Part shown: piece by piece, positions 1 to 36,199 of the stretch
Layout of the letters: every line of letters starts with the position of its first letter
Numbering within the stretch: the first letter of the stretch is position 1
Assembly: GCA_028873825.1 (NCBI GenBank)
Contig: JAPPNM010000039.1
Location: 1-36,199, forward strand
Direction of reading: 5' to 3'
DNA from: Gemmatimonadota bacterium
Lineage (GTDB): Bacteria; Gemmatimonadota; Gemmatimonadetes; Longimicrobiales; Gaopeijiaceae
DNA length: 36,199 nt
The notes under the pieces: generated by a model
Database searches by the model: none
What the model saw: only the letters and a program-made list of their open reading frames with translations
What the model was told of the DNA's origin: nothing
Position numbers and translations under genes: made by a program

Positions 1-233
1 CCGCCCGAGCACCGAGAGCGGCGAGGCGCCGGGCCGGCAAGGCGCGACGAAGGGAGGGAAGGGACGACGCGGGGTGCGGTCATGGGCTCCGATCCGGCTG
101 TGGAGGTTTGCGGGGGGCGGGAACGCCCGCCCAAGATCCGGCGGCGAGGCGAGGCGCGCAAGGCCGCCCCGGCGCCTCCCCAGGCGGGTCCGCGCGCCGC
201 TAGCGGTCCTTGGATTTTGTCCACGGGCCGCTA
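1..233 (-). repeat. Dispersed inverted-repeat element, copy 1 (right end outside the window)
   Basis: Read on the minus strand, the element begins at 233 with TAGCGGCCCGTGGACAAAAT and ends with a GC-rich arm at about 50-1. That arm matches 18784-18833 at roughly 46 of 50 positions and also matches 30204-30248. The opposite tip, seen at 18834-18851 and 30251-30268, would fall just before base 1. Expected full length is therefore about 250 bp, like copy 2. The middle (about 60-200) does not resemble the other copies. A second inverted half-site, CTAGCGGTCC, sits at 200-209. The element abuts the permease so closely that the TAG at 231-233 is both its tip and the permease stop codon. Confidence 0.65.
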
Positions 234-1520
234 CGTCACCGCGAACCGGAGCGCGAAGGCGGCCGCCACCACGATCACCGCGGCGTTCAGTTCGCGGCGG
301 CGCCCGCCCGCGACCTTGATCAGCACATGGGCGATGAAGCCGAGCCCGATGCCGGTCGCGATCGAGTAGGTGAATGGCATGGCCAGGGCGGTAACGATGG
401 CGGGGACGGATTCCGTCAGGTCCTCCCATTCGACGCGGCGCATCGCGCGCGCCATCACGCACCCCACGAACATGATCGCGGGGGCCGTGGCGAAGGCCGG
501 AACGGCGGTGGCGAGCGGCGCGAACCCGATCGAGACCAGGAACAGGCCCGCCGCCACCAGCGCCGTGATGCCGGTGCGTCCCCCCGCGCGCACGCCCGCC
601 GCGCTCTCGATGTACGAGGTCGTGGTGGACGTGCCGAGAAGCGAACCGACGATCGTGGCCGAGCTGTCGGCCACCAACGCGCGCCGGAGTCCCGGAACCC
701 GCCCGGCGCCGTCGGTCAGCTCCGCCTCGTTGAGCACCGCGACGAGGGTCCCGCTGGTGTCGAAGAGGTCCACCATGAGGAAGGCGAAGACGATCGTGAG
801 GAGACCCGCCTCGAGCGCGGCCGCGATGTCGAGCTCGAAGGCGGTCGGAGCCAGCGAGGGCGGGGCTGCGACGAGCGACTCGGGGGCGGGCGAAAGCCCG
901 GAGAACCAGCCGATTCCGGCCACGACGACGATGCAGAGCAGGACCGAGCCCGGCTGCTCGAGGTGCTCCATGGCCACGATCGCCACGAATCCCGCGACCG
1001 CTAGGAGCGCCGGCCATTCGGTGAGGTTGCCGAGCGTCACAAGCGTGGCGTCGCTCCCCGCCACGATCCCGGCGCCGCGAAGTCCGATGACGAAGAGGAA
1101 GAACCCGATCCCGGCCGCGATCGCGTACTTCTGCGAGCGCGGAATCGCGTTGACCACCCATTCGCGGACCGGCAGAACCGACAGGAGGAGCATCAGCGCG
1201 CCCGAACAGAAGACCGCCCCCAGCGCGGCCTGCCACGGGAGCCCCATCGTGCCGACCACGACGGCGGCGAAGTACGCGTTCAGTCCCATCCCCGGGGCCA
1301 GCGCGACGGGGAAGTTGGCGTAGAGCCCCATGACCGCCGACCCGAAGGCCGCGGCCAGGCAGGTCGCCACCAGCACCGCCCCGGCGTCCATTCCCGCGCC
1401 GGCCAGGATCTGCGGGTTCACGAAGATGATGTACGCCATGGTGAGGAAGGTCGTGAAACCGGCCACGACCTCTTGGCGGAGGGACGATCCCCGCCGCTCC
1501 AGCTCGAAGTGCTTCAGCAC
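231..1520 (-). CDS. NCS2-family purine (guanine/hypoxanthine, AzgA-type) permease
   Basis: Inner-membrane permease of 429 aa, the usual length for the AzgA branch of NCS2 nucleobase:cation symporters, which import guanine, hypoxanthine or adenine. The N-terminus (LRQEVVAGFTTFLTMAYII) and the segment NFPVALAPGMGLNAYF are hallmark AzgA stretches. The motifs VDLFDTSGTLVAV and LLGTSTTTSYIESAAGVRAG follow in the second half. About a dozen hydrophobic segments span the protein. The start is GTG at 1520, preceded by a GGAGAAA ribosome-binding site. The stop codon is formed by the tip of the inverted-repeat element. It is transcribed alone or after the methyltransferase, and a 20-bp direct repeat lies in its leader (1554-1596). 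The exact purine cannot be told from sequence alone. Confidence 0.93.
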   Translation of the reverse strand: MLKHFELERRGSSLRQEVVAGFTTFLTMAYIIFVNPQILAGAGMDAGAVLVATCLAAAFGSAVMGLYANFPVALAPGMGLNAYFAAVVVGTMGLPWQAALGAVFCSGALMLLLSVLPVREWVVNAIPRSQKYAIAAGIGFFLFVIGLRGAGIVAGSDATLVTLGNLTEWPALLAVAGFVAIVAMEHLEQPGSVLLCIVVVAGIGWFSGLSPAPESLVAAPPSLAPTAFELDIAAALEAGLLTIVFAFLMVDLFDTSGTLVAVLNEAELTDGAGRVPGLRRALVADSSATIVGSLLGTSTTTSYIESAAGVRAGGRTGITALVAAGLFLVSIGFAPLATAVPAFATAPAIMFVGCVMARAMRRVEWEDLTESVPAIVTALAMPFTYSIATGIGLGFIAHVLIKVAGGRRRELNAAVIVVAAAFALRFAVT

Positions 1521-1553
1521 CGGCGTTTCTCCGTTGTGGACGGCGGGTTACGG

Positions 1554-1596
1554 CTTCAACGGGCGATTCGGCACGACTTCAACGGGCGATTCGGCA
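1554..1596. promoter_or_regulatory. 20-bp direct repeat in the permease leader
   Basis: The 20-mer CTTCAACGGGCGATTCGGCA occurs twice with no mismatch, at 1554-1573 and 1577-1596, separated by CGA (23-bp period, about two helical turns). It lies 34-76 bases upstream of the permease GTG. A perfect pair at helical spacing upstream of a transporter could be a regulator site, or it could be a recent slippage duplication. Confidence 0.45.
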
Positions 1597-1622
1597 TCCC
1601 GGACAGGGGCTCGGTCGCGATG

Positions 1623-2462
1623 CTACTCCCTCTCCAACACGCAGTACCGGTACAGCTTCAGCGTCTCCCGCCAGTCCTCTGGATACTCCGCCACCACGTT
1701 CCCCATCCCGTACTCCTCCGCCAGCTCCGCGAACGACCCCGACCCGGCCACCCTGAACGGCGCCTCCGTTTCGAACACGGTCAGATCGGGGAACCCGGTC
1801 GGGAACGACGCCCCCATCGCCTTCTCCACCCCTTCGAGCCTCTCGCGGTCCTCCTCGGTGTCGAAGTCGCGATCCTGCAGGTCCACCGAGAAGTAGTCGA
1901 ACGCGATCCGAAACGAGGACATCGCGCTCGCCAGCCGGTTCAGGAACGGCATGATCGACTCGGGCGGCAGGTACATGGTGTTGCCCTCCCAGACCATCGC
2001 CGTGGGCGCTTCGGGATCGAAGCCGATTTCGGCGAGGCCGTCGGGCACGTCGACTTCCAGGTAGTTGCCGAAGACCGACGGCGCCTGCTCGATCCCGCGC
2101 CCCGCCAGCACCGTGCGCTTGAAGTCGAGCACCGCCTTCTGGTCGACCTCGAAGAACGCGGCGCCGGAACCGGCCAGGATGTGGGCGCGCATGTCGAAGC
2201 CGCCGCCGAGCAGAACCACCTGGCGGGCCCCCGCCGCGACGGCGCCCTCGACGAACCGGTTGAAGTAGCGCGTGCGAATGCGGACCATGGTGGTCGAGGG
2301 GGGAAAGGCCTCGTCCATCCTGAGGGCCGCCGACCGCGCCCGGTCGTTCGAGAACCACTCGGCGTACGGGTCGTCGAAGAGCCGGGGCGACTTCTCCGGC
2401 TCCAGGGCCCGGATGGACGCGATCACGAACGCCGTCGCGCCGATTTCGTTGATGTCGCTCAT
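1623..2462 (-). CDS. PPM1/LCM-family SAM-dependent methyltransferase
   Basis: Class I methyltransferase of the leucine-carboxyl-methyltransferase-like family (TIGR00027 type), often near secondary-metabolite genes but of unknown substrate. From the chosen ATG it is 279 aa. Features in order are SRLFDDPYAEWF-like KSPRLFDDPYAEWF near residue 25, the SAM-binding glycine loop VVLLGGGFDMRAH, and the acidic FFEVDQ that should bind the ribose. WEGNTMYLPPE follows, the equivalent of the family WEGVTMYL motif. The reading frame is open for 22 more codons (to 2528), but MSDINEIGATAFVIA is where family similarity begins, so 2462 is preferred. No clear ribosome-binding site is visible. Confidence 0.88.
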   Translation of the reverse strand: MSDINEIGATAFVIASIRALEPEKSPRLFDDPYAEWFSNDRARSAALRMDEAFPPSTTMVRIRTRYFNRFVEGAVAAGARQVVLLGGGFDMRAHILAGSGAAFFEVDQKAVLDFKRTVLAGRGIEQAPSVFGNYLEVDVPDGLAEIGFDPEAPTAMVWEGNTMYLPPESIMPFLNRLASAMSSFRIAFDYFSVDLQDRDFDTEEDRERLEGVEKAMGASFPTGFPDLTVFETEAPFRVAGSGSFAELAEEYGMGNVVAEYPEDWRETLKLYRYCVLERE

Positions 2463-2590
2463 GGTCGGGTGGTGTCGGGGGGAAGGAGGGCGAGCGATGG
2501 GGTTGCGGGGACCGCAAGTGGCCATCACGCGTGGCGAGATCGTCGAACGGTAGCTCCGGCCGCCCGTTGACGAAACCCTCCCGGCGATCG

Positions 2591-2606
2591 CGCGGATTCA
2601 TCCGCG
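2591..2606. terminator. Small perfect hairpin between methyltransferase and EamA genes
   Basis: CGCGGAT-TC-ATCCGCG is a perfect 7-bp stem in the 165-base gap downstream of the EamA gene. No T-run follows on the minus strand, so intrinsic termination is doubtful; it may only slow polymerase or protect an RNA end. Confidence 0.25.
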
Positions 2607-2627
2607 GTTTGCCGGCGGGTCCGCCGG

Positions 2628-3587
2628 TCAGCGCCGCGGCGACCTGCGCGCCACCAACACCCCTGCCAGTATGACCGCCGCGCCGAAAAGCTGCTGCCGG
2701 GTGGGTATCTCCGCCAGCCACAGCCACGCCCCGGCCAGCGCGACCAAGGGGACCAGGTTCTGGTATACGCTGGTTCGGCTCTGCCCGATGGCCCGCACTC
2801 CGCGGTACCACAGCGGGTAGGCCACGGCGATTGCGAAGACCCCCGCGTACGCGATGCCGAGCCACGCCCCCGCCGAGATCGCGGCCCAGTCGGTGCGGAG
2901 CAGGTCCGGGATTCCCATCGCCACTACGACGGGCAGGCCCGCCCACAGCGTCCACGCCGTCATCTCGAGGACGCCGCGCCGCTTGGTCATGCGCCTGCCG
3001 AAGACCGTGTACACAGACCAGGACAGCGCCGCGCCCAGAACAAGCAGGTCGCCGATGCGGGCGCCGCCCGTCTGGTGCGCCCCGCCGGTCACGAGGATCG
3101 CCATCCCCGCCAGCGTGGCCAGGGCGCCGGCCAGTATCGACGGGTTGAAGCGTTCCCAGCCGGCCGCCACCGCGATGAAGAGAACCCACACCGGCACCGT
3201 GGAGAGCAGGAGCGCCGCGTTTCCGGTTAGCGTGAGGTCGAGCCCGAAGACGAAGCAGACCTGGTAGACGACGTGGCCGGCGGTGCCCAGCGCGATGACC
3301 GTCCGCCAGTCCCCGCGGGCGGGAACGAGCCGGCGCCCCTGGGCGCGGAGCAGGACCCAGATCGCGAGCGCCGCGCACGGGAAGCGGAGCGCGTTGAAGG
3401 CGAGGGGTTCGACTTCGCGCAGGACCGCCTTCACGACGGGAAAGTTCATCCCCCAGATGACCGCGGTCAGGACGAGACCGAGGTCGACGGTGAGGTCGCG
3501 GCGTCCGCGGGGGAAGCGGCGCCGCGGGCGGCGGCGCGTCCGGGGGCGTCCGCCGCCGCGCGGCTCGCCGACGTTCGAAGCCGTCAA
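2628..3587 (-). CDS. EamA-family (DMT) transporter, RhaT/YdcZ-like exporter
   Basis: Ten-helix drug/metabolite transporter with two EamA repeats. The first spans about residues 33-165 (LTAVIWGMNFPVVKAVL, then FNALRFPCAAL). The second spans about 176-310 (GAALSWSVYTVFGRRM, then SRTSVYQNLVPLVALAGAWLWLAEIP). The closing segment GAAVILAGVLVARR is typical. Such proteins export metabolites, often amino acids or nucleosides, but the substrate cannot be assigned. The TTG at 3587 is the best start available; it leaves an unusually Arg-rich N-terminal tail of about 30 residues before the first helix. It lies 58 bases after the PH-domain gene on the same strand and may be read through from it. Confidence 0.9.
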   Translation of the reverse strand: MTASNVGEPRGGGRPRTRRRPRRRFPRGRRDLTVDLGLVLTAVIWGMNFPVVKAVLREVEPLAFNALRFPCAALAIWVLLRAQGRRLVPARGDWRTVIALGTAGHVVYQVCFVFGLDLTLTGNAALLLSTVPVWVLFIAVAAGWERFNPSILAGALATLAGMAILVTGGAHQTGGARIGDLLVLGAALSWSVYTVFGRRMTKRRGVLEMTAWTLWAGLPVVVAMGIPDLLRTDWAAISAGAWLGIAYAGVFAIAVAYPLWYRGVRAIGQSRTSVYQNLVPLVALAGAWLWLAEIPTRQQLFGAAVILAGVLVARRSPRR

Positions 3588-3645
3588 GCGTCGCGCGCCG
3601 GCAGTCCGCGAATGTCCCCGTGCGAACGCATCGCCCTTCCTTCCG

Positions 3646-5250
3646 TCAGTGCCAGCGGCGGTTCGTCTCGGCCTTGTGGAGAATATGGTCCCTGAGTCGG
3701 CGCGCCACGCCGTGTTCGATGCAGGGAACGGACACGGTATCGCTGGCCAGGGCGATCTCGAGGGTCGCGAGCCCCCTCCGGCGCTCCAGCGGCGACCGCC
3801 TCACCGTCACGCTCTGCGCCTTGCGGAAGAGGAACGCGTCGACCCTGCGGCCCACGAGTCCGCTGCGGACGGCCAGACCGTCCTCGTCGTGAAGGTATCC
3901 CCGGCGGCGCCAGCGCTGGAGCGCGACGAGACCGCCGATCAGGATCCAGGAAAGACCCCATGCGCCGGAGAATGCGGCCCACGCCCGCGTGGGCCCGGTC
4001 AGGGAGAGCAGCAGGAGCGAGCCGCCCAGCGCGGGCACGCCGCCGGTCCGAAGCAGGAGCGCCTGGACGTAGACGCGGGAGACCCGGGTGAACGGCCCGC
4101 TCTTGGGCAGGAGCACGACTCCCGCGCCCTCGCGGCCGAACACCCCGGAGCGCAGTTCGTCCGCCAGCCGGGCGTCCAGCAACGGGACTTCGAGCACGTC
4201 GGGGACATCGTGATGCGATGATGCGCGCGCATCGGCGGCCGGATGGACGCGCAGGCGATAGCGCCGGAAGCACCGCATGACCGCGTCCTGGTAGAGCGTG
4301 AGCTGCTGAATCCTGGCGGTCTCGACGGTGACTTCCCTCCGGGTGAGGAGGCCGCCGCGCGAGCGGTAGGCGGTCCCCTCGCGCCAGAGCGTGAAGCCGT
4401 GGTGGCGGAGCAGCGCGGTTCCGATCCCGAGGGCCAGGACTACGGCCAGGGCGGCGAGGACGAGGCCGCCGGCGAAGGTTGTGTCGCCCAGGGCGTCGGA
4501 GCTGGCGATGGTGGCTTCGGCGGTCTCGAGCGCGGGGCGTACGAACTCCTCGGAGAACCCGAAGGTCTCGGCGAACCGGTAGGGCAGCTCGCGGGGACGT
4601 CTCCAGGCCGCCGCGATAAGCATCGCGGCAAGCAGGACGATGTCGCGCCCGATGCCGATGCGGACCATGTCGCTGCCGCCCAGCTTGAGAAGGGGTTCCC
4701 CGGGGGTCCGGTTGCGATCCCGCAGCCCGCCGTCCTCCTCGGGCGGCGCGGGCGTCCCGGGGCGAGCCTCGCGGGTTCGCGCCGCGGCGGCTATCCTCGC
4801 GCGAAGCTCGTCCGCGAGGGCGGCGCGGACGGACGGCAGCTCGCCCTCGGTCGTCCCCGACCCGGCCGTGTCCATCCTCACCGTGACCAGCCCGAGCAGG
4901 CGGTCGACGGGCGAACGCCGGACGTTGATTCCCTGGATGCGTTCGAAGGGCAGGTCGAGGGCGGTCTTCCTGAACACGCCCTCGCGAATGAGGATGCGGT
5001 CTTCGGCGATCCTGAAGCGGAAGAACCAGTACTTGAGAACCGCTCCCGCAACGACGGCCGCGATCGCGGCCGGGATCAGCAGGGGCGCGTGGGGTGCCCC
5101 CCTGACAAGGACCGCGATCGCGCCGAAGGTGGCGACGAGCTGGACGTAGCCCCGCACGGCGTTGCGCAGCGTCCTGCCCACGAAGAACACCGCCGCGAAC
5201 GGGGAGATTCGCCTCCAGGCGCCGGGGTCGGGGTCGGGTGGGTTCGGCAA
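3646..5250 (-). CDS. YdbT-like bacterial PH-domain membrane protein (paralogue 2)
   Basis: Membrane protein of 534 aa built from bPH2 (DUF304) domains between paired hydrophobic helices, as in Bacillus YdbT. It opens with helices at about 20-65, and the first PH-like domain follows (YWFFRFRIAEDRILIREGVF, IQGINVRRSPVDRLLGLVTV). A second domain lies mid-protein (GFTLWREGTAYRSRGGLLTRREVTVE), and a C-terminal domain carries FLFRKAQSVTVRRSPLERR. It matches the upstream gene along its whole length, including the final RRWH, so the two arose by tandem duplication. Start is TTG at 5250, 21 bases after the upstream stop. In Bacillus ydbST contributes to intrinsic antimicrobial resistance; that role is not shown here. 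Confidence 0.88.
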   Translation of the reverse strand: MPNPPDPDPGAWRRISPFAAVFFVGRTLRNAVRGYVQLVATFGAIAVLVRGAPHAPLLIPAAIAAVVAGAVLKYWFFRFRIAEDRILIREGVFRKTALDLPFERIQGINVRRSPVDRLLGLVTVRMDTAGSGTTEGELPSVRAALADELRARIAAAARTREARPGTPAPPEEDGGLRDRNRTPGEPLLKLGGSDMVRIGIGRDIVLLAAMLIAAAWRRPRELPYRFAETFGFSEEFVRPALETAEATIASSDALGDTTFAGGLVLAALAVVLALGIGTALLRHHGFTLWREGTAYRSRGGLLTRREVTVETARIQQLTLYQDAVMRCFRRYRLRVHPAADARASSHHDVPDVLEVPLLDARLADELRSGVFGREGAGVVLLPKSGPFTRVSRVYVQALLLRTGGVPALGGSLLLLSLTGPTRAWAAFSGAWGLSWILIGGLVALQRWRRRGYLHDEDGLAVRSGLVGRRVDAFLFRKAQSVTVRRSPLERRRGLATLEIALASDTVSVPCIEHGVARRLRDHILHKAETNRRWH

Positions 5251-5271
5251 GGCTCGGCGGACGTGGGCGGG

Positions 5272-6969
5272 TCAGTGCCAGCGCCGGCGGCTCGACTCGG
5301 CGCGGTGGAGCACGCGGTCCCGCAGACGGCAGGCCAGGCCGTGGTCGATGTACGGGACGGCAACCCGCCCGCAGGCGAGCTGGACCTGCAGCGTCGCGAG
5401 CCCCTTGCGGCGTTGCAGCGGCGACCGGTTGACGGCGACGCCCTGCGCCTTGCGGAAGAGGAACGCGTCGACCTTGCGGCCGAAGAATCCGCTGCGGCTC
5501 GCCAGGCCGTCGCGGTCGTGAAGGTATGCCTGACGGCGCCAGCGCTGCCAGGCGAGAAGGGCGGCGGGCGGCACCAGGACGAGCCACCAGAGGAAGACGC
5601 CCAAGGCCGCGGCCACCGCTGCGCCGCCGCCGGGCGACGGGGCCGGGAAGCCCTCCCCGGGCGGCGCCCCTGCCCCGTCCGCGAAGTGGGCGCCCGCGAG
5701 CGCGGCAAGCAACGGCGCCAGGAGGGGTGCCGAGACCAGCGCGGCCGCGACGCTGATGCGCAGCGTGAGCGCCCGGACGTAGTGGGGCGAGACCCGGACG
5801 AACCCTCCGTCCTGGGGCACCAGCGTAAGCGACCCGCCTTCGCTTCCGAACACCTCCGACCGCAGCTCCTCGGCCTTCGGGGCCTTGAGGAACGGCACTT
5901 CGAGCACCTCGGTCCTGCCGATGCCGGTTCCCTCGACTCCCTGGCCCGGGAGCAGAGCGGCCGGCAGCGCCCGCAGCCGGAATCCGCGGAGGAGGCGCAT
6001 CAGGAGGTTCTGGGACAGCGTGAGCTGCTGAATCTTGGCTGTTTCGACCACGACCTCCCTCTGCGTGAGCAAACCCGCGCGCGACCGGAACGCGCCGCCC
6101 TCGCGCCAGAGGGTGAAGTCGTGGTAGCGCAGGAACGCCCCGCCGATCACAACAGCCAGCACAAGGGCCAGCCCGGAGAGCACGAATCCCGCCACCAGGA
6201 GCGTCTGCACGATCTCGTCCGCGGCCTGGAAGGCGGCCTCGGCGGATTCCATGGCCGACTCGACGGCGTCCTCGCCGATCTGGAGGACTTCGCTCAACAA
6301 TCCGAGGAACGCCGCCGCGAGCACGATGTTGCGGTTGGCCAGGCCGATGCGGACGATGTCGCCGGCGGCGAGCCTGAGCACGATCTCCCCGCGGGCTCCG
6401 GCCCGCCCGGCCGCGGCGGGGGCGACCTGGCCGGCCGGCTGCCCGTCGTCGTCCCCGGCCGCGCCGGCGCTCCGCGCGGGACCTCCGGCCCCCGCCTTCG
6501 TGCGCAGCCACTCCGCCAGACCGGTGCTCACCGACGGCAATTGGCCCTCTGCGGCGACCGATCCCGCAGTGTCCAGGCTGACGGTCACGAGGCCCAGGAT
6601 CCTGTCGACCGGCGAGCGCTCGACGTTGATCCCCTGAACGCGGTCGAAGGGCAGATCGAGCGCGGTCTTCCGGAACACGCCCTGCCGGATCAGGATCCGG
6701 TCCTCTTCGAGCCTGAACCGGAAGAACCAGTACTGGAGCACCCCTCCTGCGACTATGGCCGCGATTCCGAACGGGATCGCCAGTACGGCGGCGGGAATCC
6801 GCTCGATCAGAACCGCGAGCGCACCGAAGGCGGCGACGAGCTGAATGAAGCTGCGGGCGAAGTTCCTGACGGTCCTCCCGGCAAAGAAGACGATCGCGAA
6901 CGGGGAGGTCCGCTGCCACACGCCGGCGCGGACGCGTCGCCGCTCGAGTGCATTGATGGTGCGGTCCAC
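5272..6969 (-). CDS. YdbT-like bacterial PH-domain membrane protein (paralogue 1)
   Basis: Membrane protein of 565 aa with the same plan as its downstream neighbour. A helical pair lies at about 20-70, then a bPH2 domain (YWFFRFRLEEDRILIRQGVF; VQGINVERSPVDRILGLVTV). A mid domain contains DFTLWREGGAFRSRAGLLTQ, and further hydrophobic segments precede a third domain with AFLFRKAQGVAVNRSPLQRRKG. A low-complexity Gly/Ala/Pro stretch lies between the second and third units. The GTG start at 6969 is 6 bases past the stop of the YdbS-like gene, indicating translational coupling. It probably acts in the cytoplasmic membrane as part of a three-protein complex; function is inferred from family only. 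Confidence 0.88.
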   Translation of the reverse strand: MDRTINALERRRVRAGVWQRTSPFAIVFFAGRTVRNFARSFIQLVAAFGALAVLIERIPAAVLAIPFGIAAIVAGGVLQYWFFRFRLEEDRILIRQGVFRKTALDLPFDRVQGINVERSPVDRILGLVTVSLDTAGSVAAEGQLPSVSTGLAEWLRTKAGAGGPARSAGAAGDDDGQPAGQVAPAAAGRAGARGEIVLRLAAGDIVRIGLANRNIVLAAAFLGLLSEVLQIGEDAVESAMESAEAAFQAADEIVQTLLVAGFVLSGLALVLAVVIGGAFLRYHDFTLWREGGAFRSRAGLLTQREVVVETAKIQQLTLSQNLLMRLLRGFRLRALPAALLPGQGVEGTGIGRTEVLEVPFLKAPKAEELRSEVFGSEGGSLTLVPQDGGFVRVSPHYVRALTLRISVAAALVSAPLLAPLLAALAGAHFADGAGAPPGEGFPAPSPGGGAAVAAALGVFLWWLVLVPPAALLAWQRWRRQAYLHDRDGLASRSGFFGRKVDAFLFRKAQGVAVNRSPLQRRKGLATLQVQLACGRVAVPYIDHGLACRLRDRVLHRAESSRRRWH

Positions 6970-6975
6970 TGGCCG

Positions 6976-7521
6976 CTAGTCCGCCGTCTCTTCCGACTCG
7001 GCTTCGATCCTCGCCGACACGTAGACGCGCAGCTCTTCGGCCGTGTCCGCGCCCAATCCGCAGATTTTGTGCCCGCCCGCGCCCGCCGGAAAAACGGACA
7101 GATTGGCCAGGCCGAACCGGCGGTCGAGGGGGCCGCTGTCGGTCGCGGTGTGCTGGACCCGGTTGAACGGGACGGCTTTCACCGAGCGCCACAGAACCCC
7201 GGACCTGTGCAGGATGTCCTTCTCGCACACCACGTAGCCGCGGCGCGGCACCGCGATCGTCGGCCAGAGCAGGGCCCACGCGGAGATCGCGGCGACTGCG
7301 GCCCACATGGCCGGCAGCAGCCCGGCGACGGCGCGGACCAGGGGTCCCGCGCCCCCCGAGGTCGCAAAGAAGTGGATCGCGGCCGCAACGACGGCCAGCA
7401 CGGCGATGCGCAGGAGCGCACCGGCCCGGAGGCGCCGCGCGAAGCGCGGGTGGAGGGGCTGCCAGTCCAGGTCTTCGGCGCTGGGGATGGAGTCCGGGGG
7501 AACTTCGGGGTTGACGAACAT
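6976..7521 (-). CDS. YdbS-like bacterial PH-domain membrane protein
   Basis: Small membrane protein (181 aa from the chosen start). Two hydrophobic helices (about residues 30-55 and 65-85) precede a single bPH2 domain containing RRGYVVCEKDILHRSGVLWRS and VPFNRVQHTATDSGPLDRRFGLANL, the family signature in which an Arg-x-Gln-His segment is followed by PLDRRFGL. The ATG at 7521 has a strong AAAGGAG site 6-7 bases upstream, so it is preferred over the in-frame start at 7560. It heads a three-gene operon with the two YdbT-like genes, the order found for ydbS-ydbT in Bacillus. Its stop is separated from the next GTG by only 6 bases. Confidence 0.88.
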   Translation of the reverse strand: MFVNPEVPPDSIPSAEDLDWQPLHPRFARRLRAGALLRIAVLAVVAAAIHFFATSGGAGPLVRAVAGLLPAMWAAVAAISAWALLWPTIAVPRRGYVVCEKDILHRSGVLWRSVKAVPFNRVQHTATDSGPLDRRFGLANLSVFPAGAGGHKICGLGADTAEELRVYVSARIEAESEETAD

Positions 7522-7556
7522 GGCGATTCTCCTTTGGGGACCGGGCCCGCCCGGCG

Positions 7557-8429
7557 TCACCGCACCTCGAACGTCAGCGTCGCCCAGTTCGATTCGTAGT
7601 CCGCGTCCGCCTCGTCCGTCGTCTCCACCATGTGGATGGTCCGCACGTACCAGCGCCCCTTGCCGCCCAGCGGAATGGTGGCGACCCCGTCCCCATCCGT
7701 GCGCGTGGCTACCGCCTCAACATGCTCCCCCGCCTCGTTGTGCCCGTGATAGCCCTCGTAGTTCGCATAGACGAGCTGGTCGGCGACTGGCTGCCCCGCA
7801 CGCATGAACCGCACCTGCAGTTCGTCGCCCACGCTCAGCTCGTAGGGGTTGCCGAGGGGCATGAACTCGACGGGGTAGCCCAGTTCGTGCTCCCACTGGC
7901 CGCTCCGCGCCTCCCCCACCTGCACTAGCGCCTTGACGTGCTTGCTGTAGCGCTCGGTTGCGTCGTCGTTCGTCTTCCCGGCAGCCTCGCGCTGCTCGAT
8001 CAGGTCGGTGATTCCGTCGTGGACCAGGTATTCGTTGAAGTCCTCGGCGCTCAGGGTGATCACGCGCGCCGCCGTCGACACGCCGATCAGGTAGGTGCCC
8101 GGGTCGCCCGTCTCGAAGGCCAGCAGGGCGGTGTCCACGCTGTCGGGGCTCCAGTGGAAGACCGCAGAGTCCCGCCACGCCGATTCGGGGGGATGCACCA
8201 CGCCGGCGGGTCCCACAACGCTCACGTCCAGCATGCGGTCGCGCGCGATCGCATTCTCGCTCTTGTCGAAGTCACCGTTGTACAGCGCGACCGTCGCGGT
8301 CGAGTTGGGTTCGAGGAAGAAGCTGTCGAGCTTGAGGAAAAGGGTGTGGGCGCGCGCCGCCGTTACGATCAAGACGCTGAGCGCGGCGAGGGCGGCCAGG
8401 GTGAGGGTGACGCGTCGTCCGATCTGCAT
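7557..8429 (-). CDS. Exported DUF4198-family protein, metal-transport associated
   Basis: Periplasmic protein of 290 aa with a clear Sec signal (MQIGRRV, hydrophobic run to about residue 26, then AARA-HT). The mature part starts HTLFLKLDSFFLEPNSTA, the normal opening of DUF4198 proteins, which are tied to nickel/cobalt uptake or other metal handling (NikK-like) and have Ig-like folds. A second Ig-like half contains LQVRFMRAGQPVADQLVYANYEGYHGHNEAG, whose histidines may bind metal, and ends with WATLTFEV. Start is ATG at 8429 with GAGGA upstream. It follows the RND pump genes on the same strand (87-base gap), so it may be co-expressed and bind the metal the pump exports. Confidence 0.82.
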   Translation of the reverse strand: MQIGRRVTLTLAALAALSVLIVTAARAHTLFLKLDSFFLEPNSTATVALYNGDFDKSENAIARDRMLDVSVVGPAGVVHPPESAWRDSAVFHWSPDSVDTALLAFETGDPGTYLIGVSTAARVITLSAEDFNEYLVHDGITDLIEQREAAGKTNDDATERYSKHVKALVQVGEARSGQWEHELGYPVEFMPLGNPYELSVGDELQVRFMRAGQPVADQLVYANYEGYHGHNEAGEHVEAVATRTDGDGVATIPLGGKGRWYVRTIHMVETTDEADADYESNWATLTFEVR

Positions 8430-8516
8430 GTCGAGTCCTCATGATTCGGGTTCTGTGGCAGGTGCCCGGAGAGCCCATGGAAGCCCCGCGGCGCGCCGCT
8501 CTCGCTGCGCGCGGAT

Positions 8517-11500
8517 TCACCCGCGGGCTCCAAGAGTAGCGCCACCGGCCGGATCGGGCACTTCCTGCGCCTCGCCCAGCCGCCCGAAGCGCAGGAACAG
8601 CGCCGGGACGACCACCATGTTCAGGAAGGTCGAGGTGAGCAGGCCCCCCAGCACGACGACGGCGAGCGGCGCCTGGATCTCCTTGCCGGGCTCTCCGATC
8701 CCCAGCGCCAGCGGGATCAGCGCGAGGCCGGCGGTGAGCGCGGTCATCAGGATCGGGGCGAGGCGCTCCGTCGAACCGCGGCGTATGCTGTCGGCGGCGG
8801 AGAACCCGGCCGCCTGCAGGTCCCGGTAGCGGCTCACGAGCAGAATGCCGTTGCGCACCGCGATGCCGAAGAGCGTGATGAACCCGACAAGCGTCGCGAC
8901 GTTCACGGTCCCGCCGACCGACAGGACCGCCAGCACCCCGCCGGCGAGCGCCAGCGGCAGGTTCACCATGAGCAGCAGCGCGGTGCGAACGCTGTCGAAG
9001 GTGCGGAACATGATCAGGAAGATCGCCGCGATCGAGAAGAGCGACAGGATCGTTATCCGGCGCGCGGCCTCCCGGCCGCTCTCGAACTGGCCCCCGTACC
9101 GCACGAAGTACCCCGGCGGCAGCTCCACGTCGTCCGCCACCCGCTCCCCGAGCTCCCCCACCGCTCCCCCCACGTCCCGTCCCGCCACGTTCGCGCTCAC
9201 CACGATCTTGCGCTGCACGTTCTCGCGGCTGATCGCGTTCGGCCCCCTTCCCGGAACGACGACGGCGAGCTGAGAGACCGGCACGGTGGCCCCCGCGGCA
9301 GTCGTGACCGGGGTGCGGCGAATGGCCTCCGCGTCGTTTCTGTGCGCGTCGCCGTACCGCACGACCAAGTCGAAGGCGCGCTGCCCCTCGCGCACCATCG
9401 AGACCTCCTCGCCTTGGAACGCCACGTCCACGGCCCGCATCAGCGCGCCCGGCGTTACACCGTACCGGGCCATCGCGCGCCGGTCCGCGCGGATCTGGAG
9501 CTGCGGGACCTCGGCCTGCTGCTCGACGGCGACATCGACGAGCCCGGCGACTCCCTGCGCCACCCCTTCGATCTCGCCCGCGATCTCGCGCAGCCGCCGC
9601 AGGTCCGGTCCGAAGAGGTTCACGGCGATCGCGGCCCGCGTCCCCGAGAGCATGTGGTCGATCCGGTGCCCGATCGGCTGTCCGATCGTGACGTTGGTCC
9701 CCGGCATCCCCCGCAGGCCGTCCCGCAGCTCGGCCATCACGGCGGCGAGCTCGCGGCCCGACAGGTCGAGCCGCGCGTCCACCTCCGATGCGTTGGCCCC
9801 CTGGGCGTGCTCGTCCAGCTCGGCGCGGCCGGTCCGGCGCGACGTCGACACCACGGCCGGGTGCGCCAGCAGCCGCCGTTCGACCCGCGCGCCGATCGCG
9901 TCGGATTCGTCGAGCGCGGTCCCCGGCGCGCTCGCCACCGAGACGGTGAGCGAGCCCTCCTGGAACTCGGGCAGGAAGGCGCGGCCCAGTCCGGGCACGA
10001 GGGCGAGGGTGCCCCCCAGCAGGAGTGCGGTGCCCGCCATCACTGCTCCCGAGCGCCGCAGCGCCCACTCTAGCACGCCCCGGTACGCATCCTCGATTCC
10101 CCGCAGCAGCCACGGCTCGCTCCGCGGGCCGCGCCCGCGATCCCGGCCGAGCAGCAGGTGACACAACGCCGGGGTCACCGTCACGGCCACCAGCAGCGAT
10201 GCCAGAATGCTCACGACGTAAGACAGCCCCAGCGGACGCAGCATGCGCCCCTCCACTCCCGACAGGAAGAAGAGCGGCACGAAGACGATCGTGATGATGA
10301 CCGTCGCGCTCAGGATCGGGGCCCGGATTTCGCGGGCCGCGTCGCGGATCACCCCCAGCGGCGCACGGCGTCCTCCCTCCGGCCGCCGCCGGTTCTCGCG
10401 CAGCCGGCGGTGCGCGTTCTCGACGAAGATGATGGCGTCGTCGACCAGCGCCCCGACCGCGATCGCCATCCCCCCGAGAGTCATAGTGTTGATGGTGCCG
10501 CCCACGGCGCGCAGGGTGACGACGGCGAGCGCGAGCGAGAGGGGGATGGCCAGCACCGAGACCGCCGTCGTGCGCGCGTTCCACAGGAAGAGGAGGAGGA
10601 TGACGATCACGAGCAGCGCCCCGTCCCGCAGCGCCGTCACCACGTTGTCCACCGCGAGCGAGATGAAGTCGGCCTGCCGGAAGATCCCCCGCTCGAAGGA
10701 GACGCCCGCGGGCAGCGAAGGTTCGATCACGTCCAGCTCGGCGTCGATCCGGCGCGTGAGTTCCAGCGTGTTGGCGAGCGGCTGCTTCTGAACCGAGAGG
10801 ACGACAGCGGGCGCTGCGTTCACCGACGCCGTGCCGAAGCGCACCCGGGGACCGATGCGCACCTCGGCGAGGTCCTCGATGAGCACGGGAACGCCGTTCC
10901 GCACGGCGACGACGGTCAGGCCGATATCCTCCAGGTCGCGGGCGCGCCCGATCCCCCGGATGAGGACCTCTCCCCCGCCGGCGCGGTAGATCCCCCCCGA
11001 CACGTTGCGGTTGGATTCGGCGGCCGCGTCCAGCACCTCGCCCAGAGCCACCCCGTACGCCAGCAGCCGCTCCGGATCGAGCAACACCTGGTACTGGCGC
11101 ACCTGCCCCCCGATCACAGCCACCTGCGCCACCCCCGGCACCGCCAGCAGCCTGGGGCGGACCGCCCAGTCGGCCGCCGTGCGCGTCTCCATGAGCAGGT
11201 GGGGAGGCGCACTCATCCCGACGAGGAGGATCTCGCCCATGATCGAACTCACCGGAGCGAGGAGCGGCGCGCTCGCGTCCTCGGGAAGCCGGGCCGCCAC
11301 GGCCTGCAGCCGTTCGCTCACGATCTGCCGGGCCCGGAGGATCTCGGTGCCCCAGTCGAAGTCCACCCACACGATGCTGATCCCCCGGGCGGAGCTCGAA
11401 CGTACCCGCCGCACTCCCGCCGCCCCGTTCACGGCGGTCTCCACGGGAAAGGTGACCAGGCTTTCGACCTCTTCGGGCGCCATCCCGTGCGCGTCGGTCA

Positions 11501-11702
11501 GGACGGTGACCGTCGGCGCGGTGAGGTCCGGGAAGACGTCGACGGGGAGGGTCGCCGCCACCCAGCCTCCGCCCGCCAGCAGGACGGCCGCGGCGCATAC
11601 GGTGAAGAAGCGGTGTTCCAGCGAGGCGCGGACCAGCAGATCGAGGAAACCGGTGCGGCCGCCCGCTCCCTCCGCCGGCGCGTCCCGGGCGGGAATGCTC
11701 AC
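8517..11702 (-). CDS. Heavy-metal-type RND efflux pump inner-membrane subunit (CusA/CzcA family)
   Basis: Proton-driven exporter of 1061 aa, full family length. The N-terminal helix ends in TLPVDVFPDLTAPTVTV, the HME-RND hallmark. Two large periplasmic loops follow TM1 and TM7. TM4 carries VGALVDDAIIFVEN (D421, D422, E428), the proton-relay region; its form is nearer the CusA (monovalent Cu/Ag) than the CzcA (divalent) pattern, but substrate is uncertain. The second half repeats the fold, ending with FGIAVRNGILLVSRYRDL and LNMVVVPALFLRFGR. GTG at 11702 is the best start; no strong ribosome-binding site is visible. The adaptor gene lies 77 bases upstream on the same strand; no outer-membrane factor is encoded in the window. 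Confidence 0.93.
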   Translation of the reverse strand: MSIPARDAPAEGAGGRTGFLDLLVRASLEHRFFTVCAAAVLLAGGGWVAATLPVDVFPDLTAPTVTVLTDAHGMAPEEVESLVTFPVETAVNGAAGVRRVRSSSARGISIVWVDFDWGTEILRARQIVSERLQAVAARLPEDASAPLLAPVSSIMGEILLVGMSAPPHLLMETRTAADWAVRPRLLAVPGVAQVAVIGGQVRQYQVLLDPERLLAYGVALGEVLDAAAESNRNVSGGIYRAGGGEVLIRGIGRARDLEDIGLTVVAVRNGVPVLIEDLAEVRIGPRVRFGTASVNAAPAVVLSVQKQPLANTLELTRRIDAELDVIEPSLPAGVSFERGIFRQADFISLAVDNVVTALRDGALLVIVILLLFLWNARTTAVSVLAIPLSLALAVVTLRAVGGTINTMTLGGMAIAVGALVDDAIIFVENAHRRLRENRRRPEGGRRAPLGVIRDAAREIRAPILSATVIITIVFVPLFFLSGVEGRMLRPLGLSYVVSILASLLVAVTVTPALCHLLLGRDRGRGPRSEPWLLRGIEDAYRGVLEWALRRSGAVMAGTALLLGGTLALVPGLGRAFLPEFQEGSLTVSVASAPGTALDESDAIGARVERRLLAHPAVVSTSRRTGRAELDEHAQGANASEVDARLDLSGRELAAVMAELRDGLRGMPGTNVTIGQPIGHRIDHMLSGTRAAIAVNLFGPDLRRLREIAGEIEGVAQGVAGLVDVAVEQQAEVPQLQIRADRRAMARYGVTPGALMRAVDVAFQGEEVSMVREGQRAFDLVVRYGDAHRNDAEAIRRTPVTTAAGATVPVSQLAVVVPGRGPNAISRENVQRKIVVSANVAGRDVGGAVGELGERVADDVELPPGYFVRYGGQFESGREAARRITILSLFSIAAIFLIMFRTFDSVRTALLLMVNLPLALAGGVLAVLSVGGTVNVATLVGFITLFGIAVRNGILLVSRYRDLQAAGFSAADSIRRGSTERLAPILMTALTAGLALIPLALGIGEPGKEIQAPLAVVVLGGLLTSTFLNMVVVPALFLRFGRLGEAQEVPDPAGGATLGARG

Positions 11703-11779
11703 GGCGGTGCCGGCGGCGCGGCTTCAGTCGGCGGAAGGCCGGACGGACCGGGCCGGCGCGGAAGCACGCTTACCGTCCC

Positions 11780-13402
11780 TCAGTGCGGATGGCCGTGGTC
11801 GGAGATCTCCGCGTCTCCGAGCGAAGCCAGCCTCACTTGGTAGGCGCCCGTCGTCACCACCTGTTCGCCGCTCGCGATCCCACCCGCGACCAGCACCCAC
11901 GCTCCGTCCGAGGGCCCGGTCTCCACCACCCGGCGCCGGAACGCCTCGCCCCCGACCTTCACGTACACCACCGCCAGACCGTCCTCCTCCAGTACGGCCG
12001 CGGCCGGCACGGCGACCCCATCGACCTCGTCCCCCACGAACAGGTGCCCTCTCGCGAGCATCCCCACCTTGAGCGCCCCGTCCGGGTTGGCGACGGCGAG
12101 ACGGACGGGCAGGGTGCGGCTCTCCGGGTCGATCACGCTGCCGACCGAGACCACCCGGTCGGTGCGGTGAACCCGCGACGCACCCTCGGCCGTGAACCAC
12201 GCTCCCCTGACGCCGCCGGCCTCCCCGGCGTTCCGGGCCGTGACGCGGGCCACGAGCCAGAGCGTCTCCGGGTTGACCACGGTGAACGCGTGCGTGCCCG
12301 CCCCGACGTGCTGGCCGGGCGCTACGAGACGCTCGGAGATTACCCCGGCGATCGGGGTGCGGAGGTGGTAGAGATGGGGGTCCGCGTCGTCCTCGCCGTC
12401 CCCCGCGTGCGTCCCGCCCAGAGCTTCGAAGGCGGCGCGCGCCACCTCGAGTTCGTGCTGTGCGTGGTCGAGGCGGCGCCGTGCGACGGCGCCGGCCGCG
12501 AAGAGCTGTTCCGCCCGGGCCGCCTCGCGCTCCGCGGCCGCCACGTCGGCACGGAGACGGGAGTAGGAGTCGTCGATGCTGGTCGGCGCGATGAGCGCCA
12601 GCGTCTGTCCCGCCCGGACCCGGTCGCCCGGGTTCGGCACGGTCGCCCGGGCCACGATCAGACCCGCCACAAGCGTCGAGATGTGCGCGAGGCCGCCCCC
12701 GGGCGCCGCGATCTCGCCCGCCGCCGGGATCGTGCGCGGAATCCGGCGCTTTTCGGCCAGCGCCACCGCGAACGGCATCGACCACTGCTCCTCCTTCGAC
12801 AGCGCGATGAGCCCGGGCGGCGGCGGCTCCGCGTCGTGCGGCAGCGCGTCCTCGCTCTCGAAGACCTGCAGCTGTCCGACCGGGATCGCGTGCTCGGCGC
12901 CCCCCGCGACCAGCGTAAGGTCGGCGCGCCACGTGCCGGTCGCCGCGAGGACTGGCGCGGCCGCGTAGACCCCGGGTCGGGCGGGCGCGGCCATCGCGAT
13001 CTCCTCCCGAGAGCCGCCGGGTCCGCGGAGCAGCAGCGTCAGCGCCCCCTCCCGCACGGGTTTCCAGCCGTCCAGCCAGGTGAGGTGGATCGCCCAGGGG
13101 TCGCCGCGGACGTCGCGCACATGGGGCGGATACTCGACGAAGAGCTCGAGCGCGTCGGTCCAGCGGGTGACGATCCCGCCGCCCCCGTGCGAATGGTCGT
13201 CCCGGGCGGCTGCGTCGGCCGCGGGCCGGGAGCAGGCGGCGCACCAGAGCGCGAGCGCGGCCGGCGCGGCCCTCTTCAGGGGTGCGGGCACCGACCGGCG
13301 GCTGCCGGCAGCCTGCACCGCGGCCGACCCCTCGCTACCTGCGAACCGCCCCGGCGCCGCGTTCCCCGGCCCCCTGCCCCTCCCCGTGCGAACGGTACTC
13401 AT
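11780..13402 (-). CDS. RND efflux periplasmic adaptor (CusB/HlyD family) with His-rich ends
   Basis: Membrane-fusion protein of 540 aa that would bridge the RND pump and an outer-membrane channel. A long N-terminal leader ends in a hydrophobic run to CAAC at about residue 57, possibly a weak lipobox. DDHSHGGGG follows. An extra N-terminal domain (about 75-185) precedes the HlyD core, which contains a barrel-sandwich half (ISTLVAGLIVARATVPNPGDRV), a helical hairpin (RLRADVAAAEREAARAEQLF) and the second half (LRTPIAGVISERLVAPGQHV). A C-terminal domain ends DHGHPH. The histidine-rich termini suit metal binding. ATG at 13402 has GGAGGA 4-5 bases upstream. Confidence 0.92.
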   Translation of the reverse strand: MSTVRTGRGRGPGNAAPGRFAGSEGSAAVQAAGSRRSVPAPLKRAAPAALALWCAACSRPAADAAARDDHSHGGGGIVTRWTDALELFVEYPPHVRDVRGDPWAIHLTWLDGWKPVREGALTLLLRGPGGSREEIAMAAPARPGVYAAAPVLAATGTWRADLTLVAGGAEHAIPVGQLQVFESEDALPHDAEPPPPGLIALSKEEQWSMPFAVALAEKRRIPRTIPAAGEIAAPGGGLAHISTLVAGLIVARATVPNPGDRVRAGQTLALIAPTSIDDSYSRLRADVAAAEREAARAEQLFAAGAVARRRLDHAQHELEVARAAFEALGGTHAGDGEDDADPHLYHLRTPIAGVISERLVAPGQHVGAGTHAFTVVNPETLWLVARVTARNAGEAGGVRGAWFTAEGASRVHRTDRVVSVGSVIDPESRTLPVRLAVANPDGALKVGMLARGHLFVGDEVDGVAVPAAAVLEEDGLAVVYVKVGGEAFRRRVVETGPSDGAWVLVAGGIASGEQVVTTGAYQVRLASLGDAEISDHGHPH

Positions 13403-13501
13403 CTATTCCTCCGTGACGTGGTGACGCGGGCATATTGGGCCCGGTCCCCCGCCGGGACAACCGTCGGGCCTGCCCCGCGTCCGCGCGCCCACACCCTCCG
13501 C

Positions 13502-13531
13502 TTGCCGTCCGCCCCCCGGCCCGCGTAGGAT
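13502..13531 (+). promoter_or_regulatory. Candidate sigma-70-type promoter for the amidase
   Basis: TTGCCG (13502-13507) and TAGGAT (13526-13531) are separated by 18 bases and end 22 bases before the amidase ATG, in the divergent gap with the efflux adaptor gene. Confidence 0.35.
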
Positions 13532-13553
13532 CGGCGGACCCGAGGAGCCCGCC

Positions 13554-15050
13554 ATGACCCACGACGAATACGTACGCCACGACGCCACGGCGCTGGCCGA
13601 GCTGGTGAGCGCCGGCGCGGTGGCGCCGCTGGAGCTGATCGACGCGGCGATCCGGCGGCTGGAGGCGGTCAACCCCGCGGTCAACGCCGTCGTGTACCGC
13701 ATGGACGACGAGGCCCGGGCGCTGGCGGGCGGCGTGGACCGGGACGCCGTGTTCGCGGGCGTCCCCTTCCTGGCGAAGGACCTGCAAAGCGACTACGCCG
13801 GGCACCCCACCTCCTGCGGCAGCCGCCTGATGGCCGGTCGCGCGCGGGAGCGGGACACGGAGCTGGTACGGCGGGTGCGCGCAACCGGGGTAAGCGTCCT
13901 GGGCAAGACGAACGTGCCCGAATTCGGACTCCTCCCGTACACCGAGCCGGAGCTGTGGGGACCGTGCCGCAACCCCTGGGCGCCGGACCGAACGCCCGGG
14001 GGATCGAGCGGCGGGTCGGCGGCCGCGGTGGCCGCGGGCATCGTGCCGATGGCGGGTGGAGGAGACGGCGCCGGCTCGATCCGCATGCCGGCGTCGTGCT
14101 GCGGGCTCTTCGGATTCAAGCCGACCCGCGGCCGCAATCCCCGGGGACCCGGCCGGGTCGAGTCGTGGCGCGGCGCGGCCATCGAGCACGTGCTGACGCG
14201 CTCCGTGCGGGACAGCGCCGTCATGCTCGACGCGACCCACGGAGCGGATCCGGGCGCACCGTACGAGATCGCCCCGCCCGCCCGGCCCTTCGTCCGGGAG
14301 GTGGGCTCCGATCCCGGGCGCATGCGGATCGCGTGGACGACGGAGCCGACGCTGGGATCGTCGGTGCATCCGGACTGCGTCGAAGCGGTCGCAGGCGCGG
14401 TCGGCCTGCTGGAGGAGCTCGGCCACGAGGTGGTCGAGGCCTCGCCCCCCGTCGACCGCGCGGCGTTTGCGCGGGCGTTCGTGGTCATGCTGGCGGGGGA
14501 ACTGGGAGCCGAGCTCGAGGAGCTGGCGAGAATGCTGGAACGGAAGCCGCGGCGGACCGAACTGGAACCCCTGACCTGGTGCCTCGGCCTGGTGTCGCGC
14601 GCCCTGTCGGCCCGGGAATACGCCGACGCGCTGCGGATACTGGAGTGCTGCGGCAAGCGGGTGGCCCGCTTCTTCACCGACGTGGACGCACTCCTGACCC
14701 CCACCCTCGCCACCCCGCCCCCGAAGCTCGGCGCCCTCTCCCCGGGACCGGCGGAGCACGTGCGGCTGCGGATGGTCGGCGCACTCGGATCGGGCAGAAT
14801 CGTAAGGCTGGCAGGCCTGCTCGACCGGATGGCCGAAGGTGCCTTCGACTTCACCCCCTGGACGCCGGTGTTCAACATCAGCGGGCAGCCGGCGATGTCG
14901 GTGCCGCTTCACTGGAACGCCGAAGGTCTTCCGGTCGGCGTGCATTTCGCGGCGCGCGTCGGCGACGAGGCCGCCCTGCTGCGCCTCGCCGCCCAGCTCG
15001 AACGCGCGCGTCCCTGGTTCGACCGCCTCCCGGAGACGGGCGGACGCTAG
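13554..15050 (+). CDS. Amidase-signature family amidase
   Basis: Ser-cisSer-Lys hydrolase of 498 aa that cleaves carboxamide bonds; substrates range from aryl amides to cyclic imides. The catalytic residues are visible: K75 in PFLAKD, the cis-serine S151 in GGSSGGS (149-155) and the nucleophile S175 in [23 protein letters not shown]-terminal segment with [15 protein letters not shown], typical of the family, places Gly-Gln-Pro late in the chain. The ATG at 13554 has GAGGAG 6 bases upstream. It stands alone, divergent from the metal-efflux genes. GatA is less likely because no gatB or gatC lies near and the chain aligns better with stand-alone amidases. Confidence 0.93.
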
Positions 15051-15175
15051 TTGCGCACAACCCGTCCGCGGTCCCATTCTCGTGTCTCGGCGGTGCCCGA
15101 GACCGTGGGCGACGCGAGTCGGGAAGGCGACCCGGCGGAGGGGTCCGCCGGAGTCGGCGGAAAGAGAGAACGCGA

Positions 15176-15778
15176 GTGACGATCAGAGCAATGCGCTTGG
15201 CCGCGATCCTGGGCTGCGGAGTCGCGGCGGCGGGACCGCCCGCCGAGTGCGCGGCCCAGACGGGGTTCGGGCAGCGGGGAACGCCACTGGGCGCGGCCAT
15301 CGAAGAGGCGCGGCGAAGCCCCTTTCACGCCGCATCGCGGCCGTCCGCCATCAATGAAGCGCTTGCGGCCGGGGTGGAGGGCGGCGCCGCGAAGGCGTCG
15401 AGTGCGCTCCAGGACGCGCCGCAACTGCTGCCCGTCCCCGGGCCGGTCGTCGGGTTCACTTATCTCTCGGCGGGAGTCAGTCACCTTGTCGGCAGCTACC
15501 TGCTCTTTGCCTGCATCGATGACGCCTCCTACCGGTCTCCCAAGTTCGGATGCATCGTGGGACCGATCATTCCGTTTCCCGCTGTCGCCGCTCCCGCCGC
15601 GGGCACGGAATTCGGAGCGCGGAAAGCCTTCAAGGCGTCGGCGTTCGGGTGGCTGGGAGGCGCAGCTTTGTTCTCCGTGACCATGCTGGCTTCCGATCGC
15701 ATCAGCAACATCGGCGCGGCCCTTATAAGCGGCGGCGCCCACGCCCTGGTCACGCTCGCCGTGCTCCGCAGGCCATAG
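15176..15778 (+). CDS. Exported protein of unknown function
   Basis: Not recognised. From GTG at 15176 (purine-rich GAGAGAA upstream) it is 200 aa; the ATG at 15191 is an equally possible start. The N-terminus MRLAAILGCGVAAAGPPAEC, followed by AAQ, is a Sec signal, with likely cleavage after the second alanine. The mature part has a small Pro/Gly-rich hydrophobic stretch (LPVPGPVVGFTYLSAGVSHL), two cysteines about 16 residues apart (FACIDD and KFGCIVG), and two further hydrophobic segments near the C-terminus. It follows the amidase on the same strand after 125 bases and converges on the response-regulator gene. High GC at third codon positions supports it as real. Confidence 0.6.
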   Translation: MTIRAMRLAAILGCGVAAAGPPAECAAQTGFGQRGTPLGAAIEEARRSPFHAASRPSAINEALAAGVEGGAAKASSALQDAPQLLPVPGPVVGFTYLSAGVSHLVGSYLLFACIDDASYRSPKFGCIVGPIIPFPAVAAPAAGTEFGARKAFKASAFGWLGGAALFSVTMLASDRISNIGAALISGGAHALVTLAVLRRP

Positions 15779-15820
15779 CATAGCTGCCACTTCCGCGCGC
15801 CCTGCCGGCCTGGGCGCCGC

Positions 15821-16507
15821 TCACTGGTCCTTCTGCCCGATCCCGGCCACCCTCAGCATGTCCGCCAGGTGTCCCGACTCCACGACGGCGCGCATGAGAT
15901 CGGCCCGGCTCCCGGCGCCCAGCTTGCCCTTCAGGGACGAGCGGTAGTTCGCTACGGTCTTCGGCGCCAGGTAGGTCTTGAGGGAGACCTCGTCGGCCGT
16001 GTAGCCGGCCGCCGTCAGGAACAGAACGTCGCGCTCCCGTGCGCTCAGGGAGGCCAAGCCGTCGCGCCGCCGCCGCGCGTCCGGGTACGTGTTCTTCGAC
16101 AGCATCCCGGCCAGGTGCGCCGGAAACGACATCCTTCCCGAAGCCAGCATGTCGAGGGCGGCGACCAGGTCCGAGCGAGCCCTTCGCTTGCTGAGGCAGC
16201 CCATCGCGCCGGCCTCGACCGCGGCCTCGACGTACTCGGGATCGTCGTACGCGGTGAGGACCAGGACTCGAACGTCGGGATTCCGCTTCGCGATCCTGCG
16301 GGTGGCGGCGATCCCGTCCAGCTTCGGCATGCGGATGTCCATGACGACAAGATCGGGCTGCAGCGCCGCGACCCGCTCGACGACGGCCTCGCCGGTGCCG
16401 GCCTGCCCCACCACCTTGTAGCGTTCGGTGAGCTCGATTAGCAACTTGAGGCCGGCGCGAACGACCGCGTGATCGTCGGCGAGCACGACCGTGCACCGGC
16501 GGCTCAT
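15821..16507 (-). CDS. NarL/FixJ-type two-component response regulator
   Basis: DNA-binding regulator of 228 aa. The receiver domain (1-125) has the acidic pair D11-D12, phosphoacceptor D57 in LVVMDIRMP, T85 and K107 (GCLSKRR), so it looks functional. The C-terminal LuxR-type helix-turn-helix (about 150-210) reads LSARERDVLFLTAAGYTADE, then the recognition segment APKTVANYRSSLKGKLG. The ATG at 16507 overlaps the last stop of the histidine kinase frame as ATGA, which fixes both ends and implies translational coupling. The start at 16891 is an artefact of the open frame through the kinase. Target genes are unknown. Confidence 0.93.
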   Translation of the reverse strand: MSRRCTVVLADDHAVVRAGLKLLIELTERYKVVGQAGTGEAVVERVAALQPDLVVMDIRMPKLDGIAATRRIAKRNPDVRVLVLTAYDDPEYVEAAVEAGAMGCLSKRRARSDLVAALDMLASGRMSFPAHLAGMLSKNTYPDARRRRDGLASLSARERDVLFLTAAGYTADEVSLKTYLAPKTVANYRSSLKGKLGAGSRADLMRAVVESGHLADMLRVAGIGQKDQ

Positions 16508-17376
16508 TCGGGATCGTCCCGCGACGGCGGAGGGGGCACGACCGGCACCTCCAGCAGAACGGACGTGCCGGCGCCGGGCGCGCTCGCGACGGTGAGCCGT
16601 CCCCCGAGCATCTGGCTGCGCTCCCTCATGCCGCCGAGTCCAACCGACAATTGCGGCTCCAGATCGTCGGGCGAGAAGCCCGCGCCGGAATCGCTGACCT
16701 CGGCGCACAGCCTCCGGCCGTCCCGCTAGTACCTGACCGCCGCGCGCCGGGCTCCGCTGTGTTGCGTGGAGTTGTTCAGCGCTTCCTGAACGATCCGGAA
16801 CACGGCCAGGCGCCCTTCGGCGTTCAGCACGTCGCCCGCCCGCCGGATGTCCCGATCGACCGCGAATCCGTCCCCCTCCGCGCGCCGGCACAGGATGCTC
16901 AGCGCGAACTCGAGCGCCTGCCCCTCCAGTTCCACGGGCATCAGGTCTCCTACCACGCGATCCAGCGCGTCATGGCAACGGTCCAGATCGCGCTGAACGC
17001 CCGCAACCATCGCAGTCGCGTGCTCTTCGGCGAACGCCATCTCGGCCAGGGCGGCGAGGTGGAGCTGGATGGCCGTGATGCTCTGCTTGACATCGTCGTG
17101 GAGCTCGCGGGCAATCCGTTTGCGCTCCGACTCGGCCGTCCGGAACCGCGCCGACGCCACCCGGCGAAGCACATCGCTCTGAGCGAGGCCGCGCACGACG
17201 CAGACGACCAGCAGCTCGCCCGACCGGTCCGACGACGGGCCGAGGCTTCGCTCCAAAAACTCCCCGGCATGCCGGGAGAATGTGCCCGGCGCCGGGAAAG
17301 AACTCCCAAGCGACCCCGGGGGAAAGTGCCCTCGAGCCGTGCTTGAACGTGCCCGGAACTTCCCGATTGAGCCCAT
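16504..17376 (-). pseudogene. Histidine kinase (HisKA_3/HATPase_c, NarX/DegS-like) interrupted by an in-frame amber codon
   Basis: The kinase core reads ERKRIARELHDDVKQSITAI, with the phospho-histidine codon at 17098-17100, then the ATP-binding N box FRIVQEALNNSTQHS. A TAG at 16726-16728 ends the frame just after AAVRY. The same frame then runs on for 73 codons with the missing parts of the ATPase domain: EVSDSGAGFSPDD (G1 box) and VGLGGMRERSQMLGG (G2 box). It reaches TGA at 16504-16506, overlapping the regulator ATG. So one nonsense codon separates the N and G boxes. No transmembrane or PAS-like sensor is visible upstream; the start at 17376 is only a guess and the 5' part may be lost. The product as read would not bind ATP normally. 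Confidence 0.85.
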
Positions 17377-17515
17377 TTCAGCCGGCAGCGAGCCGAAACG
17401 CGGCCGGCCGGCGCGTTCGGCCCCGTGAAACGACGCGCGTTTTCGCGCTGTCCATTGGGGCGAGGGCGACGATCTCACACGGGGATCGCCCGAAATCAAC
17501 GAAAAGGAGCAAGCC

Positions 17516-17743
17516 ATGACCACCAAGCACTCCACACTCACCCGAGCGACCCATGGGTCCGGGCCGGCGAAATCCGGGCCGCCGGTCCTCCGACGGGCCT
17601 GCGCGCTTCTCGTTTCCGTCCCGACACCGCCGCTCGTGGACGGGGACATCCCGGATCGCTGTGGGAACCTATTGGGATCCCGACGTGCCCGTCTTCACCA
17701 TCTACGAACTCTCGGGCTACTCGCGACAGGTGAAAGATGCTGA
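17516..17743 (+). CDS. Probable true 5' end of the following unknown gene, now out of frame
   Basis: ATG at 17516 is preceded by a strong AAGGAG six bases upstream (17504-17509), by far the best initiation site here. The frame reads MTTKHSTLTR, then a basic/hydrophobic stretch LRRACALLVSVP that resembles a weak export signal. It runs to a stop at 17743 in sequence that looks coding in another frame. The downstream frame has no ribosome-binding site of its own. The simplest reading is that translation begins here and a single-base change near 17600-17670 has separated the start from the body. Confidence 0.4.
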   Translation: MTTKHSTLTRATHGSGPAKSGPPVLRRACALLVSVPTPPLVDGDIPDRCGNLLGSRRARLHHLRTLGLLATGERC

Positions 17744-18494
17744 ACCACATGGGTCGTACGACGCGCTCTTCATAGTGCGGCTCCAGGAGACCGACGGCAC
17801 GAGAATCGGCCGCCAGCCCGATGTGCCCGGACCTGTCATCCAGGATCCGGGCGACGGGCAGCAGGCCATCGTCTGGACCTTCCAGGTGGGGAACAACGAA
17901 CCCGTGTCCGTGGATTTCGGCCAATTCGGCAGTGCCGGGGACCGCCGTCGCGCGATGGCCATGAGTATTTCCGGCGAGCTTCGGTCACACGCGCCCGGGC
18001 TCCAGGTCGCCGCCTTCGACCCCGATGACGACGACTGCGGCGGACTCGCCTCGGGATGTGGCGGCGGCGGCGGTGGGGGAGGTGGAGTTGGCCCGGGGGG
18101 CAGAGACGGCTACGAAGTGTCGGACCATGATGCGTGGTTCGACAAGCTGACGCTACATCGCAACCTCGACCATTGGGGAGACTCCGAGCTTCGCTTGGTC
18201 TTGTCTTACAAAGCTGCCCCGAACCATCGCATAACTGCAACGCTAGAGTTCAATAATGTCGACGAAGGCAAAACTATCGATACCGACCAGCTGTTCATGC
18301 CTGTATCCCCGGTTCGGAACGGTGCCAAATTCTGGCTCAAGGCGTATGAGTCCGACCCTGGGCCGGACGACCAATTGGGAAAAATCAGACTCTACTGGAA
18401 CGATAGCGGAGAAGAGCTGGAGTTCGACGAGAACGATGACGACAAGAAGGACTTGAGCGTCTGGCTGTATTGGGAGTCGGATTCTGATGAATGA
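17553..18494 (+). CDS. Two-domain protein of unknown function with a poly-glycine linker
   Basis: Not recognised. Convincing protein begins at about GTYWDPDVPVFTIYELSGYS (17665 on). An N-terminal beta-rich domain (to about 18045) is followed by ten near-continuous glycines (about 18060-18090). A second domain contains RLVLSYKAAPNHRITATLEF, KFWLKAYESDPGPDDQLGKI and a very acidic tail (DENDDDKKD) ending SDSDE. The tail and DPGPDDQLG-type stretch recall calcium-binding beta-sandwich (C2-like) domains, which is a guess. GC content falls visibly after the glycine run. No start in this frame has a ribosome-binding site; the likely start is at 17516 in another frame. The stop overlaps an ATG of the next frame as ATGAATGA. 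Confidence 0.55.
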   Translation: MGPGRRNPGRRSSDGPARFSFPSRHRRSWTGTSRIAVGTYWDPDVPVFTIYELSGYSRQVKDAEPHGSYDALFIVRLQETDGTRIGRQPDVPGPVIQDPGDGQQAIVWTFQVGNNEPVSVDFGQFGSAGDRRRAMAMSISGELRSHAPGLQVAAFDPDDDDCGGLASGCGGGGGGGGGVGPGGRDGYEVSDHDAWFDKLTLHRNLDHWGDSELRLVLSYKAAPNHRITATLEFNNVDEGKTIDTDQLFMPVSPVRNGAKFWLKAYESDPGPDDQLGKIRLYWNDSGEELEFDENDDDKKDLSVWLYWESDSDE

Positions 18495-18600
18495 CCTGAC
18501 AGCGTCATTGCCGGGACGCCTGTTGAGACCCGGAGGAGGGCCCCGCCGCCGCGGGACCCTCCACCGGGCCCCCTGGTGCCTGCGCTTGGCGGCCGGTGCC

Positions 18601-18851
18601 TATCGGCCCGTGGACAAAATCCCCCCGGCATTCGAGCGGCGATGCATCCGGCCTGGACGCTTCGCCCCGCCCCTCGACAACGTAAAGACAACTTTACATT
18701 ATGTCATGTCCAGTATACATTTTACGCTTCCAAGGCTGCGCTCTGCGTTGCTCCTCAGTCCAATAGCGCTGCTATTGGCCCCTCGTCGCGCCTTGCCAGC
18801 CCGGCGCCTTGCCGCTCTCGGTGCTCGCGGGGCTTTATCCACGGACTGCTA
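18601..18851 (+). repeat. Dispersed inverted-repeat element, copy 2 (complete, 251 bp)
   Basis: The most complete copy. The left tip TATCGGCCCGTGGACAAAAT (18601) and the right tip, read inverted from 18851 as TAGCAGTCCGTGGATAAAGC, match at most positions and both begin with TA. Inside lie, in order, a GC-rich left arm, and an AT-rich core at 18682-18725 (GTAAAG-ACAA-CTTTAC hairpin, then ATGTCATG and TATACATTT). A hairpin CCAATAGC-GCT-GCTATTGG follows at about 18770-18788, then a GC-rich right arm at 18782-18833. No transposase frame fits, so it is non-autonomous (MITE-like). TA ends are what an IS630/Tc1-type enzyme leaves; that assignment is inference. Confidence 0.75.
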
Positions 18852-18870
18852 CCGGGCAGTCCTCACGATC

Positions 18871-21156
18871 ATGTGCCTGCACGCATGGCCGACCGCTCTT
18901 TCCGGAGCACTCCAAGACCCCGAGGCGCCCTCCGGGGACGCCGGCTGGGAGCTGAGGGTTCTGGACAGTGAATCCGGTGTTCCGCTCGGGGGCGTGTTGG
19001 TTTCCTTCCCCGGTCTCGGCGCGAGCGGCGTGACCGACAGCCTAGGCATCGCCCCGGTTCCTCCGGGAATCCGCGACTCGCTGCGCGTCGTCGCCACCCG
19101 GGTCGGATACTCGGCAATGGACACCGTTGTGGCGCCTCCCGCGACCGGATCCGCGCTCGACTTGCCGCTCGTCCGTTCGGCCGTCGCACTGGCTGCGCTG
19201 ACGGTGAAGGCGGAGCGCGCCGGAGCGAACTCGCGCGAGTTGGCCCGGCGGATCTTCGAGCGAGAGGTGGCGGTCGGGGCGGTGGGGATGACCCGGGCCG
19301 GGGTCCGCGCGGTGCCCGCCGTGGGCGAGGCCGACGTGTTCCGCAGTCTCCAGTCGGTTTCGGGGGTGACGAGTGTCAGCGACTTCGGGGCGGAGATGTT
19401 CGTGCGCGGCGGAGACGCCGACCAGGTGGCCGTTCTCGTCGATGGCGCCCCGGTCTTCGGCCCGTATCACATGTTAGGGCTGATCGGAGTGTTCAACCCG
19501 GACGCGATCGAGTCCACCGAGCTCTACAAGGGATCGATTCCGGCCCGCTACGGCGGGTCGCTCTCCGGGGTCGTTTCGGTCCGGCAGGCAACGGGGGCGG
19601 CGGACGGCGCGTCGTTCAGCGGGGGACTGAGCGCGCTGGGCCTGCGCGCCGCGATGAAAGGCGCGCTTCCCTGGGCCCACGGCAGATGGCTGGTGGCGGG
19701 GCGAAAGGCCACCGTGGACGTGGCGCGACTGCCGGTGCCGTACTCCTTCCACGACATCAACGCGGTCGTTCACCTGCATCCCTCGGAGGAGCACCGCCTC
19801 GGGGTCTCGCTGCTGGCTTCGAACGACCGCTTCGCCTGGGACTTCCTGGAGATGGTCGAGTTCGGGCACTCCATCCGTTCGGACTGGACGAACCTGGTGT
19901 CCTCGGTAACTTGGTCGTGGGCACGGGGGAACCGGATCTCCAGCGACGTGTCGGCGTACCTCAGCCGCTACGAGGCCGGCTTGGCCACCGGGCCGGAGAT
20001 TTCGGCTCTGGTCACCAGGAACCGGATCCGGGCCCGGGGCGTGCGGGCCCAGATCACGGTCCGGGGGAACGTCACCGGGATGCGGGGCGGGTTGGTGCTG
20101 GAGGGTGGCCCGGTCGACCTGTCGGGTACGGGGACGGGCGCGTACATTGAGGGCGACGCGTCGGGCACATATCTGTATGGGTCGGCCTTCGCGGAGGTCG
20201 AGCACTGGATCGGGGCGCTGAGGCTGGCCCCCGGGATCCGGGCGGGGACGGAACGCGGCAGTTCGCGGGTCTTCGCCGAACCCCGACTGTCGGCACGCCT
20301 CCACCTGGGCGCATTCGCGGTCAGTGGCAGCCTGGACCGCAGCTTCCAGTTCCTCTCGGTGCTCCGAGACGACCGGCACATCGCGCCGGGAGCTCCGATG
20401 TGGTTTCTGCGTGGGGAGAGCCAACCGGTGTCGGTGGCCGACGGCATGAGCGTGGCGGTGGACTATTGGCGGGGCGGGACCTGGACGGCGGCGGCGACCG
20501 GCTGGACCCGCCGGTTCTCCGGCATGCCAAGCTGGCATCCGGAGTCCTCACGCGATCTCTCCGCGCTGGAGTTCCACGACGGCACGGCCGCCGGGTGGGA
20601 GGTGGCCTTGCAGAAACACGCGGGCCTCCTGCGTGGCTGGGTCTCCTACCAGCAGGCGTGGGTGAGCTTTCGCGACGGCCAAGCCGGAGAGTACTCGCCG
20701 CGGTGGGACCGCCGCCATGAGTTCGACGCCACGGTGAGCATAGCGGATCCGGGGGGCCTGAGCCTGTCGCTGCGGGCGACCGTGGCCTCCGGCGCGCCCT
20801 TCTGGTATCCGGTCGGTCGGCTCTACGGGATGGCCTACGATCCGAGAGGCCGGGTCAGAAACGAGAACACGCCGAACAACCCCGTCGAGGGTCTCGGCCA
20901 GCGCGAGGATCGTTTCGTTATCCTGTCCGATGTTCAGGGCCGGCTGCCCCACTACGGTCGCGCCGACTTCCTGGCCCGCTACGCCTTCGGCTGGGGAGAC
21001 TTGACGATCGTGCCGTTCCTATCCGTCCCCAACTTCACGATGCGGGAGAACGTGCTCGCCTACAGGCCCGTCGCCGAAACCCCGGACGGCAGGTACCTGG
21101 TCAGAGAACGCCAATTCCCCCCGTTTCCCTTCGTCGGAGTGGACTTCAGGTACTGA
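18871..21156 (+). CDS. TonB-dependent outer-membrane receptor with carboxypeptidase-like N-domain
   Basis: Outer-membrane active transporter, about 761 aa from ATG 18871. It starts with a CarboxypepD_reg-like beta-sandwich (WELRVLDSESGVPLGGVLVS; TDSLGIAPVPPG), then the plug (VFRSLQSVSGVTSVSDFGAE, MFVRGGDADQVAVLVDGAPV, ALYKGSIPARYGG-type segment at about 19530). A 22-strand-type barrel follows, ending in the aromatic FVGVDFRY. The start is uncertain. The frame is open back to 18487 through the repeat element, where an ATG overlaps the upstream stop (ATGAATGA). An ATG inside the element (18706) would give a signal-like run SALLLSPIALLLA. Coupled by one base to the DUF4249 gene, as such pairs usually are. 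Substrate unknown. Confidence 0.88.
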   Translation: MCLHAWPTALSGALQDPEAPSGDAGWELRVLDSESGVPLGGVLVSFPGLGASGVTDSLGIAPVPPGIRDSLRVVATRVGYSAMDTVVAPPATGSALDLPLVRSAVALAALTVKAERAGANSRELARRIFEREVAVGAVGMTRAGVRAVPAVGEADVFRSLQSVSGVTSVSDFGAEMFVRGGDADQVAVLVDGAPVFGPYHMLGLIGVFNPDAIESTELYKGSIPARYGGSLSGVVSVRQATGAADGASFSGGLSALGLRAAMKGALPWAHGRWLVAGRKATVDVARLPVPYSFHDINAVVHLHPSEEHRLGVSLLASNDRFAWDFLEMVEFGHSIRSDWTNLVSSVTWSWARGNRISSDVSAYLSRYEAGLATGPEISALVTRNRIRARGVRAQITVRGNVTGMRGGLVLEGGPVDLSGTGTGAYIEGDASGTYLYGSAFAEVEHWIGALRLAPGIRAGTERGSSRVFAEPRLSARLHLGAFAVSGSLDRSFQFLSVLRDDRHIAPGAPMWFLRGESQPVSVADGMSVAVDYWRGGTWTAAATGWTRRFSGMPSWHPESSRDLSALEFHDGTAAGWEVALQKHAGLLRGWVSYQQAWVSFRDGQAGEYSPRWDRRHEFDATVSIADPGGLSLSLRATVASGAPFWYPVGRLYGMAYDPRGRVRNENTPNNPVEGLGQREDRFVILSDVQGRLPHYGRADFLARYAFGWGDLTIVPFLSVPNFTMRENVLAYRPVAETPDGRYLVRERQFPPFPFVGVDFRY

Positions 21157-21157
21157 C

Positions 21158-21973
21158 ATGCGCACAACAACGAGATTGTCGTTCCTCGTCCCGGTCGCCG
21201 CCGCCGTTGCGGCCGCCGCGTGCGAGATCGTGGATCCGGAACTCCCGCCGGGTCTCGACGACCGCCTGGTCCTGGTCGCCGCATTGAATCCGGACTCCAC
21301 CCGGCACCCCGTTATGGTGTGGCCCGCGCAGTTGTCCGATACCGTCAGGGGTGCCGTGGCGAGGATCCATCGGGCCAAGGACGGATCGAACGGGGGCGAA
21401 TGGACTCTCGTCGCCGAGACGAAAGACATAGAGGACTTCGACGTATGCGGCCGGTGGTACGGCTACAGCCGCGGCCCCGAGGGACTGTGCCTCGTGCCGG
21501 TGGCGGCCCTGGAAGACGGCGTCGCCTACAAGGTGGAGGTGCTCGCCGAAGAGCACGACACGGCATGGGGCGCCACGGCGGCCGTTGGCGATTTCACGGT
21601 CGACGCCGCGGAACTGTCCCGCGGGGAGGGCGACACGGTCTCGGCGGAGTGGACACGAAGTGCCGCCGCCCACAGGTACATGGTGTCGCTGCGGCTGCTC
21701 CAGTCCGGGAACGTGGTCACCTCCTATGCGGACGGCTGGTACGTCGCCGTGGACGGGACGTCCGTGACCGCTCCAGTGCCCGAAGAAGCGATCGAGAAAG
21801 CGATCACGCCCTTCACCCTCGATGTCACCGCAATGGACGTGCATCTGTATTCGCACATCGCCTCCGGCAACGCGGGCAGCGCCTTTTCCGTTTTCCCCGT
21901 CCAGAACGTGGTCGGGGGGTTCGGGGTCGTGGGGTCGGTGCGCCACCGGAGCTTGGCCGTGAGGGTGAAGTAG
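21158..21973 (+). CDS. DUF4249-like lipoprotein, partner of the TonB receptor
   Basis: Lipoprotein of 271 aa. A signal peptide (MRTTTRLSFLVPVAAAVAAA) runs to the lipobox AAAAC, so residue 22 would be the lipidated cysteine. The mature chain is beta-rich and ends with the segment FPVQNVVGGFGVVGSVRHRS, the conserved C-terminal signature of DUF4249. DUF4249 genes in Bacteroidota and Gemmatimonadota usually sit directly after a TonB-dependent receptor, as here with one base between stop and start. It is probably a surface or periplasmic accessory of the receptor; no ligand is known. It is followed by the insertion sequence 57 bases later, so the operon may have been longer. Confidence 0.85.
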   Translation: MRTTTRLSFLVPVAAAVAAAACEIVDPELPPGLDDRLVLVAALNPDSTRHPVMVWPAQLSDTVRGAVARIHRAKDGSNGGEWTLVAETKDIEDFDVCGRWYGYSRGPEGLCLVPVAALEDGVAYKVEVLAEEHDTAWGATAAVGDFTVDAAELSRGEGDTVSAEWTRSAAAHRYMVSLRLLQSGNVVTSYADGWYVAVDGTSVTAPVPEEAIEKAITPFTLDVTAMDVHLYSHIASGNAGSAFSVFPVQNVVGGFGVVGSVRHRSLAVRVK

Positions 21974-22056
21974 CCGCCAACCGCCCGGGTTCCGCTTGCC
22001 CGGCGGGAACGCCTCCCGTCCCCCCGAGTGTTTTCCAACCCGGACATAAGCATGAA

Positions 22057-22138
22057 GGGGCCGGGGGGAGAGTCGGGGCGGGGGGGTACGAAGGGTGGGG
22101 GGTTGGGTGGAGGCTGGGATGTTGGGGCCGGGCGGGCT
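22057..22138 (+). other. Run of G-tracts at the left end of the insertion sequence
   Basis: At least eight runs of three to seven G separated by one to seven bases (for example GGGG-CC-GGGGGG, GGGG-C-GGGGGGG, GGG-T-GGGGGG). This fits the G-quadruplex rule many times over on the plus strand. It lies between the left tip and the end of the transposase gene. Confidence 0.6.
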
Positions 22139-22149
22139 GGCGCGGCGGA

Positions 22150-23436
22150 TCACGCTGCGGGGTTCAGCGCCTTGGCGATGAGCTGGAACAGCGCCTTGCG
22201 GGCCCGCTGGACTTCCCGGGCTGCATCCAGGCTGGTCGCGGCGTGTGCAATGGCGTCCAGCTTGCCGAAGGTGATGCCCGGCTTCAGAAAACCCTCGGCC
22301 CCGTCCAGCGACCGGAGCTTCTCGTACGGCGTCATGACCAGCTCCTGGGGATACTTCCTGCGACGCCGCCCGTTTTCCCCCTCGACCTCGACGGCGAAGA
22401 GGCAGGTCCGGTGATGGTTGAGGAGGGGAGAGAGGTGGTCGCGCAGGAACGCGTCGGTCTGCGGTGCCAGGTTTTCCGGGATGTGGCTGTGCCCCAGCCA
22501 CCTGCGGACGACGTTGCCGTTCTTCGACTCCACCAGCGCGTTGTCGTTCGAGCGCCGGGCCCGCGACTTCGTGAAGTCCTCGACGTGCAGCTTGTTCAGC
22601 ATCTCGGCGACCCGGTGGTTGATGAACTCCGACCCGTTGTCGGAGTGGAAGGCCAGGACGCGGAAGGGAAACGCGCAAACGAGCGCCTCGAGCACGGGAA
22701 CCATGAACTGCTCGGTGATCCGCCGAACCGACGCAAGTTGCTGGTACTGCGTCACTTCGTCGACCATGTTGATCACGTAGGCCCCCTTCTCGCCATCGCG
22801 GTCGCCGCTGTGCACGGTGTCGACCCGCACGAAGCCCGGGCGCCCCTCAGGCCGAGGTCTCCGCCGCTGGCCGATCGGCGACGCCCCGCCCCGCGTCTTC
22901 CGGAACGTGGTCCGGGCGCGCAGGTACGTCCGGCGGGCGCGCAGGTTGTAGATGTGGCCGTTCGAGATCTCCGCCAGGCGTTCGAAGCGCTTGTCGCCGA
23001 AGACATGGTGCTGGCGCCACAGGATCCTCTTCGTCGCCGGTCCCGAGAGCTGCCCGAAGGCCTCGTCCACCTCCGCCAGCAGCAGCGGGTCGGCGGTCGA
23101 GTAGACCTTGGCGAAGGGCCGCGCCGGAGGACGCAGCCGGTGGTCGCGGATGCGGCCCGTGCGACGCTGCTGCTCGATCAGCCGGGTCAGCTGCGAGCCC
23201 GAGCAGCCGGTGACCTTGGCGAGATACTTCCTGACCAGACCCTTCCCGGCCCTCGACAGGCCGAAGTGGTAGCGGAACCGGACCAGCGTCCGCTCGATGA
23301 ACTTGTAGGCCGCCTCGCGGTCGTGGGGGGTGATGTCCGCCCCCTCGCTCCCGCCGAGGAAGGCGCGGATGTCGTCGAGGGTGCGGATGCGTTCGGTGCG
23401 CAGTGTCACGATCATGCTCCCATGATCTGCTCGCAC
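22150..23436 (-). CDS. Integrase-core (rve) DDE transposase
   Basis: Transposase of 428 aa. The N-terminal half is helical and DNA-binding (KYLAKVTGCSGSQLTRLIEQ is helix-turn-helix-like). The RNase-H-fold core carries the DDE triad: D in FVRVDTVHSGD, D in FHSDNGSEFIN, E in NALVESKNGNVVRRW. Spacing and the DNGSEF signature place it with the IS481/IS3-like rve group, though it is longer than most IS481 enzymes. GTG at 23436 is used; the ATG at 23415 (MIVTLRTERIRTL) is an alternative with a GGGAG placed too close to it. The frame is intact, so the element may still be active. Confidence 0.9.
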   Translation of the reverse strand: MRADHGSMIVTLRTERIRTLDDIRAFLGGSEGADITPHDREAAYKFIERTLVRFRYHFGLSRAGKGLVRKYLAKVTGCSGSQLTRLIEQQRRTGRIRDHRLRPPARPFAKVYSTADPLLLAEVDEAFGQLSGPATKRILWRQHHVFGDKRFERLAEISNGHIYNLRARRTYLRARTTFRKTRGGASPIGQRRRPRPEGRPGFVRVDTVHSGDRDGEKGAYVINMVDEVTQYQQLASVRRITEQFMVPVLEALVCAFPFRVLAFHSDNGSEFINHRVAEMLNKLHVEDFTKSRARRSNDNALVESKNGNVVRRWLGHSHIPENLAPQTDAFLRDHLSPLLNHHRTCLFAVEVEGENGRRRRKYPQELVMTPYEKLRSLDGAEGFLKPGITFGKLDAIAHAATSLDAAREVQRARKALFQLIAKALNPAA

Positions 23437-23641
23437 CCCCGCTCATGCTCACTTCCCGTTGGAAACCGGCTCCCCGCTCATGCTCACTTCTCATTGGACA
23501 ACGCTCCCGCTTTCGCAGGACCGAGCGCCCCGTGTACCTTATCTCCTTCTTCGTCCCCCACTTCCCCGGCGAGGGACGGCGCGGAACGCCCGGGGACGCG
23601 GCACGGACGGCGCAAGGACCCGAGCAGGGAGAACGTACGAA

Positions 23642-24613
23642 ATGTCGGCCTCAACGCATTTCGCCTTCGAACGGGACATAGTCGAGATAGAGGAACGGAT
23701 CGCCCGGCTGCGCGAGACGGCGGCCAAGCGGGGCCTGAACGTGGCGGACGAGCTGCGGGTCCTCACCGCCAAGCTCGACGTGCTGCGCGACGAGACCTAC
23801 CGCAGCCTCACCCCGATGGAACAGGTGCAGGTGGCCCGGCATCCCCGCCGCCCGTACGCTCTCGACTACATCCGCGGCGTCTTCACCGACTGGTTCGAGC
23901 TCAGGGGCGACCGCCGCTACCGCAACGACGAGGCCGTCGTGGGCGGGTGGGCGCGGCTCGAAGGCAGGTCGGTCATGGTGGTCGGCCACCAGAAGGGCCG
24001 CGACATGAAGGAGAACCTGCGCCGCAACTTCGGCATGCCCCACCCCGAGGGCTACCGCAAGGCGCTCCGGCTGATGAGGATGGCCGCGAAGTTCGGCCGG
24101 CCGGTGGTGACCCTGATCGACACGCCGGGCGCGTACCCCGGGTTCGGCGCCGAGGAGCGCGGGCAGGCGGAGGCGATCGCGACCAACCTGCGCGAGATGG
24201 CGCGCCTGCCAACGCCGACCGTCTGCGTGGTGATAGGCGAGGGCGGCTCCGGCGGGGCGCTGGCGCTGGGCGTCACGGACAGGATCCTGCTCCTCGAGCA
24301 CGCCATCTACTCGGTGATCTCGCCGGAGGGGTGCGCGGCGATCCTGTGGCGTTCCGCCGAGGAGCGCGAGAAGGCCGCCAGCGCCCTGCGGCTCACCTCG
24401 TCGGACCTCTTCGCCCTGGGAGTCGCCGACGAGGTCGTCGCCGAGCCGCCCGGCGGCGCCCACGCGGACCCGCCGTCGGCCATGGCGGCGGTGGCCGAAG
24501 CCGTCGACCGCCACCTGAAGGAACTCGAGGACACGGAGCCTCGCCTGCTCCTCGCGAACCGCTGGGCGAAGTACGAGGTCCTCGGCGCCTGGACCGAGGG
24601 GACCGGCGCGTGA
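23642..24613 (+). CDS. accA: Acetyl-CoA carboxylase carboxyltransferase subunit alpha
   Basis: Alpha subunit of the carboxyltransferase that moves the carboxyl group from biotin to acetyl-CoA, giving malonyl-CoA for fatty-acid synthesis. It is 323 aa, close to E. coli AccA. The N-terminal helix (FERDIVEIEERIARLRETAA), VARHPRRPYALDYI, FTDWFELRGDRRYRND, HQKGRDMKENLRRNFGMPHP, LIDTPGAYPGFGAEERGQAE and VVIGEGGSGGALALGV are all family blocks. The ATG at 23642 has AGGGAG ten bases upstream; the frame open to 23459 runs into the insertion sequence and is not used. No convincing promoter is seen in the 140 bases between the insertion sequence and the start. accD is not in the window. Confidence 0.97.
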   Translation: MSASTHFAFERDIVEIEERIARLRETAAKRGLNVADELRVLTAKLDVLRDETYRSLTPMEQVQVARHPRRPYALDYIRGVFTDWFELRGDRRYRNDEAVVGGWARLEGRSVMVVGHQKGRDMKENLRRNFGMPHPEGYRKALRLMRMAAKFGRPVVTLIDTPGAYPGFGAEERGQAEAIATNLREMARLPTPTVCVVIGEGGSGGALALGVTDRILLLEHAIYSVISPEGCAAILWRSAEEREKAASALRLTSSDLFALGVADEVVAEPPGGAHADPPSAMAAVAEAVDRHLKELEDTEPRLLLANRWAKYEVLGAWTEGTGA

Positions 24614-24663
24614 GGGAATCCCCCCGGCGTTCGAGCGCCGGCGCGTCCGCGGGCTGCGGGTAG

Positions 24664-25500
24664 ATGCCCGGCTTCGCCGAAGTGCGTTTCAAGGGGACGC
24701 GGCGGGGCTACTTCAACACGGGAGGGCTCGATCTGGCTCCCGGGGACGGGGTGATCGTGCAGGCGGACCGGGGCGAGGACTACGGGCGGGTCGCCGCGCT
24801 GGGGAGCATCGCCGAGCGGAAATGTTCCTCGTCGGGGGGATGCGCCACGCCCGCGCCGACGATGCGGGTGCTTCGCCTGGCGGACTCCGAGGAGGTGCGC
24901 CGCGCCCGGTACAAGGTCGAGGACGAGCGGCGCGCGCGGCTGGAGACGCGGAAGCAGGTGGCCCGCCACGGGCTGAAGATGAAGGTCGCCGAGACGGAGT
25001 GGCAGTTCGACCGCAAGAAGCTGATCATCTACTTCACCGCCGACAGGCGGGTGGACTTCCGGGCGCTGGTGCGCGACCTCGCGCGGTCGTTCCGCACCCG
25101 CATCGAGCTCAGGCAGATCGGCGTGAGGGACGAAGCCGCGCTCCTCGGGGGGGTGGGGCGGTGCGGCCGCGAGCTCTGCTGCTCGACCTGGCTGCCGGAG
25201 CTCAGGCCCGTCAGCCTGCAGCTCGCCAAGGACCAGTCTCTGTCTCTCAACCCGGCGCAGATCTCGGGGTGCTGCGGGCGCCTCATGTGCTGCCTCATGT
25301 ACGAGCACGACAGCTACGTGGAGGCTCGCCGCCGGTTCCCCCGCGAGGGACGCACGCTCACGACGGAGCGGGGGCGGGAGAGAGTCGTCGGCGTGAACAT
25401 CTTCAACGAGACTATCGCCTTGCGGGGAGAAGAGGGTGACGTGCGGGTGGTGACCGTGACCGAACTGAAGCGGGAGATGAGGGCCCGGGAGAGGAACTGA
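24664..25500 (+). CDS. ricT: PSP1-domain protein, RicT/YaaT-like
   Basis: Protein of 278 aa of the RicT (YaaT) family. In Bacillus, RicT joins RicA and RicF in an Fe-S-containing complex that assists RNase Y and affects sporulation and competence. The N-terminal part (to about 60) is a small beta domain with C54 and C60. The PSP1 core (about 70-160) contains WQFDRKKLIIYFTADRRVDF. The cysteine block is complete: GRCGRELCC (C167, C172, C173) and SGCCGRLMCC (C203, C204, C209, C210), all suited to cluster binding. It follows accA after 50 bases and precedes the ABC operon by 5. No RicA or RicF homologue is present here. Confidence 0.9.
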   Translation: MPGFAEVRFKGTRRGYFNTGGLDLAPGDGVIVQADRGEDYGRVAALGSIAERKCSSSGGCATPAPTMRVLRLADSEEVRRARYKVEDERRARLETRKQVARHGLKMKVAETEWQFDRKKLIIYFTADRRVDFRALVRDLARSFRTRIELRQIGVRDEAALLGGVGRCGRELCCSTWLPELRPVSLQLAKDQSLSLNPAQISGCCGRLMCCLMYEHDSYVEARRRFPREGRTLTTERGRERVVGVNIFNETIALRGEEGDVRVVTVTELKREMRARERN

Positions 25501-25505
25501 CCCAC

Positions 25506-26648
25506 ATGTCCACGACGTCCGCGCAGCCCGGGCCGGAGGCTCCCGCCGACGCCGCGAGCGAGGTCCGCGTCGAGTTCGAGGGGGTGGACAAGAGCTACGA
25601 CGGCCGCACTCTCGTGGTGAAGGACTTCAGCCTGAGCATTCGCAAGGGCGAATTCGTCACGCTTTTGGGGCCGTCCGGATCGGGCAAGACCACCATCCTG
25701 ATGATGCTGGCCGGATTCCAGGCGCCCACCGCGGGCGTCATCCGCATCGACGGCCGCTCGGTCGAGGACCTGCCGCCCCGCAAGCGCGGGATCGGCATGG
25801 TATTCCAGAACTACGCGCTGTTCCCCCACATGACGGTGGGCCGCAATCTGGCGTTCCCCCTGGAGGTGCGCGGGCTGAACGGCGAGGAACGGCGGCGGCG
25901 GGTGGAGCGCGCGATCGGCCTGGTGCGGCTCGAGGGTTTGGAGGGCCGGCGGCCCGGGCAGCTTTCGGGGGGACAGCAACAGCGGGTGGCGATCGCGCGG
26001 GCGCTGGTCTTCGAGCCCAGCCTGGTGCTGATGGACGAGCCGCTGGGGGCGCTGGACCGCAGCCTGCGGGAGGAGATGCAGTACGAGATCCGCCGCCTCC
26101 ACCGGAAGCTGGCCGTCACGATCGTGTACGTGACGCACGACCAGCAGGAAGCGATGGTCATGTCGGACCGGATCGCCGTGCTCAAGGACGGGGTGGTCGA
26201 GCAGATCGCCGCCCCGGAGGCGCTCTACGAGGAACCCGAGCGCGCCTTCGTCGCGCGGTTCATCGGGGAGAACAACCGCCTGCGCGGCCGCGTGGCGACC
26301 GTCCGCGACGGGCTCTGCGAGGTGGCGGTGGGCGGAGAGCGGATTCGGGCGCTGGTGATTGCGAACTGCGAGCCCGGCGACGAAGTCACGCTCTCGATCC
26401 GGCCGGAACGGGTCGTCGTCAATCCGCATCCCGGCGTTTTCGGCAACCAGGTGGGCGGCACGGTTCGGGACCTCGCCTTTCTGGGCGACCACCTGCGCGT
26501 TAGAATGGATGCCTGCGGCCACCGGAACTTCATCGCAAAGATACCCAACATCGCCGGGCACGGCGGAATCCTCGTCGGCGACACGGTTCGCATCGGCTGG
26601 ACCGTGACCGACTGCCGGGCCCTTGACGTCGAACCGAAAGGACAGTAG
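25506..26648 (+). CDS. potA: Polyamine-type ABC transporter ATP-binding protein
   Basis: ATPase of 380 aa powering import through the two permeases downstream. Walker A GPSGSGKT (55-62), Q-loop near FQNYALFPH (100-108), signature LSGGQQQR (153-160), Walker B LVLMDEP (173-179) and switch His211 are intact. The C-terminal part (about 260-380) is a TOBE-type domain (GDEVTLSIRPERVVV). The linker FIGENNRLRGRV is typical of PotA. It begins 5 bases after the ricT-like stop and ends 7 bases before the binding-protein start, so the four transport genes form one tight operon. Spermidine/putrescine is the closest family substrate; others such as iron or opines are possible. Confidence 0.9.
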   Translation: MSTTSAQPGPEAPADAASEVRVEFEGVDKSYDGRTLVVKDFSLSIRKGEFVTLLGPSGSGKTTILMMLAGFQAPTAGVIRIDGRSVEDLPPRKRGIGMVFQNYALFPHMTVGRNLAFPLEVRGLNGEERRRRVERAIGLVRLEGLEGRRPGQLSGGQQQRVAIARALVFEPSLVLMDEPLGALDRSLREEMQYEIRRLHRKLAVTIVYVTHDQQEAMVMSDRIAVLKDGVVEQIAAPEALYEEPERAFVARFIGENNRLRGRVATVRDGLCEVAVGGERIRALVIANCEPGDEVTLSIRPERVVVNPHPGVFGNQVGGTVRDLAFLGDHLRVRMDACGHRNFIAKIPNIAGHGGILVGDTVRIGWTVTDCRALDVEPKGQ

Positions 26649-26655
26649 AAGAACC

Positions 26656-27756
26656 ATGACCACCGCAACGCACCGCTTCATCCCTCCCGCGCTGGCCCTC
26701 GCGGTCGTTGCCGCGACCTCCCCGCTCGACACCGCGGCGGCCCAGGCGGTGACGGCCGTCGGCTGGGGCGGCGCGTACGGGAGGGCCGTCCAGATGGGCG
26801 TGAACAAGCCCTTCACGGCCGAGACCGGGATACGTGTGACCGTGGAGGACTACAACGGCGGGCTCGCGCAAATCCGGGCGCAGGTCGAGGCGGACAACAT
26901 ACAGTGGGACGTGGTCGACCTGGAGATGGCCGACGCGGTGCGCGGCTGCGACGAGGGGCTGCTGGAACCCATCGACATCGCCACCCTGCCCCCGGGACCG
27001 GACGGCACGCCCGCCGCCGAGGATTTCGTCGCCGAAGGATTGAGCGAGTGCGGAGTCGGCCTGATCTACTGGTCCACCGTGTACGCGTACAACGCCGAGA
27101 ACATGGAAGGGGCGAAGCCGACGACGATCGCGGACTTCTTCGACCTGGAGACCTTCCCCGGACGGCGGGGGATGCGCCGCATCCCGCAGGCGAATCTCGA
27201 GTTCGCGCTGATGGCCGACGGCGTGCCGCTCGACTCGATCTACGCCGCGCTCGACACGCCCGAGGGGCTGGACCGGGCCTTCCGCAAGCTCGAGACCATC
27301 AAGGACCAGGTCGTATGGTGGGAAGCGGGCGCGCAGCCTCCGCAGATGCTGGCCGACGGCGAAGTGGTGATGAGCACCGCGTTCAACGGGCGCATCTTCA
27401 ACGCGCAGATGCTCGAGGCCCAGCCGCTGGTGATCGTGTGGGACGGCCAGCTGCTGGACGTGAACGTGCTCGGGATCGTGGCGGGAACACCGCGGATGGA
27501 GGTGGCGAAGCGCTATCTGACGTTCGCCACCACCGCCGAGGCGCAGGCGCGGATCGGCAGCCGGATTTCCTATTCCCCGGCCCGCAGGTCCGGTTCGGCG
27601 CTGGTGACGACGCACGTGGTCACCGGTCTGGATATGGCCTCCCACATGCCGGCGAATCCCGACAACGCCGCCCGCTCGGTGCGCTACGACTGGCTGTGGT
27701 GGGCGGACAACCAGGACGAGCTGATGGTGCGCTTCAGCGCGTGGCTGGCGCGCTGA
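26656..27756 (+). CDS. Periplasmic substrate-binding protein, PotD-like
   Basis: Solute receptor of 366 aa. Signal peptide MTTATHRFIPPALALAVVAA, cleavage near AAAQA-VT. The mature N-terminus VTAVGWGGAYGRAVQMGVNK with KPFTAETGIRV is usual for the PotD/PotF class. A hinge region around VGLIYWSTVYAYNAENM, WEAGAQPPQMLADGEVVMST and FNGRIFNAQM also fits. Typical PotD acidic polyamine contacts could not be placed with confidence, so the ligand may be an amino-acid derivative or polyamine. ATG at 26656 gives the signal peptide; the in-frame start at 26623 overlaps the ATPase gene and is not preferred. Confidence 0.88.
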   Translation: MTTATHRFIPPALALAVVAATSPLDTAAAQAVTAVGWGGAYGRAVQMGVNKPFTAETGIRVTVEDYNGGLAQIRAQVEADNIQWDVVDLEMADAVRGCDEGLLEPIDIATLPPGPDGTPAAEDFVAEGLSECGVGLIYWSTVYAYNAENMEGAKPTTIADFFDLETFPGRRGMRRIPQANLEFALMADGVPLDSIYAALDTPEGLDRAFRKLETIKDQVVWWEAGAQPPQMLADGEVVMSTAFNGRIFNAQMLEAQPLVIVWDGQLLDVNVLGIVAGTPRMEVAKRYLTFATTAEAQARIGSRISYSPARRSGSALVTTHVVTGLDMASHMPANPDNAARSVRYDWLWWADNQDELMVRFSAWLAR

Positions 27757-27760
27757 GACG

Positions 27761-28954
27761 TTGAGCGCGGGGGGCCGGGGGCGGCTGCGGGCGCTCGGAC
27801 TCGTTCTGCCCCTTCTTCTCTTCATCCTCGTCACCTTCGTCGCGCCGCTGGCGACGATGCTGGTGCGGAGCGTCCACGAGCCAGTGGTGGCGGACGCCCT
27901 GCCGGCGACGGTTGCGGCGCTGGCCGAATGGGACGGGGAGAGTCCGCCGCCCGAGGCCGCATACGAGGCCGCCGCGCGGGAGCTGGCCGCCGCGCGCGAA
28001 GACAGGACGCTGGGTCGGGTGGCCGGGGCGGTGAACCGGGTGCGCAGCGGGCTGCGGGGGGTCCTCACGCGAAGCGCGCGCTCTCTCGGCGGCGTGACCG
28101 AAGGGCCCTGGCGAGGCGTGATGGAGGGGATCGACGACGCCTGGGCCGACCCGGCAACCTGGCACGCCATTCGAGAGACGGGCCGGCGGTTCACATCCCG
28201 CCACTATCTCAACGCTCTCGACATGCGGCGGCTACCCGACGGCTCGGTGGCGCGGCAGCCCGAGGAACGGCGCATCTACCTGCCGCTGCTCCGGCGCACG
28301 CTGATGGTCAGCGCGGCCATCACCGTCCTGTGCCTGCTCCTGGGCTATCCGGTCGCGCACCTCATCGCGCACGCCCCGGAGCGGCGCGCCAACGTTCTGC
28401 TGGCGCTGGTGCTGATCCCGTTCTGGACGTCGCTGCTCGTGCGCACCACTGCGTGGATCGTGCTGCTTCAGACGCAGGGCGTGATCAACGACGTCCTCGT
28501 CACCTTGGGCCTCGTCGGCGAGGACGGCCGGATCTCCATGATCTACAACATGACCGGAACCGTCATCGCCATGACCCACGTGCTGCTGCCGTTCATGGTG
28601 CTGCCGCTCTACTCCGTCATGCGCGCGATTCCCCGCCAGTACATGAACGCGGCGTCCTCGCTGGGAGCCACCCCGGCGCAGGCGTTCCTTCGCGTTTACT
28701 GGCCGCAGACTCTGCCCGGAGTGGGCGCGGGCTCGCTCCTCGTCTTCATTCTGGCGATCGGCTACTACATCACGCCGGCCCTGGTGGGCGGAAGCAGCGG
28801 CCAGCTGATCTCCAACATGGTCGCGTACCACATGCAGACCTCGCTCAACTGGGGCCTCGCGGCCGCGCTCGGTGGAATCCTCCTGGCCGGCGTGCTCGTG
28901 CTCTACTTGGTCTACGACCGGCTCGTGGGCGTCGAGCGCCTGAGCCTGGGGTGA
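27761..28954 (+). CDS. ABC transporter permease, PotB-like, with large periplasmic insert
   Basis: Inner-membrane permease of 397 aa, longer than E. coli PotB (about 285 aa). The first helix (LGLVLPLLLFILVTFVAPLA) is separated from the remaining five by about 140 residues of charged, helix-rich sequence (45-180), which would be periplasmic. The core then follows, with IPFWTSLLVRTTAWIVLLQ, MTHVLLPFMVLPLYSVMRAI, and the EAA-type loop MNAASSLGATPAQAFLRVYWPQTLPG that docks on the ATPase. The start is TTG at 27761, 4 bases after the receptor stop; no ATG is suitably placed. Similar insert-bearing PotB homologues are known. Confidence 0.9.
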   Translation: MSAGGRGRLRALGLVLPLLLFILVTFVAPLATMLVRSVHEPVVADALPATVAALAEWDGESPPPEAAYEAAARELAAAREDRTLGRVAGAVNRVRSGLRGVLTRSARSLGGVTEGPWRGVMEGIDDAWADPATWHAIRETGRRFTSRHYLNALDMRRLPDGSVARQPEERRIYLPLLRRTLMVSAAITVLCLLLGYPVAHLIAHAPERRANVLLALVLIPFWTSLLVRTTAWIVLLQTQGVINDVLVTLGLVGEDGRISMIYNMTGTVIAMTHVLLPFMVLPLYSVMRAIPRQYMNAASSLGATPAQAFLRVYWPQTLPGVGAGSLLVFILAIGYYITPALVGGSSGQLISNMVAYHMQTSLNWGLAAALGGILLAGVLVLYLVYDRLVGVERLSLG

Positions 28955-28958
28955 CCGG

Positions 28959-29831
28959 GTGAAGCCCTTGCCGGGCACCGCACCCACCGGGGGCGGAGCG
29001 TCGCTCGCGCTCGGCCGGGTCTTCCGCCCGGGCGCGCTCGGCCGCGGCGTCTACGTGGGCTTCTGCGCGCTGGTGCTGGTGTTCCTGATCGCGCCCATCC
29101 TCGTGATCGTGCCGCTCAGCTTCAACGCCGAGCCCTACTTCACCTTCACCGAGGGGATGCTTAGGCTGGACCCGGACGCGTACTCGCTGAGGTGGTACCG
29201 CGAGATCGCCGAGAACGAGGTCTGGACCCGCAGTCTCGTCAACAGCCTGATAGTCGGCGTCTCGGCCACCCTCCTCGCCACCGCGCTCGGCACGCTGGCC
29301 GCGCTTGGTCTAGCGAGTCCCGCGATGCCCGCCCGGCGCGTCGCCATGAGCCTCCTGATCTCGCCCATGATCACGCCGGTGATCATCTCCGCGGCCGGGA
29401 TGTTCTTCTTCTATTCGAGCATCGGGCTCGGCCAGACCCATCTCGGCCTGATCCTGGCGCACACCGCGCTGGGCATCCCCTTCGTGGTCATCACCGTCAC
29501 GGCCACGCTCTCCGGTTTCGACAGCAACCTGACCCGCGCGGCCGCATCCCTGGGCGCGGGGCCCCTGTACGCGTTCCGCCGCGTGCAGCTGCCGTTGATC
29601 GCGCCCGGGGTGGTCTCGGGCGCGCTCTTCGCCTTCGCCACCTCGTTCGACGAAGTGGTGGTGGTGCTCTTCATGGCCGGGATCGAGCAGCGGACCATCC
29701 CGCGCCAGATGTGGGCGGGAATCCGGGAGCAGATCAGTCCGGCGATCCTGGCCGTGGCGACCTTCCTGATAGTGTTCGCGACGGTGCTGCTCGCGGTCGT
29801 GGCGTGGCTGCAAAGGCGGGGAGGCGAGTAG
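28959..29831 (+). CDS. ABC transporter permease, PotC-like
   Basis: Second permease of the importer, 290 aa, normal length. Six helices start with VYVGFCALVLVFLIAPILVI and continue through LVNSLIVGVSATLLATALGT. The EAA-type cytoplasmic loop reads NLTRAAASLGAGPLYAFRRV and is followed by QLPLIAPGV. FDEVVVVLFMAG, the signature of the PotC/PotI group, follows. The start is GTG at 28959, 4 bases after the PotB-like stop. It closes an A-D-B-C ordered operon. A terminator is not evident; the sequence after the stop contains a short tandem duplication and then an inverted-repeat element. Confidence 0.92.
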   Translation: MKPLPGTAPTGGGASLALGRVFRPGALGRGVYVGFCALVLVFLIAPILVIVPLSFNAEPYFTFTEGMLRLDPDAYSLRWYREIAENEVWTRSLVNSLIVGVSATLLATALGTLAALGLASPAMPARRVAMSLLISPMITPVIISAAGMFFFYSSIGLGQTHLGLILAHTALGIPFVVITVTATLSGFDSNLTRAAASLGAGPLYAFRRVQLPLIAPGVVSGALFAFATSFDEVVVVLFMAGIEQRTIPRQMWAGIREQISPAILAVATFLIVFATVLLAVVAWLQRRGGE

Positions 29832-29861
29832 GGCCGGGGGGAGAACAGACCGGGAGATCCG

Positions 29862-29889
29862 CGCCCGATGCCGGCCGCCCGATGCCGGC
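29862..29889. repeat. Perfect 14-bp tandem duplication
   Basis: CGCCCGATGCCGGC occurs twice head to tail (29862-29875, 29876-29889) just after the ABC operon. Confidence 0.8.
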
Positions 29890-29982
29890 CGGCGGGGGTG
29901 AGGGCGACGGCGACCGGATCACGGTCGCGACGACCGGGCATTGGCCGCGGCCGGGCCGTTGACGTACTGTCAGGAAACTAGG

Positions 29983-30268
29983 TAGTCCCGTACTCGCATT
30001 CGAGCGCCCGGTCGGAGTCGTTACCTTGTCAGTCCGGGACACACGGATGTGGCCGGAGATCGAGAAGGGCCCGAACCGCCCACTGGACGCGACCGAGGAG
30101 GGAGGGGAGCCGGCATGTATGCAGGTGGTCCCATGAGCGAAGCGACAAACCGACCGGCTGCGCTCCGCGTTGCTCCTCGGGCGAATAGCGCTGCTATTCC
30201 CCCTTCGTCTTGCCGGCCCGGCGCCTCGCCGCTCTCGGTGCTCGGGCGGCTTTATCCACCGACTGCTA
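29983..30268 (+). repeat. Dispersed inverted-repeat element, copy 3
   Basis: The right half is secure. Positions 30155-30268 match copy 2 from GGCTGCGCTC through the hairpin AATAGC-GCT-GCTATT, the GC-rich arm and the tip GGCTTTATCCACCGACTGCT, followed by AA. The arm lacks five bases (GCGCC) relative to copies 1 and 2. The left tip is weak: TAGTCCCGT at 29983, then GCATTCGAGCG, matching copy 2 only with a deletion. The AT-rich core is absent. The element lies directly before the coiled-coil gene, whose GTG is 21 bases past the tip, so it may carry that gene's upstream signals. Confidence 0.6.
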
Positions 30269-30288
30269 ACCGCCGCGGGGGTGGTCCG

Positions 30289-30843
30289 GTGACTCCGGAA
30301 TTCGTCGCCATCCTGAGTGTCGGAGTTTCTCTCCTGGGGATCGGCGTCTCGCTGGCGGTCATGCTGGTGAGGCTGAGTGGAGTGCTGCGGACCGACCTGA
30401 AGATCCTGCGAACGGACATTAACGCGCTTCGAACCGAGCTGAAGGGCGACATCGACTCCCTCAGGACCGAGCTGAAGGGCGACATCGACTCCCTCAGAAC
30501 CGAGCTGAAGGGCGACATCGACTCCCTCAGAACCGAGCTGAAGGGCGACATCGACTCCCTCAGAACCGAAAGGAAGGGCGACATCGACGCCCTCAGGACC
30601 GAGTTGTCCGAGTTTCGCAGGGACGTCAAGGAGGAGTTCGTAGTTCATCGAACCGAGACTCGCGACGACACCGCCGCGCTACGTGGCGAGATCGCCGCCC
30701 TCCGAACCGAGTCCAGAGAGGACATTGGCGCATTGCGCGTCGAGCTGGCCGGTCTGCGGACGGACACCCGGACCGATATCGCCGCGCTCCGGGCTGACAT
30801 CCGGGATCGCCTCGGCTCCAGGCGGTCATCGTCGGTAGCCTGA
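30289..30843 (+). CDS. Membrane-anchored coiled-coil protein built on 11-residue repeats
   Basis: Not a recognised enzyme. From GTG 30289 it is 184 aa. One N-terminal transmembrane helix (FVAILSVGVSLLGIGVSLAV) is followed by an almost unbroken helix of 11-residue (hendecad) repeats. Its centre has five copies of LRTELKGDIDS, and degenerate copies continue to the end (LRTDTRTDIAALRADIRD). Leucine and isoleucine spacing and alternating acid/base residues predict a long coiled coil, probably cytoplasmic. Proteins of this shape act as spacers or scaffolds; no specific function can be given. The frame is open further upstream through the repeat element, but only this start keeps the helix as a clean N-terminal anchor. 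It converges on the suhB-like gene. Confidence 0.65.
   Translation: MTPEFVAILSVGVSLLGIGVSLAVMLVRLSGVLRTDLKILRTDINALRTELKGDIDSLRTELKGDIDSLRTELKGDIDSLRTELKGDIDSLRTERKGDIDALRTELSEFRRDVKEEFVVHRTETRDDTAALRGEIAALRTESREDIGALRVELAGLRTDTRTDIAALRADIRDRLGSRRSSSVA
30433..30597 (+). repeat. Five 33-bp tandem repeats inside the coiled-coil gene
   Basis: Units start at 30433, 30466, 30499, 30532 and 30565. Units 2-4 are almost identical at the DNA level; the fifth has ACCGAAAGG in place of ACCGAGCTG. The period is 11 codons, so copy-number change keeps frame. Confidence 0.95.
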
Positions 30844-30968
30844 ACGGGACCGCCTTCCCCCGGCGCCGGCGGGTAAGCCCGCGCGAGCCCCGAGACCGGC
30901 AGGGCGCGACGGGAGGGGAACGGCGGCGATCTCCGCCCGCAAGCGGCCCGACGACGCATGCGATCCGG

Positions 30969-31814
30969 TCACCCGGTTCGATTGGCTGCCGATCGACGTT
31001 GTAGCCCGAGAATCAACCTGAGGGACTTCAATCCCTCCTCCGAATTGGCCGCCATCACCGACCCGGCCACCGGCCCCACCCCACCTCCCTCCACCCGCTC
31101 CACCACGCCCCCCGCCTCCGTCACGAGCAGCGCCCCCGCACCAAAATCCCACGGCCCCAGGCGCGACTCCCAGAACCCGTCCAGGATGCCGTTCGCCACA
31201 TAGGCCAGGTCTATTGCCGCTGCACCTGTCCGCCGCACCCCCGCGGTTCGCCTGAGCGCCCGGTCGAGCTGCGCCAGATACTCCGGCAACGCCGCGTGCG
31301 CCTTGAAGGGAAAACCGGTACCCAGCAGGTAACGGCTCGTTCTCGCGGTGCCGCTGACCCTAACCCGCTCGCCGTTCTCGCGGGCACCGAGTCCGCGCGC
31401 CGCCGTCCACACCTTGCCGAGCGCCTGCGCGTCCACGGCCGCCGCAACGGGCCCCTTCCCGTCCCAGACCGCCACCGAGGCCGCGTGGTAGGGGTGTCCG
31501 TGCAGAAAGTTGGTCGTGCCGTCGAGCGGGTCCACGAGCCAGAGATGCTCGCCGCCGGCCGCACCCGCGCGGCCACCGCCCTCCTCCTCGGCCAGGATCG
31601 CGTGGCCGGGGTGCCGTTCGGCGATAACCGCCATCGCGGCTTCCTGCGAGGCCATGTCCACATCGGACACGAAGTCGCTCGAGGCGGTCTTCTCGCTCAC
31701 CCACCGTCCGCCGCCGCGCCTCGCCGCCTCTCGGTGGACCCGGGCCGCCGCGCGGGCGGCTGCGGTCGCCGTCGCCAGCAGGCGCTCGACGTGTTCACGA
31801 TGTGAGAACGACAT
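30969..31814 (-). CDS. Inositol monophosphatase family phosphatase, SuhB-like
   Basis: Mg-dependent sugar/inositol phosphatase of 281 aa. Metal ligands are visible: E76/E77 in ILAEEEGG, the signature LWLVDPLDGTTNFLHG (91-106) and WDFGAGALLVTEAGG (from 222). K42-x-x-SSDFVSDVD near the N-terminus is the usual opening. Family members hydrolyse inositol-1-phosphate, histidinol phosphate or 3'-phosphoadenosine phosphates, so the substrate is open. The ATG at 31814 lies inside a decayed copy of the dispersed element (31802-31935), which therefore forms the gene's 5' end and leader. Divergent from trpS; convergent with the coiled-coil gene. Confidence 0.92.
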   Translation of the reverse strand: MSFSHREHVERLLATATAAARAAARVHREAARRGGGRWVSEKTASSDFVSDVDMASQEAAMAVIAERHPGHAILAEEEGGGRAGAAGGEHLWLVDPLDGTTNFLHGHPYHAASVAVWDGKGPVAAAVDAQALGKVWTAARGLGARENGERVRVSGTARTSRYLLGTGFPFKAHAALPEYLAQLDRALRRTAGVRRTGAAAIDLAYVANGILDGFWESRLGPWDFGAGALLVTEAGGVVERVEGGGVGPVAGSVMAANSEEGLKSLRLILGLQRRSAANRTG

Positions 31815-31935
31815 TGCAAGATGTCACTTCCAGCATACGCTCTTCCGTTCCGAGCCTCGGCCCCCGGGGCCAGGTAGCGCGGCACTCTCGTCGCGCCTTG
31901 CCGGACTCGCCTCCCCGGCGCGGGCACCCGCCGCC
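31802..31935 (+). repeat. Dispersed inverted-repeat element, decayed internal fragment (copy 4)
   Basis: 31802-31856 aligns without gaps to the core of copy 2 (18682-18736) at roughly two thirds of positions, including ATGTCA, TTCCAGCATAC and CTTCC. CTCGTCGCGCCTTGCCGG at 31887 matches the right arm exactly over its first 16 bases, but the spacing is 15 bases shorter, so the AATAGC hairpin is missing. No tips are found. It occupies the divergent gap between suhB-like and trpS; apart from it, 31815-32116 holds only upstream sequence, with GTTAACTTAG at about 32009 as a possible -10 region. Confidence 0.5.
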
Positions 31936-32116
31936 CCGAAGCGCGGACAGGTCGGCGACACGCGGATCCATATCGTCTCCCGCGCGGCGCGGGTTCCCGC
32001 CACAGGCTGTTAACTTAGCGGTCCGCGCCGAGACCGCGTTCGGACGCGCGTCGCCTTTTCGCGGACAGCCCCCCTCGCGCCCGCAACCCCTCGCACCCCG
32101 CAACGCCGCCCCGCCC

Positions 32117-33157
32117 ATGCCACCCCGCAAACGAGTCTACTCCGGGATCCAGCCCACCGCCGTCATGACCGTCGGCAACTACTTCGGCGCCGTGCAGAAC
32201 TGGGTCCGGTTGCAGGACGAATGCGACTGCGTCTACTGCGTCGTGGATCTTCACGCCCTGACGGCGCCCTACGACGCGGCCGAGCTGCGCCGCGCGTCCA
32301 GGGAGATGTTCGTCAGCCTGCTGGCGGCCGGGATCGATCCGGACCGCACGACCGTCTACATCCAGTCGACCGTTCCCGAACAGACGGAACTGTGCTGGCT
32401 CCTCGCGAACCTCACCTCGCTGGGCGACCTCTCCCGCATGACCCAGTTCAAGGAGAAGTCGGGCCTGCTAGGGGGCGGATCCGGCGAAGATGGCGCGTTC
32501 ATCCCGGCCGGCCTGCTCTTCTACCCGGTCCTGCAGGCGGCCGACATCCTGGCCTACCGCGCCGACCGCGTGCCGGTGGGACAGGACCAGTCCCAGCACC
32601 TCGAGCTGAGCCGGCGGATCGCGCGCCGCTTCAACTCACGCTTCGGCTACCTGTTCCCCGAGCCCGAGACGCTGCACGCGACCGTTACCAAGGTCCTCTC
32701 GCCCGCCGATCCGACGCGCAAGATGAGCAAGAGCCTCGGCCCGCGGCACTACATCGGCCTCTTCGAGGAGGAGGACTCGGTCCGCAGGAAGATCCGTTCG
32801 GCGGTCACCGACTCCGGCGTCGCGCCGCGCACGGGGGACACCGGTGAGGGCCGGGCAAGTCCCGGCATCGAGAACCTGCTCACGCTCCTCGCCGCCTGCG
32901 GCCACGCGGACGACGCGCGCCGGATGCGGGACGACTACTTCGCGGGCACCTTGCGCTACGTCGACCTGAAGGGGCTCACGGCGGACGCGCTCGCGGTCCT
33001 CACCGCGGCGATGCGCGAGCGCCGGGCCGACATCCTAGGCCGCGAGAAGGATCTGGACGGGCGGATCATGGCCATGGGCGAGCAGGCCCGCGCCATGGCC
33101 GGAGAAACCCTGGCGCGCGCCCGCGAAAAGATGGGGACGTTCCGGCCCGCCACCTGA
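32117..33157 (+). CDS. trpS: Tryptophanyl-tRNA synthetase
   Basis: Class I synthetase of 346 aa that charges tRNA-Trp. The N-terminus MPPRKRVYSGIQPTAVMTVG continues into NYFGAVQNWV; the HIGH equivalent is TVGN (18-21), as in Geobacillus TrpRS (TIGN). Also present are CVVDLHALT, RMTQFKEKS (which contacts the 3' end and ATP), AADILAYRADRVPVGQDQSQ and KMSKS (202-206), followed by KIRSAVTDSG. The frame is open to 31802, but family similarity begins at ATG 32117. It contains all catalytic blocks and should be functional. The next gene starts 74-89 bases later on the same strand. Confidence 0.97.
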   Translation: MPPRKRVYSGIQPTAVMTVGNYFGAVQNWVRLQDECDCVYCVVDLHALTAPYDAAELRRASREMFVSLLAAGIDPDRTTVYIQSTVPEQTELCWLLANLTSLGDLSRMTQFKEKSGLLGGGSGEDGAFIPAGLLFYPVLQAADILAYRADRVPVGQDQSQHLELSRRIARRFNSRFGYLFPEPETLHATVTKVLSPADPTRKMSKSLGPRHYIGLFEEEDSVRRKIRSAVTDSGVAPRTGDTGEGRASPGIENLLTLLAACGHADDARRMRDDYFAGTLRYVDLKGLTADALAVLTAAMRERRADILGREKDLDGRIMAMGEQARAMAGETLARAREKMGTFRPAT

Positions 33158-33219
33158 CCGAAGACCAACCGGTTGCCGCCGCCGGCCGCCCTCGGCAGCG
33201 GGCGAACCGGCGACCGCCG

Positions 33220-33234
33220 AGGAGAGGCACGATC
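33220..33234 (+). promoter_or_regulatory. Ribosome-binding site placed for an ATC codon
   Basis: AGGAG at 33220-33224 lies 7 bases before ATC (33232-33234), which is in frame with the DapA-like gene. It is about 22 bases from the first ordinary start, GTG 33247, too far to serve it well. Confidence 0.45.
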
Positions 33235-33246
33235 GACATCAGCGGA

Positions 33247-34131
33247 GTGATGATCCCCGCCACCACCCCATTCGACCCCGTCACCGGCGAGTTCGACCCG
33301 GTGGCGCTCCGGCGCAACGTCGAGAAGTGGGCGCCGACCGGCATTCGCGGCCTCGTCATCGGAGGATCGACCGGGGAGGCGGTCCTGCTGGACGAGCGCG
33401 AGCGCGACCTGTCGTGGGACGTGGTCGGGCGGAGCGCGCCCGGCGGCCTGCTGCTGGTGGCCGGCACCGGCGCCGAGTCCCTGCGCGCCACCCTGCGCCT
33501 CACGCGCATGGCGGCCGCCCGCGGCTTCCACGCCGCGCTGGTGCAGCCCCCCGCCTTCTACAGGGGCGCAATGACCCCGGCGGTGGTTCGCGATCACTAC
33601 GTGGCCGTCGCCGACGCGGCGCCGGTCCCGGTCATCGTCTACCAGGCGCCCACCCGGTTCAGCACCCTCGACCTCCCGGCGGGGCTGGTGGCGGAACTCT
33701 CCGTCCACGAGAACATCATCGGGATCAAGGACTCGCGCGGGAAGCTAGACGCAGTGGGAGAGCTGGCGACGGGCACCGCGCGCGGCTTCCAGGTCCTCGT
33801 CGGGAGCGGCAGCCTCCTGTACGCGGCGCTCGAGACCGGCGCGGTCGGCGGCATTCTGGGCGTAGCCAACCTGGCGCCCCGGGCCTGCGCGCGCGTCCAT
33901 TCGCTCTTCATGGCGGGCGACACCGCCGGCGCGGGCAGGCTTCAGGAACGGATCGGACCGCTGCACAACGCCGTGGTGAGCGGCATGGGCGTGGCCGGCG
34001 TGAAGCGCGCCCTCGACCTCCTCGGATACCGGGGCGGGGTGCCCAGGCCGCCGCTCCAACCCCTCCCGGCAAGCCGCCGGGAGGAGGTCGCGGCGCACTT
34101 GGTCCGGGCGGGCCTCCTCGCCCGGCGTTGA
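33247..34131 (+). CDS. DapA/NAL-family lyase (dihydrodipicolinate-synthase-like aldolase)
   Basis: TIM-barrel class I aldolase, 294 aa from GTG 33247. The Schiff-base lysine is K161 in IIGIKDSRG, the catalytic tyrosine Y132 in VIVYQAPTRF, and the pyruvate-carboxylate loop is GGSTGEAVLL (39-48). Family reactions include lysine-pathway DapA, N-acetylneuraminate lyase and 4-hydroxy-2-oxoglutarate aldolase; the variant GSTGE and VYQAP argue for a side branch rather than classical DapA. The usual N-terminus of the family (I-D-L/I-x-G-V-x-x-P-x-T-T-P-F) is encoded five codons earlier, starting at ATC 33232 with an ideal ribosome-binding site, so the true start may be that ATC. Same strand as trpS. 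Confidence 0.88.
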   Translation: MMIPATTPFDPVTGEFDPVALRRNVEKWAPTGIRGLVIGGSTGEAVLLDERERDLSWDVVGRSAPGGLLLVAGTGAESLRATLRLTRMAAARGFHAALVQPPAFYRGAMTPAVVRDHYVAVADAAPVPVIVYQAPTRFSTLDLPAGLVAELSVHENIIGIKDSRGKLDAVGELATGTARGFQVLVGSGSLLYAALETGAVGGILGVANLAPRACARVHSLFMAGDTAGAGRLQERIGPLHNAVVSGMGVAGVKRALDLLGYRGGVPRPPLQPLPASRREEVAAHLVRAGLLARR

Positions 34132-34137
34132 CCCGTC

Positions 34138-34151
34138 GAGCGATATCGCTC
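34138..34151. terminator. Perfect 14-bp palindrome after the DapA-like gene
   Basis: GAGCGATATCGCTC begins 7 bases after the stop codon. It could form a short cruciform or hairpin but has no loop and no T-run; a protein site is equally possible. Confidence 0.3.
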
Positions 34152-34330
34152 TCATCCCCCGGAGAACTCCAAGCGCGATCGTCGTCACTCCCAGCCCGCC
34201 GGCCGCAAGCTGGCCCCCGCGGCCCCGAAACGCTATTGTCGCGGCGCGCGGCGGTTCGGCTCCTCCGGTTCGCGGACCCCGCCTCGCCGTTGCCGCACCC
34301 CGGCCTGCCGACTCCCTCTCCCCAAGGCGA

Positions 34331-34897
34331 ATGCGCATGGTTCCGCTAACTGCCCTCTGGCTGCCGGTCCTGCTCTCCGCCATCGTCGTATTCGCCGTGA
34401 GCGCCATGGTCTGGATGGTCATGCCGCACCACAAGAACGACTTCGCTCCCGCCGAGGACGAAGACGCCCTCATGGATGCGGTGCGCGGCGGCGTCGCAGG
34501 GCCCGGCATGTACAGTTTCCCCTGGCCCAGGGACGGCGAGGACAACAGCGAGGCCTACCGAGAGAGGCTGGCCGCCGGACCGGTGGGCGTCCTGCGGGTG
34601 CGCGAGCCCGGCGCCGTGATCGACATGAGGCCGGCGATGGCCAAGTCGTTTCTGCTCCAGGTCGTCGTCGCGGTCTTCGTCGCCTTCCTGGCCGCCGGCA
34701 CTCTGCAGCGGGGCGCGTCCTTCCTCCCGGTCTTCCATGTCGCGGGCACGGCGGCCTTCATGGCGCACGGCTTCATCGGCTTCCAGGAGAGCATCTGGTT
34801 CGGCCTTCCCGGCAAGGTTGCCTTCAAGCACGCCCTCGACGGGCTCGTCTACGCACTGCTCACCGCGAGCATCTTCGGCTGGCTGTGGCCCGCATGA
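34331..34897 (+). CDS. Conserved-looking integral membrane protein of unknown function
   Basis: Not recognised. 188 aa with one N-terminal helix (LTALWLPVLLSAIVVFAVSA), a soluble stretch containing HHKNDFAPAEDEDALMDAVR and MYSFPWPRD (about 33-100), then three helices (LLQVVVAVFVAFLAAGTL; FHVAGTAAFMAHGFIGF; ALDGLVYALLTASIFGWLWP). The soluble part would lie on the cytoplasmic or periplasmic face between helices 1 and 2. High third-position GC supports coding. The start at 34331 is ATG; the ATG two codons later (34337) is equivalent. It stands alone on the plus strand and converges with the broken lipoprotein gene, 21 bases apart. Confidence 0.7.
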   Translation: MRMVPLTALWLPVLLSAIVVFAVSAMVWMVMPHHKNDFAPAEDEDALMDAVRGGVAGPGMYSFPWPRDGEDNSEAYRERLAAGPVGVLRVREPGAVIDMRPAMAKSFLLQVVVAVFVAFLAAGTLQRGASFLPVFHVAGTAAFMAHGFIGFQESIWFGLPGKVAFKHALDGLVYALLTASIFGWLWPA

Positions 34898-34918
34898 GCG
34901 TTTTCGGTCACCCTCCTG

Positions 34919-35492
34919 TCACTCTTCGGCAATCTCGTATTCGAGGGTCTGACGGCATTCGTCGCCCCCGATCAGCTCCTCCACCCAAGTCGCAATGCCG
35001 AACTCTATTCGGGGGTCGCCCTCGTTCAACTCGTCGATTTCATCGTCTTGCATCAGGAGGTCCCCCATATAGACGCTGTGGACGACATTGACGAGGTCGA
35101 TGTTTGCCCACGCCCTTGCCCGCGATCACCACCAGCCAGTTGTCTCCCTGGGAGTCCGCAATACACTCGGTGATCTCGCCCTCCCAAGGGTGCTTCACGA
35201 CAACCGGGTAGGTGGCGGTACCCTCCCCCCCATCGGAGCCAGCGGCTGTCACCGTAATCCGGGCGGTGCCCTCGCTCCGACCGGTCACGGTAAGCGTAGT
35301 GTCGGCGATCGTGACGGTGACGACATCCGTGTCGGAACTAGTCGCCTGGTACTGATAGCTCACGGCGTCTCCGCTGGTAGCAAAGCAGACTGCTTGCAGG
35401 ACCGGATGTCCGACGATGGCCTTGATCGTCTCGGGCGCTGCGCAGGGCTCGAGCGCCACGGGACTCTCCTCCTCTCCGCAGGCTATAAGCAC
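34919..35492 (-). pseudogene. Ig-like (Big_2-type) lipoprotein with a single-base frameshift
   Basis: The first frame (35492 to about 35115) reads LIACGEEESPV, a lipobox, then a bacterial Ig-like domain (YQYQATSSDTDVVTVTIADT, TLTVTGRSEGTARITVTAAG, TYPVVV) and ECIADSQGDNWLVVIAGK. It then degenerates. Removing one base from the C-run at 35113-35115 restores a continuous frame, KAWANIDLVNVVHSVYMGDL, then an acidic tail ending ECRQTLEYEIAEE with TGA at 34919-34921, about 190 aa in all. The start is also poor: GTG 35492 leaves only four residues before the lipid cysteine, so the signal peptide is cut short. Lower GC than its neighbours suggests acquired DNA. Confidence 0.65.
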
Positions 35493-35593
35493 GTACCTGC
35501 CACGTGTCCGCTCCGCAATAGCGGTTTGGAATTATGGAAGGCTACGGGCCTGAACGCTACTTTCCCGGCTTCGCTACAACGAAATTGTATGAC

Positions 35594-35622
35594 TTGCACA
35601 TGTCCAAACGGACATATATCGT
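35594..35622 (+). promoter_or_regulatory. Promoter with a perfect dyad filling its spacer
   Basis: TTGCAC (35594-35599), a 17-base spacer and TATCGT (35617-35622) form a sigma-70-like promoter. The spacer is almost entirely the dyad ATGTCC-AAAC-GGACAT (35600-35615). A regulator bound there would lie between -35 and -10, as MerR-type activators and many repressors do. It points at the frames starting at 35660 and 35850. The 100 bases upstream hold nothing else recognisable. Confidence 0.45.
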
Positions 35623-35659
35623 GTGTTCATCGTGACTATCTGACGAGGAGGACGGTCGC

Positions 35660-36199
35660 TTGAACGATCTCCCCAAACCGGTGCCGGAGGCTCAAGACCC
35701 GGGGGGCGATTTCTGCCGCCGCCGGCGCGGGCGCTCGTGCTTGCGCGAGGATGATCTCATTGGTCAGTGTATAGGCGATTTCCGGCGGCGGCGGGCGCTG
35801 GCGCTCATGGCCGACGCTTCCCTGGGAACCTCGGACGAGGGAAAGATCGATGGCACGGATCCTGAAGCGCGTGGTTCGCTGGGTGCTCGAATGGTTGTTG
35901 AAGAAGATTTAGCGGTCCGTGGACAAGATTCCCCGACATTCGACCGGCGGTGCATTCGTGCCGACCGCTTCGCTCAGCTGGCCACACTTGTAAACTCTGT
36001 TTTACATAATGTCATGTTTACTATACATTTCCGAGGTCAGGTCGCGGAGCACCGGCGAGCCGTCCTCGTTGTGTTTCGCCGCCGGTCGCTCCCTGGTAGC
36101 CCGTGGACAAATCCCCCCCGGCATTCCTATGAAACAATGCCAGTGAGCGCAGCGCGTTTCAGCCCCGCGGGGTGGCCGCTCGCGGCCATGGGAGATTCG
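35660..36199 (+). CDS. Open frame from a TTG with strong ribosome-binding site; runs off the window
   Basis: GGAGGA (35647-35652) lies 7 bases before TTG 35660, a textbook spacing. The frame reads NDLPKPVPEAQDPGGDFCRR and stays open for 180 codons through the two element copies to the end of the window. Not recognised. Only about the first 55 codons have the GC-rich third positions usual here; beyond about 35840 third positions turn AT-rich while another frame (35850-35912) looks coding. Positions 35706-35730 and 35774-35798 are a degenerate duplication (GGCGATTTC plus CGG repeats). The original gene may have been short and cut by the element at 35910, or this is a leader frame. Confidence 0.22.
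   Translation, partial: MNDLPKPVPEAQDPGGDFCRRRRGRSCLREDDLIGQCIGDFRRRRALALMADASLGTSDEGKIDGTDPEARGSLGARMVVEEDLAVRGQDSPTFDRRCIRADRFAQLATLVNSVLHNVMFTIHFRGQVAEHRRAVLVVFRRRSLPGSPWTNPPRHSYETMPVSAARFSPAGWPLAAMGDS
35850..35912 (+). CDS. Candidate 20-residue cationic amphipathic peptide
   Basis: ATG 35850 to TAG 35912 encodes MARILKRVVRWVLEWLLKK plus a final Ile. Charged residues fall at 3, 6, 7, 10, 14, 18 and 19 with hydrophobics between, giving one polar and one apolar face on a helix, net charge about +5, two tryptophans. A purine-rich GAGGGAAAG lies 4-5 bases upstream. Third positions are mostly G/C, unlike the overlapping frame. The stop codon is the tip of element copy 5. It resembles small membrane toxins or lytic peptides in physical form only; it could also be the C-terminal helix of a longer frame lost to mutation. 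Confidence 0.35.
   Translation: MARILKRVVRWVLEWLLKKI
35910..36096 (+). repeat. Dispersed inverted-repeat element, copy 5 (left half)
   Basis: Left tip TAGCGGTCCGTGGACAAGAT at 35910, then GACATTCGACCGGCGGTGCA, and the AT-rich core at 35990-36032 (TGTAAA-CTCTGT-TTTACA hairpin, ATGTCATG, TATACATTT). Tip-to-core distance is 80 bases, against 81 in copy 2. After about 36035 the sequence no longer follows copy 2; the right arm and tip are missing, replaced by unrelated sequence and then another left tip at 36097. Confidence 0.65.
36097..36199 (+). repeat. Dispersed inverted-repeat element, copy 6 (left end; runs off the window)
   Basis: TAGCCCGTGGACAAATCCCC at 36097, followed by CCCCGGCATTC, matches the left tip and arm of copy 2 with a three-base deletion in CGG and loss of one A. 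Beyond 36127 it diverges. Two adjoining stems, CCCCGCGGGG (36163-36172) and TGGCCGC-TC-GCGGCCA (36173-36188), lie close to the window end. Confidence 0.55.

What the first reader, a model, noticed from the sequence alone, without database searches (positions are those of the whole stretch)
18601..18851. A family of about 250-bp TA-ended inverted-repeat elements, at least six copies in 36 kb
Copies at 1-233 (minus), 18601-18851, 29983-30268, 31802-31935 (core and arm only), 35910-36096 and 36097-36199 share one plan: tip consensus TAGCGGYCCGTGGACAAAAT, left arm, AT-rich core, small AATAGC hairpin, GC-rich right arm, inverted tip TAGCAGTCCGTGGATAAAGC. No frame inside looks like a transposase, so they behave like MITEs or large REP-type elements. 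Tip divergence and missing modules show different ages, while the 50-bp right arm is over 90% conserved between copies 1 and 2, suggesting recent conversion or function.
Basis: seen in the sequence. Interest (0 to 1): 0.75.

Follow-up and report, generated by a model that had tools for sequence, protein, structure and literature searches.

The report
Mini-transposon family in Gemmatimonadota genomes
The window carries one complete and several decayed copies of a 245-bp "hitch-hiker" transposon without a gene of its own, present in well over a hundred places in this genome; its ends match those of a gene-bearing jumping element of the same genus, while its inner part recurs in other genera behind different ends.

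Summary
The repeat is real. Window 18604-18848 is a complete 245-bp non-autonomous element; seven fragments accompany it. Its genome holds 340 tip matches against 1 for a reversed control, and all 23 genomes searched of the genus (Gemmatimonadota, Longimicrobiales by named relatives) have it.

It is a MITE, but not IS630/Tc1-type. Target duplications are 4 bp, CTAG-like. The same tips bound ~1.5-kb IS elements with an IS1182-like transposase in six genomes of the genus, including this one, where both copies found are broken.

Further: (1) its structured core recurs in other genera behind other tips, of which 5 of 10 automatically paired ends clearly match IS630 ends; (2) core pairing covaries between genera; (3) between co-directional genes the element lies sense at 40 of 51 sites (p 6e-5); (4) an IS110 element sits at one exact base in the four copies opened, of six truncated there; (5) two identical copies lie in frame in TonB-receptor genes, but in-frame placement is rare (2 of 71). 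IS1182-linked MITEs are known; one core with two tip sets I did not find in print (four searches).

The parts
18604..18848 (+). complete non-autonomous element, 245 bp (CGG...CTG; family consensus CAG...CTG)
   Evidence: profile hit E 7e-78; alignment with 26 other full copies of this genome; length 245
18600..18603 (+). left target duplication, CTAT
   Evidence: 4-bp duplication shown statistically over 145 tip pairs; this pair matches 3 of 4
18849..18852 (+). right target duplication, CTAC
18604..18622 (+). left terminal inverted repeat (consensus CAGCCCGTGGACAAAATCC)
18830..18848 (-). right terminal inverted repeat (consensus CAGTCCGTGGATAAAGC)
18667..18734 (+). AT-rich 68-bp segment of the long form; absent from the short forms and from the other-genus elements aligned
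   Evidence: split BLAST hits 1-66 / 135-251; alignment A2
18735..18827 (+). conserved core with small hairpin 18760-18778 (CCAATAGCGCTGCTATTGG)
   Evidence: shared with other genera; covariation
18487..21156 (+). open frame of a TonB-dependent receptor gene, read in frame through the element; the element interrupts what looks like the signal-peptide region
   Evidence: Plug domain, translation, element-free orthologue in G007, empty-site reading
30155..30268 (+). fragment: right half
   Evidence: E 3e-32
35910..36052 (+). fragment: left half
   Evidence: E 1e-22
31763..31933 (+). fragment: middle
   Evidence: E 3e-10
1..75 (-). fragment: right arm, cut by the contig end
   Evidence: E 5e-12
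36094..36146 (+). fragment: left tip
   Evidence: E 2e-5
   Evidence: E 4e-4
   Evidence: E 1e-3

Best explanation
A MITE: a short transposon without its own gene, moved in trans by the transposase of an IS1182-like insertion sequence that carries the same ends (CAG[G/T/C]CCGTGGA[T/A/C]AAA). The transposase would bind the two inverted ends, cut the element out or copy it, and insert it at a CTAG-like site, duplicating 4 bp. The interior is an imperfect palindrome with a conserved core that does not resemble that IS beyond the ends. Shown here: the copies, the shared ends, the 4-bp duplications, element-free sites, and IS copies with the same ends in the same genus and genome. Inferred: that this transposase moves the MITE, and that the core helps in this or in its tolerance by the host.
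For: Copies: 340 tips within one mismatch against 1 in the reversed-pattern control, so at least about 170 elements or pieces. TSD: exact 4-bp match in 22 of 145 tip pairs against 5.7 (max 17) in 500 shuffles; where neither side is CTAG, 16 of 107 against 2.2 (max 7 in 1000 shuffles), 4 of the 16 being CCCG junctions of tandem arrays; lengths 1-3 and 5-9 stay within the shuffles. IS elements with two convergent matching tips ~1.5 kb apart around the transposase: G000:C57, three in G001, one each in G005, G007, G015, G018. IS left ends match MITE ends at 16-18 of 18, right ends at 14-16. DUF772 + DDE_Tnp_1 and best NCBIfam family IS1182, E 5e-55 and 2e-51, for the two proteins scanned. Element-free sites: TonB orthologue in G007; the C67 site reads DREVLVGAVG when the element and one CTAG are left out, like EREVAVGAVG of the window paralogue. 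Two copies identical over 246 bp in this genome suggest recent activity.
Against: Both IS1182-like copies found in this genome are broken; whole frames are seen only in sister genomes (three in G001, one in G015, and by tblastn G005). The IS1182 match is under the NCBIfam cut-off (187 and 176 of 270 bits). Only 22 of 145 pairs keep an exact duplication. Of the PF01609 matches in the genus only 30 loci plus those fetched by place were looked at; of 41 in G021, which is rich in elements, three were, and none had the tip pair. No transposition was observed.
Confidence: 0.85

Rival explanations
1. IS630/Tc1-type MITE with TA target duplication.
For: TA stands at both ends of many copies; IS630-type transposases occur in 7 of 23 genomes of the genus, and elements with the same core in other genera do carry IS630-like ends.
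Against: Duplication is 4 bp, with matching variants such as TTAG/TTAG, CTAT/CTAT, CCAG/CCAG. 0 DDE_3 matches in this genome. IS630 ends readable in the genus are TAGTGTWGTGTCC, and IS630 copies rather lie beside these tips.
Confidence: 0.05
2. A host-recruited element: an RNA or DNA structure with a function in operons (for instance transcript processing or relief of polarity), kept by selection and only incidentally mobile.
For: Core conserved between genera while the tips change; covariation; sense orientation in 40 of 51 co-directional sites.
Against: Copies are dispersed and in many deletion states; flank clusters shared by more than one genome are 5 of 95, and some of these may be repeats in the flanks; tandem arrays occur. 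No Rfam family reached its threshold in the window. Two promoter-like sites in the window copy are absent from copy L020. The orientation bias can come from loss of harmful antisense copies alone.
Confidence: 0.2
3. Protein-embedded palindromic elements like the Rickettsia RPEs, spreading inside genes in frame.
For: Two identical copies lie in frame in two TonB-receptor genes in two different frames; net insertion 249 bp; of the six consensus frames one is stop-free and one has only the TAG at its start.
Against: Only these 2 of 71 distinct full copies examined are shown to be in-frame intragenic.
Confidence: 0.05

Closest known systems
MITEPye1 of Paracoccus yeei (PMC11578231, passages read)
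   Same: Non-autonomous, 18-bp terminal repeats like those of IS1182-family elements, 4-bp direct repeats, preferentially intergenic
   Different: 1-3 copies per chromosome there against well over a hundred here; the passages read describe no core shared between genera behind other ends
IS1182 family (ISPse1: IR 16/16, DR 4, PMC3281130, table passage)
   Same: 4-bp duplication; NCBIfam IS1182 is the best family of the partner transposase
   Different: Those are autonomous; the element here has no gene. The IS of this genus scores under the NCBIfam IS1182 cut-off
Rickettsia palindromic elements (review PMC10969869, passages read)
   Same: Can sit in frame within genes; palindromic (by name)
   Different: In-frame placement is the exception here (2 of 71)
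REP elements / BIMEs (recalled; PMC2817692 seen only in a search listing with the start of its abstract)
   Same: Many palindromic copies; an IS110-family element uses them as an exact target (IS621/REP: recalled)
   Different: Here 245 bp with terminal repeats, target duplications and a DDE-type partner

Membership tests
MITE (non-autonomous DNA transposon) | short, no transposase gene, many dispersed copies | tested here: met
   245 bp
MITE (non-autonomous DNA transposon) | terminal inverted repeats and target duplications | tested here: met
MITE (non-autonomous DNA transposon) | autonomous partner with the same ends | tested here: met
IS1182-dependent MITE | 4-bp target duplication | tested here: met
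   family value
IS1182-dependent MITE | partner transposase belongs to IS1182 | tested here: inconclusive
   best NCBIfam family but 187 and 176 bits against a cut-off of 270
IS1182-dependent MITE | moved in trans by that transposase | not testable with these tools
   needs a transposition assay
IS630/Tc1-type MITE | TA duplication only | tested here: not met
IS630/Tc1-type MITE | IS630 element with the same ends | tested here: not met
   no tip pair that bounds a DDE_3 transposase in the loci; tips seen beside some of them belong to neighbouring elements
Rickettsia palindromic element | frequent in-frame placement in genes | tested here: not met
   2 of 71
REP/RAYT | linked Y1 (RAYT) transposase | not tested
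   no search for Y1_Tnp was run

The most novel reading that the evidence does not exclude
A modular, very old lineage of non-autonomous elements whose structured core is kept while its ends are exchanged, so that it can be moved by unrelated transposases: IS1182-like in g1, g12 and g78, IS630-like in other genera of the phylum, and possibly more in other phyla (a Desulfosarcina plasmid has the core motifs). The core would then be the conserved working part, with a role in transposition or in making transcribed copies harmless to the host.
Probability: 0.5. Interest if true: 0.75.

Novelty: new variant of a known kind. Interest (0 to 1): 0.55.

Why it matters
In a MITE one expects the ends to be kept and the middle to decay (general knowledge). 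Across these genera the core is kept and the ends differ, which makes it testable whether a parasite of transposons can change its helper by swapping ends. The copies probably also help to explain why this draft genome is broken into many contigs (inference), and they offer an exact natural target for an IS110 element in bacteria known mainly from metagenomes.

Tried and rejected
Rejected: IS630 parent (duplication length). Rejected: larger tip-to-tip segments as autonomous parents. L218 is a copy split in its AT-rich core by DNA with a DDE_Tnp_1_4 transposase (IS1380-type: recalled); L217 holds a DUF222/HNH gene; L197 a phage integrase. Rejected as a rule: in-frame (RPE-like) mode. In one search, 7 of 71 copies have the same strand and frame on both sides, 2 of them without stops (L002, L165); one search shows a stop at the left edge of L165; the window copy, which the codon test missed, was added by homology. 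13 of 71 have one strand but different frames and may be disrupted genes or two genes; not resolved.

Led nowhere: IMG/VR scans (0 hits; the pattern had a spacer one base too long, and repeats it corrected, without its first base); plasmids with the long form (none); phages with an other-genus form (none); one search found only the Desulfosarcina plasmid itself; two short chance-like matches; literature on the sequence motif (three papers, off topic by title), IS1182 with 4-bp duplication (none), Gemmatimonad MITEs (two papers, listing only), sponge MITEs (one, listing only), different terminal repeats (none). Palauibacterales paper PMC10469786: term search, no 'transposase', 'MITE' or 'repeat' in its text. 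The claim that the core/tip exchange is not in print rests only, in an open-licence library; of the 12 papers, passages of two were read. The first alignment of TonB loci used unturned loci and was redone.

Against my reading: a core tree without the indel columns does not group the two sets of IS1182-type-tip cores; the g78 cores join L252/L253 (SH-like 0.917), although g1, g12 and g78 share a 10-11-base insertion. So number and direction of tip changes are open. The automatic TIR scan found a pair in 12 of 20 loci: 2 with IS1182-type ends (16 of 18) and 10 others. Of these 10, 5 match an IS630 end at 16 of 18 (L244, L246, L248, L252, L255), L245 at 13 (IS1182 12, so undecided), L250 and L251 at 12 (about the 99% level of shuffled tips, 12-13), and L247 and L254 were picked 5 or more bases too far in and score 7; read from the outer TA, L254 scores 17, and L247 has the same left end as L246, 16. 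No pair was found in 8 of 20 (three of them g78 loci whose CAGYCCGTGG tips are visible).

Full report
Observation. A repeat search on the window and a profile of 55 outside copies confirm the family: one complete copy at 18601-18851 and seven fragments at E 0.0014 or better. A search of the window's own genome (G000, 3.31 Mb, 183 contigs) gives 42 matches at E<=0.001, with only 40 of 474 first-look candidates scored, and 340 tip matches (169+171) within one mismatch, against 0+1 for the reversed pattern (100 places listed). As an element has two tips, this means at least about 170 elements or pieces. Many listed tips lie within about 60 bases of a contig end, so copies seem to break the assembly. 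Flanks of the 27 full copies aligned look unrelated.

Where. Of the 59 genomes searched (own included), 34 match, from 12 of 31 genera; all 23 of the genus do. In a draw of 395 genomes of the phylum 90 match, from 37 of 138 genera, some weakly (at most two candidates per genome scored). Named records with an exact tip are a Longimicrobiales MAG (OX638356.1, same length as G001), Gemmatimonadota RHO1_bin_51 and Gemmatimonadetes jk18x1bzbins.83.

Ends and target. In 145 tip pairs (all loci then held; some pairs may join tips of different elements) the duplication peaks at exactly 4 bp: 22 exact against 5.7 expected (max 17 in 500 shuffles), and 16 of 107 against 2.2 (max 7 in 1000) where neither side is CTAG, 4 of the 16 from tandem-array junctions. 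The true ends are therefore CAG...CTG, 245 bp in the window, with a CTAG-like target. Size classes: 240-259 bp 56 of 145, 160-179 bp 32, and minis of 40-59 bp 11, made of little but the two tips (examples).

Partner. PF01609 transposases occur in 15 of 23 genomes of the genus. Of the 30 loci returned, 5 have the element's tips as a convergent pair about 1.5 kb apart (G000:C57, G005, G007, G015, G018), G000:C81 shows one exact tip, L292 one 3-mismatch tip, 23 none. The three G001 copies were fetched by place and have the pair. The G000:C81 copy is shortened (two tips 0.9 kb apart). Two of the proteins were scanned: DUF772 and DDE_Tnp_1, best NCBIfam family IS1182 (E 5e-55 and 2e-51, under the cut-off). 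An IS1182 element with a 4-bp repeat is on record (ISPse1, PMC3281130, table passage), and so is an IS1182-type MITE with 4-bp repeats (MITEPye1, PMC11578231, passages). In G000 both copies are broken, as are those of G007 and G018; frames are whole in G001 (three) and G015 and, by tblastn, G005. Short multi-copy contigs may be missing from this draft (inference).

Core. The 143-227 part is what other genera share. The genus-only profile finds it in 20 of 20 other-genus loci fetched, E 5e-24 to 1e-9, none in the reversed loci (the loci had been chosen by similarity to the element, not by their tips). Around it g78 and g12 keep IS1182-type tips, while many others have CTAGTGT...CAGAA ends like the IS630 ends seen in G157, G273, G338 and G001 (full counts in Tried and rejected). 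For the structure, 23 of the 35 stretches extracted were aligned (array duplicates and misbounded ones dropped, two re-bounded). Its 31 pairs, predicted from the same alignment, have 94.4% of cells paired; 16 pairs change on both sides, 60 cells against 18 in shuffles (0 of 500 reach it), and slid versions give 3-10. One-sided changes are rare (5 cells), as expected for a DNA palindrome more than for an RNA; this last point is inference. Within the genus alone covariation is nearly absent (3 of 34 pairs). A weak match in a Desulfosarcina plasmid (E 1e-3; nhmmer 1.6e-5; L257) hints at other phyla.

Context. In a codon-usage test of 71 distinct full copies, 49 have coding called on one or neither side within 240 bp. 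The window copy and the identical C67 copy sit in frame in two TonB-receptor genes: the G007 orthologue of the first lacks it, and leaving out the C67 element plus one CTAG gives DREVLVGAVGVT. Of 95 site clusters, 67 have a called gene on each side within about 0.7 kb; 51 are co-directional, and there the element is sense in 40, antisense in 11 (p 5.7e-5); long forms 36/10, short forms 4/1. The clusters come mainly from G000 (38) and G021 (34), and 5 of 95 hold more than one genome. Cause unknown: a benign transcript in sense or harm in antisense.

Traffic at the element. In G021 six matches end at element position 243; in the four opened, an IS110 element (PF02371, PF01548) splits the tip at TCCACG/GACTGCTA; IS parts are nearly the same, element parts differ. 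In three of four near-identical IS630 copies of G001 an end abuts an element or IS1182-like tip at CTAG. Tandem arrays with single 4-bp junctions occur in G021.

Verdict. A MITE family with an IS1182-like partner (0.85). New, as far as searched: scale, phylum-wide structured core, two tip sets.

Noticed in passing
L148, L149, L164, L175 (G021): An IS110-family element inserted at the same base of the right tip in the four copies opened, out of six whose match ends there; the two halves of the tip flank it exactly.
   Followed up: partly
L130, L133, L135 (G001), L125 (G011), L267 (G096): IS630-type elements with TAGTGT-like ends lie directly beside an element or IS1182-like tip, mostly at its CTAG.
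   Followed up: partly
L218:593-4242 (G021): A copy split in its AT-rich core by about 3.4 kb with a DDE_Tnp_1_4 transposase; flanks suggest a TTAAC duplication.
   Followed up: partly
L302 and L321 (G000:C57 and C81): Both IS1182-like copies of this genome change frame at the same place (about residue 152-162); shared decay or a programmed frameshift.
   Followed up: no
L088, L206-L208, L220, L223 (G021): Head-to-tail arrays of the element with a 4-bp junction between copies.
   Followed up: no
L257:1990-2125 (Desulfosarcina sp. BuS5 plasmid): Element with the same core motifs and other ends in another phylum; weak match.
   Followed up: partly
window 30382-30639: Six overlapping copies in register of a 33-bp-period repeat inside ORF 30049-30843, a coiled-coil-like protein (Apolipoprotein and CCDC90-like matches).
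   Followed up: no
window 3656-6797: Direct repeats 70-76% alike with a spacing of about 1.6-1.7 kb, as of two tandem related genes.
   Followed up: no
window 18674-18721: Two sigma-70-like sites on the + strand in the AT-rich segment of this copy, absent from copy L020.
   Followed up: partly
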